From Brevibacterium permense (GTDB taxonomy: Bacteria > Actinomycetota > Actinomycetes > Actinomycetales > Brevibacteriaceae), in NCBI RefSeq assembly GCF_025506275.1, contig NZ_QYCP01000092.1:62001-126000 (forward strand): 64,000 nt of DNA, given 5' to 3'. A program made the translations under genes and the position numbers. Positions within the stretch are counted from its first letter, which is position 1, and each line of letters starts with the position of its first letter. Below, one piece after another: positions 1 through 64,000 of this stretch. Below the pieces are notes generated by a model. It ran no database searches and was not told where the DNA came from. It saw only the letters and a program-made list of their open reading frames with translations.

Positions 1-45
1 CGGGTGAACGTGTCGTGCCCGCCGACGGCCTCGAAGATGGAACCG

Positions 46-1137
46 TCAGTTGTCTGCGACATCGCTCGATCCTTCACTGGGGGAGTCCTCCTGCACGTTG
101 CTGCGGATCTCCTGGTCACTGGGCAGAGGCGAGGGATTCTCGGAATCCTCGGCGACTGCCGGAGCCATCGCCTTCTCCTGAGCGGGCAGGGTGCGCAGAA
201 CCGTCTCCTGCACCATACCGATCTGTCCGCCGCGCTTGGCCAGCTGGGTCATCAGTTCGGCACGGAAGGCACGCTCGACCATCCACTGCAGGTTCGGCTT
301 GGTCTTGACCATGGTGCGGATGACCCGGTGGGAGCCCGACAGCGACTGGACGCCGGCGATCTCGGGATCCTCCAACATCGCATTGGCCAGCTCGGGATCC
401 TTCCGCAGAGTGCGCGTGATGTCCGCGGTCATCTCGCGGTACTCATCCATCGAGGTCCGGTAGTCGAGCGGGATGTCGAGCACGGCACGAGCCCAGCCCT
501 GGGACAGGTTGCCCACACGCAGGATCTCGCCGTTGCGCACATGCCACAGGGTGCCGGTGAGGTCACGGATCTGGGTGCGGCGCAAACCGACGTCCTCGAC
601 TTCGCCGACGGCTTCGCCGAGGTCGACGGTGTCACCGATTCCGTACTGGTCTTCGATGACGATGAAGAATCCCGACAGATAGTCGCGGACGAGTTCCTGG
701 GCACCGAAGGCGATGGCAACACCGGCGATGCCGGCAGAAGCGAGGATCGGGGCGATATTGAAGCTCAGCGCATCAAGGATCATGAGGACCGCAATGACGC
801 TGACGAGGATCGTCGTCACGGACGACAGCATCCGCCCCACGGTCTTCGCCCGCTGGGCCCGGCGTGCTTTGATCGTCTGCTCATCGATTCCGGTCCGCTG
901 AGCCTCCATCGCGGTGGCGGAGAATTTCGTGCGACCGGCGCTTTCGGCTTTCTCGCTGCCGACGGTGCCCTTGGCCACCGCTGTGGTGAACCGGCGGATG
1001 AAGAGCCGGATGACGAGGTTGATGACGATCGCGCCGATGATGATCACGGTGATCTTCAGCGGCGCGCCGAGAAGGAAGGCCCCCCAGTCGAATTCACTTG
1101 CGTTCTGAACAGTGGAATCTATTGAAACAGAAGTCAT
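46..1137 (-). CDS. MscS-family mechanosensitive ion channel
   Basis: A 363-residue membrane protein of the small-conductance mechanosensitive channel family, which opens under membrane tension to release solutes during osmotic downshock. A hydrophobic helix lies near residues 25-45 and two more near 103-150. The last contains the glycine/alanine-rich pore-helix pattern (AGVAIAFGAQELVRDYLSGF), followed by the beta domain (EDQYGIGDTV) typical of MscS. The C-terminal tail (about 320-363) is acidic and Ser/Pro-rich, probably disordered and cytoplasmic. It lies 12 bases downstream of pepN on the same strand, so the two may be co-transcribed. Family assignment is firm; gating and ion preference cannot be read from sequence. 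Confidence 0.9.
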   Translation of the reverse strand: MTSVSIDSTVQNASEFDWGAFLLGAPLKITVIIIGAIVINLVIRLFIRRFTTAVAKGTVGSEKAESAGRTKFSATAMEAQRTGIDEQTIKARRAQRAKTVGRMLSSVTTILVSVIAVLMILDALSFNIAPILASAGIAGVAIAFGAQELVRDYLSGFFIVIEDQYGIGDTVDLGEAVGEVEDVGLRRTQIRDLTGTLWHVRNGEILRVGNLSQGWARAVLDIPLDYRTSMDEYREMTADITRTLRKDPELANAMLEDPEIAGVQSLSGSHRVIRTMVKTKPNLQWMVERAFRAELMTQLAKRGGQIGMVQETVLRTLPAQEKAMAPAVAEDSENPSPLPSDQEIRSNVQEDSPSEGSSDVADN

Positions 1138-1149
1138 GATCGTTCGAGC

Positions 1150-3828
1150 CTAGCTGTGAAGGTTCAATGATCCCTTGGAAGCGCTGGACACACGCTGAAC
1201 CTGCAGAGCGCGGTTCGCATCGGCGAGGTTCTCATTCATCAGACGGACCAGGCCCTTCGGCGCGGAGGGGTGATTCTCGAGCCACCGTGAGGTGGCGTCG
1301 ACTGTGGCAGAACTCACCGGCGGATACAGCCGCAGAGTCATCGTCTGCGCCATCTCCAGCGTGCGCGTCTCCCACCAACCGGCGACACGTGCGAAGTATT
1401 CGTCGGCGAACGACCGCAGCGGTGACTCTGCGGTGATGAGGTCTCCGGAGGCCGTCTGCAGACCGGTTCCGAAGCCCAGCGCGAGCGCGCCGAGCTCCGA
1501 GTTCGGCAGATTCGCATCGTCGACCATTCGTATGAAGGTCTGCGACTTCGACGCCGAGGTGGGCCGGGAGGCGCGCGCGGTCGCGGCGTGGCGCACACCG
1601 GTGGCGCTGGGATCCTGCCGGCTCATCTCCTCGACGATCGAATCGTCGACGGCGTCGTTCGAGCACAGCCCGATGATGATCTCCCAGGTCAGGTCCGTGT
1701 CCAGAGCGATCCCATAGATGCGTTCCGTGTCGGGGCGCAGCCAGGACTTCAACCGGTCCAGCTGAACGGATGTGGTTGCATGGCGGATGAACCCTCGCAC
1801 GAACTGGAACGCTTGGTCCGTTCCCTCCTCGGTGGTTTCGAGCAGTTCGATGAACCGGTCGGACACCTGGGCGTGCATCTGCTCCCGCTCCCGTGGGGGC
1901 AGATAGGATGCGATCGCGGTGTCGAGCTGACGCATCTGTGTGAGCAGTCCGGAGGAATGGGTGATGGCGCTCAGGTGGGTGAGCACGGTGTTGATGTAGT
2001 CGTGGACGGGCCGTTCGCCGTCACGAACCTCATCCCACAGCGTTGCCAGCACGAGGAGCTGGGTGAGCGAATCGTCGAAGTCACCCAGTCTGTTCGCCGC
2101 CGTTTCCATGCTGCGGGCGTCGAAGCGGACCTTCGCATAGCTGAGATCGGCGTCGTTGACGACGACGACATCGGGCAGAGCCAGGCCTCGGGCCTCGTCC
2201 ACTTCTGCCGATTCTCCGTCGATGTCGAGGGGGAACGAATAGGTGCGTTGCAGACGTCCCTGTCCGTTGTCCTTATAGAAGCCGACGGCCAATCGGTGCG
2301 GACGCAGCGATGGGGCGGGCTGTCCCGCAATCGACCAAGGCTTCTGAGTCACGAGCAGGCGCGAGATCGTCTGCTCGTCCGTTCCCGATGCCTCTGCCGT
2401 GCCATCACCGGCCTCAGTGGTGACGACGGCTTCGAGGAGGTTGACCCCGGACTCTTCGAGCCACAGCTTCGACCAGCTCTCCAGATCGCGGCCCGAGGTG
2501 GATTCGAGCTCGGTGAGGAGGTCTGAGAGCTCGGTGTTCGACCATGCGTGCTTGTCGAAGTAGTTCTTGAGACCGGAGAAGAATTCGTCTCGACCGACCC
2601 AGGCCACGAGCTGTTTGAGCACGGAAGCGCCCTTGGCGTAGGTGATTCCGTCGAAGTTGACCTCGACGTCGGCGAGGTCCTCGATGGGGGCGACGATCGG
2701 GTGAGTGCTCGGCAGCTGATCCTGACGGTAGGCCCAGGACTTCTCGATCGTGGCGAAGGTCGTCCACGCATCGGCGAACTCGGTGGCCTCCGCTGTCGCC
2801 AGGGTCGACATGAATTCGGCGAAGGACTCGTTGAGCCACAGATCGTTCCACCAGCGCATCGTCACAAGATCGCCGAACCACATATGGGCGAGCTCGTGGA
2901 GGATCGTCACCGTCCGGCGTTCGACGAGAGCCTCGGTAGGTCGGGACCGGAACACATAGTTCTCGAGGATCGTCACGGCACCGGCATTCTCCATCGCTCC
3001 GGCATTGAACTCGGGCACGAAGAGCTGATCGTACTTCTCGAACGGATAGGCGACACCGAACTCCCGTTCGAAGAACTCGAAGCCGGCCTTCGTGATCCGA
3101 AACAGCTTCGTCGCATCGAGGTGCTCAAGCAGGGACGCGCGGCAGTACAGTCCCAGAGGAACAATCGAACCGTCGGAGGAAGTCAGCTGCGAATGCACAG
3201 ATTCATACGGACCGGCGATGATCGCGGTGATGTACGACGAGATCGGCGTGGTGGGGGCGAACTGCCACACGGCCATGCCCTCCTGCGGTGTCTCTCCGAG
3301 CTCGGCGAAGGTCTCCTTCGGGTCGCTCGGTGTCGGAGTGGGGGAGTTCGAGACGACGGTCCATTTCTCCGGTGCGACGACGGTGAAGGAGAAGGGAGAT
3401 TTGATATCAGGCTGCTCGAACACGGGGAAGACACGTCGGGCGTCGGGGACCTCGAACTGGGAGTAGAGGTAGATCTCGTCATCGATCGGATCTACGAATC
3501 GGTGCAGACCTTCTCCGGTGTTCATATACGTGAAATGGGCGTCGACGATGAGTTCGTTCTCAGCGGCAAGACCCGGAAGGGTGATGCGAGCCGGTGCGAC
3601 CACCTTGGCGAGGTCGAGGTCGGCGCCGTTGAGGTGCACGCGTTCGACACTGGCGGTGATGGCGTCGATGAACGTCGTCGACTCCGGTGCTGCGGTGAAG
3701 CGGATGCGTGAACGGACACGGAAGCTCTCACCGACTCCTGTGAGGATCAGAGTGTGCTCGTAGCTCGAGACGTCCACGATGGCGGAACGTTCGCGCGCTT
3801 CGCTGCGGCTGAGATTGTGTTGCGGCAC
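1150..3828 (-). CDS. pepN: Aminopeptidase N, M1 zinc metallopeptidase
   Basis: An 892-residue cytoplasmic M1 aminopeptidase that removes N-terminal residues from peptides. The substrate-anchoring GAMEN motif is at residues 277-281. The zinc site is HELAH at 311-315 with the third ligand Glu334 (HExxH-x18-E). The C-terminal half is the helical ERAP1-like domain. Length matches actinobacterial PepN (about 850-900 residues). There is no signal peptide. The start was chosen because the beta-strand domain follows directly (SSYEHTLILTG). It is divergent from the DsbA-fold gene at 4022, with a 193-base spacer. Confidence 0.95.
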   Translation of the reverse strand: MPQHNLSRSEARERSAIVDVSSYEHTLILTGVGESFRVRSRIRFTAAPESTTFIDAITASVERVHLNGADLDLAKVVAPARITLPGLAAENELIVDAHFTYMNTGEGLHRFVDPIDDEIYLYSQFEVPDARRVFPVFEQPDIKSPFSFTVVAPEKWTVVSNSPTPTPSDPKETFAELGETPQEGMAVWQFAPTTPISSYITAIIAGPYESVHSQLTSSDGSIVPLGLYCRASLLEHLDATKLFRITKAGFEFFEREFGVAYPFEKYDQLFVPEFNAGAMENAGAVTILENYVFRSRPTEALVERRTVTILHELAHMWFGDLVTMRWWNDLWLNESFAEFMSTLATAEATEFADAWTTFATIEKSWAYRQDQLPSTHPIVAPIEDLADVEVNFDGITYAKGASVLKQLVAWVGRDEFFSGLKNYFDKHAWSNTELSDLLTELESTSGRDLESWSKLWLEESGVNLLEAVVTTEAGDGTAEASGTDEQTISRLLVTQKPWSIAGQPAPSLRPHRLAVGFYKDNGQGRLQRTYSFPLDIDGESAEVDEARGLALPDVVVVNDADLSYAKVRFDARSMETAANRLGDFDDSLTQLLVLATLWDEVRDGERPVHDYINTVLTHLSAITHSSGLLTQMRQLDTAIASYLPPREREQMHAQVSDRFIELLETTEEGTDQAFQFVRGFIRHATTSVQLDRLKSWLRPDTERIYGIALDTDLTWEIIIGLCSNDAVDDSIVEEMSRQDPSATGVRHAATARASRPTSASKSQTFIRMVDDANLPNSELGALALGFGTGLQTASGDLITAESPLRSFADEYFARVAGWWETRTLEMAQTMTLRLYPPVSSATVDATSRWLENHPSAPKGLVRLMNENLADANRALQVQRVSSASKGSLNLHS

Positions 3829-4021
3829 AGTGAGGTGACCTTCGCTTCGGGAACCGGATGTACCCGGTCATTCTTTCATGGACGCGCCCAGGTGCGGTGA
3901 TAACGGCAGCACTGATCACGATTCGACCGCAGTCCCCGCATTCGGCTGGTCTTGATAGATTGAACACCGACACGAAGGGTGCCCGGCACGGGGCCCACAA
4001 GCTTGCGACAGAGGAGAGACT
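3829..4021. promoter_or_regulatory. Divergent intergenic region with rightward -10 box
   Basis: This spacer separates leftward pepN from the rightward DsbA-fold gene. A TAGATT hexamer at 3956-3961 fits the actinobacterial TANNNT -10 consensus and would start a transcript about 55 bases before the GTG at 4022. A purine-rich ribosome binding site (gaggagag) lies just before that GTG. No clear operator is visible. Confidence 0.45.
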
Positions 4022-4627
4022 GTGAGCAGAGAAACACTCGATCTGTGGTTCGACACGGCCTGCCCGTGGGCATGGATGACCTCACGCTGGGGTCTCGAAG
4101 TGGCGAAGGTCCGCGACATCGAGGTGAAGTTCCACCCGATGAGCCTGAACTTCCTCAACCGTGACAAGGACATTCCTGAGGACTACCGGGCGCTGATGAA
4201 CCGGGCCCTGGCCCCGATGCGCATCGTCACGGCCGCGATCGCCGAGCACGGTGAGGAGATCACCGAACCGCTCTACACCGCGATCGGCACTCGCATCCAC
4301 CCTGGAGGGGAGAAGGATTTCGAGAAAGCCGTCTCCGAGGCGCTCACCGAACTGCAGCTGCCCGCCGAGCTGATGAAGTACGGCGAGACCGACGACTACG
4401 ATGCACAGCTCCAGGCCTCCCATGACGAGGCTCTGAGCTTGGTCGGCGACGATGTCGGCACACCGATCTGCCGGGTTGCCGGAACCGCATTCTTCGGTCC
4501 CGTCGTCACTCCCGCTCCAAAGGGAGAGGACGCCGGACGGCTCTTCGACGGAGTTCTCGCGGTCGCCTCGACGCCGGGATTCTTCGAACTCAAGCGCACC
4601 CGTGACCAGGGCCCGAACTTCGACTGA
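4022..4627 (+). CDS. DsbA-fold thiol oxidoreductase, mycothiol-dependent nitroreductase-like
   Basis: A 201-residue thioredoxin-fold protein of the DsbA superfamily, similar in pattern to actinobacterial proteins such as M. tuberculosis Rv2466c (a mycothiol-dependent reductase). The active-site region reads FDTACPWAWMTSRW at residues 9-22. The usual CPWC motif is therefore CPWA: the first Cys is kept and the resolving Cys is Ala. The cis-Pro loop is near GTPICRVAG (about 146-154). There is no signal peptide, so it acts in the cytoplasm. The GTG start has a strong upstream ribosome binding site. A single-Cys form would fit a monothiol mechanism using mycothiol; this is inferred. Confidence 0.8.
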   Translation: MSRETLDLWFDTACPWAWMTSRWGLEVAKVRDIEVKFHPMSLNFLNRDKDIPEDYRALMNRALAPMRIVTAAIAEHGEEITEPLYTAIGTRIHPGGEKDFEKAVSEALTELQLPAELMKYGETDDYDAQLQASHDEALSLVGDDVGTPICRVAGTAFFGPVVTPAPKGEDAGRLFDGVLAVASTPGFFELKRTRDQGPNFD

Positions 4628-4726
4628 GGCTCTCAGTCACGCTCAGCTGAGGCGTCCAGCCCAGCTGCGCAGTCCCGTCCATGCACGGGATCAATCGATC
4701 ACCAGATCCCACCGAAAGGCACAGAT

Positions 4727-5200
4727 ATGAAGGTTCACCTCGGCACCGACCACGCCGGATTCGAATTCAAAGAGGTCCTCAAGGCTCATCTCGAGACCGC
4801 AGGACACGAAGTCGTCGACCACGGCGCCCACGAGTATGACGCTCTCGATGACTACCCGGCATTCTGCATCGCTGCGGCACAGGGCGTCGTCGATGACCAG
4901 GCAGCCGGTGTCGACGCTCTCGGCGTTGTGATCGGCGGTTCGGGCAACGGCGAACAGATGGCCGCGAACCTCGTCAAGGGCGCACGCACCGCTCTGGCCT
5001 GGAACCCGGAGATCTCGAAGCTGGCCCGTCAGCACAACAATGCTCAGATCGTCGCCGTCGGTGCCCGCCAGAACCCCGAAGCCGAGGCCATCGCCATCGT
5101 CGACGCCTTCCTGGCCGAACCGTTCTCCGGCGATGAGCGCCACGAACGTCGCATCGACATCATGGCGAAATACGAGGAGCAGGGCCAGCAGGCTCTGTGA
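4727..5200 (+). CDS. rpiB: Ribose-5-phosphate isomerase B
   Basis: A 157-residue cytoplasmic enzyme that interconverts ribose 5-phosphate and ribulose 5-phosphate in the pentose phosphate pathway. The N-terminus (MKVHLGTDHAGFEFK) is the RpiB phosphate-binding region. The active-site segment GGSGNGEQ has Glu76 where the mycobacterial enzyme uses its catalytic Glu, instead of the Cys of the E. coli type. A gaaagg ribosome binding site lies 7 bases before the ATG. The alcohol dehydrogenase gene follows after 13 bases and is probably in the same transcript. Confidence 0.95.
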   Translation: MKVHLGTDHAGFEFKEVLKAHLETAGHEVVDHGAHEYDALDDYPAFCIAAAQGVVDDQAAGVDALGVVIGGSGNGEQMAANLVKGARTALAWNPEISKLARQHNNAQIVAVGARQNPEAEAIAIVDAFLAEPFSGDERHERRIDIMAKYEEQGQQAL

Positions 5201-5213
5201 GAGGGAGAGCACT

Positions 5214-6326
5214 GTGAAGATACAGGGCGCTGTGCTGCGAGAGATGGAACGGCCTCGGCCCTTTGCGCAGTCGAAGCCGATTGCGGTAGAGAGCCTCGAA
5301 CTCGATGCGCCGGGTCCCGGTGAGATGCTCATCCGGATGACGGCTGCAGGAGTCTGCCATTCGGACCTCTCCGTCGTCGATGGCAACAGGCCCCGCCCGC
5401 TGCCAATGCTGCTCGGTCACGAAGGGGCGGGAATCGTCGAGAAACTCGGCGACGGCGTCGATGATCTCGAGATCGGGCAGCAGGTCGTCACGGTGTTCCT
5501 GCCGCGATGCGGGGAATGCGCGAACTGCCGCACTGACGGGAAGCTGCCCTGCACGCCTGGCAGTGCGACGAACGGAGCCGGGACCCTGCCGTTCGACGGA
5601 CACAAGGTGCGTCTCCACGACGACTCCGGCGCCGAGGTGCTCCACCACCTCGGTGCGTCCGTGTTCGCCACTCACGCAGTGGTCAACCGGGCATCAGTGG
5701 TTCCCGTCGGCGCCGATGTTCCCGCCTCCATCGCTGCGGTGCTCGGCTGCGCCGTGCTCACCGGCGGGGGAGCGGTGCTCAACGCGGGACGGCCGGGACC
5801 GGATGACGAGGTGATGATCGTCGGCCTCGGCGGAGTCGGAATGGCCGCGCTCATCACGGCTCTGTCGATCGAGACCGCCGGAGTCATCGGCGTCGACGCG
5901 AACCCCGATAAGCTGGTGCGGGCGAAGGAACTCGGCGCCGTCGAGGTCTACACCCCCGAGCAGCTTGGCCAGAGGACAGCGCCGATCGTCATCGAATGCG
6001 TCGGGCATGCTCGGGCCTTCGAGACCGCGTTCACGGCCACAGCTGTCGGTGGGACGACTGTGACGGTGGGGTTGCCAGCCCCGGATGCGCAGTCTCACAT
6101 CACCCCGGTGACCCTGACAGCCGAGGCCCGGACCGTGATCGGCTCCTATCTGGGTTCGGCCGTGCCGAGTCGGGATATCCCCGTCTATGCTCAGCTGTGG
6201 AGAGAAGGCAAGCTGCCCGTCGAGGAGCTCATCTCCGACACGATCAAGCTGAACGACCTCAACGAGGCCTTCGACGCGCTCTCCGACGGGACGGTCGTCA
6301 GGCAGGTCATCGACTTCGAGGCGTGA
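5214..6326 (+). CDS. Zinc-dependent alcohol dehydrogenase
   Basis: A 370-residue medium-chain dehydrogenase. Catalytic zinc ligands appear as Cys48 (GVCHSD) and His69-Glu70 (GHEGAGIVE). Structural zinc cysteines are 99, 102, 105 and 113 (CGECANCRTDGKLPC). The NAD(H)-binding GLGGVG motif lies near 200. The pattern is close to the class III/mycothiol- or NDMA-dependent alcohol dehydrogenase group, but the substrate is unknown. The GTG at 5214 was chosen: it follows gagggagag and leaves a 13-base gap after rpiB, whereas the open frame continues upstream only by reading through rpiB in another frame. Confidence 0.9.
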   Translation: MKIQGAVLREMERPRPFAQSKPIAVESLELDAPGPGEMLIRMTAAGVCHSDLSVVDGNRPRPLPMLLGHEGAGIVEKLGDGVDDLEIGQQVVTVFLPRCGECANCRTDGKLPCTPGSATNGAGTLPFDGHKVRLHDDSGAEVLHHLGASVFATHAVVNRASVVPVGADVPASIAAVLGCAVLTGGGAVLNAGRPGPDDEVMIVGLGGVGMAALITALSIETAGVIGVDANPDKLVRAKELGAVEVYTPEQLGQRTAPIVIECVGHARAFETAFTATAVGGTTVTVGLPAPDAQSHITPVTLTAEARTVIGSYLGSAVPSRDIPVYAQLWREGKLPVEELISDTIKLNDLNEAFDALSDGTVVRQVIDFEA

Positions 6327-6380
6327 GCGGCGGCAGCGACATCAGGCTGACCTCAGGCAAGCGTGTCGGGACATGAAGAA

Positions 6381-6408
6381 GCCGCCCGGACCGATTGGTC
6401 CGGGCGGC
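6381..6408 (-). terminator. Intrinsic terminator after tRNA-Pro
   Basis: A perfect 12-bp GC-rich stem (gccgcccggacc with its complement) around a 4-base loop. On the minus strand it is followed by TTCTTC. It lies 9 bases beyond the tRNA-Pro 3' end. Confidence 0.8.
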
Positions 6409-6417
6409 TGAAGTCTG

Positions 6418-6491
6418 TCGGGATGACAGGATTTGAACCTGCGACCCTCTGTTCCCAAAACAGATGCGCTACCAAGCTGCGCCACATCCCG
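6418..6491 (-). tRNA. tRNA-Pro (TGG)
   Basis: Reading the minus strand, a 7-bp acceptor stem CGGGATG/CATCCCG encloses a D-arm, an anticodon loop TTTTGGGA with anticodon TGG, and a T-arm with GGTTCAAATCC. The discriminator base is A at 6418. CCA is not encoded. Confidence 0.95.
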
Positions 6492-6612
6492 CGACGGCTC
6501 CTATCTAACCACAGGCGGGTCGCGACGTGCACCTTGCGAATCGCGCAAACCCGTCAATGCGACGCACCTCACAGTGAGATCGCAGGAGTGACGCAGGTCA
6601 CCGAATGTGGAT

Positions 6613-6642
6613 TTGGCGCTCGGTGAAGTTCTCGACTATAGT
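6613..6642 (+). promoter_or_regulatory. Promoter of tRNA-Gly
   Basis: TTGGCG at 6613-6618 and TATAGT at 6637-6642, separated by 18 bases, form a near-consensus housekeeping promoter. The predicted start is about 8 bases before the tRNA. Confidence 0.65.
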
Positions 6643-6656
6643 CGAACTCGCAACAC

Positions 6657-6730
6657 GGGGATGTAGCTCAATGGTAGAGCCTCAGTCTTCCAAACTGATG
6701 GTGCGGGTTCGATTCCCGTCATCCCCTCCA
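6657..6730 (+). tRNA. tRNA-Gly (TCC)
   Basis: The acceptor stem GGGGATG (6657-6663) pairs with CATCCCC (6720-6726). The anticodon loop carries TCC, the T-loop reads GGTTCGATTCC, the discriminator is T and CCA is encoded at 6728-6730. Confidence 0.95.
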
Positions 6731-6732
6731 CG

Positions 6733-6762
6733 AACCGGTCTGACCTGATAGTCAGGCCGGTT
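6733..6762 (+). terminator. Intrinsic terminator after tRNA-Gly
   Basis: A hairpin of about 12 bp (aaccggtctgac with gtcaggccggtt, one G-T pair), then TTCTTCG. It starts 3 bases after the tRNA CCA end. Confidence 0.75.
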
Positions 6763-6792
6763 TCTTCGTTCTCGGACGGGTAAGATCCTCAG

Positions 6793-8211
6793 ATGACCAC
6801 AGTGGATCAGCCGCCGCAGAGCACGCCCTCTCGCGATGAGCGGGACATTGCGTCCGCTATCGCGCGGCCCAGCCGGCGAGCGATGCTCACCGGAGCGGTC
6901 GCCGGGATCGGTGTGATCGGTCTCGGTTCGGCGATCACCGCAGCCCTCGCCGAGGCGGCCCAACCGGATCCCGTCCGCTCGGTCACCGCCGCCTACACCG
7001 GATCGGGTCGGCGTGAAGCCCTCGACGCCGTCGCCGCGCGACGCCTGCCCGCACAGTCACGAGTCATGCCGGATCTGTCCGATCCGGGCCCGGCCCGGAG
7101 GCAGCGGGAATTCCTCGACAGATGCGAATCGTGGCTGGGATCTCTGCCTGCCCATCGCCGCGACCTCGCTGTCTCCGCCCTGCTCGACCTATGGGTCCTC
7201 AGTGACGAGCTGCCCGCGCCGGTCGCCGGATGGGCCGATGCCTGGCGTTATGTCTGGCCGCGGGACACCGCGTTCTCTGCAGTGGCTCTGGCGCGGGTCG
7301 GGTTGTCGGAACTGTCATGGAGCCATCTGCGCTGCCTGCAGTCCGTACAGGCGGTCGACGGGTCGTTCGCCGCCCGCGTCGACCCGTCGACCGGGCTGGC
7401 CCCGGACGATCGCGAGTCGCAGTTCGACTCCCTCGGTCTCGCCCTGTGGGCGATCTCCGAAGTGCATTCGGTGTCCACAGCAATGGCCGCGCAGTTCGAC
7501 CTCGGTGAGTTCGATGACCTTCTGCGACGGACCACTCGGCGTCTCTTCGATCTCACCGATCGCGGTCGCAGCCTGCCTCCGGTCGGCCCTGACTATTGGG
7601 AAGTCGGAGAATCCCAGGTCTCACTCGGCCTGGCCGGGCCGACTCTGGTCGGGATGAACTCACTCACCGCACTGACCAAGGCTGATGGGGATCTGTGGAG
7701 TCGCCTCGGCGAGGACGCGGCAGCCGTCCTGCTCGCAGCGGATGATTTTCGTGCGACCTTCGCTCGGACCTTCGGAGCCAATGGGATGCAGCGGTACCCC
7801 ACCTCGGGCGGTTCGGATTCGGCCATTGCCTACCTGCCAGCGGCCGGGCTCGTGCCGGAGCGATCAGAGGGGATCTACGCGCTCGAACCCGAGCTTCTCG
7901 CCGGAGTCTGGGACCGCCTCGAACAGCCGGCCGGAGGGATCAAGCCCGGACACGGCTGGATCATCGACCGGTCCAGCTGGACGCCGTCGACGTCGCTCAT
8001 GGGGCTCGGCTTCGCGCGCCTCGGGCTCAGCGAGCGGGCCGAATCGATTCTCGACTGGCTGGCAGAACACCGCACGAGCGCAGGGTCTCTGCCGGAGAAG
8101 ATCAGCGGGGACGGCGTTCCGGTCTCCGTGGCGCCGCTGTCGTGGACGGCGGCCAATGTCATCATCACCCTCGACGAACTCTACGGGCACAGAGGTGGAG
8201 CGAGCTCGTGA
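6793..8211 (+). CDS. Tat-exported GH15-like (glucoamylase-fold) protein
   Basis: A 472-residue protein with a probable twin-arginine signal: Arg28-Arg29 (PSRRAMLTG) followed by a hydrophobic stretch to about residue 54. The mature part has six-hairpin glycosidase hallmarks: WRYVWPRDTAF (151-161), DSLGLALWAISEV, and a C-terminal LPEKI...PLSWTAANVI block as in GH15 enzymes. A role in alpha-glucan hydrolysis outside the membrane is therefore likely, but catalytic acids cannot be assigned safely. A TAAGAT -10 box at 6781-6786 ends 6 bases before the ATG, so the mRNA is probably leaderless. It stands between the tRNA-Gly terminator and tig. Confidence 0.75.
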   Translation: MTTVDQPPQSTPSRDERDIASAIARPSRRAMLTGAVAGIGVIGLGSAITAALAEAAQPDPVRSVTAAYTGSGRREALDAVAARRLPAQSRVMPDLSDPGPARRQREFLDRCESWLGSLPAHRRDLAVSALLDLWVLSDELPAPVAGWADAWRYVWPRDTAFSAVALARVGLSELSWSHLRCLQSVQAVDGSFAARVDPSTGLAPDDRESQFDSLGLALWAISEVHSVSTAMAAQFDLGEFDDLLRRTTRRLFDLTDRGRSLPPVGPDYWEVGESQVSLGLAGPTLVGMNSLTALTKADGDLWSRLGEDAAAVLLAADDFRATFARTFGANGMQRYPTSGGSDSAIAYLPAAGLVPERSEGIYALEPELLAGVWDRLEQPAGGIKPGHGWIIDRSSWTPSTSLMGLGFARLGLSERAESILDWLAEHRTSAGSLPEKISGDGVPVSVAPLSWTAANVIITLDELYGHRGGASS

Positions 8212-8220
8212 AATCACCCC

Positions 8221-8254
8221 GGTTTCGCGTATCGGGCGGGGTTTCGCGTAACAT
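8221..8254 (+). promoter_or_regulatory. Tandem GGTTTCGCGTA repeat overlapping tig promoter
   Basis: The 11-mer GGTTTCGCGTA occurs at 8221-8231 and again at 8240-8250, a 19-base period. The second copy runs into TAACAT (8249-8254), a TANNNT -10 candidate. The repeat would therefore sit over the -35 and -10 zones of a tig promoter with a leader of about 160 bases. Confidence 0.4.
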
Positions 8255-8311
8255 AGGGGATTGCGTCTTGCGGACGTGCGCGAACTATTCGTGGACTTTC
8301 GCTCCCTCTAA

Positions 8312-8420
8312 GGTCACGAGATGACCGATCAGGCTGTGAGATGGCCGTTTGCGGTCACGAACCCGGATGATCAGGTCGGAGATGACCGAAATTGCATGAC
8401 TGTCGAATTTGAAAGGTCAC
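8312..8420 (+). promoter_or_regulatory. Four phased GGTC(AC) half-sites in the tig leader
   Basis: GGTCAC occurs at 8312, 8353 and 8415, and GGTCGG at 8374. The spacings 41, 21 and 41 are close to whole DNA helical turns. Two copies pair with a downstream TGACC (8322-8326 and 8383-8387) to make short inverted repeats, both containing GAGATGACCGA. The last copy overlaps the tig ribosome binding site. Confidence 0.35.
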
Positions 8421-8423
8421 ACT

Positions 8424-9800
8424 GTGAAGAGCTCCGTCGAGCAACTCGACCCCACCCGGGTCAAGATCAGCGTGGAAGTCCCATACGCCGAACTCAAACC
8501 GAGCGTCGACGAGGCATACAAGACCATCGGGGCCCAGGTCACCGTCCCCGGGTTCCGTAAGGGCAAGGTCCCCGCGCGCATCATCGATCAGCGCATCGGC
8601 CGTCCTGCTGTGATCCAAGAAGCCATCAACAACGGTCTTGACGACTTCTACCGCAACGCGGTCGAAGAGCACGACCTCAAGCCGATGGGCCAGCCCGAGG
8701 TCGAGATCTCCGAGGTTCCCGGTCTCGACGGAACCGAAGACGGCGAACTCGGCTTCACCGTCGAGGTCGACGTGCGCCCCGAGGTCACGCTGCCTGCCTA
8801 CGACACGATCTCCATCGAGGTCGACCCCATCGAGGTCACCGACGCCGATGTGGACGAAGAGCTCGAGCAGCTGCGCACCCGCTTCGGAACACTCGTCGCC
8901 GTCGATCGCCCCGCGGCCAAGGACGACTTCGTCACCCTCGACCTCATCGCCACCATCGGTGACGAAGAGATCGACACCGCCTCCGACATCTCCTACCAGG
9001 TCGGTGCCGGAACGATGCTCGAAGGCATGGACGAAGCGCTCGACGGCCTCTCCGCCGGAGAGACCACGACCTTCGAAACCACCTTCGCAGGTGGCGAGCA
9101 CGCCGGCGAACAGGGCACTGTGAAGATCACCCTGGGCGCTGTGAAGGAACGTGAACTGCCCGAGGCCGACGACGACTTCGCTCAGCTGGCCAGCGAGTTC
9201 GACACGATCGACGAACTGCGGGAGGACCTGCGCGTCCAGGCCGGCAAGGCCAAGGAGACCGAACAGGGCGTCCAGGCACGAGACAAGGTCCTCGAACACC
9301 TCATCGAGACCCTCGACGTCCCGGTCCCGGCCAAGATTGTCACCGACGAGGTCGAGCGTCACCTCGAGTCCGAGAACCGTTCGGACGATGACGAGCACCG
9401 CAAGGAGGTCACCGAGGAGACCGAGCGCAATCTGCGCACGCAGTTCATCCTCGATGCGGTCTCCGAAGCCGAGAACGTCGAAGTCAGCCAGCCCGAACTC
9501 ATCGAGTACCTGATCTCCGCTTCACAGCAGTACGGAATGAACCCCAACGAGTTCGCCCAGATGCTCGACAGCTCCGGCCAGGTCAACGCCCTCGTCGGCG
9601 AGGTCTCGCGCCGCAAGGCCCTGGCCGCCGTCCTTGCCGGTGCCACGGTCAAGGACACCGCCGGAAACGTCGTCGACATGGAGGCCTTCACCTCCGCCGG
9701 TGACGACGCCGAAGAAGCCGCCGCCGAGGATGCCGACGCGAACGCGCAGAGCGCGGAAGCCGCGGACGAAGCATCTCCAGAGGCTGCCGAAGAGAACTGA
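8424..9800 (+). CDS. tig: Trigger factor, ribosome-associated chaperone and prolyl isomerase
   Basis: A 458-residue chaperone that binds the ribosomal exit tunnel and shields nascent chains. The N-terminal ribosome-binding domain has the GFRKGKVP signature. The FKBP-type isomerase domain follows (about 150-245), then the helical C-terminal domain. The last 35 residues are Ala/Glu/Asp-rich, a common acidic tail in actinobacterial trigger factors. The GTG at 8424 was preferred to the in-frame TTG at 8409 because gaaagg (8411-8416) is optimally placed for it. It stands immediately upstream of clpP1P2X, the usual order, but a strong terminator separates them. Confidence 0.95.
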   Translation: MKSSVEQLDPTRVKISVEVPYAELKPSVDEAYKTIGAQVTVPGFRKGKVPARIIDQRIGRPAVIQEAINNGLDDFYRNAVEEHDLKPMGQPEVEISEVPGLDGTEDGELGFTVEVDVRPEVTLPAYDTISIEVDPIEVTDADVDEELEQLRTRFGTLVAVDRPAAKDDFVTLDLIATIGDEEIDTASDISYQVGAGTMLEGMDEALDGLSAGETTTFETTFAGGEHAGEQGTVKITLGAVKERELPEADDDFAQLASEFDTIDELREDLRVQAGKAKETEQGVQARDKVLEHLIETLDVPVPAKIVTDEVERHLESENRSDDDEHRKEVTEETERNLRTQFILDAVSEAENVEVSQPELIEYLISASQQYGMNPNEFAQMLDSSGQVNALVGEVSRRKALAAVLAGATVKDTAGNVVDMEAFTSAGDDAEEAAAEDADANAQSAEAADEASPEAAEEN

Positions 9801-9832
9801 GGACGAGCCGCCTCGGCGGTGGAATCCTGAAG

Positions 9833-9870
9833 AGACGGTGGGTACGGATCACGATCCGTACCCACCGTCT
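9833..9870 (+). terminator. Strong terminator between tig and clpP1
   Basis: A perfect 18-bp inverted repeat (agacggtgggtacggatc and complement) around only 2 unpaired bases, followed by TTCGC. It isolates tig from the clp genes. Confidence 0.8.
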
Positions 9871-9890
9871 TCGCATCTGCGCAGGTCCCG

Positions 9891-9908
9891 ATCACGCTGA
9901 GGGCGAAC
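9891..9908 (+). promoter_or_regulatory. ClgR operator upstream of clpP1P2
   Basis: The 18-mer ATCACGCTGAGGGCGAAC fits, at every specified position, the ClgR binding consensus reported for corynebacteria and Streptomyces (WNNWCGCYNANRGCGWWS, from memory). It ends about 40 bases before the -10 box of clpP1, a position suited to an activator. Confidence 0.75.
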
Positions 9909-9947
9909 ACAGGCCTCGCCGCGGACTAAAACCTGGGGGAGAGCGGT

Positions 9948-9953
9948 TAGAGT
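9948..9953 (+). promoter_or_regulatory. -10 box of the clpP1P2 promoter
   Basis: TAGAGT matches TANNNT and predicts a start near 9960, about 30 bases before the clpP1 GTG. Confidence 0.5.
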
Positions 9954-9989
9954 CCATAACAAGCCATCCACAGAACACAGGAGTGAAAC

Positions 9990-10601
9990 GTGAGCGCATA
10001 CGACATGACAGCTCCCGTCGGCCTCGACGCCGGTGGGGGAATGGGTCTGGACGACCACATCTTCAATCGTCTTCTCAAAGAGCGCATCATCTGGCTCGGT
10101 TCGGAAGTGCGTGACGACAACGCCAACGCCATCTGCGCGCAGATGATGCTGCTGGCCGCCGAAGATCCCGAAGCGGACATCTCGCTCTACATCAACTCGC
10201 CCGGCGGCTCCGTCACCGCCGGTATGGCCATCTACGACACGATGCAGTACATCAAACCCGACGTCTCCACCGTGGCCATGGGCATGGCCGCCTCGATGGG
10301 ACAGTTCCTGCTCTCCTCGGGCACCCCGGGCAAGCGCTACGCCACCCCGCATGCCCGCATCCTCATGCACCAGCCGCTGGGCGGCATCGGCGGCACGGCC
10401 ACCGATATCAAGATCCAGGCCGAGCTGATCCTGCACATGAAGAAGCAGATGGCCGAACTGACCGCTCAGCAGACCGGGAAGTCGCTCGAGCAGATCCTCC
10501 AGGACAACGACCGTGACCACTGGTTCACCGCCGAAGAGGCGCTCGAATACGGCTTCATCGACAAGATGGTCACCCGCGCGTCCGACGTCGAGAACAACTG
10601 A
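9990..10601 (+). CDS. clpP1: ATP-dependent Clp protease proteolytic subunit 1
   Basis: A 203-residue serine protease subunit of the Clp chamber. The catalytic triad is visible as Ser102 (GMAASMGQ), His127 (MHQP) and Asp172 ([10 protein letters not shown]). The oxyanion glycines are in the NSPGGS loop (69-74). In Actinobacteria ClpP1 and ClpP2 form mixed double-heptamer rings and both are needed. The GTG start follows aggagtgaaac. clpP2 follows after 17 bases in one operon controlled by the upstream ClgR-type site. Confidence 0.95.
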
Positions 10602-10618
10602 GCAGGAGTGAGGGAAGA

Positions 10619-11272
10619 ATGAATTCAATGAATTTTATGCCGGGTTCGACGGCGTCGAACATGCCGCAGTCGCGTTATGTGATGCCGCAGTTCGAAGAGC
10701 GCACACCCTATGGCTTCAAGCGCCAGGATCCCTACACCAAGCTCTTCGACGACCGTGTCGTATTCCTCGGCGCGCAGGTCGATGACACCTCCGCGGACGA
10801 TGTCATGGCTCAGCTGCTCGTCCTCGAATCGCAGGATCCTGACCGCGACATCACTCTCTACATCAACTCGCCGGGTGGGTCGTTCACGGCGATGACGGCC
10901 ATCTACGACACGATGCAGTACATCAAGCCGGAGATCCAGACCGTCTGCCTCGGCCAGGCCGCCTCCGCAGCCGCCGTGCTGCTGGCCGCCGGCACTCCCG
11001 GCAAGCGTCTGGCTCTGCCGAACGCGCGAGTGCTCATCCACCAGCCCGCGATGCAGGGGCAGGGGCAGGGTCAGGCCTCTGACCTCGAGATCCAGGCCGC
11101 TGAGGTGCTGCGGATGCGCGAATGGCTCGAGGGCACTCTGGCCAAGCACTCGAACAAGGAGGCCGCACAGGTCTCGAACGACATCGAACGCGACCTCTTC
11201 CTCACGGCCGAACAGGCCAAGGACTACGGTCTGGTCGACCAGGTGCTCTCTTCGCGCAAGAACGTGAGCTGA
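10619..11272 (+). CDS. clpP2: ATP-dependent Clp protease proteolytic subunit 2
   Basis: The 217-residue partner subunit of ClpP1. The triad is Ser116 (GQAASAAA), His141 (LIHQP) and Asp188 (SNDIERD). The N-terminal extension of about 40 residues before the ClpP core is typical of actinobacterial ClpP2, where it acts as a propeptide. The ATG at 10619 follows ggagtgaggga; a second in-frame ATG is 9 bases further in, so the exact start is uncertain by three codons. It is co-transcribed with clpP1. Confidence 0.95.
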
Positions 11273-11300
11273 TCACCTGTCGGAGGACAGGGAAACACTG

Positions 11301-11340
11301 AGAACGGGTTCGTGCGATTTCGATCGGGCGGACCCGTTCT
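11301..11340 (+). terminator. Probable terminator after clpP2
   Basis: AGAACGGGT and ACCCGTTCT form a 9-bp stem extended by weaker pairs, followed by gggttcctt. It lies 28 bases after the clpP2 stop, ahead of a separate clpX promoter. Confidence 0.55.
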
Positions 11341-11405
11341 GGGTTCCTTCCGCCGACACACCGAGTCGTGGCTGGGGGCTCGTGTCAGCCACGTATGGGA
11401 AGCTA

Positions 11406-11435
11406 TTGAGGTACAGGAAACACGAGCGGTAGAGT
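11406..11435 (+). promoter_or_regulatory. clpX promoter
   Basis: TTGAGG at 11406-11411 and TAGAGT at 11430-11435 with an 18-base spacer give a plausible promoter. Transcription would begin near 11442. This indicates that clpX is expressed apart from clpP1P2. Confidence 0.6.
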
Positions 11436-11468
11436 TGGGGCCAAGCGTCCTGGCGAAAGGTTGTGACA

Positions 11469-12752
11469 GTGGCTCGCAGTGCGGACGGAGCAGACCTGCT
11501 CAAATGCAACTTCTGTGGGAAGTCTCAGAAGCAGGTTCGGAAACTCATCGCCGGACCTGGTGTTTACATCTGCGATGAATGCATCGGATTGTGCAATGAG
11601 ATCATCGAAGAGGAGCTCAGCGAATCCAGTCCGGAGCAGGCCGAACTCGAGCTGCCCAAACCTCGTGAGATCTTCGACTTCCTCCAGGAGTACGTAGTCG
11701 GTCAGGAACCGGCGAAGAAGGCACTGTCGGTAGCCGTCTACAACCACTACAAGCGCATCCGATCGCTGCAGTCCGGTGATGAGAAGACCCTCGGTTCCGA
11801 CGATTCCGAAGTTGAGATCGCGAAGTCGAACATTCTGCTCGTCGGTCCCACCGGCTCGGGAAAGACCTACCTCGCCCAGTCGCTGGCCAAGCGTCTCAAT
11901 GTCCCATTCGCGGTCGCCGATGCCACCGCGCTGACCGAAGCCGGCTACGTCGGCGAAGACGTCGAGAACATCCTGCTCAAACTCATTCAGGCCGCGGAGT
12001 TCGATATTCAGCGTGCCGAGCACGGAATCATCTATATCGACGAGATCGATAAGATCGCTCGCAAGTCGGAGAACCCGTCGATCACCCGTGACGTGTCCGG
12101 TGAGGGCGTGCAGCAGGCACTGCTGAAGATCCTCGAAGGCACCCAGGCGTCGGTGCCGCCGCAGGGCGGGCGCAAACACCCGCACCAGGACTTCCTGCAG
12201 ATCGACACGACCAATGTGCTCTTCATCGTCGCCGGCGCTTTCGCCGGGATGGAGGAGATCGTCGCCGGCCGCAAGGGCAAGCACGGCATCGGCTTCGGTG
12301 CCCTGCTGCAGTCGAAGAACGACGAAGAGGACCTCTACGCGGATATCCTTCCCGAAGATCTGCTCAAGTTCGGTCTCATTCCCGAGTTCATCGGCCGCCT
12401 GCCGGTGCTGGCCACCGTATCCAACCTCGACCGGGCTGCGCTGATGTCGATCCTCACGGAACCGAAGAACGCCTTGGTCAAGCAGTACCAGCGGATGTTC
12501 GAGTTCGACAATGTCTCTCTGACGTTCGAGACTGAGGCACTTGAGGCCATCGCCGACCTCGCTCTGCTGCGCGGTACGGGCGCTCGAGGCCTGCGCTCGA
12601 TCATGGAAGAGGTCCTGCAGCCGGTCATGTTCGATGTGCCTTCACGCGAAGACATCGCCGAGGTGGTCGTGACCAAGGACGTCGTCGAATCCAATGTCGC
12701 CCCGACCCTCGTGCCTAAGTCACGGAACAGGACGAATAAGAAGTCTGCCTGA
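11469..12752 (+). CDS. clpX: ClpX, ATP-dependent unfoldase of the Clp protease
   Basis: A 427-residue AAA+ unfoldase that feeds substrates to ClpP. The N-terminal zinc-binding domain has Cys13, Cys16, Cys35 and Cys38. Walker A is GPTGSGKT (126-133) and Walker B is IIYIDEID (187-194). The ClpP-docking loop is present as HGIGFG. Two GTG codons compete: 11463 and 11469. The second is 8 bases from aaagg (11456-11460) and gives the conserved N-terminus [13 protein letters not shown], so it is chosen. Confidence 0.95.
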
Positions 12753-12764
12753 GTCTCTTAGCGC

Positions 12765-14051
12765 ATGAGACTCCTGGCCGACACACGCCCACTGCGCTAC
12801 GCGTCGTTCCGACGACTGTGGGTGGCCAATATCGTCACCGTCATCGGTGCGCAGATGACTGTTGTGGCGATACCCGCACAGATCTTCCACATCACCGGGT
12901 CGTCCGGGTACGTCGGGCTCGCGGGTGCATTCGGGCTGGTTCCGCTCATCGTCTTCGGACTGTGGGGCGGGTCGCTGGCCGATGTCGTTGATCGACGCAG
13001 ACTGCTCGTGATCTCGACGGTCGGTCTGATCGTCACGAGCGCGATACTTGCTCTCATCGCGGTGCTCAGCATCGACAATGTCTGGCTGTTGCTGTCGGTG
13101 TTTTCGATGCAGCAGGCATTCTTCGGTCTGAACCAGCCGGCGAGGGGAGCTCTGCTGCCCTCGATCATCCCGCTCGGCCTGCTGCCCGCGGCGAACTCGC
13201 TGAACATGACCGTGATGACATTGGGCGCCGTCGTCGGCCCTGTCGTCGGCGGAGCGCTGATCCCTCTGTTCGGGTACCAGCTGCTCTACGTCATCGATGC
13301 CGTGTTCCTGTTCGCTACGCTCTATGCAGTGATCCGACTGCCGTCGCTGCCGCCGCAGAAACAGCCCGATACACGGTCTGGATTCAAAGGCATCGTCGAC
13401 GGATTCCGGTATCTGCGGACGAACACCGTCGTCATGGTCTCTCTGCTGGTGGACATCATTGCAATGGTCTTCGGAATGCCGCGGGCACTGTTCCCGCAGA
13501 TAGCCGCGGAGACCTTCGGCGGTCCGCCCGAGGGCGGCATCGTCTTCTCGCTGCTCTTCGCTGCGCTGGCCGGCGGAAGCGCATTGGCCGGGATCTTCTC
13601 CGGGTGGGTCTCACGTGTGGAGCGCCAGGGGCTGGCCGTCATCGTCGCCATCGTCGTCTGGGGTGCGGCAATGACGGTGTTCGGACTGTCTCTTGAGCTG
13701 GCGGCTGGGTTCTGGCTGACCGCGCTCGTCGTCGCCTTGGCCGCGATGGCGGTCGGCGGCGGAGCCGATATCGTGTCCGGCGCCTTTCGGCAGACGATGC
13801 TCCAGGAAGCCGCAACCGATGCCATGCGCGGTCGGATGCAGGGAGTGTTCATCGTCGTCGTCGCCGGCGGACCTCGTATCGCGGACGTCCTCCACGGCTC
13901 CGTCGCGGCCGTCACAGACACCACGGTCGCCTCGGCGGGTGGCGGCATCGCCGTCATCGTTCTCGTGCTCGCCTGTGCAGTGGCCTTTCCGACCTTCCGG
14001 AAATACCGGGTCGAACGCGGCGGCCACGAGCACACTGTCCCCACTGCCTGA
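12765..14051 (+). CDS. MFS transporter, EntS/MFS_3-like
   Basis: A 428-residue membrane protein with about 12 hydrophobic segments, resembling the MFS_3 exporters such as the enterobactin exporter EntS. The N-terminal RYASFRRLWVANIVTVIGAQMT and the loop GGSLADVVDRRRLL after the second helix are typical of this group. The substrate is unknown. It begins 12 bases after clpX and may be read from the clpX promoter, but its function need not be linked. It converges with the AHSA1 gene at 14106. Confidence 0.8.
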   Translation: MRLLADTRPLRYASFRRLWVANIVTVIGAQMTVVAIPAQIFHITGSSGYVGLAGAFGLVPLIVFGLWGGSLADVVDRRRLLVISTVGLIVTSAILALIAVLSIDNVWLLLSVFSMQQAFFGLNQPARGALLPSIIPLGLLPAANSLNMTVMTLGAVVGPVVGGALIPLFGYQLLYVIDAVFLFATLYAVIRLPSLPPQKQPDTRSGFKGIVDGFRYLRTNTVVMVSLLVDIIAMVFGMPRALFPQIAAETFGGPPEGGIVFSLLFAALAGGSALAGIFSGWVSRVERQGLAVIVAIVVWGAAMTVFGLSLELAAGFWLTALVVALAAMAVGGGADIVSGAFRQTMLQEAATDAMRGRMQGVFIVVVAGGPRIADVLHGSVAAVTDTTVASAGGGIAVIVLVLACAVAFPTFRKYRVERGGHEHTVPTA

Positions 14052-14105
14052 TCAATCGAGTAGACCTGACGTTCGACCGAGCTCGTACTACGAGTCGTCG
14101 CTGAA

Positions 14106-14522
14106 TCAGCGCGAGTCGTCGCTCCGGAGGGCCTGCTCCATTCCGGCCAATATCCCCGGCCACCCCGAGCCCATGCCCTTGAACGCCTGCCGGCCCAGTG
14201 GAGTGTCGACGTCGAGCCCCGAATGAGCCATAAAGAGTCGGGTGCCCGTGCCTTCGGGCACGAGGGTCCACGTCAGCGTCGAATCCAGCGTGCCCTCGGA
14301 AAACGTATAGGCGAGGAGGCACTGCGAATCGACTCGGGTGACCGTGCACGGCTGTTTCCCGAATCCGCCCATGTCGAGAGTGAAAGAATGTCCGACGACA
14401 GGGGCGATGTCGCCGGAAGCCCACCACCGTGCCATGACATCCGGCTCTGTGAGCGCCCGCCAGACGGTGGCAGGGGAGTGGGAGAGGAACTGGTCGATTT
14501 CGATCGTGCGTTCGTCGGTCAT
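14106..14522 (-). CDS. SRPBCC (AHSA1-like) domain protein
   Basis: A 138-residue protein with the START/Bet v1-like fold of the AHSA1 family: IEIDQFLSHSPATVWRALTEPDVMARWW at the N-terminus is the family signature, and the C-terminal helix holds GWPGILAGMEQAL. Such single-domain proteins in bacteria bind small hydrophobic ligands; the ligand here is unknown. The ATG at 14522 was chosen because the residues encoded further upstream overlap the ArsR gene in another frame. It follows arsR by 10 bases, so the pair is a two-gene operon, a very common arrangement. Confidence 0.85.
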   Translation of the reverse strand: MTDERTIEIDQFLSHSPATVWRALTEPDVMARWWASGDIAPVVGHSFTLDMGGFGKQPCTVTRVDSQCLLAYTFSEGTLDSTLTWTLVPEGTGTRLFMAHSGLDVDTPLGRQAFKGMGSGWPGILAGMEQALRSDDSR

Positions 14523-14532
14523 GAGCTGTGTC

Positions 14533-14874
14533 CTAGTCTGTGCTGCGGTTGTCTGCGGGTTCCGATTCCTCGAGTTCGTCCAGTGCCAGCGACAGATCGT
14601 CGAGGCGGTCGCGCCAGTACCGTTCGAAAGGATGGAGCCAGTTCGCGAGTTCGGCGAACGGTGCGGCCTCGAGGTGATAGATGCGCTTCTGACCCTGTGG
14701 CTCCTCACGGACCAAGCCGGTGTGCCGGAGTATTCGCAGGTGCTCGGAGACCGCTGGACGACTGAGCTCGAACAGGGCGGTCAGCTCGGACACCGAACGC
14801 GGTTTTGTGCGCACCGCCTCGAGGATCGATCGCCGGGTGTCGTTGGCTACGGCCGAGAAGACATCGGAATTCAC
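14533..14874 (-). CDS. ArsR-family transcriptional repressor
   Basis: A 113-residue winged-helix regulator. The region from VFSAVANDTRRSILEAVR to SRPAVSEHLRILRHTGLV contains the recognition helix (RPAVSEHLRIL). There are no Cys residues for metal sensing, so the ligand is probably not arsenic or cadmium. It is co-transcribed with the AHSA1-like gene, which in other bacteria often forms the response module. The GTG start at 14874 lies about 7 bases after a -10 box, so the message is probably leaderless. Autoregulation through the adjacent repeats is likely. Confidence 0.85.
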   Translation of the reverse strand: MNSDVFSAVANDTRRSILEAVRTKPRSVSELTALFELSRPAVSEHLRILRHTGLVREEPQGQKRIYHLEAAPFAELANWLHPFERYWRDRLDDLSLALDELEESEPADNRSTD

Positions 14875-14881
14875 ACGAACG

Positions 14882-14925
14882 AGCGTATGTCGGGTTTCTC
14901 CGACATGTCAAGATAACCCGACATA
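14882..14925 (-). promoter_or_regulatory. ArsR promoter with overlapping inverted-repeat operator
   Basis: On the minus strand TTGACA, an 18-base spacer and TACGCT (14887-14882) form a near-consensus promoter. TATGTCGGGTT (14886-14896) and AACCCGACATA (14915-14925) are perfect inverted arms, and CCGACAT (14900-14906) gives a third half-site between them. A repressor bound here would cover -35 and spacer. Confidence 0.7.
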
Positions 14926-14929
14926 TCCG

Positions 14930-15178
14930 AGTTTTCGGGTATTGTCGCGCAGCCTGCCGCGTCGCTCTCACACCGGATTGCAAGAGCCATGACGCCCCAG
15001 TACTCTCGTATCTCTCACCGTTGCTCTCACACCACCGCGCCGGTGGCATACGGCCCCGGTGTTGGCGATTCCCTCACCCGTCCTGCCGAAATAGCGTCGT
15101 GCACCAAGACGTTGAGTGACGACGGGTGAGGGGACGCCCGATGCGGCGACATGGGGAGAAGCGCGGGGGAGACGACGA
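14930..15178. other. Non-coding interval with long inverted repeat
   Basis: No convincing gene lies here. CCCTCACCCGTC (15071-15082) and GACGGGTGAGGG (15121-15132) form a perfect 12-bp inverted repeat with a 38-base loop. The 11-mer GCTCTCACACC occurs twice (14964-14974 and 15023-15033). These could belong to a small RNA or a decayed element; nothing identifies it. Confidence 0.35.
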
Positions 15179-15216
15179 CACCCCCGACTCGCTGCCGAAG
15201 CAGCAGGTCGGGGGTG
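15179..15216 (-). terminator. Terminator after the AIM24 gene
   Basis: A 10-bp outer stem (cacccccgac/gtcgggggtg) and an inner gctgc/gcagc stem form one long hairpin. On the minus strand it lies 38 bases after the stop at 15255. Confidence 0.65.
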
Positions 15217-15254
15217 CGTCAGCGTAGTGATGCTGCGGACGGTCGTCAGGTGGG

Positions 15255-15947
15255 TCAGCTGGTGGTGGCCGAGTAGACGGCGTTCTCTGCGGGCTGGACG
15301 ACGACGAATCCGGGGCCGTGGAATGCCAGCTGCACGGACTCACCGGAGCCGCGACCGAAGAATGTGCCGACGCTGACGTCGGTCTTGATCTGCGGGGCCA
15401 GCGCCGACGACCAGCAGACGGCGGCCTGCGGATCGACGAAGGTCGGCTGCTGCGAGCAGTCGAGGACCATGGGCTCACCCTTGCAGCAGATGGCGGCAGT
15501 GCCCTGTCCGGCAAGTTCGAGGTTGAACAGTCCCGAACCGCTGACCATCGCACCGACACCGCCCTTGATGCGTTTGATCTCCCAGCTGAGCACGTCGTCG
15601 AAGGCGAGCAGATTCGCGGTGTTGACGGTCAGTGCGTCCTGCGGACCTTCGAGCGCCATCATGAAGATGTTCGAGGCCTCCCTGGCGAAGAACACTTCCC
15701 CGTGTCCCTCGACTCGCATGACGTTTCCGCCCTCGCCGGTGGCTGCCTTCTTCATGAACTGGCCGACCGACTTCGACCCCTGGTGGGTGAAGCGGACATC
15801 TCCCTGATAGGCGACCATCGCGCCCTTGGTGGCGATCATCGGTGCGTTCGGCGTGACCACCGAACGCAGCATCTTGTTCGACTGGAGCGTCCACCGCTCT
15901 TGGTTCTGGACTTCGGCGTTGCGCTTGGAAAAGAGTTCGCTTCTCAC
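15255..15947 (-). CDS. AIM24-family protein
   Basis: A 230-residue protein of the AIM24/TIGR00266 family, made of beta-rich repeats without signal peptide or membrane helix. Typical features are GAMVAYQGDVRFTHQG, the Gly-rich GGVGAMVSGSGLFNLEL block and the end segment AFHGPGFVVVQPAE. The bacterial function is not established; the name derives from a mitochondrial homolog. It starts at GTG 15947 with gaaagg upstream. A TATGGT -10 candidate lies about 70 bases before the start on this strand. Confidence 0.85.
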   Translation of the reverse strand: MRSELFSKRNAEVQNQERWTLQSNKMLRSVVTPNAPMIATKGAMVAYQGDVRFTHQGSKSVGQFMKKAATGEGGNVMRVEGHGEVFFAREASNIFMMALEGPQDALTVNTANLLAFDDVLSWEIKRIKGGVGAMVSGSGLFNLELAGQGTAAICCKGEPMVLDCSQQPTFVDPQAAVCWSSALAPQIKTDVSVGTFFGRGSGESVQLAFHGPGFVVVQPAENAVYSATTS

Positions 15948-16208
15948 GGTTCTGGGGACCTTTCGTTCAGGGAGGACTTCGGTGTTTCTTCAGTGGTCGA
16001 TAACCATAGTACGGCGGAGAGAACGCAGACCCCGGTCATTTCGTGTATCCGTTCCGGAACATGAACAGAGCCCCACGGCATCCGCTGCTCCGGCGCTGCG
16101 GAGGAACGGATGTCGCAGGCCTCTGCGGGACCAGCTCGGGTCTCTCCAGTTCACCCGGTGGGGTCGGAGGCTGCTCTGGCTGGCAGTTAGGGCCGGCTGG
16201 TGTTCGGC
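15948..16208. other. Spacer between AIM24 and valS
   Basis: This 261-base stretch follows valS and precedes the AIM24 gene, both leftward. It contains the leftward -10 candidate TATGGT near 16010 and no open frame with coding character. A convincing valS terminator is not visible. Confidence 0.4.
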
Positions 16209-18854
16209 TCAGTCCTGGTCGACGAAGTCGATCGAGGCAATGGTGATCTCCTCGCCGGCTTCCTCGGTGCTCAGGGACTTGATACGGCCCGCGGCCTTGA
16301 GGTCGCTTTCAGCCGCCGTGATCGCGGAGACGACGGCGTCCGGCGCCTGAATGGTCACGGAAGCGACCTCGGTCTTCTGCGATACCTTGGCCTCGGTTTT
16401 CGTGCGGCGGATCTCGGTCAGTGCGGCTGCCACCGAGGCCAGCAGCTCGGGATCGACGGACGATTCCGGATGGCTCAGCGCCTCATCTGCCGGCCACGGC
16501 GCACGGTGGACCGAACCGGTGCGCCACCAGGACCAGACCTCTTCGGTGACGAACGGAGTGAACGGAGCGAACAGACGCAGCAGGACATCCAGAGCAGCAG
16601 CCAAGGTGACGTGCGCCGACAGCTGATCATCTGATCCCGACGAGCCGTAGGAACGGTCCTTGACGAGCTCGACATAGTCATCGGTGAACTCCCAGAAGAA
16701 GCTCTCGGTCACACGCAGTGCATGAGAATAGTCGTAAGCGGCCATATGCTTCCCGGCCTGCTCGACGACCTCGGCAAGCTTCGCCAGCAGGGCCCGATCG
16801 AGATCGTGGGTGACGGCGCCGAGCTGACCGATGAGACCGGCATGCACTCCCTGTGCCAGAGCGAACTTCGATGCGTTGAGCAGCTTCATCGCCAGCCGAC
16901 GGCCGATCTGCATCTGCGTGACGTCATAAGCGGTGTCCGCACCGAGTTTCGCGCTGGCCGCCCAGTAGCGGACCGCGTCAGGACCGAATCCCGGCTTCGC
17001 CTCGCCGAGGATGTCCGACGGAACCACGACATTGCCCTTGGACTTCGACATCTTCTTCCGGTCCGGATCGAGGATCCACCCCGACAGGCCGGCATGCTTC
17101 CACGGTGCCGCATCGTTGAGCGAGTTCGCCCGGACCACGGTGGAGAACAGCCAAGTGCGGATGATGTCGTGTCCCTGTGGACGCAGGTCGAAGGGGAAGA
17201 CCTTGTCGAAGAACTCCTCGTCACGCGACCAGCCGCCGAGCAGCTGCGGCGTCAGCGACGACGTGGCCCAGGTGTCGAGGACATCCGGGTCTGCGGTGAA
17301 TCCGCCGGGCACATCACGCTGGTCGTCGGTGAAGCCGGCAGGAGCCTCGGCGATGGGGTCACACGGAAGCGACTCGGGCACGATCGGGTCATCGTAATCG
17401 GGCTGGCCATCAGCGTCGAGGCGGTACCACAGAGGAATCGGGACACCGAAGAACCTCTGCCGGGAGACAAGCCAGTCGCCGTTGAGGTTCTCCACCCAGT
17501 TCTCATAGCGGGAGCGCATGTACGCCGGATGCCATTCGATCTCGCGACCGCGGGCGATGAGCGCATCCCGCAGCTCGGCCGACCGCCCGCCGTTGCGGAT
17601 GTACCACTGACGGCTGGTGACGACCTCGAGCGGCTTGTCGCCCTTTTCGTAGAACGGGACCGGATGCGTGATCGGCTCGATCTCACCGATGAGGTCACCG
17701 GAGTCGATGAGCATCTGCGCAATGTCCTTGCGCGCAGAGAACGTCGTCTTTCCTGCCAGTGCCTCATAGTTGGCCACAGCATCGGACTTCGGTGAGTTCG
17801 CGATCCACTCGGGCACCTCGAGGTTGAGGCGGCCGCCGCGGTTGATCACCGCACGGGTCGGCAGATCGAGTTCACGCCACCACGTGACGTCGGTGAGGTC
17901 GCCGAAGGTGCAGACCATAGCGATGCCGGTGCCCTTATCGGACTTCGCAAGCTCATGGGCGCGGATCTCGACGCTGACACCGAAGAGCGGCGAAACGACA
18001 TTCGTGCCGAACAGGGAGGCGTAGCGTTCGTCATCGGGATGGGCGACGAGCGCCACGACAGCGGGAATGAGCTCCGGACGCGAGGTGAGGATGATGATCG
18101 GTTCCGCCGAGGTGTCGGCCTGGCCATCAGCGCCCTCGGGGAAGAACTTCACCTTGTGGTACGCGCCTTCGCGCTCACGATCCTCGAGTTCGGCCTGAGC
18201 CACAGCAGTGCCGAAGGTGACGTCCCACATGGTCGGGGCGTCCTGCGAATAGGCATGCCCGTTCTTCAGATCGGTGAGGAAGGCCCGCTGGCTCACCGCA
18301 CGCGAATCGTCATCGATCGTGCGGTAGGTGTACTTCCAATCCACGGACAGTCCGGTGGATCGGAAGAGGTCTTCGAACACCTTCTCGTCCTCGGCGGAGA
18401 GCTTCTCGCACAGTTCGATGAAGTTCTGGCGGGAGACCTTGACGAAGTCGCGCGAATTCTTCGGCGCCTTCTCCGGCGGCTGGAAGTCCGGGTCGTAGGG
18501 CTGGCCGGGATCGCAGGTGACTCCGTAGTAGTTCTGCACGCGACGTTCGGTCGGCAGGCCGTTGTCGTCCCAGCCGAGAGGATAGAACACGTTCTTGCCG
18601 GTCATCCGCTGATAGCGGGCGATGATGTCGGTCTGGGTGTAGGAGAACACGTGTCCGACATGCAGCGACCCCGAGGCGGTCGGCGGGGGAGTGTCGATCG
18701 AGTAGACCTGCTCGCGATCGGTGTCGACGTCGAAGGCGTAGACGTTCTGCTCGCTCCACGCGGCGTCCCATTTGTCCCGCAGCCCCTCGAGGGCCGGCTT
18801 GTCAGGAAGGTTCACTGACTCGTGCGTCGAGTCCGAAAAGGCAGGTGTGTTCAT
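16209..18854 (-). CDS. valS: Valyl-tRNA synthetase
   Basis: An 881-residue class I synthetase charging tRNA-Val. The HIGH motif appears as HVGH in ASGSLHVGHVFSYTQTD and the KMSKS loop as KKMSKSKGNVV. The core text WDDNGLPTERRVQNYYGV is the ValRS type found in many Actinobacteria. The editing domain lies between them, the anticodon-binding helices after KMSKS, and a short C-terminal coiled-coil arm ends the protein. The ATG at 18854 (MNTPAFSDS) was chosen although the frame stays open 279 bases upstream; that stretch is low-complexity repeat DNA and does not resemble ValRS. Confidence 0.95.
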   Translation of the reverse strand: MNTPAFSDSTHESVNLPDKPALEGLRDKWDAAWSEQNVYAFDVDTDREQVYSIDTPPPTASGSLHVGHVFSYTQTDIIARYQRMTGKNVFYPLGWDDNGLPTERRVQNYYGVTCDPGQPYDPDFQPPEKAPKNSRDFVKVSRQNFIELCEKLSAEDEKVFEDLFRSTGLSVDWKYTYRTIDDDSRAVSQRAFLTDLKNGHAYSQDAPTMWDVTFGTAVAQAELEDREREGAYHKVKFFPEGADGQADTSAEPIIILTSRPELIPAVVALVAHPDDERYASLFGTNVVSPLFGVSVEIRAHELAKSDKGTGIAMVCTFGDLTDVTWWRELDLPTRAVINRGGRLNLEVPEWIANSPKSDAVANYEALAGKTTFSARKDIAQMLIDSGDLIGEIEPITHPVPFYEKGDKPLEVVTSRQWYIRNGGRSAELRDALIARGREIEWHPAYMRSRYENWVENLNGDWLVSRQRFFGVPIPLWYRLDADGQPDYDDPIVPESLPCDPIAEAPAGFTDDQRDVPGGFTADPDVLDTWATSSLTPQLLGGWSRDEEFFDKVFPFDLRPQGHDIIRTWLFSTVVRANSLNDAAPWKHAGLSGWILDPDRKKMSKSKGNVVVPSDILGEAKPGFGPDAVRYWAASAKLGADTAYDVTQMQIGRRLAMKLLNASKFALAQGVHAGLIGQLGAVTHDLDRALLAKLAEVVEQAGKHMAAYDYSHALRVTESFFWEFTDDYVELVKDRSYGSSGSDDQLSAHVTLAAALDVLLRLFAPFTPFVTEEVWSWWRTGSVHRAPWPADEALSHPESSVDPELLASVAAALTEIRRTKTEAKVSQKTEVASVTIQAPDAVVSAITAAESDLKAAGRIKSLSTEEAGEEITIASIDFVDQD

Positions 18855-18872
18855 AATTGCTGATTTTCTCAC

Positions 18873-18902
18873 CCGGTTCGCGATCGGCCAAACCGGTTCG
18901 CG
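18873..18902. repeat. Direct repeat CCGGTTCGCG upstream of valS
   Basis: The 10-mer CCGGTTCGCG occurs at 18873-18882 and 18893-18902, a 20-base period (about two helical turns), within 50 bases of the valS start. Confidence 0.5.
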
Positions 18903-18924
18903 CCCGTGGCCGCGCGAAGTCCCA

Positions 18925-18972
18925 CCGGAGCTCGAGTGCAGCACTCGCCCGGAGCTTGAGTGCAGCACTCGC
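18925..18972. repeat. Two tandem 24-bp repeats, each with a 13-bp palindrome
   Basis: Copies 18925-18948 and 18949-18972 differ at one base. Each holds the perfect palindrome GAGTGC-A-GCACTC (18934-18946 and 18958-18970). They lie in the divergent space between valS and the acyltransferase gene and could bind a dimeric regulator as two adjacent sites. The half-site resembles CIRCE but the geometry does not fit it. Confidence 0.6.
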
Positions 18973-19063
18973 GCCTCGACTGCCCAGTCCGACAGCGTGG
19001 GACGGCTCACACCCTGAAGGCGCAGTGAGTCGCCTGAGCCGCGGGCAATGACATCATGGACAC

Positions 19064-20293
19064 ATGGCGCCCTTGGACCGAATTCCGGCAGAGAATCCGC
19101 CGCCCACGTCGACCGCCTGGATGAATCCGGCACGTGCGATCGCGATCATCGCCGTCGTAGCCATCCATTCCCTGGGCACCGTCGTCGAAGAGAACTTCGC
19201 GAGTATGGGGCCCGACTGGTGGCTGGCCAACACCATCGACTCCGCCTGCCGGTGGTCGGTGCCCGTGTTCATCATGATCTCCGGGGCTCTGGCCCTCGAC
19301 CCCGACCGGGGCGGCAAACCGCGGAAGTTCCTGTCCAAACGTGTCTGGCGAATCGGCATCCCCCTCGTGTTCTGGACAGTCGTGTACGTTCTGTTCCGCC
19401 GCTACTACCTGCAGCCCGACGATGACACCTGGAACCCGGGCATTGCGATCCTCACCGGATCGCCCTTCGTTCAGCTCTACTTCCTCTACGTCCTTGCCGG
19501 TCTGACCCTGCTCACTCCGTTCTTCCGCCTGCTGAGCGTGCACGGGTCCCGCCGTCTGCAGTGGGGGACCGGTCTGATCTTCCTCGGCATCGGCATGGCC
19601 GACCAGTGGGTGTCGATGGTCTTCGACGTCGGCGAAGCCAATATCGCCACCCGGTTCCTGCCGATGGCCGGTTTCTACATCCTCGGCTGGGTGCTGCGCG
19701 ATATCGTGCTCTCGGTCAGAGGCGCAGTCCTGGCGTGGGTCAGCTTCATCATCGCGGTCGCCGGAACCGCGGTCTGGGCCGGTCTGGGACCGGGTGAGAA
19801 ACCGTGGATGTTCCCGTACGAGTATCTCGCCCCAGGAGTCGTCCTCGCTTCCATAGCCGCCTACCTCCTCCTGCATTTCCATCTGCGCGAAGGTTTCGGA
19901 CTGCTGCATCGTTTCTACCCGTATTCCTTTGGTGTGTTCCTCCTCCATCCGCTCCTGCTCTACCCGGTGCGCAATGCCATGGGCCTTCCGGACACCGTGC
20001 CAGGCGTTCTTCTCCACGCCGTGATCATGCCGATCGCCTATGCGATCATCTGCGCCGCCATCACCTGGGTGGCGGTGAAGGTCCCCGGCTTCCGTGCCGT
20101 CTTCGGCGAAGGCGGGCCCCGCAACCCGCATACTCGACCGAGCGTGAAGAAACACCGACCTGGGGCGAAGGGATCCCCGACCGTCACGACGACCCCGGAA
20201 GAAGCGGCTCCGTCCGATCCCGCCCGGAGCCGACCGATCGAGACCCACCTCGGCTCAGAAGACGCCGCTCGCGGCCGAGAGCCGACTCCGTAG
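19064..20293 (+). CDS. Acyltransferase family 3 membrane protein
   Basis: A 409-residue integral membrane protein of the acyltransferase_3 family, with about ten hydrophobic segments. Family features are NPARAIAIIAVVAIHSLG near residue 21 with the conserved His, and the SVPVFIMISGALAL block. These enzymes move acyl groups, often acetyl or succinyl, onto cell-surface sugars; acceptor and donor are not predictable here. The last 70 residues are charged, Pro-rich and probably cytoplasmic. It is divergent from valS and followed after 79 bases by the SDR gene. Confidence 0.8.
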   Translation: MAPLDRIPAENPPPTSTAWMNPARAIAIIAVVAIHSLGTVVEENFASMGPDWWLANTIDSACRWSVPVFIMISGALALDPDRGGKPRKFLSKRVWRIGIPLVFWTVVYVLFRRYYLQPDDDTWNPGIAILTGSPFVQLYFLYVLAGLTLLTPFFRLLSVHGSRRLQWGTGLIFLGIGMADQWVSMVFDVGEANIATRFLPMAGFYILGWVLRDIVLSVRGAVLAWVSFIIAVAGTAVWAGLGPGEKPWMFPYEYLAPGVVLASIAAYLLLHFHLREGFGLLHRFYPYSFGVFLLHPLLLYPVRNAMGLPDTVPGVLLHAVIMPIAYAIICAAITWVAVKVPGFRAVFGEGGPRNPHTRPSVKKHRPGAKGSPTVTTTPEEAAPSDPARSRPIETHLGSEDAARGREPTP

Positions 20294-20296
20294 ACT
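20291..20296 (+). promoter_or_regulatory. -10 box before the SDR gene
   Basis: TAGACT, immediately after the acyltransferase stop, fits TANNNT and predicts a start near 20303, about 70 bases before the SDR ATG. Confidence 0.45.
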
Positions 20297-20372
20297 GTGA
20301 CCCGAACAGGAGAACCCCGCTTCCGGAATCCAGACTCAAACCCGCCGACAGACCCGACAGAGGAGAACACAG

Positions 20373-21128
20373 ATGGAAAAGCTCAGAGCAGTAGTCACAG
20401 GAGCCAGTTCCGGAATCGGTGCGGCCACGGTCCGACAGCTGCGCGAGCAGGGCTGGGACGTCGTCGCCGTGGCCCGCCGTGAGGACAAACTCAAGGCCCT
20501 CGCCGAGGAGACCGGAGCCGAATACATCGTCGCCGACCTCACCGATGACGCCGCTGTGGCGTCCATGGCCGAACAGGTGCTCGCCGGCGGAGTCGTCCAT
20601 TCCCTCGTGGCCAATGCTGGTGCCGCCTTCGGAACCGACACCGTCGCCGAGGCATCGGTCGACGGGTGGCGGGACATGTTCGACATCAACGTCCTCGGCG
20701 CCCTGCGCGTCGTCAAGGCACTGCTTCCGGCCCTCATCGATTCCGGTCGCGGGGACATCGTCGTCATGTCCTCGACCGCGGGCCATCAGGCCTATGAAGG
20801 CGGCGGTGGCTACGTCGCTGCGAAGCACGGCACCCATTCGATGGCAGCGACCCTGCGCCTCGAGCTCGCCGGCGAACCCGTGCGCGTCATCGAGATCGCA
20901 CCAGGAATGGTCGCTACCGACGAGTTCACCTTCAAGCGCGTCGGTGGTGATGAGTCGAAGGCTGCGAAGGTCTACGAAGGCGTCGAGAACCCGCTGACCG
21001 CGGACGACGTCGCCGACGCCGTCGTCTACACGCTCACCCGGCCCCACCATTTCAACGTCGATCTCATGGTCATCCGACCGATCGCCCAGGCCGCTCAGCA
21101 CAAGGTCGCCCGCAACCGGGGACTGTGA
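20373..21128 (+). CDS. Short-chain dehydrogenase/reductase
   Basis: A 251-residue NAD(P)-dependent oxidoreductase. The cofactor motif TGASSGIG is at residues 9-16, the NAG motif in VANAGAAF, and the catalytic Ser (STAGH) and YVAAK (Tyr-x3-Lys) are in place. An Arg after the second strand (VARREDK) suggests NADP preference. The PG motif follows as EIAPGMV. It belongs to the YdfG-like classical SDR group, whose members reduce small 3-hydroxy or carbonyl compounds; the true substrate is unknown. It lies between the acyltransferase and the ileS T-box. Confidence 0.85.
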   Translation: MEKLRAVVTGASSGIGAATVRQLREQGWDVVAVARREDKLKALAEETGAEYIVADLTDDAAVASMAEQVLAGGVVHSLVANAGAAFGTDTVAEASVDGWRDMFDINVLGALRVVKALLPALIDSGRGDIVVMSSTAGHQAYEGGGGYVAAKHGTHSMAATLRLELAGEPVRVIEIAPGMVATDEFTFKRVGGDESKAAKVYEGVENPLTADDVADAVVYTLTRPHHFNVDLMVIRPIAQAAQHKVARNRGL

Positions 21129-21155
21129 GCACCCACGGCTCCTGACCGGGGCCGC

Positions 21156-21186
21156 CTCGGCGAGGGAGATCCCCCGCGCCGCCGAG
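21156..21186 (+). terminator. Possible terminator after the SDR gene
   Basis: A 7-bp stem CTCGGCG/CGCCGAG with a 17-base GC-rich loop, 28 bases after the stop. There is no T-tract, so this is weak. Confidence 0.35.
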
Positions 21187-21210
21187 TGGTCTCGGGCGGA
21201 GTCGACGGTA

Positions 21211-21440
21211 TACGATTGTCTTGCGTCGATCCGGCTATCACCGGGGAGCATCCGGAAGAACGGAACAAGCGTTCGAAACGCTGCGTTCTCAGTAGACCCG
21301 GACGGGTGGACCCGTCATCGTCTGAGTGAATGAGCGATCCGCTGACCGACCTGAACAGGTCGGACTGCGGATAAGCGAGGTGGTACCGCGGCAGACTGTC
21401 GTCCTCGTGACAGTGACCGCAGTGACCCAGAAGGACGCTC
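21211..21440 (+). promoter_or_regulatory. Translational T-box riboswitch of ileS
   Basis: A -10 box TACGAT (21211-21216) starts a leader with a very short Stem I. The specifier loop CCGG-CTATCA-CCGG exposes the Ile codon ATC at 21237-21239. The conserved T-box GGTGGTACCGCG is at 21379-21390 and can pair with the uncharged tRNA-Ile acceptor end. Instead of a terminator, GTCCT (21401-21405) can pair with AGGAC (21432-21436), which overlaps the ribosome binding site. Uncharged tRNA-Ile is thus expected to free the site and raise IleRS translation, as known for actinobacterial ileS leaders. Confidence 0.92.
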
Positions 21441-24400
21441 ATGACTCAGCCTCTCTATCCCAAGGTTTCGACCTCGACCTTCGGACTCTCGTCGTCCCCG
21501 AACTTCCCTGCCATCGAAGACGCTGTGCTGCGCTACTGGCAGGAGGACGACACCTTCAAGGCGTCGATCGCCCAGCGCGATGCCGGCGAGAACGGCGAGA
21601 ACGAATTCGTCTTCTACGACGGCCCTCCCTTCGCCAACGGCCTGCCCCACTACGGACACCTGCTCACCGGCTACGTCAAGGATGTCGTCCCGCGCTTCCA
21701 GACGATGCGCGGCAAGAAGGTCGACCGCCGCTTCGGCTGGGACACCCATGGCCTGCCGGCCGAGCTCGAAGCCGAACGTCAGCTGGGTATCACCGACAAG
21801 TCCGAGATCGGCCGCATGGGACTGGCCGCATTCAACGACGCCTGCCGCTCCTCGGTGCTGCGCTACACCCAGGAATGGGAAGAATATGTGACCCGTCAGG
21901 GCCGGTGGGTCGACTTCGACAACGACTACAAGACGCTCAACGTCGAATACATGGAAAGCGTCATCTGGGCGTTCAAACAGCTCTGGGACAAAGGGCTCGT
22001 CTACGAGGGCTACCGCGTGCTTCCGTACTGCTGGAAGGACGAGACGCCTCTGTCGAACCATGAGCTGCGCATGGACGACGACGTGTACAAGATGCGTCAG
22101 GATCCGGCCGTGACCCTCGGATACAAACTCAAGGACTCAGACGAGTGGGTCCTCATCTGGACGACGACCCCGTGGACGGTTCCGTCGAACCAGGCCGTGG
22201 CCGTCAACCCGGAGATCCCGCTCGTCGCAGTGATCCCCGGAGAAGACGGAGCCGAAGAACTTCAGGGCAAGACCCTCATCCTCGCCGAGGCGCGCCTGGG
22301 TGCCTATGCCCGTGAACTCGGTGCCGAACCGCAGGTTCTGCGCACCTTCCCCGGCAGCGAACTCGTCGGCGCATCCTACGAACCTCCGTTCCCGTACTTC
22401 GAGGGCCGTCAGGAGGAGTTCGGCGAGAACATGCACACGATCCTGGCCGCGGACTTCGTCACCGTCGAAGACGGCACGGGAATCGTCCACCAGTCACCCG
22501 CCTTCGGTGAAGAGGACAAGGAGCTCACCGACTCCTACGGAATCACCGCCGCCCGTCCCGTCGACGACGCCGGTCGCTTTGATACGACCGTTCCCGACTA
22601 TGCCGGCCAGCAGGTCTTCGACGCCAACAAGGCGATCATCAAGGACCTGCGCAACCACACGGGTCCGATGGAATCGCGGGGTGCTCTGCTGGTCCGCCAC
22701 GAATCCTACGAGCACTCCTACCCGCACTGCTGGCGCTGCCGGAACCCGCTGATCTACCGTGCGGTGTCCTCCTGGTTCGTCCGCGTCACCGAGTTCAAGG
22801 ACCGCATGGTCGAACTCAACGAGCAGATCAACTGGGTGCCCGACAACGTCAAGCACGGACAGTTCGGCAAATGGCTCGAGAACGCCCGCGACTGGTCGAT
22901 CTCGCGCAACCGCTTCTGGGGCTCGCCGATCCCCGTGTGGGTCTCCTCCGATCCGGCCTACCCGCGCACCGACGTCTACGGCTCCCTGGCCGAGATCGAA
23001 GCCGACTTCGGACGTCTGCCGCGCAACGACTCCGGAGACGTCGACCTCCACCGCCCGTGGGTCGATGACCTCACCCGCCCGAACCCGGATGACCCCACCG
23101 GAAAGTCGGTGATGCAGCGCATCCCGGAGATCTTCGACGTATGGTTCGACTCCGGTTCGATGAGCTACGCCCAGGTGCACTATCCGTTCGAGAACTCCGA
23201 ATGGTTCGACAACCACTTCCCGGCCGACTTCATCGTCGAATACGTGGGACAGACCCGCGGCTGGTTCTACCTGCTGCACGTTCTGGCCACAGCGATCTTC
23301 GACCGTCCCGCATTCACGAACTGCATCTCCCATGGCATCGTGCTCGGCTCGGACGGGCAGAAGATGTCGAAGTCCCTGCGCAACTACCCCGATGTCAACG
23401 AGGTCTTCAACCGCGACGGCTCGGATGCCATGCGCTGGTTCCTCATGGCTTCGTCCATCCTGCGCGGCGGCAATCTCGTCGTCACCGAACAGGGCATCCG
23501 CGACGGTGTCCGTCAGGTCGTGCTCCCGCTGTGGAACACATGGCAGTTCTTCGCCACCTACTCCAACGCGGCCGATGGTCCAGCGGGGGAGAAGACCGGC
23601 TATCAGGCACAGTCCCGCTACGACTCGTCCCAGGTCCTCGACCGGTACCTCCTGGCCAAGACGCACGACCTCATCACCGAGTTCGCCGAAGCGATGGAAG
23701 GCCTCGACATCTGGGCGGCATGCGAACTCGTGCGCAGCTACCTCGACATGCTCACGAACTGGTATGTGCGTCGTTCGCGTCGCCGGTTCTGGGACGGCGG
23801 CACCGACACGCATGAGTCCTTCGACGTGTTCTATACCTGCCTGGAGGCATTCTGCCGTGTGGCCGCACCCCTGCTGCCGTTCACGGTCGAAGAGATCTAT
23901 CGCGGACTGACCGGGCAGCGGTCGGTGCACCTGGCCGACTACCCGGACGCCGAGGCGTTCCCTGCCGACGCCGACCTCGTCGCGGAGATGGACCTCACCC
24001 GCGATATCTGCTCAACGGCCTCCTCGGTGCGAAAGGCCAACCAGCTGCGGGTGCGCCTGCCGCTGTCGCAGCTGACCGTCGCCACCGACACGGACCTGAG
24101 CTCCGACTTCACCGAGATCATCGCCGATGAGCTCAATGTGCGTACCGTCGAGGTCCTCGACGTCGCCGAGGCGGAGGCCGCCGGATTCTCCCTGTCACAG
24201 AATCTCGTCGTCAACGCCCGTGCCGCCGGACCCCGTCTGGGCAAACGGGTCCAGCAGGTCATCAAGGCTTCGAAGTCCGGCGACTGGTCCGTCACCGACG
24301 GCACCGTCGTGAGCGGCGGAATCGAACTCGTCGACGGGGAGTACACCGTCGAATCCGTGGCCGAATCCGGTACCGAGGGCATGGAGCTCGCGGCTCTCGA

Positions 24401-24704
24401 TTCCGGCTTCCTTGCCCTCGACACGCGGGTCACACCCGAGCTCGAGGCCGAGGGCATGGCACGTGATGCCGTGCGCGCCATCCAGGGCATCCGCAAGCAG
24501 CTCGATCTCGACATCTCCGACCGGATCGCCGTGACCGTCGAAGCCGGCACCGAGGTGGTCGCCGCGCTCGAGCCTCACATCGACCTCATCGCCGGTGAGA
24601 CCCTGACGACCACTCTGAACTTCGGCCCGGTCGCGGCCGATGCCGAGGTCTTCAGCCCCGAAGAGCTCCCCGGCGGCACCCGTCTGGCGGTGAAGCGGGC
24701 ATGA
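21441..24704 (+). CDS. ileS: Isoleucyl-tRNA synthetase, long (type 2-like) form
   Basis: A 1087-residue class I synthetase charging tRNA-Ile. The HIGH motif is HYGH in [17 protein letters not shown], the Rossmann core has [14 protein letters not shown], and the KMSKS loop reads [14 protein letters not shown]. The editing domain sits in the insertion between them. Length and the KMSKSLRNY form agree with the eukaryote-like IleRS2 group, members of which are often less sensitive to mupirocin. The last 60 residues form a small extra C-terminal domain. Its stop overlaps the folC start by 4 bases (ATGA). Confidence 0.95.
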
Positions 24705-26194
24705 CCGAGGACAACACCCCGATCGACGGGCCCCTCCCGGACGTGGACCCCACCTCCGACATGGAACCGCAGAGCGTGGACGAAGAAGCTTCGGAGCCTC
24801 TTCCCGGACCGGTCGTCGATGAGGCCACTCGGGCCGAGCTCGCCCGGGTCTATGCCCTGCTGTTGGCCCGGGCGGGGGAGACGCAGGTCGAGCTGCGCCT
24901 CGATGCGACTCGGCGGGCGTGTGAGATCCTCGGCGATATCCACACTGCGGCCCCGACGATCACGATCACGGGCACGAATGGGAAGACGTCGACGGCCCGG
25001 ATGATCGATTCGCTCATCTCCGCTCATGAGCTCCGGGTCGGCCGGTTCACCAGTCCGCACCTGCATTCGGTGACCGAACGGATCTCCGTGGACGGCGCCC
25101 CCGTGTCCGCTCACGCCTTCGTGCGCATCTATGACGAGATCGCCCCGTACCTCGAGATCGTCGATGCCCAGCTCGAGGCCGAAGGACGCGCGAAGCTCAC
25201 CTACTTCGAAGCGCTGACCGTGCTGGCCTTCGCCGTGTTCGCCGATGCTCCGGTCGATGTCGTCGTAACCGAGGTCGGCATGGGCGGACAATGGGATTCG
25301 ACGAACGTCGCCGATGCCCAGGTGTGCGTGTTCACGAAGATCGGTCTCGATCATCAGGCGTTCCTCGGCGACACCATCGAGGAGATCGCCGCGACCAAGG
25401 CTGGGATCCTCGATCGGAGCGTCGAGGACAGCCCGGCTCCCGAACCTGTTGCCGTGTCTGCTGTCCAGGACGAGGCCGCCCAGGCGGTCCTCGACGAGGA
25501 AGCCGCCCGCCGTGAGGTTCCGCTGGCCGCTGAGGAGCGGGACTTCCGTCTCCTCGAACGGCAGCGGGCCGTCGACGGTCAGCTCATCACGGTGCAGGGC
25601 CGCAGAGACGTCTACTCCGACCTGTTCCTGCCGCTGCACGGAATTCACCAGGCCCACAATGCCGCGGTCGCGATCGTCGCAGCCGAGGCCTTCCTGGGAG
25701 CCGAAGACAAGCCGCTCAATCAGGAGACGGTGGCCGAGGGGCTGGCCCGTGTGACGTCACCGGGCCGCGCGGAACTCCTGCGCACGGGACCGAGCGTCGT
25801 CGTCGACGGTGCCCATAACACGGATGCCGCGCATGTGCTGGCCGACACCCTCGCCGAGGCGTTCGACTTCGACTATGTCGTCATCGTGCTGGCGATGCTG
25901 GCGGACAAGGACAGCGACGGTGTCATCGAAGAGCTTCATCGCAGCGCAGATGTGTTCGTCGTCAGCGAGAATCTCAACTCCCGTGCGCTGCCGGCAGGCG
26001 ACCTCGCCGAGGCGGCGCGGGAATGGGTCGACGAGGATTCCGTCATCGTCGCCTCCGATCTCAATGCCGCTCTGATGAAAGCCATCGACCTGGCCAACAG
26101 CGTCGATGCGAAGAGTCCGGGGATCGTCGTCACCGGCTCCATCTACACAGTGGCCGAAGCGCGCCTGCTGCTCGGACGAGGGGAGGAACGATGA
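24701..26194 (+). CDS. folC: Bifunctional folylpolyglutamate/dihydrofolate synthase
   Basis: A 497-residue Mur-ligase-fold enzyme that adds glutamate to dihydropteroate and to folates. The ATP P-loop is [13 protein letters not shown] (about 88-100), the folate/Ω-loop region [11 protein letters not shown], and [15 protein letters not shown] is the FolC signature. [16 protein letters not shown] begins the C-terminal domain. The N-terminal 45 residues are acidic and probably disordered. Both ends overlap neighbours by 4 bases, so ileS-folC-DUF4233 are translationally coupled and the T-box promoter probably drives all three. Confidence 0.93.
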
Positions 26195-26556
26195 AATCGA
26201 AGTACCCCGTTCTCTGCGGATCAATCCTCATCTGCGAGCTCGTCGTCGTCTACTTCGCCGTGCTCACGACATTCGGCTTGTCGGTGAAGTCAGCGCAGAC
26301 CCTGACCCTGGCGCAGCTGCTCATCGGTGCCTCGGTCATCGCAGTGTTGGCCATCATCGCCGTCATCCTGCTGCCGCGGCGGATCGGTGAGAAGCGTCCC
26401 GGTGTGATCATCGGCTGGGTCGTGCAGGGGCTGCTGCTGGCCTCCGGCTTCGTGCTCACCTCGATGTTCTTCGTCGCAGCGCTGTTCATCGCTCTGTGGG
26501 CCGTGGCCGTGTACTGGTCGGCTCGCATCGATCGTGAGGTCGCCGTGCGCGGCTGA
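26191..26556 (+). CDS. DUF4233-family membrane protein
   Basis: A 121-residue protein with four hydrophobic helices (about 8-28, 40-62, 71-92, 94-110) and short charged loops. It corresponds to the DUF4233 proteins found next to folC in most Actinobacteria; their function is unknown. The ATG at 26191 follows gaggggagg and overlaps the folC stop by 4 bases. Confidence 0.85.
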   Translation: MKSKYPVLCGSILICELVVVYFAVLTTFGLSVKSAQTLTLAQLLIGASVIAVLAIIAVILLPRRIGEKRPGVIIGWVVQGLLLASGFVLTSMFFVAALFIALWAVAVYWSARIDREVAVRG

Positions 26557-26568
26557 ACTGTGAGTACG

Positions 26569-26588
26569 CCGAGGCGGGAGCGCCTCGG
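26569..26588 (+). terminator. Hairpin between the DUF4233 gene and ndk
   Basis: CCGAGGCG and CGCCTCGG form an 8-bp stem around GGAG. It lies just before the ndk -10 box, so it may end the ileS operon. There is no T-tract. Confidence 0.45.
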
Positions 26589-26596
26589 TGCCCGGG

Positions 26597-26602
26597 TAGA
26601 CT
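26597..26602 (+). promoter_or_regulatory. -10 box of ndk
   Basis: TAGACT fits TANNNT and predicts a start about 30 bases before the ndk ATG. Confidence 0.5.
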
Positions 26603-26638
26603 GTGGACCGACGTCCACACGACATTGGAAGGACCGGA

Positions 26639-27058
26639 ATGGAACGTACGCTCATCCTCATCAAGCCCGACGGAGTCGCTCGCGGACTCGTCGGACAGAT
26701 CGTGGCCCGAATCGAAGCCAAGGGCTATGCGATCGACGCCTTGGATCTCCGTTCGGCCACCGCCGCCGAACTGGCAGCCCATTACGCCGAGCACGAAGGC
26801 AAGCCCTTCTACCAGCCGCTGGTCGACTTCATGTCCGAAGGGCCGATCGTCTCGATCATCGCCTCCGGACAGGGCGTCATCCCCGGCTTCCGGTCCCTGG
26901 CCGGCGCCACCGACCCGACGGCAGCTGGTCCCGGCACGATCCGCGGCGATCTCGGTCGCGACTGGGGTGAGAAGGTGCAGAAGAACCTCGTCCACGGATC
27001 CGATTCCACCGAATCGGCCGAACGCGAGATCGGAATCTGGTACCCGGCCGAAGGCTGA
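26639..27058 (+). CDS. ndk: Nucleoside diphosphate kinase
   Basis: A 139-residue enzyme that moves phosphate from ATP to other nucleoside diphosphates through a phosphohistidine. The active His is His119 in NLVHGSDS; KPDGVARGL and GATDPTAAGPGTIRGDLG are the nucleotide-binding and Kpn-loop-adjacent blocks. Length equals the family norm. The ATG at 26639 is preceded by ggaagga; a GTG 36 bases upstream is in frame but lies on the promoter. Confidence 0.95.
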   Translation: MERTLILIKPDGVARGLVGQIVARIEAKGYAIDALDLRSATAAELAAHYAEHEGKPFYQPLVDFMSEGPIVSIIASGQGVIPGFRSLAGATDPTAAGPGTIRGDLGRDWGEKVQKNLVHGSDSTESAEREIGIWYPAEG

Positions 27059-27110
27059 TGACAGGCAGAAGACCGATCGAGGCCGACGTCTGAGCCGAGC
27101 CGGTCGAATA

Positions 27111-27148
27111 AGTGAGGGTGCCCCACCGTTTGGAGGGGCACCCTCACT
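27111..27148. terminator. Bidirectional terminator between ndk and VKOR gene
   Basis: A perfect 14-bp inverted repeat (agtgagggtgcccc and complement) with a 10-base loop lies between the two convergent genes. Confidence 0.75.
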
Positions 27149-27163
27149 GCATCTGATTCATGT

Positions 27164-27811
27164 TCAGAGCAGACTGGAGAAGAACGCCCAGAACTGCACG
27201 ACGATGCAGGCGAAGATGATGAGCATCCACAGCACAGACAGGGCGATGTTCTCCTTCGCCAGGACCCTCAGCACGGCGTTGTCGGCGGCGCGCCGACCGA
27301 AGCCGCCGGTGAGCAGATTGCGGGCGGTGACGGCCATGAACATCGGAATCGTCACGGTCCACACGATGATGCACCACGGGCAGCCGACTCCGATCTTGTA
27401 GATCGAGACGTAGAACAGGAACATCACCAGCGCCACGCCGCAGCCCAGTCCGATGTTCAGTCCCACCATCACCCAGCGGGGCAGCCGGGTGCCGGATAGG
27501 ATGAGCACACCGAGCAGCAGCGGGATGATGAAGGCCGCCACGCCCATGAGCTGATTGGGAAAGCCCAGGAGCTCGGCTTCGGGATGTTCCATGACCGAAC
27601 CGCACGAGAAGAACGGGTTGAGGTCGCACGAGAGCACGACGTCCGGGTTCGCCAGCTTCTCGTACTTCTCCGCCGACAGGGAGAACGAGGCGAGGAAACC
27701 GATGGCAGAGGAGATGACGAGGAAGATCCCGAACGGCACCGATCTGAGCACCCACGACGAGGCGGTGTCGGCGGACTCGAGATCATCGGATTGAGTCGGA
27801 GTGGTGTTCAC
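27164..27811 (-). CDS. Vitamin K epoxide reductase (VKOR) family protein
   Basis: A 215-residue membrane protein that would reoxidise extracytoplasmic thiol oxidases by passing electrons to menaquinone. The four key cysteines are present: loop pair Cys62 and Cys70 (SCDLNPFFSCGSV) and the quinone-side CxxC Cys144-Pro-Trp-Cys147. There are about five membrane helices. It is the stand-alone form without the fused thioredoxin domain seen in some bacteria, so a separate DsbA-like partner must exist elsewhere. Confidence 0.9.
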   Translation of the reverse strand: MNTTPTQSDDLESADTASSWVLRSVPFGIFLVISSAIGFLASFSLSAEKYEKLANPDVVLSCDLNPFFSCGSVMEHPEAELLGFPNQLMGVAAFIIPLLLGVLILSGTRLPRWVMVGLNIGLGCGVALVMFLFYVSIYKIGVGCPWCIIVWTVTIPMFMAVTARNLLTGGFGRRAADNAVLRVLAKENIALSVLWMLIIFACIVVQFWAFFSSLL

Positions 27812-28112
27812 TCCTCAAGAATGCCTGGCTATGTCCCGTGCGGCAAACCCCGTCCCCATCGAAACCTCAGCGCAGAGGCACTTCTGTGACATAATGGTCG
27901 GACGGATACCTGTTCTCACACCGAGCAGGAGAAGTGCCTCCACCGAGTCGAGGGTATGACCTCGCAGGTCGACAACAAGATGAGGCAGCACGGAAGGCCT
28001 ACGCGCTGAGCGCGAGCCGGATGTGCCATCCACAGGTTTCGGTCCATTGCGGACCATGCAAGGATCCGAAGATCCGTACGGTGTGGACGGCGTCTTCGGA
28101 CTGGGAGATACG
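27812..28112 (+). promoter_or_regulatory. Long leader and promoter region of the RNase E/G gene
   Basis: This 301-base gap between divergent genes has a CATAAT -10 candidate at 27890-27895. GAGGCACTTCT (27875-27885) and AGAAGTGCCTC (27930-27940) are perfect 11-bp inverted arms that enclose it. If the -10 box is used, the leader is about 210 bases. Long 5' leaders on RNase E genes elsewhere serve autoregulation; that role here is inferred. Confidence 0.4.
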
Positions 28113-31100
28113 ATGAACGATACCGACGGCACAGAGTCGACAGACCCGACCGAAGGCATTCTCGCGGACCTCGCGAATCTGCAGCAGTCGGCGGGTGCCA
28201 AGAACGCCGAACACGAGGATGTCGACGACAGCGTGCGTGCGCGCCTCGATGACATCGCCGAGGCGGCCGAGTCGCTGCGTATCGGCGATGCCGATGACAG
28301 CGACGACGAGGAGGACGAAGAACCGACCCCTCGCCGAGGCGGGCAGAAGTCCGCACGCGATGCCGTGGCCAATCGGGGACTCGTCTTCGAGGAGTTCGTC
28401 CGCGGAGACTCGGACGACGATGACGATGATCACGACGACGCTGACAATGCCGATGGCGACGACGAGGACGATGAGTCCGATGCTGCGTCGCAGGCAGCGC
28501 CGAGCTTCGACCCGCGCAATCCCTTCGCGGCCCCGGCCGCTCCGGCTGCCGCACCCGAACCCCGCACCACTCCAGCCGTGCCCTATGACGGCGGCCTGAT
28601 CTTCCAGGTGCCGAAGGCCGAACACGCCGAGGTCATCACGATCGAAGACGATGACTCCGACGACGACTGGGATGATTCCCACGACTCCGACGGCGACACG
28701 TCGTCCTCACAGGAGAACCGCCAGAACGACCGCGGTGAGGACGATTCCTCCAACGGTCCGCGCCGGCGGCGAGGCGGCCGCGGGCGCCGATCGCGCAATC
28801 GCGATGACTCCCACGACGATTCCTCGGACTCCGACGACGACTCGAAGGACTCCGAGGACGACTCGAAGGACTCCGCCGGCAACCAGGACGCGAAGTCGTC
28901 GAAGCGGGGATCTCGGTCGAGCAATCGCGGTTCGAAGCGCTCGGATGCGGACGCCGAGGACTCACATTCGAAGTCGGATCATCAAGATTCCGATCACAAG
29001 GAGAACGACCACAGGGACTCCGACGATTCGGATTCGGACGATGGTGATGACGACTCCGACGGCGGTTCGCGCCGTCGCCGCCGTCGCCGGTCTCGCACCC
29101 GCAGCACCGACCGCGACGAAGTCACCTCGCTCAAGGGTTCGACCCGCCTCGAGGCAAAGCGCCAGCGTCGTAAGGAGGGCCGCGAAGCCGGACGTCGCCG
29201 CCCCATCATCACCGAAGCCGAATTCCTCGCTCGACGTGAGTCCGTCGAGCGGACCATGCTGGTGCGGGAGAGCGGCGACCAGACTCAACTCGTTGTCGTC
29301 GAAGACGGGATCGCTGTCGAGCACTACCTCAAGGAGAACCGTCAGCAGTCCTCGCTCATCGGCAACGTCTACCTGGGCAAGGTCCAGAACGTGCTGCCGA
29401 GCATGGAGGCGGCATTCATCGACATCGGCAAGGGCCGGAACGCCGTGCTCTACGCCGGTGAAGTCAACTGGGACGCCCTCGGCATGGACGGCAAGGCGCG
29501 GCGCATCGAAACCGCGCTGAGCCCCGGAGATGCCGTGCTCGTGCAGGTGACGAAGGATCCGATCGGACACAAGGGCGCCCGCCTGACCAGCCAGATCTCT
29601 CTGCCCGGGCGGTTCCTCGTCTACGTTCCCGGCAATTCGATGACCGGAATCTCGAGGAAACTGCCCGACAACGAACGCTCACGACTGAAGAAGCTGCTCA
29701 AACAGCTCGTCGGCGATTCGAACGGCGTCATCGTGCGCACCGCTGCCGAGGGCGCCACCGACTCCGATCTCTCGCGTGATGTCGAACGTCTCGCCAAACG
29801 GTGGGAGACGATCGAGAAGAAGTCGAAGTCGACGAAGGTGCTGGCCCCACAGCTGCTCTACAGCGAGCCGGACATGATCGTGCGCATCATCCGTGATGTC
29901 TTCAACGAGGACTTCAGCTCGCTCGTCATCGACGGCGACGGCGCATGGAACACCATCCACGAGTACGTCGAATCCGTCGCCCCGGACCTGCTCGATCGCG
30001 TCCACAGCTACAACGAGGACGAGGACATCTTCGACCACTACCGGATCGAAGAGCAGGTCCAGAAGGCGCTGCAGCGCACGGTCAACCTGCCCTCGGGAGG
30101 TTCACTCGTCATCGACCGCACCGAAGCGATGACGGTCGTCGATGTCAACACCGGCAAGTTCACCGGCTCCGGGGGCAATCTCGAGGAGACGGTGACCCGC
30201 AACAACCTCGAAGCCGCTGAGGAGGTCATCCGGCAGATCCGCCTGCGCGACATCGGCGGAATCATCGTCGTCGACTTCATCGACATGGTGCTCGAGTCCA
30301 ACCGCGACCTTGTGGTGCGCCGCCTCGTCGAGTGCCTCGGTCGCGATCGGACGAAGCATCAGGTGGCAGAAGTGACATCGCTGGGACTCGTGCAGATGAC
30401 GCGCAAGCGCATCGGCACCGGGCTCGCCGAATCCCTAGTCAGCGCCGGTGAAGACCTCACCGGCCGTGGACTGCTTCTGCCGGGTTCGGAAGAAGACGGA
30501 TCGAAGGCGCACCGCGGCGGCCGCTCGTCGAACCACGACAACCGCCGTGACCGCAAGCGCCGGGTAGACTCAGGCTCGAAGTCCAAGCACAATGAGTCCG
30601 AGTCGACAGATGAGACAGTGTCATCGGACGCTTCTCGGTCAGCCGTCGCCGCGATCGCGAAGGCCACCCTGAAGAAGGATGATGCCGATTCGCCCGAATC
30701 GACGTCCGACGCTCAGACTCAGTCCGATGATTCGGCGAACAACGGCGAGAACGGCAAGTCCCGATCGCGTTCACGGAACGGCCGGCGACGTTCGCGCTCG
30801 AGCCGGAGCGACGACTCGCAGGCCGAGACGCCCGACGAGAAGCCCAGTGGCAACGAGAAGTCGAACGGTGCTGAGCACACACCGGCGGAAGCGGCGCCTG
30901 CGAACGAGCAGACACAGTCCGCTGAACAGAAGCCGGCAGTCGTGCAGAAGCCGGTCGCAGATGAGCCGAAGGATCTGCCGTTGATGATCGGCGCGGACAG
31001 CGAGACGAAGGTTGCCGCCGCTGAACCGGTCAAGAGCACTCCGGCGAAGAAGCGCGAACCGGCGAAGAGGGCCCCTGCCCTCAAGCAGGAGCAGCTGCCC

Positions 31101-31130
31101 ACCTCGTTCGTCATCATCGGTGAGGACTGA
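28113..31130 (+). CDS. rne: Ribonuclease E/G
   Basis: A 1005-residue endoribonuclease of RNA decay and rRNA/tRNA processing. Residues 1 to about 350 are acidic, Ser/Asp-rich and punctuated by basic patches, a disordered extension usual in Actinobacteria. The catalytic core follows: S1 RNA-binding domain (YLGKVQNVLPSMEAAFIDIG), the 5'-sensor region, and the DNase I-like subdomain with VVDVNTGKFTG and GGIIVVDFIDM supplying the metal-binding Asp residues. The expected zinc-link CPxCxGxG is absent: the aligned place reads SAGEDLTGRGLLL. A second disordered tail ends in Lys/Pro-rich repeats. The ATG at 28113 has gggag upstream and fits the acidic start. Confidence 0.92.
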   Translation: MNDTDGTESTDPTEGILADLANLQQSAGAKNAEHEDVDDSVRARLDDIAEAAESLRIGDADDSDDEEDEEPTPRRGGQKSARDAVANRGLVFEEFVRGDSDDDDDDHDDADNADGDDEDDESDAASQAAPSFDPRNPFAAPAAPAAAPEPRTTPAVPYDGGLIFQVPKAEHAEVITIEDDDSDDDWDDSHDSDGDTSSSQENRQNDRGEDDSSNGPRRRRGGRGRRSRNRDDSHDDSSDSDDDSKDSEDDSKDSAGNQDAKSSKRGSRSSNRGSKRSDADAEDSHSKSDHQDSDHKENDHRDSDDSDSDDGDDDSDGGSRRRRRRRSRTRSTDRDEVTSLKGSTRLEAKRQRRKEGREAGRRRPIITEAEFLARRESVERTMLVRESGDQTQLVVVEDGIAVEHYLKENRQQSSLIGNVYLGKVQNVLPSMEAAFIDIGKGRNAVLYAGEVNWDALGMDGKARRIETALSPGDAVLVQVTKDPIGHKGARLTSQISLPGRFLVYVPGNSMTGISRKLPDNERSRLKKLLKQLVGDSNGVIVRTAAEGATDSDLSRDVERLAKRWETIEKKSKSTKVLAPQLLYSEPDMIVRIIRDVFNEDFSSLVIDGDGAWNTIHEYVESVAPDLLDRVHSYNEDEDIFDHYRIEEQVQKALQRTVNLPSGGSLVIDRTEAMTVVDVNTGKFTGSGGNLEETVTRNNLEAAEEVIRQIRLRDIGGIIVVDFIDMVLESNRDLVVRRLVECLGRDRTKHQVAEVTSLGLVQMTRKRIGTGLAESLVSAGEDLTGRGLLLPGSEEDGSKAHRGGRSSNHDNRRDRKRRVDSGSKSKHNESESTDETVSSDASRSAVAAIAKATLKKDDADSPESTSDAQTQSDDSANNGENGKSRSRSRNGRRRSRSSRSDDSQAETPDEKPSGNEKSNGAEHTPAEAAPANEQTQSAEQKPAVVQKPVADEPKDLPLMIGADSETKVAAAEPVKSTPAKKREPAKRAPALKQEQLPTSFVIIGED

Positions 31131-31156
31131 ACGCCTCTCGTGAGCTGAGACAGAAG

Positions 31157-31195
31157 ACAGCGCTCCGCCGACGGATGACGTCGACGGGGCGCTGT
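31157..31195. terminator. Terminator between the RNase E/G and SPFH genes
   Basis: ACAGCGC and GCGCTGT arms are extended to 16 positions with one G-T pair and one mismatch. It lies between two convergent genes and could serve both. Confidence 0.6.
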
Positions 31196-31223
31196 CGTGT
31201 GCGGTACACCCAGCTCCGGGAGC

Positions 31224-32615
31224 TCAGCCTGCCGACTGCTGATTGCGGGTGGTGCTGATCGTCGGCTGTGCGGCCTGGTCACCGCAGAGGACGATCATCA
31301 GGTTCGATACGAGGTCGCTTCGTTCGGTCTGTCCGAGCCTGACGATCTGGCGTCCTTCGATCTCCTCGATCGCCGTCTCGACCATTCCCACAGCTCCTTC
31401 GACGATGAGCTGACGGGCAGCGACGACGGCCGTGGCCTGTTGCCGCTGGAGCATGGCACGGGCGATCTCCGGGGCGTAAGCCAATTGGGTGATGCGCGAT
31501 TCGATGATCGTTACGCCCGCAGCCATGACCCGGGCAGCGACTTCATCGGAGAGCCGCGACGTGATCTCGTCGGCGTTGTCACGCAGCGACATGCGGCCGG
31601 GATCCGACGAATCGTAGGCATAGGAGTTGGCGATGTGCCGAACCGCGGTCTCTGCCTGGATGGCGACGAACTCTTCGAAATCATCGACCTCGAACATCGC
31701 CTGTGCGGTATCGCGGACCTGCCAGACGACCACGGCGCCGATCTCGATCGGATTGCCATCGTGGTCATTGACCTTCAGCGTCGAGGTCTCATGGTTGCGG
31801 ATGCGCGTCGAGATCTGATCCTTCGTGTAGAAGGGATTGACGAATCGCAGACCCGACTGCCTGACCGTTCCGACGTACTTGCCGTAGAGCTGGAGGACGA
31901 CGGCATGTCCGGGCGCGACCGAGGTGCATCCCTTGAACAGGAACATCGACGCGATGAAGAAGAGGACGGCGACGATGAAGAGGATGACCCCGACGACGGC
32001 TTGGGCGAAGGTCATGACGAACCCGATGATGCCCAGCAGCACGGCGGCGAGCAGGAGGACGATGGCGCCGACGATGGCAAAGTAGCCCGAGACACCGCCT
32101 GCCGGCTTCTCTCGGACACGTTCGCCATCGGGGGAGACGATGCGGGTGGGGGCCGAATTCGGCCGGCCCGGGTCCGATGTCCCTCTGCGGGGACCCGACG
32201 TCTGAGCCGAGTGGCGACCGGGACCACGGTTCGGTGCCTGGGCTGGAACAGGTCCGGAGCCGAGGGCCTGACCTGAACCGTCGGGTTGTCCGGCCGAGCG
32301 ACGATTCTGCGGCGCCGGTGGCAGCGGGGCGCCTTCACGGTGGTGGGGCGGTGCACCGGTGTTCGCCTGGGCACCGGCCGGCGGACCATACGGTGCCGTC
32401 GACCCCGAACCGCCGATCGCTCCGGACTGAGCGCCCTGCGAACCATAGTGCCCATTGGGATTCGTCACTGCCTCGGCCCCGGGGTACGCCGCGGGCTGAC
32501 TGTGGCCGGTCTGGATATGCGTGCTCGGGTCACCACTGGGGACGGGGCCGCGATCGGGGGTCTGGTTCGACGGTCGATTCGGCTGCTGACCGGGCTGCTG
32601 GGCATTCTGAGTCAT
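31224..32615 (-). CDS. SPFH/Band 7 domain membrane protein with Pro/Gln-rich N-terminus
   Basis: A 463-residue protein. Residues 1-165 are rich in Pro, Gln, Gly and Ala and probably disordered. Two hydrophobic segments lie around 175-235. The SPFH domain follows (about 245-420), starting VAPGHAVVLQLYGKYVGTVRQSGLRFVNPF and including DEVAARVMAAGVTIIESRITQLAYAPEIA. Such proteins form large membrane microdomain scaffolds. The typical partner NfeD is not next to it. It converges with the RNase E/G gene and is divergent from the alanine symporter. Confidence 0.85.
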   Translation of the reverse strand: MTQNAQQPGQQPNRPSNQTPDRGPVPSGDPSTHIQTGHSQPAAYPGAEAVTNPNGHYGSQGAQSGAIGGSGSTAPYGPPAGAQANTGAPPHHREGAPLPPAPQNRRSAGQPDGSGQALGSGPVPAQAPNRGPGRHSAQTSGPRRGTSDPGRPNSAPTRIVSPDGERVREKPAGGVSGYFAIVGAIVLLLAAVLLGIIGFVMTFAQAVVGVILFIVAVLFFIASMFLFKGCTSVAPGHAVVLQLYGKYVGTVRQSGLRFVNPFYTKDQISTRIRNHETSTLKVNDHDGNPIEIGAVVVWQVRDTAQAMFEVDDFEEFVAIQAETAVRHIANSYAYDSSDPGRMSLRDNADEITSRLSDEVAARVMAAGVTIIESRITQLAYAPEIARAMLQRQQATAVVAARQLIVEGAVGMVETAIEEIEGRQIVRLGQTERSDLVSNLMIVLCGDQAAQPTISTTRNQQSAG

Positions 32616-32719
32616 GCTCCCAGTCTAGGCCAGGTAATGAGACGCGAATCTCAAATAGCCGAGGAAGACCCTATTTGGTAACGGTTCGATAACTGAACGG
32701 GTGCCACTACATGGAACGC

Positions 32720-32747
32720 TTGAATGTGACGCAGGTCTCAGTAGGTT
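32720..32747 (+). promoter_or_regulatory. Promoter for leaderless symporter mRNA
   Basis: TTGAAT (32720-32725) and TAGGTT (32742-32747) with a 16-base spacer. The ATG at 32756 lies 8 bases after the -10 box, so transcription probably starts at or next to the start codon. Confidence 0.5.
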
Positions 32748-32755
32748 GTCACACT

Positions 32756-34285
32756 ATGACTGATCTTCATATCTCAGCAGCGCCGGTCTCGCCGGTCGAC
32801 GATGCCATCAATTCCTGGTTCGACCCGATCGCCACATGGTTCGGCAGCATCATCTTCTTCCCGATCACCATCGGAGCGATCTCGTTTCCCTTCGTCGTCC
32901 TGTGGCTGATCTTCGCGGCAGCCGTCTTCACCGTGTACTTCGGCTTCATCCAAGCGCGAGGTGCGAAGCTGTCGCTCGAGATCATCCGCGGAAAGTTCTC
33001 CTCGAAGTCCGACCCGGGCGAGGTCACCCACTTCCAAGCCCTGGCCTCCGCCCTGTCGGGAACCGTGGGCCTCGGCAACATCGCCGGTGTCGGCGTGGCT
33101 ATCGCGCTCGGCGGCCCCGGAGCGACCTTCTGGATGATTGTCGCCGGCCTGCTCGGCATGTGCACTAAGTTCGTCGAATGCACCCTCGGGGTGAAGTACC
33201 GTGAGATCGACGAGAACGGAGTCGTCCACGGCGGGCCGTTCAAGTACCTCCCCGTTGCGTTCCGACGCTTCTCGAAGCCCGTGGCGACCGCTCTGACCGG
33301 ACTCTTCGCCATCGCGATCCTCATCTTCGGTGTCGTCGGCGGCGGCATGTTCCAGGCCAATCAGACCTTCGCCCAGGTCCGCACCGCCACCGGCGGCGAT
33401 GACGGCTTCCTGGCCGGCCCCTTTGCCTCACTCGTGTTCGGGCTCATCTTCGCGGGACTCGTGGCCCTGGTGATCCTCGGCGGCATCCGCTCGATCGCAA
33501 AGGTGACCGACAAGCTGGTTCCCGGGATGGCCATCTTCTACGTCGTCTCGTGCCTCCTCGTGCTCGGGCTCAACTACGCGAACATCCCGAATGCCATCGG
33601 CGAGATCTTCGCCGGGGCCTTCAACCCGCAGGGCGTGGCCGGCGGCATCGTCGGTGTCATGATCATCGGCTTCCAGCGTTCGGCGTTCTCGAACGAGGCG
33701 GGCATCGGCTCCGCAGCCATCGCGCACTCCGCAGTCAGGACTCGTCGCCCGATCTCCGAAGGATTCGTCGCACTGCTCGAGCCCTTCATCGACACGGTGA
33801 TCGTCTGCACCATGACCGCGCTGACGATCATCGTGGCCAACCAGGCCTCTTACCGCAACGACCTCGGTGAAGGTGAGATCGGCGGTGTCGCCCTCGCCTC
33901 GGACGCCTTCTCCACCGTCGCCTCGTGGTACCCGATCCTGCTGGCCATCGCCGTTGCCCTCTTCGCGTTCTCCACCCTCATCACATGGGCATACTACGGA
34001 GAACGGGCGTGGAGCTATCTGTTCGGGCGTTCGAAGGCCACGATCATGATCTTCCGTACTCTCGTCTGCATCTTCGTCGTCGTCGGCTGCATCGCCAGCT
34101 TCTCCAAGGTCGTCGAATTCGCCGATGCGGCCCTGTTCATGTGCGCCTTCATCAACATCCTCGGCCTCTACATGCTCATGCCGGTGGTCAAGAAGGAGAT
34201 GAAGAAGTACCTCGCCGACCGCAGGGCCGGTACGTTGAACGACCCGGACACCGCCGACGCCGTCCCGGTCGAAGAACCCGCCTGA
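32756..34285 (+). CDS. Sodium:alanine symporter (AGCS) family transporter
   Basis: A 509-residue membrane protein with about 11 helices. Family text includes ALSGTVGLGNIAGVGVAIALGGPGATFWM (sodium/substrate site), GGGMFQANQ and AFSNEAGIGSAAIAHSAV. It imports alanine or glycine with Na+, which suits the Na+ gradient maintained by the Mrp antiporter further on. The ATG at 32756 was preferred to one 45 bases upstream because no ribosome binding site is seen before either, and the promoter position favours a leaderless message from 32756. Confidence 0.88.
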   Translation: MTDLHISAAPVSPVDDAINSWFDPIATWFGSIIFFPITIGAISFPFVVLWLIFAAAVFTVYFGFIQARGAKLSLEIIRGKFSSKSDPGEVTHFQALASALSGTVGLGNIAGVGVAIALGGPGATFWMIVAGLLGMCTKFVECTLGVKYREIDENGVVHGGPFKYLPVAFRRFSKPVATALTGLFAIAILIFGVVGGGMFQANQTFAQVRTATGGDDGFLAGPFASLVFGLIFAGLVALVILGGIRSIAKVTDKLVPGMAIFYVVSCLLVLGLNYANIPNAIGEIFAGAFNPQGVAGGIVGVMIIGFQRSAFSNEAGIGSAAIAHSAVRTRRPISEGFVALLEPFIDTVIVCTMTALTIIVANQASYRNDLGEGEIGGVALASDAFSTVASWYPILLAIAVALFAFSTLITWAYYGERAWSYLFGRSKATIMIFRTLVCIFVVVGCIASFSKVVEFADAALFMCAFINILGLYMLMPVVKKEMKKYLADRRAGTLNDPDTADAVPVEEPA

Positions 34286-34333
34286 GAATCTCGAGCTCCG
34301 GCTCGCAGCGAAGGAAGCTGCCGCGACCAAGGC

Positions 34334-34373
34334 TGTCTGTGCGCCGCGCCCATACGGACGCGGCGCACAGACA
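34334..34373 (+). terminator. Terminator after the AGCS symporter
   Basis: A perfect 15-bp inverted repeat (tgtctgtgcgccgcg and complement) around a 10-base loop, 48 bases after the stop. Confidence 0.75.
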
Positions 34374-34387
34374 GGTTCGGGCGTCGA

Positions 34388-34393
34388 TAGACT
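34388..34393 (+). promoter_or_regulatory. -10 box for leaderless chorismate mutase mRNA
   Basis: TAGACT ends 6 bases before the GTG at 34400. The start codon would be at the transcript 5' end. Confidence 0.5.
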
Positions 34394-34399
34394 GGGGGC

Positions 34400-34717
34400 G
34401 TGGATGAGAACAGAGATGACAGAACACGCGCAGTCGAACGGCTGCAGGAGCTGCGAGGCAGCATCGACAACATCGATGCCTCCCTCGTTCACCTGCTCGC
34501 CGAGCGCTTCAAACTCACCGAACGCGTCGGCGAACTCAAAGCCGACCACGGTCTGCCCCCGGCCGACGAGTCTCGGGAAGCCAGGCAGGTCGCCCGACTG
34601 CGAGAACTCGCCGAGGAGTCCCATCTTGATCCGGAGTTCGCAGAGAAGTTCCTGGCGTTCATCGTCGCCGAGGTCATCCGCCGGCACGAGCGCATCGCGG
34701 AGACGCGCGAAAGCTGA
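34400..34717 (+). CDS. Chorismate mutase type II (AroQ class)
   Basis: A 105-residue all-helical enzyme converting chorismate to prephenate for Phe and Tyr synthesis. The N-terminal helix ERLQELRGSIDNIDASLVHLLAERF has the Arg and Asp pattern of AroQ domains, followed by the Lys helix (ERVGELKADHGLP) and a third helix ending with RRHERIAE. It is a single-domain form without fused prephenate dehydratase or dehydrogenase. No signal peptide, so cytoplasmic. The GTG start lies directly after a -10 box, so it is probably translated from a leaderless mRNA. Confidence 0.85.
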   Translation: MDENRDDRTRAVERLQELRGSIDNIDASLVHLLAERFKLTERVGELKADHGLPPADESREARQVARLRELAEESHLDPEFAEKFLAFIVAEVIRRHERIAETRES

Positions 34718-34965
34718 GTCGAAGTGCCCGGGGAGCCGCCTATCTCCGGGAGTGAACGAGAGATGGCTCACAATGGACAGGTCTTCCCCTTGAGCATGGG
34801 CGGCGGGTTTGCCGTTGCTGTGCACTCTCGACTAGAATTGATCGTCGGTGCGCGTGACGCACCACGGCTGGTGATTCCTCTCAATGGGATGTCTGCGGGA
34901 CTCGTTCTGCGGCAGCCAAGGGACAACCGCCGTTCGTTTGTTTTCAACAGAAAGAGGGTTCGACC
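34718..34965 (+). promoter_or_regulatory. rplU promoter and structured leader
   Basis: TTGCCG (34809-34814) and TAGAAT (34833-34838) with an 18-base spacer form a good promoter. The leader is about 120 bases and holds the hairpin GGTGCG/CGCACC (34847-34863) plus further GC-rich pairing up to the ribosome binding site aaagaggg. Ribosomal-protein leaders often bind their own protein; this is only a possibility here. Confidence 0.5.
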
Positions 34966-35274
34966 ATGGTCTATGCCATCGTCCGCGCCGGAGGCCACCA
35001 GGAAAAGGTGAGCGTCGGCGACATCATCACAGTCAACCGAATGAAGGCGAAGGCTGGAGACAGCGTCGAACTCGATGCCGTACTTCTTGTCGACGGTGAG
35101 ACGGTCACGACCGATCCCGACGCTCTGGCGAAGGTCTCGGTCAGCGCTGAGGTCGCCGGTGAATTCCGCGGTCCCAAGATTGTGATCCAGAAGTACAAGA
35201 ACAAGACCGGGTACAAGAAGCGTCAGGGCCACCGCCAGGACCTCACCCGTCTGAAGATCACGAACATCAAGTAA
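34966..35274 (+). CDS. rplU: 50S ribosomal protein L21
   Basis: A 102-residue large-subunit protein. [19 protein letters not shown] is the conserved start and [20 protein letters not shown] the L21 signature that contacts 23S rRNA. rpmA follows after 15 bases, the universal pairing. Length is the family norm. Confidence 0.97.
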
Positions 35275-35289
35275 GAGGAGACTTCTCAC

Positions 35290-35541
35290 ATGGCAAGCAA
35301 AAAGGGAGTCAGCTCGACCCGCAACGGTCGCGACTCGAACCCACAGTACCTCGGCGTGAAGCGCTTCGGCGGCCAGGCCGTCAAGGCCGGCGAGATCATC
35401 GTCCGCCAGCGCGGAACCAAGTTCCACCCCGGAGCCAATGTCGGCCGTGGAGGAGACGATACCCTCTTCGCTCTGACCGCCGGTGCCGTGGAATTCGGAA
35501 CCCGCAACGGTCGCAAGATCGTCAACATCGTCGGAGCCTGA
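35290..35541 (+). CDS. rpmA: 50S ribosomal protein L27
   Basis: An 83-residue large-subunit protein reaching the peptidyl transferase centre with its N-terminal arm. [19 protein letters not shown] and [19 protein letters not shown] are the L27 signatures. There is no Firmicutes-type cleavable N-terminal extension. A ribosome binding site (aagaggag) precedes the ATG. Confidence 0.97.
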
Positions 35542-35593
35542 TCCTTTCCGGATCCGTTCCATCGTCAATATGATCTCTCCCTGAAAAGGGAGC

Positions 35594-35625
35594 ATGAAGG
35601 GTGAGTCAAACGACTCACCCTTCAT
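35594..35625 (+). terminator. Terminator or attenuator between rpmA and obg
   Basis: A perfect 14-bp stem (atgaagggtgagtc and complement) with an AAAC loop. A smaller hairpin CTCCC/GGGAG (35577-35592) precedes it. The obg start is only 17 bases on, so partial read-through is likely. Confidence 0.65.
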
Positions 35626-35641
35626 CTGATATAAGGACATT

Positions 35642-37207
35642 ATGGCCACCGAGTTCGTAGACCGTGTCACCGTTCACCTCGCCGCAGGCGCAGGTGGGAA
35701 CGGGTGTGCCTCGATCAGGCGCGAGAAATTCAAACCGCTCGGCGGGCCCGACGGCGCCGACGGCGGCAACGGCGGCAACATCATCTTCCGCGTCGACCGT
35801 CAGACCACCACCCTGCTTCCCCTGCACCACCGTCCGCACGTGCGTGCCGACGACGGCGGGATCGGCAAGGGCGATCTGCGCCACGGCGCCGACGGCAGAG
35901 ACCTCATCGTCGACGTGCCCGAGGGCACCGTGGTGAAGAACACCAACGGCGACGTCATCGCTGACCTCGTCGAAGACGGAACCGAATTCACCGCAGCCGC
36001 CGGTGGCCGTGGCGGGCTCGGAAATGCCGCGCTGGCCTCGACGAAGCGCAAGGCCCCCGGCTTCGCGCTCCTCGGAGAGCCAGGGCAGACGCTCAGCCTC
36101 GTGCTTGAACTCAAGACGATCGCCGATATCGCCCTCGTGGGATACCCATCGGCGGGCAAGTCGAGCCTGATCGCTGCGCTATCGGCCGCCAAGCCGAAGA
36201 TCGCCGACTATCCATTCACGACACTCGTGCCCAACCTCGGGGTCGTTCAAGCCGGCGACACGCGCTACACGGTCGCCGACGTTCCCGGACTCATCCCCGG
36301 CGCATCGGAGGGCAAGGGACTCGGCCTCGAGTTCCTTCGCCACGTCGAACGCTGTGCCGGCCTCGTCCATGTCATCGACATGGCCACCTGGGAGCCCGGA
36401 CGCGATCCCGTTTCCGACCTCACAATCATCGAATCCGAACTCGCCGCCTATGCCGTCGACCTCGACGACGGGAGCGGACTCCTGCCGCTTTCACAGCGCC
36501 CGAAGCTCGTGGCGCTGAACAAGGTCGACATCCCCGACGGTCGCGACCTCGCCGATATCGTCCGGCCCGATCTCGAAGCCGCCGGATATCGGGTCTTCGA
36601 GATTTCGGCAGTCAGCCATGCCGGCCTGCGGGACCTCTCGTTCGCCATGGCCGAGCTCGTGCTCGCCGAACGGGAACGTCGCGCCGAGATCGAAGCGACA
36701 CCGCAGCGCGTGGTCATCCGCCCGAAGGCCGTCGACGATCGCGGATTCGAGGTCCGTCCCGAACGCACCTCCGACGGACCGCTGTTCCGCGTCCTCGGCG
36801 ACAAGCCTCGTCGCTGGGTGCAGCAGACGGACTTCGGAAACGACGAAGCCGTCGGCTACCTCGCCGACCGCCTCGAGCACCTAGGCGTCGAAGAGGCTCT
36901 TTTCAAGGCCGGAGCGAAACCCGGCGACACCATCGTCGTGGGCGGAGACGACGGCGTCGTCTTCGACTGGGATCCCACAACCGTCGGCGGAGCAGAACTG
37001 CTCGGCTCCCGCGGATCGGACGCCCGACTGGACGAGGAAGCGCGCTCCACACGCAAGGAACGCAAGGCCGCTTATCACGAGAAGATGGACGCGAAGGCCG
37101 CCACGCGGGCCGAGTTCGAACAGGAGCGGTTGGCCGAACGTGCCCACCGCGAGAGCCGCCTCGGTGCACCTGCGACAGAGTCCGGTGAAGGAGCCGGCGA
37201 GGAGTGA
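35642..37207 (+). CDS. obg: Obg-family ribosome-assembly GTPase
   Basis: A 521-residue GTPase acting in 50S subunit maturation and stress response. The glycine-rich Obg fold (about 1-160, with [10 protein letters not shown]) is followed by the G domain with P-loop GYPSAGKSS near 170, switch [14 protein letters not shown] and NKVD near 298. The OCT domain occupies about 350-430, and a charged, Arg/Glu-rich tail (about 460-521) completes the actinobacterial long form. Its stop overlaps the proB GTG by 4 bases. Confidence 0.95.
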
Positions 37208-38370
37208 GCGCTGCAGCTCAGGCGGACTCTTCCGCAGGATCGTTCCGTGACGACATCGCCCGAGCCCGTCGCATCGTCGTCAAGGTCGGATCGTCCTCGC
37301 TGACGACGATCGACGGCGGACTGGACGAAGCCAAACTCATCGCGCTCACCGATGTCATCGGCGCTCACCGGTCTGCCGGTCATGAGGTCATCCTCGTCTC
37401 CTCCGGCGCGATCGCAGCCGGGCTGGAGCCGATGGGGCTGAAGAAACGCCCTCGAGACCTCGCCAGCCAGCAGGCGGCGGCCGGGGTCGGTCAGGGACTG
37501 CTCATGGCCGCATACACGCGGGCGCTGGGACGCTACGACCTCGTTCCCGGCCAAGTGCTGCTCACCGCCGATGACCTGATCCGACGCACCCAGTACAAGA
37601 ACGCCCAGCGCGCCATCGACAAACTCCTGACCCTGGGCACGCTGCCCATCGTCAACGAGAACGACGCCGTGGCCACCGAGGAGATCCGCTTCGGAGACAA
37701 CGACCGGCTGGCAGCTCTCGTCGCTCACCTGGCTCACGCCGATGCGCTCGTGCTGCTCTCCGATGTCGATGCGCTCTACTCCGGGCCCCCGGATCAGCCC
37801 GGCTCCCGCCTGATCAGGCGTGTGCACGGACCCAGCGACCTCGATGACCTCGCCATCGGCGGTGTCGGGACAGCCGGAACCGGCACGGGCGGAATGGCCA
37901 CGAAGGTCGACGCCGCCATCATGGTCGCCGATTCGGGGATCCCGGCGGTGCTGACCTCGGCACCGCAGGCCGCCTCGGCGCTGGCGGGGGAGACCGTGGG
38001 CACATACTTCGCTGTCACCCACAGACGACGGGGCACTCGCTTGCTGTGGCTGCGCCACCTCGCCCGGACCTTCGGATCGGTCACGATCGACAGAGGGGCC
38101 GAAACGGCCGTACTTTCCCGGGGGACGTCCCTGCTCGCCGTGGGCGTCACCTCCTGCAGCGGGGACTTCGAAGCAGGGGACCCGGTCGAGATCCGCAATC
38201 TCGACGACGAGGTCATCGCCCGCGGCATGTCGAACTTCTCCTCGGACGAGCTTCCTCTGATGTTCCGTTCCACGACCGAGGAACTTGGCACCCGTCTGGG
38301 AAATGATTACCGTAAAGAGGTCATCCATCGAAACGATCTCGTTCTCACACAGGTGAGCGGGGGGAGATAG
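37204..38370 (+). CDS. proB: Glutamate 5-kinase
   Basis: A 388-residue enzyme phosphorylating glutamate in the first step of proline synthesis. The amino acid kinase domain has [24 protein letters not shown] and [20 protein letters not shown]. The C-terminal PUA domain (about 290-370) is present. The GTG start overlaps the obg stop; proA follows after 3 bases. Feedback inhibition by proline is usual for the family. Confidence 0.95.
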
Positions 38371-38373
38371 TCC

Positions 38374-39663
38374 ATGACAGCATCAGCCGAGATCCACCCG
38401 AAGACCGTGCGCGGAGTGACCCGCATCGTCCGCAACGCCAAGTCCGCCTCGAGCCTGTTGGCAACGACCTCGACAGCCGAGAAGAATGCCGCTCTCGGCG
38501 CCATCGCCGAGGCGCTGCGCAGCAACACCGACCGCATCGTCAAAGCCAATGACGCCGACATCGCCGCCGGCACTGAGAACGGGATGAGTGAGTCTCTGCT
38601 CGACCGACTGCGCCTCGACGCCGATCGCATCGCCGCGATCGCGAATTCCGTCGAGGACGTCATCGACCTCGCGGATCCCGTCGGCGACGTCGTCGTCGGA
38701 CGCACACTGCCCAACGGCATTCGCCTCACCCAGAACCGTGTGCCGATGGGCGTCATCGGCGCGATCTACGAAGCTCGTCCGAATGTCACCGTCGACATCG
38801 CCGTCCTCGCGCTCAAATCCGGCAACGCCTCGGTCCTGCGCGGAGGATCGGCTGCACAGAACTCGAACACTGAGATCATCTCCATCCTCCGCCGCGCCGT
38901 CGAGTCGGCAGGACTGCCTGCCGACTCGATCAACGGTATCGACCAGTACGGACGCGAAGGAGCGAACGTGCTCATGCACGCCCGCGACTACGTCGATCTG
39001 CTCATTCCCCGAGGCAGCGCCGACCTCATCAACATGGTCGTACAGGAATCGATCGTGCCCGTCATCGAAACAGGTGTGGGCAATGTGCACATGTTCATCG
39101 ACTCCACAGCCACGGTGAAGACCTCCGTCGACCTCGTCCTCAACTCGAAGACACAACGGCCCAGTGTGTGCAACTCGCTGGAGACCCTCCTCGTCCATGA
39201 GAAGGCCGCGAAGAGAGTGCTGCCGAAGATCCTCGAGCGCCTCGATGGCGCAGGGGTCATCGTCCACGCCGACTCGGACGTCTCGGCATTGGCACCGGCA
39301 GGTATGAAGATCCGACGGGTGTCGAGACGCGACTGGGCCAAGGAGTACCTGGGACTGGAGATCGCGATCAAGCTCGTCTCCGGCATCGAAGAGGCCATCG
39401 ACCATATTCGCGCCTACAGCTCCGGCCACACCGAGGTGATCGTGACAAAGGACCTCGACAACGCGGACACCTTCGTCACCGCCATCGACGCAGCGGCGGT
39501 GGGCGTCAACGTCTCCACACGATTCACCGACGGGGGAGAGCTCGGCTTCGGTGCGGAGGTGGGCATCTCCACCCAGAAGCTGCATGCTCGCGGCCCAATG
39601 GGACTCGAACAGCTGACGACCACGAAATGGGTGATGATGGGCAACGGCCAGGTCCGTTCCTGA
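38374..39663 (+). CDS. proA: Gamma-glutamyl phosphate reductase
   Basis: A 429-residue NADPH-dependent enzyme making glutamate 5-semialdehyde for proline synthesis. The aldehyde dehydrogenase fold shows VPMGVIGAIYEARPNVTVD and the catalytic Cys in QRPSVCNSLETLLVH. It ends GPMGLEQLTTTKWVM, the ProA C-terminal signature. A ggggaga ribosome binding site lies before the ATG. It forms an operon with proB. Confidence 0.95.
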   Translation: MTASAEIHPKTVRGVTRIVRNAKSASSLLATTSTAEKNAALGAIAEALRSNTDRIVKANDADIAAGTENGMSESLLDRLRLDADRIAAIANSVEDVIDLADPVGDVVVGRTLPNGIRLTQNRVPMGVIGAIYEARPNVTVDIAVLALKSGNASVLRGGSAAQNSNTEIISILRRAVESAGLPADSINGIDQYGREGANVLMHARDYVDLLIPRGSADLINMVVQESIVPVIETGVGNVHMFIDSTATVKTSVDLVLNSKTQRPSVCNSLETLLVHEKAAKRVLPKILERLDGAGVIVHADSDVSALAPAGMKIRRVSRRDWAKEYLGLEIAIKLVSGIEEAIDHIRAYSSGHTEVIVTKDLDNADTFVTAIDAAAVGVNVSTRFTDGGELGFGAEVGISTQKLHARGPMGLEQLTTTKWVMMGNGQVRS

Positions 39664-39838
39664 ATCCGAATCGACTCCGACACTCCGCGATCAGGGTACT
39701 CACCACCCGACCAGCGGAGACATCGGAGGGGAAGAAGTCATGTCGATGCCGGATTCCCCGATGGTTCATGAGAAACTGAGAAGGTAACGACCCCGAAGCG
39801 CTCCGCGCGCGACGGATCACTGAGTAAGGAGAAATGAC

Positions 39839-40000
39839 GTGAACGCAGCCATTATGGCCGCCGCAGCCGAAGGTGGGGAGCACGCAGCCCACGTGGAGCT
39901 GCCGATGGATCCGATCTGGTACGGACTCATCACCCTGGCGATCTTCATCACGATGGGCATTGTGTCTCGGTCGTGGAAGGGCATCTCGCACCGCCACTGA
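39839..40000 (+). CDS. Small single-pass membrane protein between proA and nadD
   Basis: A 53-residue protein starting at GTG with aagga 8 bases upstream. Residues 1-20 are Ala/His-rich with a ‘[12 protein letters not shown]’ motif, residues 26-43 are one hydrophobic helix ([18 protein letters not shown]) and the end [11 protein letters not shown] is basic. By the positive-inside rule the C-terminus is cytoplasmic. It ends 1 base before the nadD ATG, so the two are coupled. Similar short membrane proteins occur at this place in other Actinobacteria (from memory); no function is known. Confidence 0.75.
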
Positions 40001-40001
40001 T

Positions 40002-40607
40002 ATGGCAGACCACAGACGCAGAGTCGGTGTCATGGGCGGCACCTTCGACCCCGTCCACAACGGCCACCTCGTCGCGGCAAGTGAGGTCCAGGCGACCTTC
40101 GACCTCGACGAGGTGGTTTTCGTCCCCACGGGACGGCCGTATCAGAAAGACGTCGAAGAGGTCAGCAGCGCCGAGCACCGGTACCTGATGACCGTCATCG
40201 CCACGGCATCGAATCCGCGGTTCACCGTCTCCCGAGCCGACGTTGACAGACCGGGTCCGACCTACACGATCGACACGCTGCGCGACCTCGCCAGCAGCTA
40301 CGGTCCCGATACCGAGTTGTTCTTCATCACCGGCGCGGACGCTTTGGCTCAGATCTTGACGTGGAAGAATGTGGATGAGCTGTTTTCCCTGGCACACTTC
40401 GTCGGGGTCAGCCGGCCCGGGCACGAACTCCACGGTGAGGGACTGCCGGTCGACCGGCTGAGTCTCGTGCAGATCCCTGCGCTGGCGATATCGTCCACGG
40501 ATTGCAGACAACGGGTGATGGATGGTGCACCCGTCTGGTACCTCGTACCGGACGGCGTAGTGCAGTACATCGCGAAATACGAGTTGTACAGGAGTGAGAA
40601 TGGCTGA
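40002..40607 (+). CDS. nadD: Nicotinate-nucleotide adenylyltransferase
   Basis: A 201-residue enzyme joining nicotinate mononucleotide and ATP to form deamido-NAD. [15 protein letters not shown] carries the nucleotidyltransferase (T/H)xGH-like motif and [10 protein letters not shown] the second ATP-binding motif (ISxTxxR type). The ATG at 40002 gives the conserved short N-terminus [13 protein letters not shown]. Its stop overlaps the next gene, which starts at 40600. Confidence 0.94.
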
Positions 40608-42069
40608 GGAGCAGTTCACGTCACGTCGAGCACGGCGAGAAGCCGAAAGGCTGGCGGCGGAACAGGCGTTCGAAGCACGAGAGGTTCCTGAGCAGCCGAA
40701 GGAGGCTCCGAACTCTCGCGCCGGACTCCTCAGCCCGCTGCCCCCGAAGAAGCCCGGTGCGAAACCCGCCGCCGAGACCAGCGACAACACCGCCTCGCGC
40801 ATCGACCCCGAACCCTCGCCGCGGACCAGCCACGAACGCGGCGCCCTGGCATCGGACCATCCGCAGGAGTCCCGGCCGCCGGTACATGCCGAAGACCGTC
40901 TCGACCCGACACGGACTCCGCTGCCGCACTTCCAATCGCGTGCCGAGAAGAAGCGATACCTGCGCGAACACGGACTTTCGCAGTACGGCGATCTGTCCAC
41001 CGGTGCGATGCCCGTTGTGGCCGATGAGAAGGAACTGGCAGAACGCCAGGCCGCAGCCGAAGGTCGACTGACCGGACCGAACCCGGAAGTCTCGGATTCT
41101 GAATCTGCGGACTCTGACTCGGAATCAGCGACGCCAACAGCAGACTCCGCCGAAACTCAGGCCTCGGCAGCCGCCGCGAAGGAATCGGCAGCCGATTCGC
41201 AACCCGACACGAAGTCCGCCGCGACGGAGCACGAATCCTATGACACCGCCGGTTTCGGGGGAGCGTCCGACGAGGTCGCCGCCCGCGACTTCGAAGCCCC
41301 TGTCACTCCAGCCTCGGCTCCGCGACCGACGACCGTGGAGAGCGAACCCCATGACGCGCTGTCGATGCCGTACTCGGCGCTCGACGGCGACGCTCCTGCA
41401 CTGGGCACCGAGGACGAGAGCGAGAAGCCTGCCGAGACCTCAGCCGAGCCGGACGCAGAGGATCAGAACACCTCAACCGACAATCCAACCACGAGTGCTG
41501 CCGCTGCAGCAGCCCCCGCGGATGAACCTGCCCCGGAAGACAAGCTGGCTGCGAAGCCTGAGGAAGATGCCGACGACGAGCCCGAGCATACGTCCCGGTC
41601 GCGGCGGATGCCGATCGTGCAGCCGCCTTCGACATCCGGAGTCCGCGTCGTCACGGCCGCCTCGGCGCAGATCCCCGAGATCGATGAACCCCGCAAGAGC
41701 GGTGCTCGCGGGCCGCAGACACATGTGTCCGGTCGAGCCGGCGAGTCGCAGTCCGGCTCAGCGTCCGAGCGGGCAGACGAATCGGCCGGCGACACAGGCT
41801 CCGATGACGCGGCACGCGCCCTGGCCGCCAATCCGGAGACCCGGCCGATGGATGCAGTGCCCGAAGCCTGGTCGCTGCCGAATGCCGACTACGAAGACGA
41901 AGAGACCGTCAACCCTCCCGGCTCACGCATCCGTGCCAGCTCGGTGACCGGGCACGACGGTCAGATCCTGATGGGCGAAGAGCCTTCGAAGATGCCCTAT
42001 ATCGTCCTCGGCGTGGCCGCGTTCTTCGCCCTGGCGCTCATCGTCATCGCCCTCGTCATGTTCCTCTGA
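40600..42069 (+). CDS. Tail-anchored, highly acidic protein of unknown function
   Basis: A 489-residue protein. The N-terminus is basic ([16 protein letters not shown]). Residues about 30-440 are dominated by Ala, Glu, Asp, Ser and Pro with no visible domain, so probably disordered. One hydrophobic helix ([20 protein letters not shown], about 466-485) ends the chain with only a few residues beyond, giving a tail anchor with a cytoplasmic body. The ATG at 40600 has aggag 5 bases upstream and overlaps nadD by 8 bases. Position in the nadD-rsfS operon suggests constitutive expression. The function is unknown. Confidence 0.75.
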
Positions 42070-42121
42070 GCAACACCCGGGACACACCACCTCGACAACC
42101 GCATCCATGCGAAAGGATCTT

Positions 42122-42499
42122 GTGAGCGAGATCGCCGAATCAACCCAGCTGCTTCGAACCGCGGCCAAAGCCGCGGACGAGAAGCTCGGAACCGACATCA
42201 TCGGCCTCGATGTGAGCTCCACGCTCTACATCACCGACGCGTTCCTCATCGTCTCCGCCGACAACGAACGCCAGATCGGTGCGGTCGTCGACGCGATCGA
42301 ACAGGAAGTGCAGCTCGTCCACGACCGCACCCCGCTGCGCCGCGAAGGCCGGGGAGGGGACTGGGTGCTGCTCGACTTCGGCGAGATCGTCGTCCATGTC
42401 TTCTCCGCCGAACAGCGCGAATACTACGCGCTCGAGCGGCTGTGGAAGGACGTCCCGGTCATTGATCTGCAGCTGCCCGAACCCGGCTCGGACACATGA
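42122..42499 (+). CDS. rsfS: Ribosomal silencing factor RsfS
   Basis: A 125-residue protein that binds L14 on the 50S subunit and blocks subunit joining when nutrients fall. Conserved text: DIIGLDVSSTLYITDAFLIVSADNERQ and RREGRGGDWVLLDFGEIVVHVFSAEQREYY. The GTG at 42122 is preferred to an ATG 15 bases upstream because gaaagga lies 5 bases before it. The stop overlaps the phosphatase ATG (ATGA). Confidence 0.95.
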   Translation: MSEIAESTQLLRTAAKAADEKLGTDIIGLDVSSTLYITDAFLIVSADNERQIGAVVDAIEQEVQLVHDRTPLRREGRGGDWVLLDFGEIVVHVFSAEQREYYALERLWKDVPVIDLQLPEPGSDT

Positions 42500-43092
42500 C
42501 GAAGACCGTTCTGTTCTGGCGTCACGGACAGACGGACTTCAACGTCGCCGGACGGTTCCAGGGACAGTCCGACGTCCCCCTCAACGACACCGGCCGAGCG
42601 CAGGCCGATCAGGTCGCCAGGCGGCTCGCCGATCTCGAACCGGAACTCATCGTCTGCTCCGACCTCTCGCGCGCCGCTGCGACCGCCGACAGCTTGGCGA
42701 CACTCGTCGCTCTCGAACCCGTTCGCGATGAGCGGCTGCGTGAGACCGCCTTCGGCGAATGGGAAGGCTCCACCCGCGCCGAGGTGGCAGAGACCTGGCC
42801 GGACGAACTCGCCGAATGGGCCTCCGGCGCCGATATCGCACCTCCCGGAGGAGAATCGCGTACCCAGTCGGGCCGCCGCGTCGCCGACGCCATCACCGAT
42901 ATCGTGCAGTCCGCTGAGGCCTCGACGATCGCTGTCGTCGCCCACGGTGCGGTGCTGCGCGCCGCCGCCGAGATCCTCCTGGAGATGAACGGGACCGGCC
43001 GGCTCGGCGTCCTCAGAAACTGCGGTCACGGAGAGTTCGGGTATACCGGCGACCAATGGGTTCTGCGCAGTTGGGGCACGGTCTTTCACTGA
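42496..43092 (+). CDS. Histidine phosphatase, GpgP-like
   Basis: A 198-residue phosphoglycerate mutase-fold enzyme. The phosphorylated His lies in FWRHGQTDFN, the second His in VVAHGAVLRAAAE, with Arg of RFQG and Glu of ETAFGEWEG completing the site. The same gene place after rsfS in mycobacteria (Rv2419c) holds glucosyl-3-phosphoglycerate phosphatase, which suggests but does not prove that role. Start overlaps rsfS by 4 bases. It is the last gene of this rightward operon and converges with the glycosyltransferase. Confidence 0.85.
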   Translation: MTKTVLFWRHGQTDFNVAGRFQGQSDVPLNDTGRAQADQVARRLADLEPELIVCSDLSRAAATADSLATLVALEPVRDERLRETAFGEWEGSTRAEVAETWPDELAEWASGADIAPPGGESRTQSGRRVADAITDIVQSAEASTIAVVAHGAVLRAAAEILLEMNGTGRLGVLRNCGHGEFGYTGDQWVLRSWGTVFH

Positions 43093-43185
43093 GACTTTCG
43101 GTCGCACCGCTGCGGGCTCGGCCATCGGCTGCTGCGCCGCTGTCGAACCGGAGGCGGTCATCCGTGCATCGGTGTCCGCGCGGAC

Positions 43186-44325
43186 TCAGCCCTCTGTCTC
43201 GCGGTTGGCAGCGACTGATCTGATGAGGTCGACCAGTGAGTCTGCCGACTTCGTCCAATCGAAGACCTGTGACTGAAGCCTGCCGGCCGCGGACTGCTCC
43301 GCCCACCTGCCTGCATCGGTGAGCCGCTCGACCGCGTTCGCGATCGAGCGCGGATCTTCCGGGTCGAAGTATTCGGCCGCCTCGGCGGCGATCTCCCGGA
43401 AGATCGGAATATCCGACACGGCCACGGGCACTCCCTTGGCCATCGCTTCGATCACGGGCAGACCGAAGCCCTCCTCCCGCGAAGCCGTGACCAGGGCAGT
43501 CGACCCGTCGAGCAGACGTGCATACTCCTCATCGCTGATTCCCCGATGGAAGACGACCCTCGCCCGGTCGGGAATGAGAGCTCGCAGCTGAGCTTCCCTC
43601 TGGCCATCGATGCGGCTGGCGATGTGCAGGGTCCACCCTGGCAGGTGCTCGAGCGCGCGGATGAGGGATTCGACGTTCTTGTACGGCAGGAACGCACCCA
43701 TGTAGATGAGCGTCTTCGCATCATGACGGTTCACTGTCCGCGCCGGCGTGGCGACCGCCTCGGCGGCATTGGACACCACCTGCACCGGACGATCCGTCAG
43801 CCGGTTGGCGGCGATGAGATCTTTCGTCGTCTCGGAGACGGCCGCCACGGCATCGGCACGATTGAGCAGCAGCCGCTGCGGGACGAAGCTCAAGTGATAC
43901 GCCCGCCACAGCAGCCTCACTGGCAGCGGCAGATCACCCGGCGGCTCGGGGTGGGAGTAGTAGATGAGGTCGTGGATGGTCAGGATGAGGCCGTAGCGGC
44001 GCCCGAATGAGCCCATCGTCTGCATCGTCGAGAACACGACATCGGCGCCCAGTGCATTGAGCTTCCCGGCGATGGCCACCTCGGCAGGGGAGGTGGGATC
44101 GCTCAGCTGCACCCACGAGCATTCGGGAAGCAGAGCCAACTGAGCCTCATCGCTGATGATCACGGTCACGTCGATCTCCGTGCCCTCGACGGCCGTCAGC
44201 AGGGCCGAGAGCAGACACGAACCGTACCGGGAGATCCCGTCGTGATGAGTCGTGCGGGTGAAGCGTGCGTCGAAGAAGACCGACAGCCTCCGGGATGGTT
44301 TGAGGCTCTTTGCGCTTTTGCTCAT
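43186..44325 (-). CDS. Glycosyltransferase family 4 (GT-B fold)
   Basis: A 379-residue cytoplasmic glycosyltransferase. The N-terminal half opens with LSVFFDARFTRTTHHDGISRYG and contains LTIHDLIYYSHPEPP; the C-terminal nucleotide-sugar domain has IYMGAFLPYKNVESLIRAL and the ExxxxxG block SREEGFGLPVIEAMAKGVPV typical of GT4. Donor and acceptor sugars are unknown. The ATG at 44325 was chosen for its ggag site 5 bases upstream; a longer frame reaches 44382. It converges with the phosphatase and is divergent from the Mrp operon. Confidence 0.85.
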   Translation of the reverse strand: MSKSAKSLKPSRRLSVFFDARFTRTTHHDGISRYGSCLLSALLTAVEGTEIDVTVIISDEAQLALLPECSWVQLSDPTSPAEVAIAGKLNALGADVVFSTMQTMGSFGRRYGLILTIHDLIYYSHPEPPGDLPLPVRLLWRAYHLSFVPQRLLLNRADAVAAVSETTKDLIAANRLTDRPVQVVSNAAEAVATPARTVNRHDAKTLIYMGAFLPYKNVESLIRALEHLPGWTLHIASRIDGQREAQLRALIPDRARVVFHRGISDEEYARLLDGSTALVTASREEGFGLPVIEAMAKGVPVAVSDIPIFREIAAEAAEYFDPEDPRSIANAVERLTDAGRWAEQSAAGRLQSQVFDWTKSADSLVDLIRSVAANRETEG

Positions 44326-44439
44326 GGAACTCCGAGTCGATAGTCTGAATCTTCGAAAGTCTGTGTCTGTCAGAATGCGCACGAAGGATCAGTGAGTGAA
44401 GGAACGATCACCTGTGCCCGCGGCCGTTGAGGCCCGGTC
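44326..44439. promoter_or_regulatory. Divergent region before the Mrp operon
   Basis: TAGTCT at 44341-44346 fits a rightward -10 box and would give a leader of about 90 bases for mnhA. Repeated gtctg words (four within 60 bases) stand near it. No firm operator. Confidence 0.35.
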
Positions 44440-47400
44440 ATGATCCTAACGCTAATCGCTCTGGCCGCACTCGTCGCGCTCACACCCGTTCTCACCCGTT
44501 TCGTCGGTCGGGAGAGCGGCTGGCCGTTGGCGATCGCCTATCTCGGCGTGGCAGCCCTGTTCACTCCCACCGCCGCCGAGGTGATGGCCGGTCGGAATCC
44601 GGAAGTGTCCTACCCCTGGATTCCCAGCTTCGGCGTGGACCTGGCGCTGCGCGCTGACGGAATCGGTGTCGTCTTCACCTATATCGCACTGATCATCGGT
44701 GCGGTCGTGTTCGTCTATTCGACGCGCTATCTCAGCCCTGGACGCAATACGAGCTTCTATTGGCTGATGGTGATCTTCACCTTCTCCATGGTCGCCCTCG
44801 TGCTGACCAACGATGTGCTCGTGCTGTTCGTGTGCTGGGAGCTGACTTCCCTGGCATCGTTCTTCCTCATCGCCCGGTCCGGATCCCCCGGGCAGGCACC
44901 GGCCCTGCGGACGATGTTCTTCACCTTCATCGGCGGCCTCAGTCTGCTGGTGGCCACCGGAGTGATCGTCGCCGTGACCGGTACGACGAACCTCGCCGAG
45001 GCGATCAGCTCCCCGGTGTGGGCGGGCCAGCCCGAAGTCACGACGCTCGTGGCTCTGCTCGTCGGCGTCGCAGCCATGACGAAGTCGGCTCAGTTCCCGT
45101 TCCACCCATGGCTGCCCGACGCGATGGCCGCCGCCACCCCTGTGTCGGCCTATCTGCATGCCGCAGCCGTCGTCAAGGCCGGCATCTTCCTCATGCTCCG
45201 GTTCTCACCGACCTTCCACGCGACACCGGCATGGAATGTCCTGCTCGTGACGGCAGGACTCCTCACTGCCTGCCTGGGCGGCTGGTTCGCGCTCAACCAA
45301 CATGACGTGAAGAAGCTCATGGCCTATTCGACCGTGTCCCAACTCGGTCTCATCACCGCGGTCATCGGCGTCGGCACCGAGGCTGCGATCGCTGCCGCCA
45401 CCCTCCACGTCATCGCGCATGCACTGTTCAAGTCCGGCCTGTTCATGATGGTCGGCGTCGTCGACCACCTCGCCGGCACCAGAGACCTCGCACGGATTCC
45501 GAAGCTCCTGCGCACCGCTCCGGCGGCGTTCACGGTGATGATCATCGGCTGTGCGTCCATGGCCGGGATTCCGCCGCTGTTGGGATTCGTGTCCAAGGAG
45601 GCTCTATTCACTGCGCTGGGGGAGACCCCGGGCGGGCCCTGGGCCGGTTGGGTGGCTCTGCTCGTCGCCGTGGGTGCCTCGGTGCTCACCTTCGCCTACT
45701 GCGCGAAGACGGTCTGGGGCAGCTTCATCGACGGTCGCGAACCCGAGGAGCGTCGCATCCACCGCGGTTCACCCGTCATGCTCATCGCAGCGGCCCTGCC
45801 GATCCTGGCCTCGGTGCCGCTGAGCTTCGTCCTGTTCCTCCTCGACCCCCCGCTCGACCAGGTGGTGCGGGCAGCGGTGCCGACAGCCTCGGAGCATGTG
45901 CACCTGGCGCTGTGGCACGGGTTCAACATCGAACTGCTCGCCTCCGGGCTCATCATCGTCATCGGCGTGTTCATCATCCTCCGCCGGTCACGAGTCTTCG
46001 TCTTCTTCCACAAGGCCACGCTGCCCTTCGACGGTTCCGATGTCATCGACTCGCTGACGAAGACTCTCAAACGCCTGGGATACGGGCTCTCCGCCTTCGT
46101 CCGTCCCATGAACTCAGGGCCGTATCTCGCTCTGTCCCTGGGCGGACTGAGTGTGCTCGCCATCGGGGCCCTGCCTGTCGTCTACGCCGAACTGCCGCCG
46201 CTGCAGGAGAACCTCAGCCGCCCGGTGGACTTCATTCTGCTCATCCTCATCACCGTGGCTGTGCTCGTCCTCTGCACCTCGCACTCACGGCTGACCACCG
46301 TTGTGGCGCTCTCGGCCATCGGCATACTCGCGACCGTGCAGATCCTCGCCCTCGGCGCCCCCGACGTCACCCTGACACAGCTGCTCGTCGAAGCGATGAC
46401 GATCATCGTCATCATGCTCGTGCTGCAGAAGCTGCCGCGCTCATTCTGGAAGTACCCGAAGCGCAAGCAGACACCGCGTCTGCTCCTGGCGATCATCGTC
46501 GGCGCGAGCGTCTCCGGACTGACTCTGGCGCTCAACGGCCGTCGGGGACGCTCTGCCCTCGGCCAGTATTACCTCGACAAGGCTCCGGAGATCAGCGGCG
46601 GAGACAACATCGTCAACACCATCCTCGTCGAATTCCGTGCCCTCGACACCCTCGGTGAGCTGACCGTCCTCGGCATGGCCGGAATCGCGATCGTCGCGGT
46701 GATGTCGACGGTCAAGGACAAGTTCATCGACCCGCCGGCCGAGAACATCCCGGAACCTCCGCGGCCCCCGTGGGTGTCGATCCGCCCCAAAGGCACCTCC
46801 GCATATCGAGCCGTCCACGAGGCGTGGCCGAACGTCATCCCTCTGCAGCTGACCCTGAAGGTTCTCGGGCCGCTGCTGGCGCTGAGTTCCCTGCTCATCT
46901 TCTGGCGCGGTCACAACTCCCCTGGAGGCGGGTTCATCGCCGCCCTCGTCGGTTCCGCGGTCATCGGTCTGGCCTACCTGTCCACGCCGAAGGACCGGGC
47001 TCTCGGTCCACCGCGTGCGCCCCTCTACCTCATCGGCTCCGGAGTCGCCACGGCTGTGGTCACAGGAATCGTCGGTCTCCTGTTCGCCGGTTCGTTCCTC
47101 CAGCCGCTGCACACGGAATTTGCCGGTCAGCATTGGACGACATCGATGCTCTTCGACGTCGGCGTCTACTTGGCGGTACTCGGCCTCATGCTGCTCTCGT
47201 TCAACCTCCTCGGTGTCTCGGACTCCGCGGCCACTCCGGCCGGAGACGATGTGCTCACCAACGGCATCATCCGCCGCGACGTCGAACGCACACGCGAACG
47301 TGCCGATGAACTGCTCTACGGTGAGCTGAGCGGTCCGATGGAGGCTATCCGCGGGGAACGCCCCGAACGCAGCCGCCGCCGCGGTGTCGAAGCGTCCGGG

Positions 47401-47478
47401 GAAGCGAAGGTGCGCGCGAATTCGACGCATATCCTCCACGGGGATCCACCAGCCGACGGAGATGAGGAGGAAGCATGA
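44440..47478 (+). CDS. mnhA: Na+/H+ antiporter subunit A fused to B (MrpAB)
   Basis: A 1012-residue membrane subunit of the multisubunit Mrp antiporter, related to NuoL of complex I. The proton-translocating domain has VLFVCWELTSLASFFLI (Glu), TKSAQFPFHPWLPDAM (Lys) and YLHAAAVVKAGIFLM. Around residue 800 onward an MnhB-type region follows (WRGHNSPGGGFIAALVGSAV ... SMLFDVGVYLAVLGLMLLS). No separate mnhB exists in the operon, so A and B are fused, as in many Actinobacteria. The final 70 residues are charged and cytoplasmic. It overlaps mnhC by 4 bases. Confidence 0.93.
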   Translation: MILTLIALAALVALTPVLTRFVGRESGWPLAIAYLGVAALFTPTAAEVMAGRNPEVSYPWIPSFGVDLALRADGIGVVFTYIALIIGAVVFVYSTRYLSPGRNTSFYWLMVIFTFSMVALVLTNDVLVLFVCWELTSLASFFLIARSGSPGQAPALRTMFFTFIGGLSLLVATGVIVAVTGTTNLAEAISSPVWAGQPEVTTLVALLVGVAAMTKSAQFPFHPWLPDAMAAATPVSAYLHAAAVVKAGIFLMLRFSPTFHATPAWNVLLVTAGLLTACLGGWFALNQHDVKKLMAYSTVSQLGLITAVIGVGTEAAIAAATLHVIAHALFKSGLFMMVGVVDHLAGTRDLARIPKLLRTAPAAFTVMIIGCASMAGIPPLLGFVSKEALFTALGETPGGPWAGWVALLVAVGASVLTFAYCAKTVWGSFIDGREPEERRIHRGSPVMLIAAALPILASVPLSFVLFLLDPPLDQVVRAAVPTASEHVHLALWHGFNIELLASGLIIVIGVFIILRRSRVFVFFHKATLPFDGSDVIDSLTKTLKRLGYGLSAFVRPMNSGPYLALSLGGLSVLAIGALPVVYAELPPLQENLSRPVDFILLILITVAVLVLCTSHSRLTTVVALSAIGILATVQILALGAPDVTLTQLLVEAMTIIVIMLVLQKLPRSFWKYPKRKQTPRLLLAIIVGASVSGLTLALNGRRGRSALGQYYLDKAPEISGGDNIVNTILVEFRALDTLGELTVLGMAGIAIVAVMSTVKDKFIDPPAENIPEPPRPPWVSIRPKGTSAYRAVHEAWPNVIPLQLTLKVLGPLLALSSLLIFWRGHNSPGGGFIAALVGSAVIGLAYLSTPKDRALGPPRAPLYLIGSGVATAVVTGIVGLLFAGSFLQPLHTEFAGQHWTTSMLFDVGVYLAVLGLMLLSFNLLGVSDSAATPAGDDVLTNGIIRRDVERTRERADELLYGELSGPMEAIRGERPERSRRRGVEASGEAKVRANSTHILHGDPPADGDEEEA

Positions 47479-47807
47479 TCCTGGCACTGACGATCGGCGT
47501 CCTCACCACAGGCGGCGTCTACCTCATGATGCAGCGCTCCATGGTCCGGGGAGTCTTCGGACTCACACTCATCTCCCATGCCGCGAACTTCATCCTGCTG
47601 TCGGCCGGAGTCGGGGCCTGGCGAGGCGAACCGCTGGCCGGACGCGGAGACCTCACCGAGGCGGCCGATCCGCTGCCTCAGGCCTTCGTCCTCACAGCCA
47701 TCGTCATCACCTTGGCGGTGACTATCTTCATGCTAGCGCTGGCCGTGCTGGGCCACGATGACGATCAGAAACGCAATCCCGAGACAGGGGAGGAGCGCGA
47801 CTCATGA
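47475..47807 (+). CDS. mnhC: Na+/H+ antiporter subunit C (NuoK-like)
   Basis: A 110-residue subunit with three membrane helices. VRGVFGLTLISHAANFILLSAG and PLPQAFVLTAIVITLAVT match MnhC/NuoK, including the DPLPQALVLTAIVI signature. Overlaps both neighbours by 4 bases, so the subunits are translated in coupled fashion. Confidence 0.93.
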   Translation: MILALTIGVLTTGGVYLMMQRSMVRGVFGLTLISHAANFILLSAGVGAWRGEPLAGRGDLTEAADPLPQAFVLTAIVITLAVTIFMLALAVLGHDDDQKRNPETGEERDS

Positions 47808-49321
47808 ACTCCGCACTGCTCCTCCTGCTCATCGGCATCCCGCTCCTGGCCTCGGCCCTGAGCGTGCTCATCACCTCACGCGCCTTCGACCGGCTGCTCC
47901 TGCTCGCCGTTCCTGTGCTCGTCGGCGGCAGCGGCATCGCCCTCCTCGGGGTGCACGCCTCGATCCCGGTGATCGCCCATTCGGTCGGTGACTATGTGCC
48001 CGGCCTGGCGATCGTGTTCGTCTCGGACACGTTCACCGCGCTCATGCTCGTGCTCACCTCGCTCGTGGCGCTCGTCAGCAGCCTGTTCCTCATCTCCACC
48101 GGAGAGGACCAGTACAGATTCGTCCCGGCTCTCATCCTGATGATGCTCACCGGCGTCTACGGTGCGCTGCTGACCGGTGATCTGTTCAACTTCTTCGTCT
48201 TCGTCGAAGTCATGATGCTGCCTGCCTATGCGCTGATCGCCGTCACCGGCACCTGGCGCAGGCTCGGCATCGGACGTCTCTACGTCATGGTCAACCTGCT
48301 GACCTCGACGATGCTGCTCATCGGTGTCGGGTTCGTCTACGGAGCCACCGGAACCGTCAACCTCGCCGTCCTGGCAGATCAGGGCCGCCCGACCGGACAG
48401 GCCGCGATCGCTCTGGGCGTGGTGCTGCTCTCCCTGTTCATCAAGGCCGGCGGCGCGCCCTTCCACGGGTGGCTCGTCCGCACCTATCCGAACACCTCGG
48501 CGGGCATGATGTCGCTGTTCTCCGGCCTGCATTCGAAGGTCGGGCTCTATGCGATCTATCGCATCTACACCACCGTCTACGGTGAACCTGCCCCGTGGGC
48601 GACCGTCATCCTCATCGTCGCGGTGGCCAGCATCCTCATCGGTGCGATCTCCGGGTTCGGGCAGGTGCGGGTGCGCAACGTGCTCGGATTCCAGATGACG
48701 GCCGGTGTGGGCCATATCCTCATCGGCGTCACCCTGCTGACTTCGGCGGCTCTCGGTGCCGGTGCCTTCTACATGATGCACCACATGATCACGATGGCAG
48801 GCCTCCTGCTCATCATGGGTGCCGTCGAACAGACCTACGGCACCGGTTCCTTCCGCAAGCTCTCGGGGCTCGCCTCACGGGAGCGGTGGGCGACCGTCCT
48901 CATGATCCTCGGACTCTTCTCACTCGTCGGTCTGCCGCCGACCTCGGGACTGTGGGGCAAGGTCGGACTCGTCAGGGCCTCCACGGACACCGGCGGCGGC
49001 TTCGGATGGGTCCTGGTCGCCGTCATCGTCGCGGGCGCACTGATCAGTCTGCTGGCGCTTCAGCGCACCTGGCGCAACACCTTCTGGGGACCGCCGATGC
49101 AGACGTACCGTCCGGACTCGGCTGAGACCGGGCGTGCTCCGGCCGAACCGATCACGCGCAGCGTGCGCATCCCGGGCCGACTGCTGGTGCCCGCCACGAT
49201 CATGATCGGGCTGTCCGTTGCGCTCTTCTGCTTCCCGGAGCCTCTGCTCGCCCTCACTCATCGGGCAGCCGAAGGTCTGCTCGACCACAGTGACTACATC
49301 GAGGCGGTGATGGCACCGTGA
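47804..49321 (+). CDS. mnhD: Na+/H+ antiporter subunit D (NuoN/M-like)
   Basis: A 505-residue subunit with about 14 helices. FNFFVFVEVMMLPAYALIAV holds the conserved Glu and FIKAGGAPFHGWLVRTYP the Lys of the ion path; SGLHSKVGLYAIYRI and GLPPTSGLWGK are further family blocks. With subunit A it provides proton/sodium translocation. Overlaps mnhC and mnhE. Confidence 0.93.
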   Translation: MNSALLLLLIGIPLLASALSVLITSRAFDRLLLLAVPVLVGGSGIALLGVHASIPVIAHSVGDYVPGLAIVFVSDTFTALMLVLTSLVALVSSLFLISTGEDQYRFVPALILMMLTGVYGALLTGDLFNFFVFVEVMMLPAYALIAVTGTWRRLGIGRLYVMVNLLTSTMLLIGVGFVYGATGTVNLAVLADQGRPTGQAAIALGVVLLSLFIKAGGAPFHGWLVRTYPNTSAGMMSLFSGLHSKVGLYAIYRIYTTVYGEPAPWATVILIVAVASILIGAISGFGQVRVRNVLGFQMTAGVGHILIGVTLLTSAALGAGAFYMMHHMITMAGLLLIMGAVEQTYGTGSFRKLSGLASRERWATVLMILGLFSLVGLPPTSGLWGKVGLVRASTDTGGGFGWVLVAVIVAGALISLLALQRTWRNTFWGPPMQTYRPDSAETGRAPAEPITRSVRIPGRLLVPATIMIGLSVALFCFPEPLLALTHRAAEGLLDHSDYIEAVMAP

Positions 49322-49695
49322 TGCGAGTCATCCACGGCATCTCATACGTCGGCTTCATCGTCTGGGCGATCATCACGGGCTCAGCGACCATCATCTCCCG
49401 ACTCTTCCGCAGCGACTACGCCCAGCCGATGATCGTCGAACTGCCGATGCGCTGCGCCACCGACCTCGAAGTCACGCTCTTCGCATCGTCGATCACCATC
49501 ACTCCCGGCACCCTGGTGACAGCGATCGCCGCCGGCACGTCGACGACCCCGCCGGTGATCTTCGTCCATGCTCTGTTCGAGGAGTCGGAGGAATCCGCTC
49601 TCGCCGGACTCATCGATATGGAATCCCGACTGCTGTCCATGACCCGCGGACGAGCACCGGGGCCACACACCGATCCGCAGGGAGGCCGTCCGTGA
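49318..49695 (+). CDS. mnhE: Na+/H+ antiporter subunit E
   Basis: A 125-residue subunit with the MnhE pattern: a short N-terminal hydrophobic stretch, PMIVELPMRCATDLEVTLFA, then SITITPGTLV and VIFVHALFEE. Either GTG 49318 (overlapping the mnhD stop) or ATG 49321 may be the start, a one-codon difference. Confidence 0.9.
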   Translation: MMRVIHGISYVGFIVWAIITGSATIISRLFRSDYAQPMIVELPMRCATDLEVTLFASSITITPGTLVTAIAAGTSTTPPVIFVHALFEESEESALAGLIDMESRLLSMTRGRAPGPHTDPQGGRP

Positions 49696-49952
49696 TCGTC
49701 ATCGCAAGCATCTGCGCGGTCATCCTCGCCGCCGCCATCATCATCGGCCTCATCCGCGTGCTCACCGCTCGCGATCAGGGCTCACGCGCGGTGGTCTCGG
49801 ACCTCATCTACTTCTCGGCGATCGCCATCGTCACCATGCTCGGCATCACCGTGTCCTCGTCGATCGTCCTCGATGTGATCTTCCTGTCGTCCATGGTGGG
49901 CATCCTCGCCACGATCGCTTTGTCCCGAATCCTCACGAGGGGGCACCGCTGA
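49692..49952 (+). CDS. mnhF: Na+/H+ antiporter subunit F
   Basis: An 86-residue subunit with three hydrophobic helices and the motif VLTARDQGSRAVVSDLIYFS between the first two, typical of MnhF. GTG start overlaps mnhE by 4 bases. Confidence 0.9.
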   Translation: MIVIASICAVILAAAIIIGLIRVLTARDQGSRAVVSDLIYFSAIAIVTMLGITVSSSIVLDVIFLSSMVGILATIALSRILTRGHR

Positions 49953-50341
49953 TGAATGAAGCACTCGCCACGACTCTCGTCGGGATCTTCGGAATCACCG
50001 GCTCCCTGCTGCTGCTCGGCTCCGCTCTGGCGATGTTCAGGGTCCGTGATGCCCTGTCTCGGATCAATGTGTTCTCTCCGGCCACCGGACTGGGCATGCC
50101 GTTCATCGTCATCGCGGCCTTCATCTACGACCTCTACGCGTCCGGGTTCTCCTGGAGTTCGCTGATCATGGCGGTCATCGCCGTGCTGTGCCTGATCATC
50201 GTGTCCTCGGTTGCGAGCAACACCCTGGCCAGGTCGGCGGTGCTGTCCGGACAGCCGGTGTTCCGGAAGACGTCACCGAATCGGCTGGCAGCGCCGCCCG
50301 AAGGGGTTGTCGACGTCGACCCCGACGCGAAGGACTCCTGA
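49952..50341 (+). CDS. mnhG: Na+/H+ antiporter subunit G
   Basis: A 129-residue subunit. FRVRDALSRINVFSPATGLGMPFI is the MnhG signature (usually R-x-PD-x-xxR-h-Q-A-x-T-K), followed by two helices and a polar tail. It is the last gene of the A(B)-C-D-E-F-G operon, sharing one base with mnhF, and converges with the AlkB-like gene 45 bases away. Confidence 0.9.
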   Translation: MNEALATTLVGIFGITGSLLLLGSALAMFRVRDALSRINVFSPATGLGMPFIVIAAFIYDLYASGFSWSSLIMAVIAVLCLIIVSSVASNTLARSAVLSGQPVFRKTSPNRLAAPPEGVVDVDPDAKDS

Positions 50342-50386
50342 GCCGACTCAGTCAGTTGGGTCTGCCCGGCCATTGATCACGTGAGC

Positions 50387-51109
50387 TCAGTCCCGTCCGG
50401 TCGTGCGCATCGTGATGTTGATCCTGCCCCCGCCGAGGTGATTCAGTCGTCCCGCATCCGGTGCAGTTCCCGGCTGGATCGACCTGACCCCGTGGTAGGC
50501 GAAGCGGGCAGGCCCGCCGAAGACGAAGGCGTCACCCGAAGCCAACCGCAGATCCTCGAAGGGACGGCTGCGTGTCTCCGTGTTCCCGAACCGGAAGAGG
50601 CAAGTATCGCCCAATGACAAGGAGACGACAGGGGCAGGATCGAATTCGTCCTTGTCCTGGTGCATACCCATCTTCGCGTGCTCGTCGTAGTAGTTCACGA
50701 GGGCCACATCCGGGTGGTAGTCGGCGGGGTCGAATCCCCACGCGGCGGCGGTACCCGGGGCGAGATCCGGTGCGGCCTCGACGACCGCTGCTGTGGACTG
50801 CAGAACCTGGCGGCCCAGACGGGCCATCCAATCGGGGAAGGGCAGCACCACCTTGTCGTTGACGTCGACGGCGCGGCGGTCGTAGCGCCCGGGCTGCCAA
50901 TGCCAACCCAGCCCGATCGTCGTGACACTCATCGGATGCCCTGCGATCATCGTCGCATGGGGAGGAACCGGACCGGACTGCCAATCGGCATAGCGGGCGA
51001 TGATCCACTGCTGCGCCTCGGCGCTGAGGAAACCCGGTACCCAGACCGCGCCGGGGGCGACGATTCTCGGTCGGCGGTCGAAGGCCTCATCGGCGAAGAG
51101 CGAATCCAT
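50387..51109 (-). CDS. AlkB-like 2-oxoglutarate/Fe(II) oxygenase
   Basis: A 240-residue cytoplasmic dioxygenase of the type that removes alkyl groups from nucleic acid bases. The iron ligands are the HxD pair in MGMHQDKDE and a later His in FAYHGVR; the 2-oxoglutarate Arg is in GGRINITMRTTGRD. LVNYYDEHAKMGMHQD is the AlkB signature. Length is slightly longer than E. coli AlkB (216). It starts at 51109, divergent from the broken hydrolase gene. Confidence 0.9.
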   Translation of the reverse strand: MDSLFADEAFDRRPRIVAPGAVWVPGFLSAEAQQWIIARYADWQSGPVPPHATMIAGHPMSVTTIGLGWHWQPGRYDRRAVDVNDKVVLPFPDWMARLGRQVLQSTAAVVEAAPDLAPGTAAAWGFDPADYHPDVALVNYYDEHAKMGMHQDKDEFDPAPVVSLSLGDTCLFRFGNTETRSRPFEDLRLASGDAFVFGGPARFAYHGVRSIQPGTAPDAGRLNHLGGGRINITMRTTGRD

Positions 51110-51165
51110 GTCTACCAGGATGCCAGAGCGGGATCGAGAGTGATCACGAGGCCAGAGGAGTCGCG

Positions 51166-51538
51166 ATGAACGCAGCCAATCCGCAATTGATCTTCCTCCA
51201 CGGCGCCGGTGAGCGCGCCGACGTCTGGGACGACGTCATCGCCGAACTGCGGGCCGATTGGTCGGGCAACGCCATCGACCTCGGCGAACTCGGCGTCATC
51301 GACGATGGAATGTTTGACTTGTCCGACGCCGCGGATCGAGTTCTGCAGGCGATCGAAGCGGAGCAGTCGACAGTGGTCTGCGCACTCTCTCTCGGTGCGA
51401 TGGTGGCGACGGCGGTCGCGGCCCGAGCCGACCCCGGCGCCCTCGACGCGCTGATTCTCCAGTCATCCGGCGGCGTTCGCAGCGCACCTGCGCGAATACC
51501 TCTCTGCCACGTCGGCACGCACGCCGCGGGGCCGGTGA
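51166..51538 (+). pseudogene. Alpha/beta hydrolase with internal deletion
   Basis: A good ribosome binding site (agagga) and ATG begin an alpha/beta hydrolase: LIFLHGAGERADVWDDVI holds the oxyanion turn and VVCALSLGAMVATAVAARAD the nucleophile elbow. Homology-like text stops near residue 100 (LDALILQSSGG). In the +1 frame from 51464 a typical hydrolase C-terminus appears (HPAAFAAHLREYLSATS) and stops at 51536-51538. The cap and the catalytic Asp/His part are missing, so about half of the gene has been lost by deletion with frame change. The first frame stays open far beyond, but only as the reverse of the reductase gene. Confidence 0.7.
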
Positions 51539-51560
51539 CATTCGGTCACCGGCCCCGCGG
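51524..51560. terminator. Strong terminator after the FAD reductase
   Basis: A perfect 16-bp GC-rich stem (ccgcggggccggtgac and complement) with a 5-base loop, 46 bases beyond the reductase stop on the minus strand. It also ends the broken hydrolase gene. Confidence 0.75.
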
Positions 51561-51606
51561 AGTCGACGATGGATCGCCGATCGGTCCGACTCGGACGTTC
51601 TCGGAC

Positions 51607-52818
51607 TCAGAGTTCGCCGACCGGCACCTGTTCGTCGGCAAGACGGTCGGCGCTCACTTCCTTGCCGATGAGGGCGCGAAGCTCGTCGCCGTAGTCCCAG
51701 ACATTGACGTTCATGGCCGCGGTGACCTTGCCGCCTCGGTGCCAGAACACGATGAGTTCGCCGCTGGACTTGTCGCCGCGGATGACAACGTCGTCCTCGG
51801 ATCCGCCTCGACCGACGTATTCCATGCCGAGGTCGAACTGGTCGGTGTAGAAATACGGCTGCCAGTCATAGGACTTGGTCCCGCCGCTGATCGTCGAGGC
51901 AGCGACCTCGGCCTGGCGAACTGCATTGTCCCAGTGCTCGACGCGCAGACGTTCACCGCGCAGAACGTTCTTCGCATTCGCGATATCGCCGATGGCAAGA
52001 ATGCTGCCATCAGAAGTGCGCATCTGTTCGTCGACGATCACGCCGTTCTCGGTCGTCAAACCCGCCGAGGAGGCCAGATCGACGGCGGGATCCGCGCCGA
52101 TTCCGATGACGACGAGATCGGCGGGAACATTTCCGGCAGACGTTTCGACGGCCTCGACAGCGGAGTCACCGGTGAAGGCTGTCGTGTCCGCGTTCTTGAG
52201 GAAGTTCACTCCGTTCTTTCGGTGCAGGTCTTCGAAGTACTCTCCGAGTTCCTGCCCGAGGACACCGGAGAGCGGGGGAGCATCGGTGTTGAGGATGACC
52301 GTGACATCGCAGTCGTGAGACTTCGCCGCGGCCGCAACTTCGAGGCCGATCCAGCCGCCGCCGATGATCGCGACTTTCTTGCCCTCGCCGAACTGGGACC
52401 GGATGGCCACGGCATCCCCGGCGTCGCGGAGAGTGTGGATATTGCCCAGTTGAGCGCCGGGGACATCGAGAGTTCGGGGCACCGATCCGGTCGCGAGGAT
52501 CACCTGACCATAGGACATGTCTCCGCCGTCGTCGAGTGTGAGGGTCTGAGCATCTGGGTCGACCGAGGTCACCGAGGAGCCGAAGAACGTCTCGACGTCG
52601 TGGGCCGAGTACCAGTCTTCTCCTCGGAGGGCCGAGTCGGCGGGATCCGAACCCTCGATCATCACCTTCTTCGACAGGTCCGGGCGGTAGTACGGAGCCG
52701 CGGGATCGGTGCCGACGAGCGCGATCCGAGCGGTGTAACCGGCATCCCGCAGCGATTCGACCACGGTGCCTCCTGCCAGGCCTGCGCCGATGACGACTGT
52801 TCCGAATTCTTCTGCCAT
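51607..52818 (-). CDS. FAD-dependent NAD(P)H:ferredoxin/rubredoxin reductase-like protein
   Basis: A 403-residue two-dinucleotide-fold flavoprotein. FAD binding: VVIGAGLAGGTVVESLRDAG near residue 7. NAD(P)H binding: VAIIGGGWIGLEVAAAAKSH near 150. The second FAD contact ILAIGDIAN lies near 285. A C-terminal reductase domain follows (YDWQPYFYTDQFD). This is the ferredoxin reductase type that serves oxygenases and P450s, but no oxygenase partner is adjacent. The ATG at 52818 has aaagga upstream; the frame is open beyond it only through the tRNA-Ala gene. Confidence 0.9.
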   Translation of the reverse strand: MAEEFGTVVIGAGLAGGTVVESLRDAGYTARIALVGTDPAAPYYRPDLSKKVMIEGSDPADSALRGEDWYSAHDVETFFGSSVTSVDPDAQTLTLDDGGDMSYGQVILATGSVPRTLDVPGAQLGNIHTLRDAGDAVAIRSQFGEGKKVAIIGGGWIGLEVAAAAKSHDCDVTVILNTDAPPLSGVLGQELGEYFEDLHRKNGVNFLKNADTTAFTGDSAVEAVETSAGNVPADLVVIGIGADPAVDLASSAGLTTENGVIVDEQMRTSDGSILAIGDIANAKNVLRGERLRVEHWDNAVRQAEVAASTISGGTKSYDWQPYFYTDQFDLGMEYVGRGGSEDDVVIRGDKSSGELIVFWHRGGKVTAAMNVNVWDYGDELRALIGKEVSADRLADEQVPVGEL

Positions 52819-52939
52819 TGTGGGTCCTTTCGTAGAGGGGACTCCCTTTCGACTGTACTCGCCGAGTTCAAGTGGCTCCACCGGGTCCGCCCCAGGTGAC
52901 ACACTGTGCCTCACGAGGTCCCATACCGCTTGTGCGATT

Positions 52940-52969
52940 TTGATCAAGGGCAGGGGGCAGGCGTAAACT
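52940..52969 (+). promoter_or_regulatory. Promoter of tRNA-Ala
   Basis: TTGATC (52940-52945) and TAAACT (52964-52969) with an 18-base spacer, 11 bases before the tRNA. Confidence 0.6.
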
Positions 52970-52980
52970 GAAGTCGAAAA

Positions 52981-53053
52981 GGGGCTATAGCTCAGTTGGT
53001 AGAGCGTCTCGTTCGCAATGAGAAGGTCAGGGGTTCGATTCCCCTTAGCTCCA
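52981..53053 (+). tRNA. tRNA-Ala (CGC)
   Basis: Acceptor GGGGCTA (52981-52987) pairs with TAGCTCC (53046-53052, one G-T pair). The D-arm has GCTCAGTTGGTAGAGC, the anticodon loop TTCGCAA gives CGC, and the T-loop is GGTTCGATTCC. Discriminator A; CCA not encoded. Confidence 0.95.
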
Positions 53054-53171
53054 CACATCTCTCCGTCGACTCGTTCGATGCCGAACAGTGCGTTGTGGAC
53101 CTCATGCAATCGGAGCCGGACTCCGGGTCAGGCATCGCGTCGACGCGAGCAGGAGTCAGGACGGACGTGCA

Positions 53172-53528
53172 ATGAACACGAAGACGGCGGTCATGACCGG
53201 CATCCTGGGCCTTGCCGGGGTTGCCCATTTCACCCGACCCAACCTGTTTGACTCCATCGTCCCGCCTCGGTTGGGCAATCCACGATTCTGGACCTACGCC
53301 AGCGGCATCGCCGAACTCGGTTGTGCAGGACTGTTGGCCAACCCGGCCACCCGTCGCCTCGGCGGTGTCGCTTCTGCCGCGCTCATGGTCGGCGTCTTCC
53401 CGGCCAACATCTACACAGTGGTCAAGCAGTGGGACAATCCGAAGGGCCGAGCCATTGCCTGTGCGAGGCTGCCTCTGCAGATCCCGCTCGTGTGGGCATC
53501 GGCGGCGATTGCCGCTGAAACCGACTGA
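53172..53528 (+). CDS. DoxX-like small membrane protein
   Basis: A 118-residue protein with four hydrophobic stretches. GILGLAGVAHFTRPNLFDSIVPP and YASGIAELGCAGLLANPATRRLGG match the DoxX-like superfamily, whose bacterial roles are poorly known (some form a membrane oxidoreductase with redox partners). The ATG at 53172 is chosen for its Asn-Thr-Lys start before the first helix. It stands between tRNA-Ala and the glucosidase gene. Confidence 0.75.
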   Translation: MNTKTAVMTGILGLAGVAHFTRPNLFDSIVPPRLGNPRFWTYASGIAELGCAGLLANPATRRLGGVASAALMVGVFPANIYTVVKQWDNPKGRAIACARLPLQIPLVWASAAIAAETD

Positions 53529-53654
53529 TTTTCCTCCTGCGCACCCGATCCTCCCGCTGCGATCAGTCCTCGGCTGACCGGTCGCGGCGCCCCCTGCGCG
53601 CCGCCCGTCGTCCTCGTAGAGCGAAGACCCGGCTGCCAGGTTCCGCATCGTCTG

Positions 53655-53683
53655 TTGCAGGCCCTCACCAACCGTGACATATT
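53655..53683 (+). promoter_or_regulatory. Promoter for leaderless GH1 mRNA
   Basis: TTGCAG (53655-53660), 17 bases, CATATT (53678-53683). The ATG at 53690 lies 6 bases after the -10 box, and there is no ribosome binding site. Confidence 0.55.
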
Positions 53684-53689
53684 CGACTC

Positions 53690-55042
53690 ATGGTGGGGAA
53701 TCTTCCAAGCAATTTCGAGACTTTGTCCGGAATGCACTTCTCTGCGGCCACAGCTGCCTTCCAGATCGAAGGGGCGCGCAGCGCAGATGGTCGCGGCCGC
53801 AGCATCTGGGATGACTTCGTTGACACTCCCGACAACATCCTCGACGGCAGCACCGCCGAACCCGGTCCCGACAGCTACCACCGCCTCGATGATGACGTCG
53901 CGATGCTTGCCGACCTCGGCGTCGACCGGTACCGGTTCTCAATCTCCTGGACCCGTGTCATTCCGCATGCCGGGACGGACGCCTCGGTGAATTCGGCGGG
54001 GCTCGACTACTACGACCGCCTTGTCGACGGACTGCTCGCAGCCGGGATAACACCCGAACCGACGCTCTACCACTGGGACCTGCCGGTCGCGCTCGAGGCG
54101 AACGGCGGATGGCTCAACCGCGACACAGCCCACCGCTTCGGTGACTACACGCAAGTGGTAGCCGGTCGCCTCGGTGACCGCGTCCGTCATTGGTACACGA
54201 TCAACGAACCCGCATCGACATCGCTGCAAGGCTATGCGCTTGGGGAACTGGCCCCCGGACGTACTCTGCTCTTCGATTCCCTGCCCACCGTCCACCACCA
54301 GCTGCTGGCCCACGGGATCTCCGCTCCCATACTGCGCGGGCACGGCGCAGTTCAGGCGGTGCCGACGCTCAACCACAGTCTCGTCCTCCCCGCGTCCGAG
54401 ACTGCCGCCGACCAGGCCGCTGCCGACCTGCTCGATGCGATTCACAACCGCCTCTTCACTGACCCGTTGCTCACGGGACGATATCCCGACCTCAGCACCT
54501 TCGGCGTCGAGCTGCCGGTGGCCGACGGCGATATGGACCTCATCTCCACACCGAACGAGATCTACGGCTTCAACTACTACAACCCGACTACGGTCCGTGC
54601 CTCGGCAGGACCGGTGCCGTTTGAGACGGTGCCCACCCCCGGGGCGCCCGTGACCGGGTTCGGTCCCATGTGGCCGATCCGACCGGATACGATGCGGGAC
54701 TTCCTCATCGACATGGGTCGACGCTACGGGTCCGCACTGCCGCCGATCATCATCACCGAGAACGGAGCGTCGTTCCCCGAACCCGACGCCACGGATACCG
54801 AGATCGTCGATTCCGAGCGGATCGACTATCTGCGTGACCACCTCGGCGCGGTGATCGAAGCGAAAGCAGCGGGTGTGCGCATCGACGGGTACACCGTCTG
54901 GTCGCTGTTGGACAATTTCGAATGGGCTGAGGGATGGAGCCAGCGCTTCGGCCTCGTCCACGTCGATATGAACACCGGAACGCGGACGCCGAAAGCCTCG
55001 TTCCGCTGGTATCGGGATCTCATCTCCGCGGTTCGGTCATGA
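53690..55042 (+). CDS. GH1 beta-glucosidase
   Basis: A 450-residue cytoplasmic retaining glycosidase of family 1, cleaving beta-glucosides such as cellobiose or aryl glucosides. The acid/base is Glu173 in TINEPAS and the nucleophile Glu357 in IITENGASF. FSAATAAFQIEGA is the N-terminal family block, and WSLLDNFEWAEGWSQRFGL the sugar-binding end. It has no signal peptide, so substrate must be imported, most likely by the MFS protein whose start overlaps its stop (ATGA). An own promoter with a leaderless start is predicted. Confidence 0.93.
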   Translation: MVGNLPSNFETLSGMHFSAATAAFQIEGARSADGRGRSIWDDFVDTPDNILDGSTAEPGPDSYHRLDDDVAMLADLGVDRYRFSISWTRVIPHAGTDASVNSAGLDYYDRLVDGLLAAGITPEPTLYHWDLPVALEANGGWLNRDTAHRFGDYTQVVAGRLGDRVRHWYTINEPASTSLQGYALGELAPGRTLLFDSLPTVHHQLLAHGISAPILRGHGAVQAVPTLNHSLVLPASETAADQAAADLLDAIHNRLFTDPLLTGRYPDLSTFGVELPVADGDMDLISTPNEIYGFNYYNPTTVRASAGPVPFETVPTPGAPVTGFGPMWPIRPDTMRDFLIDMGRRYGSALPPIIITENGASFPEPDATDTEIVDSERIDYLRDHLGAVIEAKAAGVRIDGYTVWSLLDNFEWAEGWSQRFGLVHVDMNTGTRTPKASFRWYRDLISAVRS

Positions 55043-56328
55043 GCGCGGTCAGCCCTCCGCCTCACCGAGGCGGTTCCGCTTCGCGAGCACGCGTATCGGT
55101 TGGGTGGATGGTGTGGTTCACGCTCGCCTGGTTGGCGATCTGGACGGTTCAGCTGACACCGATCCAACTCCTGCTGCCGCTTCAGCTCGACACTCAGAGC
55201 GGACACTGGATCGACGGAGTCGTCTGGTCCGGACTCGTCCTCTCGGCCGGGGGCCTGGCCGGAATCGCTGCCGCACCCGTGGCCGGTCGGCTTTCCGACC
55301 GCACCCGGTTGCGGTACGGCCGGAGACGTCCTTGGGCGGTCGGAGGATCGGTGGTCGCGGCACTCGGTCTCGTCCTCACCGGCAGCGCTGAAGGGCCCCT
55401 GTTGGTCGGGGCGGCGTGGGTGGTCACCTCGGTCGGCGTGTCCGCGGCTTCTTCGGCGTTGACTGCGCTCATCGCCGATCAGCTCGATGAGCAGCGCGGT
55501 GCGGCCTCGGCTGCCGCCAGTTCGGCTCAAGCGGTCGGCGTCGTCGTCGGCGTCGCCGCGATCGTGCTGCTGGGTCTGAGCACCGGCGCGTCCTATGCGG
55601 TGCTGGCCTGCTTCATCCTCGTCATCGGCACGGTCACTGCGCTGCTGCTGCCCGATCCGCCGCTGCCGCATGCCGCCGTGCTCGAGTTCCATGCCCGTCG
55701 TGATCTCATCCGGCCGCGAGTGTCCTCACTTGTCGACCCGAGCTTCACCCGGCTGCTCCTCAGCCGCTTCATCGTCAACGTCGGCAATTCGTTCGGAACG
55801 TCGCTGCTGCTGTTCTTCCTGCTCTACGGGATCATGATCCCCGCCGCCAACGCCGAGAACCGCCTGCTCATCCTCATCGTCATCTACACAGTCTTCGTGG
55901 TGGCCGCCTCGATCCTCGTCGGCATGGTCACGGACAGACGAGGCAGCCGACGCTTCTGGGCGGCGATCTCGGCCCTGGTCCAGGCCTGTTCCGGAATCAT
56001 CATCCTCATCAGCCCGAACTTCACCATGACAGCGGTGGCGGCCGGAGTCATGGGGGCCGGATACGGAGCTTATATGGCGGTCAGCCTCGCACTGGCCACG
56101 GACCTTCTGCTCGACCCGGACGACCACGCCCGTGACCTCAGTCTCGTCAACAGTTCCGCGAACCTCGGACAGCTGATCGGTCCGCTCCTGGGTGCCGGGC
56201 TCGTTGCTTTGGTCGGTGGGTTCTGGCTCCTGTTCGCGGCCGCCGCGGTCGTCTCCGTGCTTGGAGCAGGGCTGACGCTGACTGTGCACCCGACACGTGC
56301 CGTGCTGCGGGCTGCGCAGCCGGACTGA
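55039..56328 (+). CDS. MFS sugar transporter partner of the beta-glucosidase
   Basis: A 429-residue membrane protein with about 12 helices. The loop AGRLSDRTRLRYGRRRPW after helix 2 is typical of the glycoside-pentoside-hexuronide/SLC45-like sugar transporters, and a matching loop MVTDRRGSRRF lies mid-protein. The ATG at 55039 overlaps the GH1 stop by 4 bases, so the two act as an import-and-cleave unit for a beta-glucoside. The exact sugar is unknown. Confidence 0.82.
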   Translation: MSAVSPPPHRGGSASRARVSVGWMVWFTLAWLAIWTVQLTPIQLLLPLQLDTQSGHWIDGVVWSGLVLSAGGLAGIAAAPVAGRLSDRTRLRYGRRRPWAVGGSVVAALGLVLTGSAEGPLLVGAAWVVTSVGVSAASSALTALIADQLDEQRGAASAAASSAQAVGVVVGVAAIVLLGLSTGASYAVLACFILVIGTVTALLLPDPPLPHAAVLEFHARRDLIRPRVSSLVDPSFTRLLLSRFIVNVGNSFGTSLLLFFLLYGIMIPAANAENRLLILIVIYTVFVVAASILVGMVTDRRGSRRFWAAISALVQACSGIIILISPNFTMTAVAAGVMGAGYGAYMAVSLALATDLLLDPDDHARDLSLVNSSANLGQLIGPLLGAGLVALVGGFWLLFAAAAVVSVLGAGLTLTVHPTRAVLRAAQPD

Positions 56329-56329
56329 T

Positions 56330-56357
56330 GCCCATCCGACTCGTCGGTCGGATGGGC
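56330..56357. terminator. Bidirectional terminator between the MFS and YdeI-like genes
   Basis: An 11-bp stem GCCCATCCGAC/GTCGGATGGGC with a 6-base loop lies between convergent genes. Confidence 0.7.
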
Positions 56358-56363
56358 CCTGGC

Positions 56364-56906
56364 TCAGGCCAGCCCGAGCAGCTTTCCGCTCTTCGACAAT
56401 TCCGGGTCCGTACATGAGGACAGATCGAAGCAGCAGGGACGACGTTTGCCGGACTCGAGCTTCGAGATTGCGACGTCGACACGGCGTGCCCGTGTATCGG
56501 CGTTCTTCGTGGACTTGATCCAGCGCACCCATTCCCACCGGGCCATCGGCGTGAGTCCGGCCCAGACATCGTCGAGATCACCGGCACCGTCGAAAGCCGC
56601 ACGGAGGTCCGAGGGAACCGTCACCTCCGGCCAGTTCTTCGTCGGAGTCAGGCCGACCTCGATCCCCGCTCCTTCTCTCTTCCCGAGCTTCTCCCACTGG
56701 TCGTCATCGAGACTGATCCAGTGACCTCGACGTCCGTCGGGTTCGATGACAGTGCTGAATTCGGTGCCATCGAGGGTGCCCGTAACTGCGACCTGTCCGC
56801 GTGAGGGCAGCTGATTGCTGGCGTCCTGAGGCAGGCGCAGAATCGGCCGGTCGTAGAGCAGCTCGGCGTTCGCAGTGAAAGTGACGTCGGCAGTCGTGGC
56901 GGTCAT
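56364..56906 (-). CDS. DUF1905/YdeI-family protein
   Basis: A 180-residue cytoplasmic protein. The N-terminal part (to about 95) is a DUF1905 beta-barrel-like domain (FTANAELL ... GLTPTKNWPEVTVP), and the rest is the YdeI/OmpD-associated helical domain (DLRAAFDGAGDLDDVWAGLTPMARWEWVRWI). Such proteins are linked to bacteriocin tolerance in a few bacteria; no mechanism is proven. Single gene, convergent with the sugar transporter. Confidence 0.82.
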   Translation of the reverse strand: MTATTADVTFTANAELLYDRPILRLPQDASNQLPSRGQVAVTGTLDGTEFSTVIEPDGRRGHWISLDDDQWEKLGKREGAGIEVGLTPTKNWPEVTVPSDLRAAFDGAGDLDDVWAGLTPMARWEWVRWIKSTKNADTRARRVDVAISKLESGKRRPCCFDLSSCTDPELSKSGKLLGLA

Positions 56907-57018
56907 GGTGACTCCTCATAGTACGGATGCTCGGGTCGGAACACTCGGCTTCTGGTGAAGCAATGAATTTCACAATAGTGGCACGAGGCGGTGCTGGCTT
57001 CTTGATTCCTGACGTCTT

Positions 57019-58551
57019 TCAGCCGATCGCCCGACCGACCCAATCCGGGCGCTCCATGTCGATCTGTGAGATCCGTTCCGCCACAGTGTAAGGGAAGGGC
57101 ACGACTCGGTCCTCCGCCTGGTCGACGTGGAGGGCCATGATCTCCTCGGTCGATATGAGCCGGTCACCGACGTACATCTCATAGGCCAGGTGCAGCTTCT
57201 TCTCAGCGGCACTCACGAGGTGCGGGACGACGGTGAGCCTGTCGCCGAGGGCTGCCTCGTCGAGGTAGCGGATATGGGATTCGACGGTGTACAGGGACGC
57301 TTTCGCACTTTCCCGGTAGGCGGCATCGAGGCCGAGCTGATCCATCACCTGATCGGTGGCGAAACCGAACACGAGGACGTAGAAGGCTTCGGACATGTGC
57401 CCGTTGTAATCGATCCACTCGGACACGACTCCGGTGCTGTATGACCCGAGTGTCGTCGCCGAGGCGGTCCGCGCCGGCGATGCAGATGCTGGGGGAGCGG
57501 CGGCAGAGGGTGGGGGAGAGACCGCCGGGCCTTCTGGCGACTCACCGCCGACGGAGCCTGCCGTGGTGGTGGCTAACTGGTCGGTGAGTCGACGCAGGGC
57601 GATGATTCCGGCGTCACGATGCGCCACGAGGTCGGCGATGGAGCGATCACCGGCCTCGATGTCACAGCCGGCCACGACATCGTCACGCAGCTGTTGACTG
57701 AGCTCCGGGGCGGTCAGCCGCGTCCACGGAGACTTCAGCGAGGGGCCGAAATGGTCGAGCATATGCGCCATTCCGCCCTCACCGCCGGCGAGGTGGAAGG
57801 TGAGCATCGGTCCCTGGAACGGCCACCGCAGACCGGGGCCATCGGTGATCGAGCGGTCGATCTGCTCGACTGTGGCCTCGCCCTGCTCGACCATGTACAG
57901 GGCCTCGCGCCATTGAGCTTCCTGCAGACGGTTGGCGATGAAGCCGGGGACTTCGCGGTCCATGCGGATGACGGACTTGCCGATATGGCTGAAGAAGCCG
58001 GCGGCCCAGTCGACAGCGGCTGCCGACGTGGACCGGCCCCCGACGACCTCGACCAAGGGGATGAGGTAGGGCGGGTTGAACGGGTGGCCGACGACGAGTC
58101 GTTCGGGGTGGGCCGCCTCGGTGGCCATTTCGGTCATGCTGTATCCCGAGGTCGACGAGCTGACGACGATATTCGGCGAGCACACCTCGTCGATCTGGGC
58201 GAGCAGTCCGCGCTTGAGAGCGAGGTCCTCGGGTGCGGACTCCTGGACGAATCCGGTGCCGGCGAGCGCCTCGGCGAGATCGGTGTGGATCGACCAGGCG
58301 GTGCGGTCGGCTGACTCGACCATGTCGAGTTCGGCCAGGGCCGGCCAAGCCGCATCGAGGAGGCGCGCGAATTTCTCGCCGGCGTCCGGAGCTGGGTCCC
58401 AGATCTTCACCCGGTAGCCCTGTGCGAGGAAGTATGCGGCCCAGCCGCCGCCGATCGTTCCGGCGCCGACGCAGGTGACGGTGTCGATCGCGTCGAAGCC
58501 GAGGAACTCCGGCGTGTCGGGAAGGGGCGCGGCGGGGGTGGAATCGTTCAC
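57019..58551 (-). CDS. L-carnitine dehydrogenase fused to betainyl-CoA thioesterase
   Basis: A 510-residue two-domain enzyme. Residues 20-330 are a 3-hydroxyacyl-CoA dehydrogenase fold with GAGTIG (29-34), HPFNPP and VPGFIANRLQEAQWREALYMVE, matching L-carnitine dehydrogenase. A Pro/Ala/Ser linker (about 345-372) leads to a hot-dog thioesterase domain (WIDYNGHMSEAFYVLVF). The first domain oxidises carnitine to 3-dehydrocarnitine, and the second hydrolyses betainyl-CoA to glycine betaine. This fusion is known from studied carnitine pathways. It overlaps the BKACE gene by 4 bases, which makes the missing middle step. Confidence 0.88.
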   Translation of the reverse strand: MNDSTPAAPLPDTPEFLGFDAIDTVTCVGAGTIGGGWAAYFLAQGYRVKIWDPAPDAGEKFARLLDAAWPALAELDMVESADRTAWSIHTDLAEALAGTGFVQESAPEDLALKRGLLAQIDEVCSPNIVVSSSTSGYSMTEMATEAAHPERLVVGHPFNPPYLIPLVEVVGGRSTSAAAVDWAAGFFSHIGKSVIRMDREVPGFIANRLQEAQWREALYMVEQGEATVEQIDRSITDGPGLRWPFQGPMLTFHLAGGEGGMAHMLDHFGPSLKSPWTRLTAPELSQQLRDDVVAGCDIEAGDRSIADLVAHRDAGIIALRRLTDQLATTTAGSVGGESPEGPAVSPPPSAAAPPASASPARTASATTLGSYSTGVVSEWIDYNGHMSEAFYVLVFGFATDQVMDQLGLDAAYRESAKASLYTVESHIRYLDEAALGDRLTVVPHLVSAAEKKLHLAYEMYVGDRLISTEEIMALHVDQAEDRVVPFPYTVAERISQIDMERPDWVGRAIG

Positions 58552-59459
58552 AGAGCGCCTCCGGTGATGGTCGGTGTCTGCACGCGCAGATCGAGGATCT
58601 CGCGGGCCTCGTCAGGAGTGGCCACGGATGCGCCGAGGCCGGTGATGATGTCGACGGCGCGAGCGGTGAGGTCGGCGTTCGTGGCCTTGACGCCCTTGGA
58701 CATGTAGAGGTTGTCCTCGAGTCCCACGCGGGCATGACCACCGGCGAGGACGGAGTGGGCCACCCACGGCAGCTGGTTGGCACCGATGGCAAATGACGTG
58801 AACTGCGCACCTTTGGGCAGCATGTTCACCATTGCAGCCAACAGGCCAGGATCGGCCGGGGCACCGTAGGGGATGCCCATGCACAGCTGGTACAGGGGCG
58901 GAGCGTCGACGAGTCCCTCCTCGACCAGCACATTGGCGAACCACAGATTGCCGGTGTCGAAGATCTCCATTTCGGGACGCACTCCCAGAGCCTGGATGCG
59001 CTTCGACCCTTCACGGAGCATGTCGGGGGTCGAGACGTAGAGGTTCGAACCTTCTCCGAAGTTGAGGCTGCCGCAGTCGATCGTGCAGATCTCGGGAAGC
59101 AGCTCCTCGACGTGGGGGAGTCGGTCCAGGGCGTTGATGAGATCGGTGCCCGGCATCGTGGTCAGCGGATCCTGCGGATCGATGACGAGGTCGCCGCCCA
59201 TCCCAGCGGTCAGGTTGATGACCGGATCGACATCGGCGGCGCGGACGCGACGAACGACCTCACGGTAGTACGCGACCTCCCGTGAACCCTGTTTCGTCTC
59301 GAGGTCGCGGACATGGATATGGACGACCGACGCCCCGGCGCGGGCCGCAGCAATGGCATCGTTAGCGATCTCTTCGGGGCTGACGGGAACGTGTTCGCTT
59401 TTGCCTGTGGTGTCTCCGGCTCCCGTGACGGCACAGGTGAGGATGACCTTGCGGTTCAA
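58548..59459 (-). CDS. 3-keto acid cleavage enzyme (BKACE), dehydrocarnitine-specific
   Basis: A 303-residue TIM-barrel enzyme of the BKACE (DUF849) family. It condenses a beta-keto acid with acetyl-CoA. Zinc ligands His47 and His49 lie in VVHIHVRD and the Glu in RVGLEDNLYMSKG. Next to carnitine dehydrogenase its substrate is almost surely 3-dehydrocarnitine, giving acetoacetate and betainyl-CoA. It overlaps both neighbours by 4 bases in the operon regulator-BKACE-dehydrogenase/thioesterase. Confidence 0.9.
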   Translation of the reverse strand: MNRKVILTCAVTGAGDTTGKSEHVPVSPEEIANDAIAAARAGASVVHIHVRDLETKQGSREVAYYREVVRRVRAADVDPVINLTAGMGGDLVIDPQDPLTTMPGTDLINALDRLPHVEELLPEICTIDCGSLNFGEGSNLYVSTPDMLREGSKRIQALGVRPEMEIFDTGNLWFANVLVEEGLVDAPPLYQLCMGIPYGAPADPGLLAAMVNMLPKGAQFTSFAIGANQLPWVAHSVLAGGHARVGLEDNLYMSKGVKATNADLTARAVDIITGLGASVATPDEAREILDLRVQTPTITGGAL

Positions 59460-60454
59460 AATGACTCCTTCAGTCGATCGGCGGATGTTGCGGTTGTGGG
59501 TTCTGTGTCGGTCGTGGGTTGTTCTGCGGCGGACGGCGCGGCTGCTGTGCTCGCAGCAGTCGCTTCCCGCGACGGATGCATGATGGCGCGATCGAGATAG
59601 GAGTGGAGACGCTGGGAGAAGACCTCGGTGTCCATCACGCCTGTGAGCACCTTGATGCCGAGTCCGTCGAGGAGGGAGGTCAGCTCGTCGGCCATGGCAC
59701 GTGGATCACCGGCTCGGAAGCAGCCGGTGCGCTGACCGTCCTCGAGCGTCGTCTGGACGGTGCACGACCAGCGTTCGTAGCTGAGCGGATAATTCGACAG
59801 GGCCGAACCTTCGAGGGCCATTCGAGTCCACGTCTGCAGCCAGATCGACCATTCGCCGCGTTCCGTGCGTCCCAGCGGGGACTGCAGCTTCAGCAGACGT
59901 TCGAGTCTCTGTGCGGGGTCCGCGATGTCGTTGAGCCACGCGATCTGACGGTCGAAGGCGAGTTTGACCGAGTAGTCGAGAGCGGCATCGAAGAGCTCGG
60001 CCTTGTTGGCGAAGTAGTAATGGATGCTCGGCGAAGAGACCCCGGACGCAGCCGCGATATCGGCGATGCGCACAGCGTCGAATCCGTACCGGCCGAACAG
60101 CGTCCACGCCGCCTCGGCGATCGTGCGTTTCGGGTTGGCGTCGTCGTCGCTGGCCGCAGCGGCTACTGAGTTCGGCGGAAGCGCGGAGACTTGGGACTCG
60201 TCGCCGAGCAGCCACCGGACTGTCACACCCGTGGCGGTGGCCACGCCGAGGAGCTCATCGGCGGTGAAGCGGCGGCGACCTGACAGTGCCTTGGACAGCT
60301 TCGTCTCGTCGATGCCGATCACCGAGGCGATCTTGCGCTGCTTCAATCCAGACAGCCGGATCGCCTCCCGGACGCGGAGTCCGGTGGCCTCGGAACCCTT
60401 GCCGACCGTGCCGCGGGTATGGTCCCTGGCGTCGTTCGCCTGCCCACCTGTCAT
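59456..60454 (-). CDS. Regulator with XRE-type and TetR-type DNA-binding domains
   Basis: A 332-residue protein with two helix-turn-helix units. Residues about 25-85 form a Cro/CI-like domain (VREAIRLSGLKQRKIASVIGIDETKLSKALSGR). After a short linker, residues 110-156 form a TetR HTH (TIAEAAWTLFGRYGFDAVRIADIAAASGVSSPSIHYYFANK), followed by a BetI-like ligand domain to about 295 and a low-complexity Ala/Thr tail. It heads the carnitine operon, so the ligand is probably carnitine, dehydrocarnitine or betaine. It likely binds the adjacent inverted repeat. Two DNA-binding domains in one chain are unusual. Confidence 0.85.
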   Translation of the reverse strand: MTGGQANDARDHTRGTVGKGSEATGLRVREAIRLSGLKQRKIASVIGIDETKLSKALSGRRRFTADELLGVATATGVTVRWLLGDESQVSALPPNSVAAAASDDDANPKRTIAEAAWTLFGRYGFDAVRIADIAAASGVSSPSIHYYFANKAELFDAALDYSVKLAFDRQIAWLNDIADPAQRLERLLKLQSPLGRTERGEWSIWLQTWTRMALEGSALSNYPLSYERWSCTVQTTLEDGQRTGCFRAGDPRAMADELTSLLDGLGIKVLTGVMDTEVFSQRLHSYLDRAIMHPSREATAASTAAAPSAAEQPTTDTEPTTATSADRLKESF

Positions 60455-60485
60455 GGTGCTGAACCTACCTCAGCAACGAGTCCGT

Positions 60486-60521
60486 TCGCAAGTAAATATG
60501 AATAAGAATCAAAACTTGCGA
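60486..60521. promoter_or_regulatory. Operator candidate for the carnitine regulator
   Basis: TCGCAAGT (60486-60493) and ACTTGCGA (60514-60521) are perfect 8-bp inverted arms 20 bases apart. The interior is AT-rich, unlike the surroundings. It lies 32 bases before the regulator start and could also affect the divergent decarboxylase. Confidence 0.55.
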
Positions 60522-60591
60522 TTAGTGATCGTGGAGAGGACTTCGTGTCGATCCGGATCACCCGAGGCACCACAAATCGGTCCTATGCGGT

Positions 60592-60597
60592 TAGTCT
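60592..60597 (+). promoter_or_regulatory. -10 box of the PLP decarboxylase gene
   Basis: TAGTCT fits TANNNT and predicts a leader of about 45 bases. Confidence 0.4.
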
Positions 60598-60647
60598 CGT
60601 AATCGGTGGGCGATCCCCATCACCATCGACCGCGCCGAGGAGCCCCA

Positions 60648-62021
60648 ATGACCGACAGTCTTCATTCCCGCATGCACGTTGTCTCCGATGAGACCCGAAA
60701 CCTTGTCAACCTCGTGCTCGAGTACTCACGTCGCCGGACTCTGGCCGAGGACACTCCGCTCGACCATCCCACGTCCGAAACCGAGCTGCGTCGACTGGCC
60801 GGCCCCACCGTCACCGAGGAGGGGCTGGGGTCAGCTCGGGCGCTGGCGATCTTCGAACACATCTTCGCTCCCGCCTGCATCTCCACCGACCATCCGAAGT
60901 ACCTCTCGTTCATTCCCAGCGCCCCTACGAAGGCAGCTGTGGCCTTCGACCTCGTCGTCTCTGCCAGTGCTCTCTACGGCGGTTCGTGGCTGGAAGGAGC
61001 CGGCGTCGTCCACGCCGAGAACGAAGTCCTGCGCTGGCTGGCGGGAGAATTCGGGCTGCCCGCAGGAGCCGGGGGAGTCTTCGTCCAAGGCGGCACGATC
61101 GGCAACCTCTCCGCGCTCGTCGCCGCCCGCAACGCACAGAAGGAGAAGCTCGGTGAGACTCGGCCGGGACGCTGGGTCATCGTGTGCAGCGCCGAAGCCC
61201 ATTCCTCGGTCGCCTCCGCAGCCGAGGTCATGGATGTCGAAATCGCCCCGGTGGCCACAGGCGAGGACGGTATCCTGCGACCCGACGGCGTGCGTGAGGC
61301 CTTGCTCGAACATGGGGACGCCGTGATCGCGGTGGTCGCCACCTCGGGGACGACGAACTTCGGCACCATCGATGACATCGCCGGCATCGCCGCTCTCAAG
61401 GACGAATTCGACTTCTGGCTCCACATCGACGGCGCCTACGGTCTGGCCGCGATGCTCTCACCGCAGGCACGCCACAAGTTCGCCGGAGTGGAGAAGGCCG
61501 ATTCGCTCATCGTCGACCCTCACAAATGGCTCTTCGCCCCCTTCGACGCCTGTGCGCTCATCTACCGCGATCCGAATTCGGGGAGGCGAGCGCACACGCA
61601 GAAGGCCGAATATCTCGATACGCTCACCGACGCTCAGGATTGGAGCCCCTCGGACTTCGCCATCCAGCTGACGCGGCGACCGCGTGGGCTGCCGCTGTGG
61701 TATTCGCTGGCCAGCTATGGTGCTGAAACGTATCGGGAGGCGATCGGCCATTCGATCGATCTGGCGCGTGAGATCGCCACGGAGATCAAGCATCGTGAAC
61801 ATCTGCGGCTCGTGCGCGAACCCGAACTCTCGGTCGTCGTGTTCGAGCGCCACGGTTGGCAGCGGTCGGACTATGACGCATGGTCGGATCGTCTGCTCGA
61901 GGATCAGCGCGCCTTCGTCGTCCCGAGTTCGCACCAGGGGCGGCCGAATGCCAGATTCGCGATCGTCAATCCGCTGACGACGTTCGACGATCTCACCGAC
62001 ATCCTCGATTCGATGGAGTGA
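60648..62021 (+). CDS. Group II PLP-dependent decarboxylase
   Basis: A 457-residue enzyme of the aromatic-amino-acid/glutamate decarboxylase group. The PLP Lys is in IVDPHKWLFAPFD, the cofactor-stacking region in EAHSSVASAAEVMDV, and HIDGAYGLAAML gives the Asp that pairs with the ring nitrogen. Glycine-rich FVQGGTIGNLSALVAAR precedes it. The substrate (aromatic amino acid, glutamate, or other) is undecided. The ATG at 60648 has gaggag 5 bases upstream. It is divergent from the carnitine regulator, but a link to carnitine use is not evident. Confidence 0.87.
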   Translation: MTDSLHSRMHVVSDETRNLVNLVLEYSRRRTLAEDTPLDHPTSETELRRLAGPTVTEEGLGSARALAIFEHIFAPACISTDHPKYLSFIPSAPTKAAVAFDLVVSASALYGGSWLEGAGVVHAENEVLRWLAGEFGLPAGAGGVFVQGGTIGNLSALVAARNAQKEKLGETRPGRWVIVCSAEAHSSVASAAEVMDVEIAPVATGEDGILRPDGVREALLEHGDAVIAVVATSGTTNFGTIDDIAGIAALKDEFDFWLHIDGAYGLAAMLSPQARHKFAGVEKADSLIVDPHKWLFAPFDACALIYRDPNSGRRAHTQKAEYLDTLTDAQDWSPSDFAIQLTRRPRGLPLWYSLASYGAETYREAIGHSIDLAREIATEIKHREHLRLVREPELSVVVFERHGWQRSDYDAWSDRLLEDQRAFVVPSSHQGRPNARFAIVNPLTTFDDLTDILDSME

Positions 62022-62091
62022 ATGGAAGCGTTCGGTCCGTCCTTCAGCGAGGTCCTCGAACTTCTGAGGGCCGCACAGAGGTGACGGTCGC

Positions 62092-62787
62092 TCAGTCTTC
62101 GGGGACATCCTCGGCGGCGGTCGTCGGCTTCGACCGGGGACGGAGTTCGACGGTGAAGGCGGGAAGCAGAGCCTGGGTGATCGGGCCGATCCCCAAGGCA
62201 TAGAGCACTGTGCCGACGCCGACGACTCCGCCGAGGAGCCAGCCCACGGCGACTACGCTGACTTCGATGAGGGTGCGCACCAGTCGGATCGAGCGTCCGG
62301 TCACGCGGGAGAGCCCGGTCATCAGCCCATCGCGGGGGCCCGGCCCGAATTGGGAGCCGATGTACATCGCCGAGGCGGCCCCGTTGAGGACGACGCCCGT
62401 GCCCATGAGCGCGATGTTCCATCCGAGTTCTTCGGGCCGGGGCAGGAACAGGCGGGTGAGGTCGAGCGCCGGCCCGACGAGGAGGGCGTTGAGTATTGTG
62501 CCGATCCCCGGCTGCTGGCGCAGCGGGATCCAGATGAGCAGCACGAGGAACGCGAGAATCGTAATGATGGTGCCGAAGGTCAGCGGCACGTGATTCTGAA
62601 TGCCGGAGTGGAGGACGTCCCACGGCATCATGCCCAAGCCGGCGTTGACCATCATCGCCATCGAGGCACCGAAGAGGTAGAGGCCGAGGATCAGCTGGGG
62701 GAGACGCCGCCACAGCCGTCCGCCGCGCAGCTGTGCGATGGGACCGACGTTGGCCAACTGACGCTTCGGGGCTCTCATCTTCGTCAT
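62092..62787 (-). CDS. YczE/YyaS-like integral membrane protein
   Basis: A 231-residue protein with five or six helices. LPQLILGLYLFGASMAMMVNAGLGMMPWDVLHSG is the YczE family signature. Such proteins are found beside MocR-type regulators in many bacteria, and their transport substrate is not firmly known. It is divergent from the MocR-like gene at 62896, and the C-terminal 30 residues are charged and cytoplasmic. Confidence 0.82.
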   Translation of the reverse strand: MTKMRAPKRQLANVGPIAQLRGGRLWRRLPQLILGLYLFGASMAMMVNAGLGMMPWDVLHSGIQNHVPLTFGTIITILAFLVLLIWIPLRQQPGIGTILNALLVGPALDLTRLFLPRPEELGWNIALMGTGVVLNGAASAMYIGSQFGPGPRDGLMTGLSRVTGRSIRLVRTLIEVSVVAVGWLLGGVVGVGTVLYALGIGPITQALLPAFTVELRPRSKPTTAAEDVPED

Positions 62788-62895
62788 GCGGTGGCTTTCT
62801 GAGGATTGCGATCACAGGGACAGATCCATCTTGACCCAAATTGGTCTTGTGCGAAATAGCCACTTGCTGGAAAGTGGTCCCATGAGGTCAGAATC
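62788..62895. promoter_or_regulatory. Divergent promoter region of the MocR/YczE pair
   Basis: GACC-caaatt-GGTC (62833-62846) and CCACTT (62860-62865) with AAGTGG (62872-62877) are two short inverted repeats in the 108-base spacer. TTGACC at 62831 is a -35 candidate for the rightward gene, but no clear -10 box follows. MocR proteins usually bind such spacers. Confidence 0.45.
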
Positions 62896-64000
62896 ATGAG
62901 CACACCGGTCCTGGGAGCCAAACGACTCATCGGCATCATCGGAGACGGACCGCGGAAGGCGCCCGCATACGAATCGCTGGCCGCCGCGGTGGCCGCAGCG
63001 ATCACCGACGGCCGACTCCCGGTCGGCACGAGGCTGCCGAGCGAACGCGAACTCGCAACCGCGTCCGGTCTTTCGCGCACGACGACGGGACGGGCCTACG
63101 CTCAGCTGCGGGAACAGGAATACATCCTCACCCGCCGCGGCTCCGGCAGCATCGTCCAGCTGCCCAGCGTCCCTGGCGGGCGCATCGATCACCTGCTCTC
63201 ACCTGCCGGCGGCGACGAGTCGGAGGTCGATCTCACGTGCACCGCTCCGGTCGCACCTCCGGATATCCTCGACGCCTACGACCGGGCGCTGTCACGTTTG
63301 GGTGCCTACCTGCCCGGCACCGGGTACTATCCTTCCGGGCTGCCGGTGCTGCGGGAGATCATCGCCGATCGCTATACCCGGCGCGGCGCTCCGACCGACC
63401 CCGATCAGATCCTTATCACCTCCGGGGCACTCGGCGGTGCGGCCATCGCAGTCCGCGCCCTCCTCGACGTCGAACCCGATGAGTCCGCGCGCCTCGGCGG
63501 GGCACGGTCGACCTCGCGGGTGCTCATCGAAAGCCCCACCTATCCGAATGCGATCGCCACACTCGAAGGCGCGGGCGCCGCTCTCGTGACCTACCCCCTC
63601 GAGTTCGGAACTCAGGGGCACTATTGGGACATCGACGTCATGGAGCAGCTGATGGGACAGACACGTCCGCGCAGCGCCTATCTCATCCCCGACTTCCACA
63701 ATCCGACCGGCGCACTGCTGCCCGAAGCCCAGCGCAGTGAGCTCGCGGAGGCTCTTCGTCGGCATCGAGTCGTCCCAGTCTTCGACGAATCCCTCGTCGA
63801 ACTGGAACTCGAGGACGGCATAATGGCCACCCCGATGTCCGCGCTGATCACGGACTCGGTGACAGTGGGCAGTGTGAGCAAGATCTATTGGGGAGGCCTG
63901 CGCATCGGATGGATGCGCATTCCCCGCCACCGGATAGGTCATTTCGCGTCCTCCCGGCTCGGACTCGACCTGGGAGCACCGGTCCTCGAACAGCTCGTCA
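62896..64000 (+). CDS. MocR-type GntR/aminotransferase regulator (3' end outside window)
   Basis: At least 368 codons are open from ATG 62896 to the window end. The N-terminal GntR winged helix has AITDGRLPVGTRLPSERELA and SRTTTGRAYAQLREQEYI. The aminotransferase-like domain follows with SGALGGAAIAVRALL, IPDFHNPTGALLP, FDESLVEL and SVSKIYWGGLRIGW, where Lys is the PLP-binding residue. These proteins sense PLP or an amino-acid adduct. It probably controls the divergent YczE-like gene and itself. The gene is cut only by the window end. Confidence 0.9.
   Translation, partial: MSTPVLGAKRLIGIIGDGPRKAPAYESLAAAVAAAITDGRLPVGTRLPSERELATASGLSRTTTGRAYAQLREQEYILTRRGSGSIVQLPSVPGGRIDHLLSPAGGDESEVDLTCTAPVAPPDILDAYDRALSRLGAYLPGTGYYPSGLPVLREIIADRYTRRGAPTDPDQILITSGALGGAAIAVRALLDVEPDESARLGGARSTSRVLIESPTYPNAIATLEGAGAALVTYPLEFGTQGHYWDIDVMEQLMGQTRPRSAYLIPDFHNPTGALLPEAQRSELAEALRRHRVVPVFDESLVELELEDGIMATPMSALITDSVTVGSVSKIYWGGLRIGWMRIPRHRIGHFASSRLGLDLGAPVLEQLV

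Follow-up and report, generated by a model that had tools for sequence, protein, structure and literature searches.

The RNase E/G encoded in the window, the term used here for the whole stretch of 64,000 nucleotides of Brevibacterium permense DNA that was analysed, lacks both cysteines of the zinc link. A different and conserved motif stands in their place throughout Brevibacterium and two sister genera of its family. As read from the sequence, a Cys4 zinc bridge is impossible in this enzyme, since both link cysteines are gone and no other CxxC pair occurs in the chain. Comparison across the order indicates that the zinc link has probably been lost three times, in the Brevibacteriaceae, in Kineococcus and in Curtobacterium. 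Neither the conservation of the replacement nor the recurrence of the loss is visible from one sequence. The RNase E/G family is well known; no report of a natural loss of the RNase E zinc link was found in searches of the open-access literature.

The gene and its link segment

The following features, all on the plus strand, were distinguished in the window:

28113-31130, plus strand: RNase E/G gene, with an ATG start and encoding 1005 aa with one Cys (profile matches and translation)
29259-30446, plus strand: catalytic core, alignable to E. coli RNase E, residues 383-778
29598-30410, plus strand: PF10150 span, residues 496-766 (profile match)
30141-30149, plus strand: D-V-N, the equivalents of E. 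coli D303 and N305 (alignment; invariant in the 32-row alignment)
30273-30275, plus strand: D, the equivalent of E. coli D346 (alignment to E. coli; 32-row alignment)
30333-30335, plus strand: sole Cys of the chain, in VECLGRD, residue 741, outside the link and conserved in the class
30399-30434, plus strand: TRKRIGTGLAES, the segment leading into the link, in which Ala replaces the L/V/I of relatives at the E. coli-397 position
30435-30485, plus strand: LVSAGEDLTGRGLLLPG, the putative metal-free replacement of the zinc link (sequence comparison, dN/dS)
30447-30449, plus strand: Gly in place of the first link Cys (C404 in E. coli; alignment)
30456-30458, plus strand: Leu in place of the second link Cys (C407 in E. 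coli; alignment)
30486-31127, plus strand: low-complexity C-terminal arm, in which the PF20833 small domain was undetected

An in-frame GTG at 28023 provides an alternative start for the gene and would add 30 residues. The protein scores 342.7 bits against PF10150 (cut-off 25.5) and 476.4 bits against TIGR00757 (cut-off 325.95), and with 742.2 bits falls below the 1400-bit threshold of NF052588, the mycobacterial RNase E equivalog. The profile search of the 4.2-Mb assembly returned a single RNase E/G match, the window gene itself, which rules out a second copy carrying the link. Residues 383-778 can be aligned with the catalytic domain of E. coli RNase E (PDB 2BX2, 2VMK), with which the catalytic and 5'-sensor residues are shared. 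Thus, equivalents of F57, K112, D303, N305 and D346 are all present, while those of the 5'-sensor residues R169 and T170 are kept in an IVRTA that lies opposite the IVRTA of E. coli; the roles of these seven residues in the E. coli enzyme are described in PMC10126417. Actinomycetes RNase E/G proteins with an intact link (Rothia, Microbacterium, Nocardia and the Streptomyces RNase ES) have the same catalytic residues as the window protein, and the catalytic cores of named relatives outside Brevibacterium are 63-72 % identical to it. The S1 domain (PF00575) was unreported for the window protein at an E-value of 0.001 and is borderline in some relatives, and the region aligns with the S1 stretch of E. 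coli. By profile scores and alignment, the Brevibacterium protein is a member of the RNase E/G family that stands outside its zinc-linked form, and since its catalytic residues are intact it is most likely active.

The window stretch encodes TRKRIGTGLAESLVSAGEDLTGRGLLLPGSE, with TRKR at 30399-30410 and GEDLTGRG at 30447-30470, and the full link region reads TRKRIGTGLAESLVSAGEDLTGRGLLLPG, in which the GRG is retained. Typical relatives read TRK(R/K)xGxGL(L/V/I)ExFSxxCxxCxGRGxxVH; where the intact Actinomycetes proteins carry CxxCxGRG, usually followed by xxVH, the window protein has GEDLTGRGLLLPG. Neither CxxCxGxG nor CPxCxGxG occurs in it, Gly and Leu occupying the ligand positions. The absence of the zinc-link cysteines at this place, and the presence of a single Cys in the whole chain, had been noted in a sequence-only reading of the window, and both observations hold: the CxxCxGRG of the relatives corresponds to GEDLTGRG, and exactly one Cys is found among the 1005 residues, which rules out a CxxC pair elsewhere in the chain. 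This Cys falls in the C429 column, which is nearly invariant in the 32-row alignment. The CPxCxGxG that the same reading had given as the reference motif of the E. coli and Mycobacterium tuberculosis enzymes is correct for E. coli, whereas relatives within the class read CxxCxGRG, mostly with CE.C; one named mycobacterial relative, Mycolicibacterium bacteremicum (L246), has CSHCAGRG.

The genes rplU, rpmA and obg often follow rne closely in actinobacteria, and ORFs resembling these three by eye are located at 34966-37207 of the window. The stretch between them and the RNase E gene (31224-34717) holds three ORFs named by eye from their translations: a band-7/SPFH-like one on the minus strand, one resembling a sodium:alanine-type symporter and a short one resembling chorismate mutase.

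Distribution and probable number of the losses

Both link cysteines are missing in 57/57 sequences of Brevibacterium and two sister genera (g2 and g3), a set made up of 55/57 Brevibacterium genomes (G048 and G051 were left out) and the sister-genus genomes G057 and G058. The alignment of relatives at this position, which the sequence-only reading had proposed as a check, thus bears out the absence, and the agreement of the 57 sequences rules out a sequencing error at the link. The third sister genus of the family (g4, G059) keeps EPCEHCGGRG. In G048, a single-contig Brevibacterium assembly, the RNase E lies in two overlapping frames (G048:C1:1672004-1673466), reflecting a frameshift or an assembly error, while contig G027:C1 bears partial RNase E matches at both ends in addition to a full gene (11940-13412), which may reflect a circular chromosome whose overlap was left uncollapsed.

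Across the order, a DNA pattern search matched the intact motif, TRK(R/K)...CxxCxGxG, in 342/397 genomes. The 55 misses comprise 39 Brevibacterium, eleven Kineococcus (g17) and two Curtobacterium (g405) genomes, together with G109, in which the cysteines are kept in a changed context, and G107 and G940, in which no RNase E was found. The link is missing in 10/10 Kineococcus genomes that were read, with no RNase E found in the eleventh (G089). Group g17 was assigned to Kineococcus on the basis of a 12,917-base contig of G104, which shows 100 % identity with a K. radiotolerans plasmid across the 6,000 bases that were aligned, and the RNase E tail in the two g405 genomes is nearly the same as that in three named Curtobacterium records. 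The sister genera, Kineococcus and Curtobacterium together rule out a loss limited to one strain or genus.

The class search matched 287/295 genomes, and its eight misses consist of two Brevibacterium genomes, three genomes that keep CPECNGRG and fail the pattern (G626, G638, G647) and three in which no RNase E was found. The order and class searches covered genomes of at least 97 % completeness, with tallies taken from the per-genome table, and the DNA pattern used for class and phylum requires a Gly two codons after TRK[R/K], which was dropped in the order search. The phylum search matched 104/398 genomes, but this pattern is a poor test outside the Actinomycetes and no count was drawn from it. 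Among thirty genomes of other classes sampled from those without a pattern match, RNase E/G was found in 24, one sequence ending before the link and both cysteines being present in 23/23 with a readable link. Altogether 254 sequences were collected, of which 231 were read by script (154 kept, 77 "lost", the latter including four repeat genomes and L162, which has both cysteines without the first Gly of CxxCxGxG); the other 23 comprise twenty with both cysteines by eye and three that are cut off.

The number of losses was estimated on a quick maximum-likelihood tree built from 84 core sequences that had been truncated ahead of the link, with SH-aLRT as the only support measure; two further chosen rows were dropped as the anchor was not found. 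The lost or kept label needs three changes on this tree. Kineococcus (support 99) and Curtobacterium (100) each form one branch beside link-keeping relatives, while Brevibacterium and g3 group together (98) inside the node of the family (99), which leaves the branching of g2 and of the link-keeping g4 unresolved. The change count alone does not tell gain from loss, and the three changes are taken to be losses since the motif occurs in the rest of the class as well as in other classes.

The outcomes differ among the three clades. The Brevibacteriaceae have kept glycines in the new motif, whereas the stretches of Kineococcus (for example GLAAVLEELDAAADANPAP) and Curtobacterium (GLRESLDEVNAKVNDNNADPGP) have lost the GRG as well as both cysteines and are unlike that motif. 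Residues ahead of the link have been replaced too, as in Brevibacterium: the aliphatic residue at the E. coli-397 position has become Ala or Arg in all three losing clades, and the Phe before the link, found in 142/143 keepers, is Leu in Kineococcus and Curtobacterium and L (42), M (8) or F (7) in the 57 Brevibacteriaceae sequences. The His of GRGxxVH, at position 29 after TRKR, is present in 117/143 keepers and is replaced in each losing clade (by mostly Pro, by Pro or by Gly), and so seems to travel with the zinc-link cysteines.

Compensating substitutions were sought by comparing the 143 keepers with 55 Brevibacteriaceae, ten Kineococcus and five Curtobacterium sequences at an 80 % consensus threshold. 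The columns of E. coli-397 and C404 were the only ones flagged in all three clades. The Phe column was flagged in Kineococcus and Curtobacterium and falls just under the threshold in the Brevibacteriaceae, while that of C407 was flagged in the Brevibacteriaceae and Curtobacterium and falls just under 80 % in Kineococcus. Five core columns (alignment columns 64, 132, 231, 283 and 296) were each flagged in two clades, with no readable pattern. No clear compensating core change was found in this search, with no column away from the link flagged in all three clades. An RNase J-family gene occurs in 15/15 genomes tested, losers and keepers alike, and RNase J therefore does not explain the loss of the link. 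Two RNase J-family genes exceed the cut-off in G104, a Kineococcus radiotolerans genome (G104:C2:734990-736606 and 443212-444828), with one in each of the other fourteen.

Constraint on the replaced link

All 57/57 Brevibacteriaceae sequences share G16, D18, G21, G23, L24, L26 and P27, numbered from the Thr of TRKR (position 0), and 55/57 keep Arg 22 of the GRG. The replacement motif can be written as G-x-D-(L/M/F/I)-x-G-x-G-L-(L/M/V)-L-P, or GxD-hydrophobic-xGxGLxLPG. Synonymous codons vary at the invariant positions, all four GGN codons among them, and the mean pairwise identity is 0.80 at positions 12-27 compared to 0.37 just beyond. The pooled link dN/dS is 0.20 in the Brevibacteriaceae (55 sequences), 0.16 in proteins with an intact link (46 sequences) and 0.43 in Kineococcus (10 sequences), values which pool related pairs (856, 767 and 45, respectively) and in which the intact "Microbacteriaceae" set, selected with a motif in which one of the sixteen link positions is fixed, includes a few other taxa and repeats. 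The dN/dS of the adjoining core is 0.04-0.07 in all sets, and the three Curtobacterium sequences are too few to judge. The Brevibacteriaceae link is under purifying selection nearly as strong as that on intact links, whereas the Kineococcus link stretch is, by the same measure, decayed.

Assembly of the enzyme and competing explanations

The shared zinc has been described as organising the quaternary structure and the active site of RNase E. DNase I contacts are stated in PMC2631609 to "dominate the dimer interface" of the E. coli enzyme, with the small domains joining the dimers and the zinc link sitting between the large and small domains. E. coli RNase E, which forms a dimer of dimers, has CPRCSGTG and the PF20833 small domain, and the window protein has neither sequence feature. 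PF20833 was not reported for the window protein in a profile scan at E-values up to 0.001, nor for seven other Actinomycetes proteins at E-values up to 0.1, both zinc-less (L057, L095, L238) and intact (L066, L094, the Actinomadura protein L206 and the Agromyces protein L217), while it was found in the E. coli control. Among proteins from other classes of the phylum, PF20833 exceeds the cut-off in L155 and is weak in L159. Its occurrence there and the negative scans in the eight Actinomycetes proteins suggest that the small domain was lost earlier than the zinc link. The RNase E of the cyanobacterium Anabaena is likewise without the small domain, as described in PMC10989914, but unlike the window protein keeps the Zn-link according to PMC10783494 and PMC10989914.

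As PF20833 went undetected even in the zinc-linked Actinomycetes proteins scanned, the E. coli assembly picture is not simply transferable. RNase E from mycobacteria is cited as tetrameric in PMC3997798, and since the small domain was undetected in the Actinomycetes proteins scanned, tetramers may form in this class by contacts outside it. Nor does a CxxC link need to bind zinc, given that the Caulobacter RNase E fragment tested in PMC12510024 carries such a link and bound none in vitro. AlphaFold2 models of the window core and of the intact Rothia relative L174 are poor, with a mean pLDDT of 62 and values below 50 for the window link, and lend no help to the favoured explanation. The sequence-only reading had concluded that the enzyme must assemble otherwise or work as a dimer. 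The zinc ligands are indeed gone and unreplaced, but "must" is too strong, because a dimer joined by the DNase I surfaces would need no new mode of assembly.

The explanation that we favour, at slightly better than an even chance, is that of an active RNase E which pairs via its DNase I surface and has a conserved metal-free link in place of the zinc link. As in E. coli, two protomers would pair through the DNase I-like surfaces; the glycine turn would be kept, and the hydrophobic side chain at the old second-Cys position would pack near the two-fold axis instead of zinc. The Brevibacterium enzyme would thus be a zinc-free dimer, at most a weak tetramer, with no need of zinc at the link, while in Kineococcus and Curtobacterium, where the link would not have been remodelled in the Brevibacterium fashion, it would probably form a plain linker. 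This explanation is supported by the presence of one gene over the family cut-offs with its active-site equivalents kept, by the conservation of the replacement (57/57; dN/dS 0.20), by the three separate link changes, by the undetected PF20833 in the eight Actinomycetes proteins and by the dominance of DNase I contacts in the E. coli dimer interface. Against it, E. coli RNase E with a disrupted motif forms no tetramers and is much less active, according to works cited in PMC2631609 and PMC12510024, and the search for a compensating core change gave no clear candidate. A role of the Brevibacterium link in dimerisation is further weakened because Kineococcus and Curtobacterium manage without a remodelled link, and the link is under weaker constraint than the core (dN/dS of 0.20 vs 0.07).

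The main rival, which we regard as possible though rather unlikely, is neutral loss: the zinc link may simply be dispensable in the class, adding little in Actinomycetes without the small domain, so that its cysteines would drift once the DNase I interface suffices and the residual motif would be kept for another role, for instance to terminate the core fold or to bind a partner. This would fit three separate losses, each of which ended differently, the relaxed Kineococcus link (dN/dS 0.43), the undetected small domain in the eight Actinomycetes proteins scanned and the shortened E. coli RNase E of Caruthers 2006, which reportedly keeps core functions without the Zn-link and the small domain. 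That peptide is a laboratory truncation, however, whereas Brevibacterium presents a natural and conserved replacement. The motif is also kept in every other sequence that could be read in the samples of order, class and phylum and hence is not generally free to drift, and the constraint on the Brevibacteriaceae link, close to that on intact links, likewise speaks against neutral loss.

A bolder form of the favoured explanation, in which the Brevibacteriaceae evolved a protein-only dimer latch, G-x-D-hydrophobic-x-G-x-G-L-x-L-P, and actinobacteria released RNase E more than once from zinc and thiol chemistry, appears improbable; if true, RNA decay would no longer depend on the supply of zinc, nor would it be sensitive to copper or oxidants. 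Still less probable is an adaptive loss of the thiols, whereby link cysteines that are a target of copper or oxidants were removed in lineages with high cytoplasmic copper or oxidative loads, keeping the RNase E active. Copper drives the oxidation of the link cysteines in Caulobacter RNase E, as reported in PMC12510024, and Kineococcus radiotolerans, a member of a genus without the link, accumulates soluble copper in its cytoplasm, as reported in PMC2928746. However, Kineococcus is the only one of the three genera for which a copper trait is known here, and the other Cys of the chain is kept. That RNase E might be protected against metals and oxidants by losing the two thiols is speculation drawn from one genus. 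A different metal bridge, with the invariant Asp of each protomer and backbone or water ligands holding a hard metal such as Mg or Mn, has very little probability: although the Asp at offset 18 is identical in 57/57 sequences, it is the only invariant acidic residue of the link, and two carboxylates per dimer would make a poor site. An error of sequencing or assembly, or a gene in decay, can for practical purposes be dismissed, as 57/57 sequences agree and the core dN/dS is 0.07, this agreement and the purifying selection together ruling out decay.

Three apparently natural losses, one of them with a conserved replacement, provide a set of ready-made enzymes with which the function of the zinc link could be addressed, including questions of dimer stability, tetramer formation, 5'-end sensing and the response to metals. 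For the family as a whole, the CxxCxGxG motif is unsafe as a mark of RNase E across the actinobacteria.
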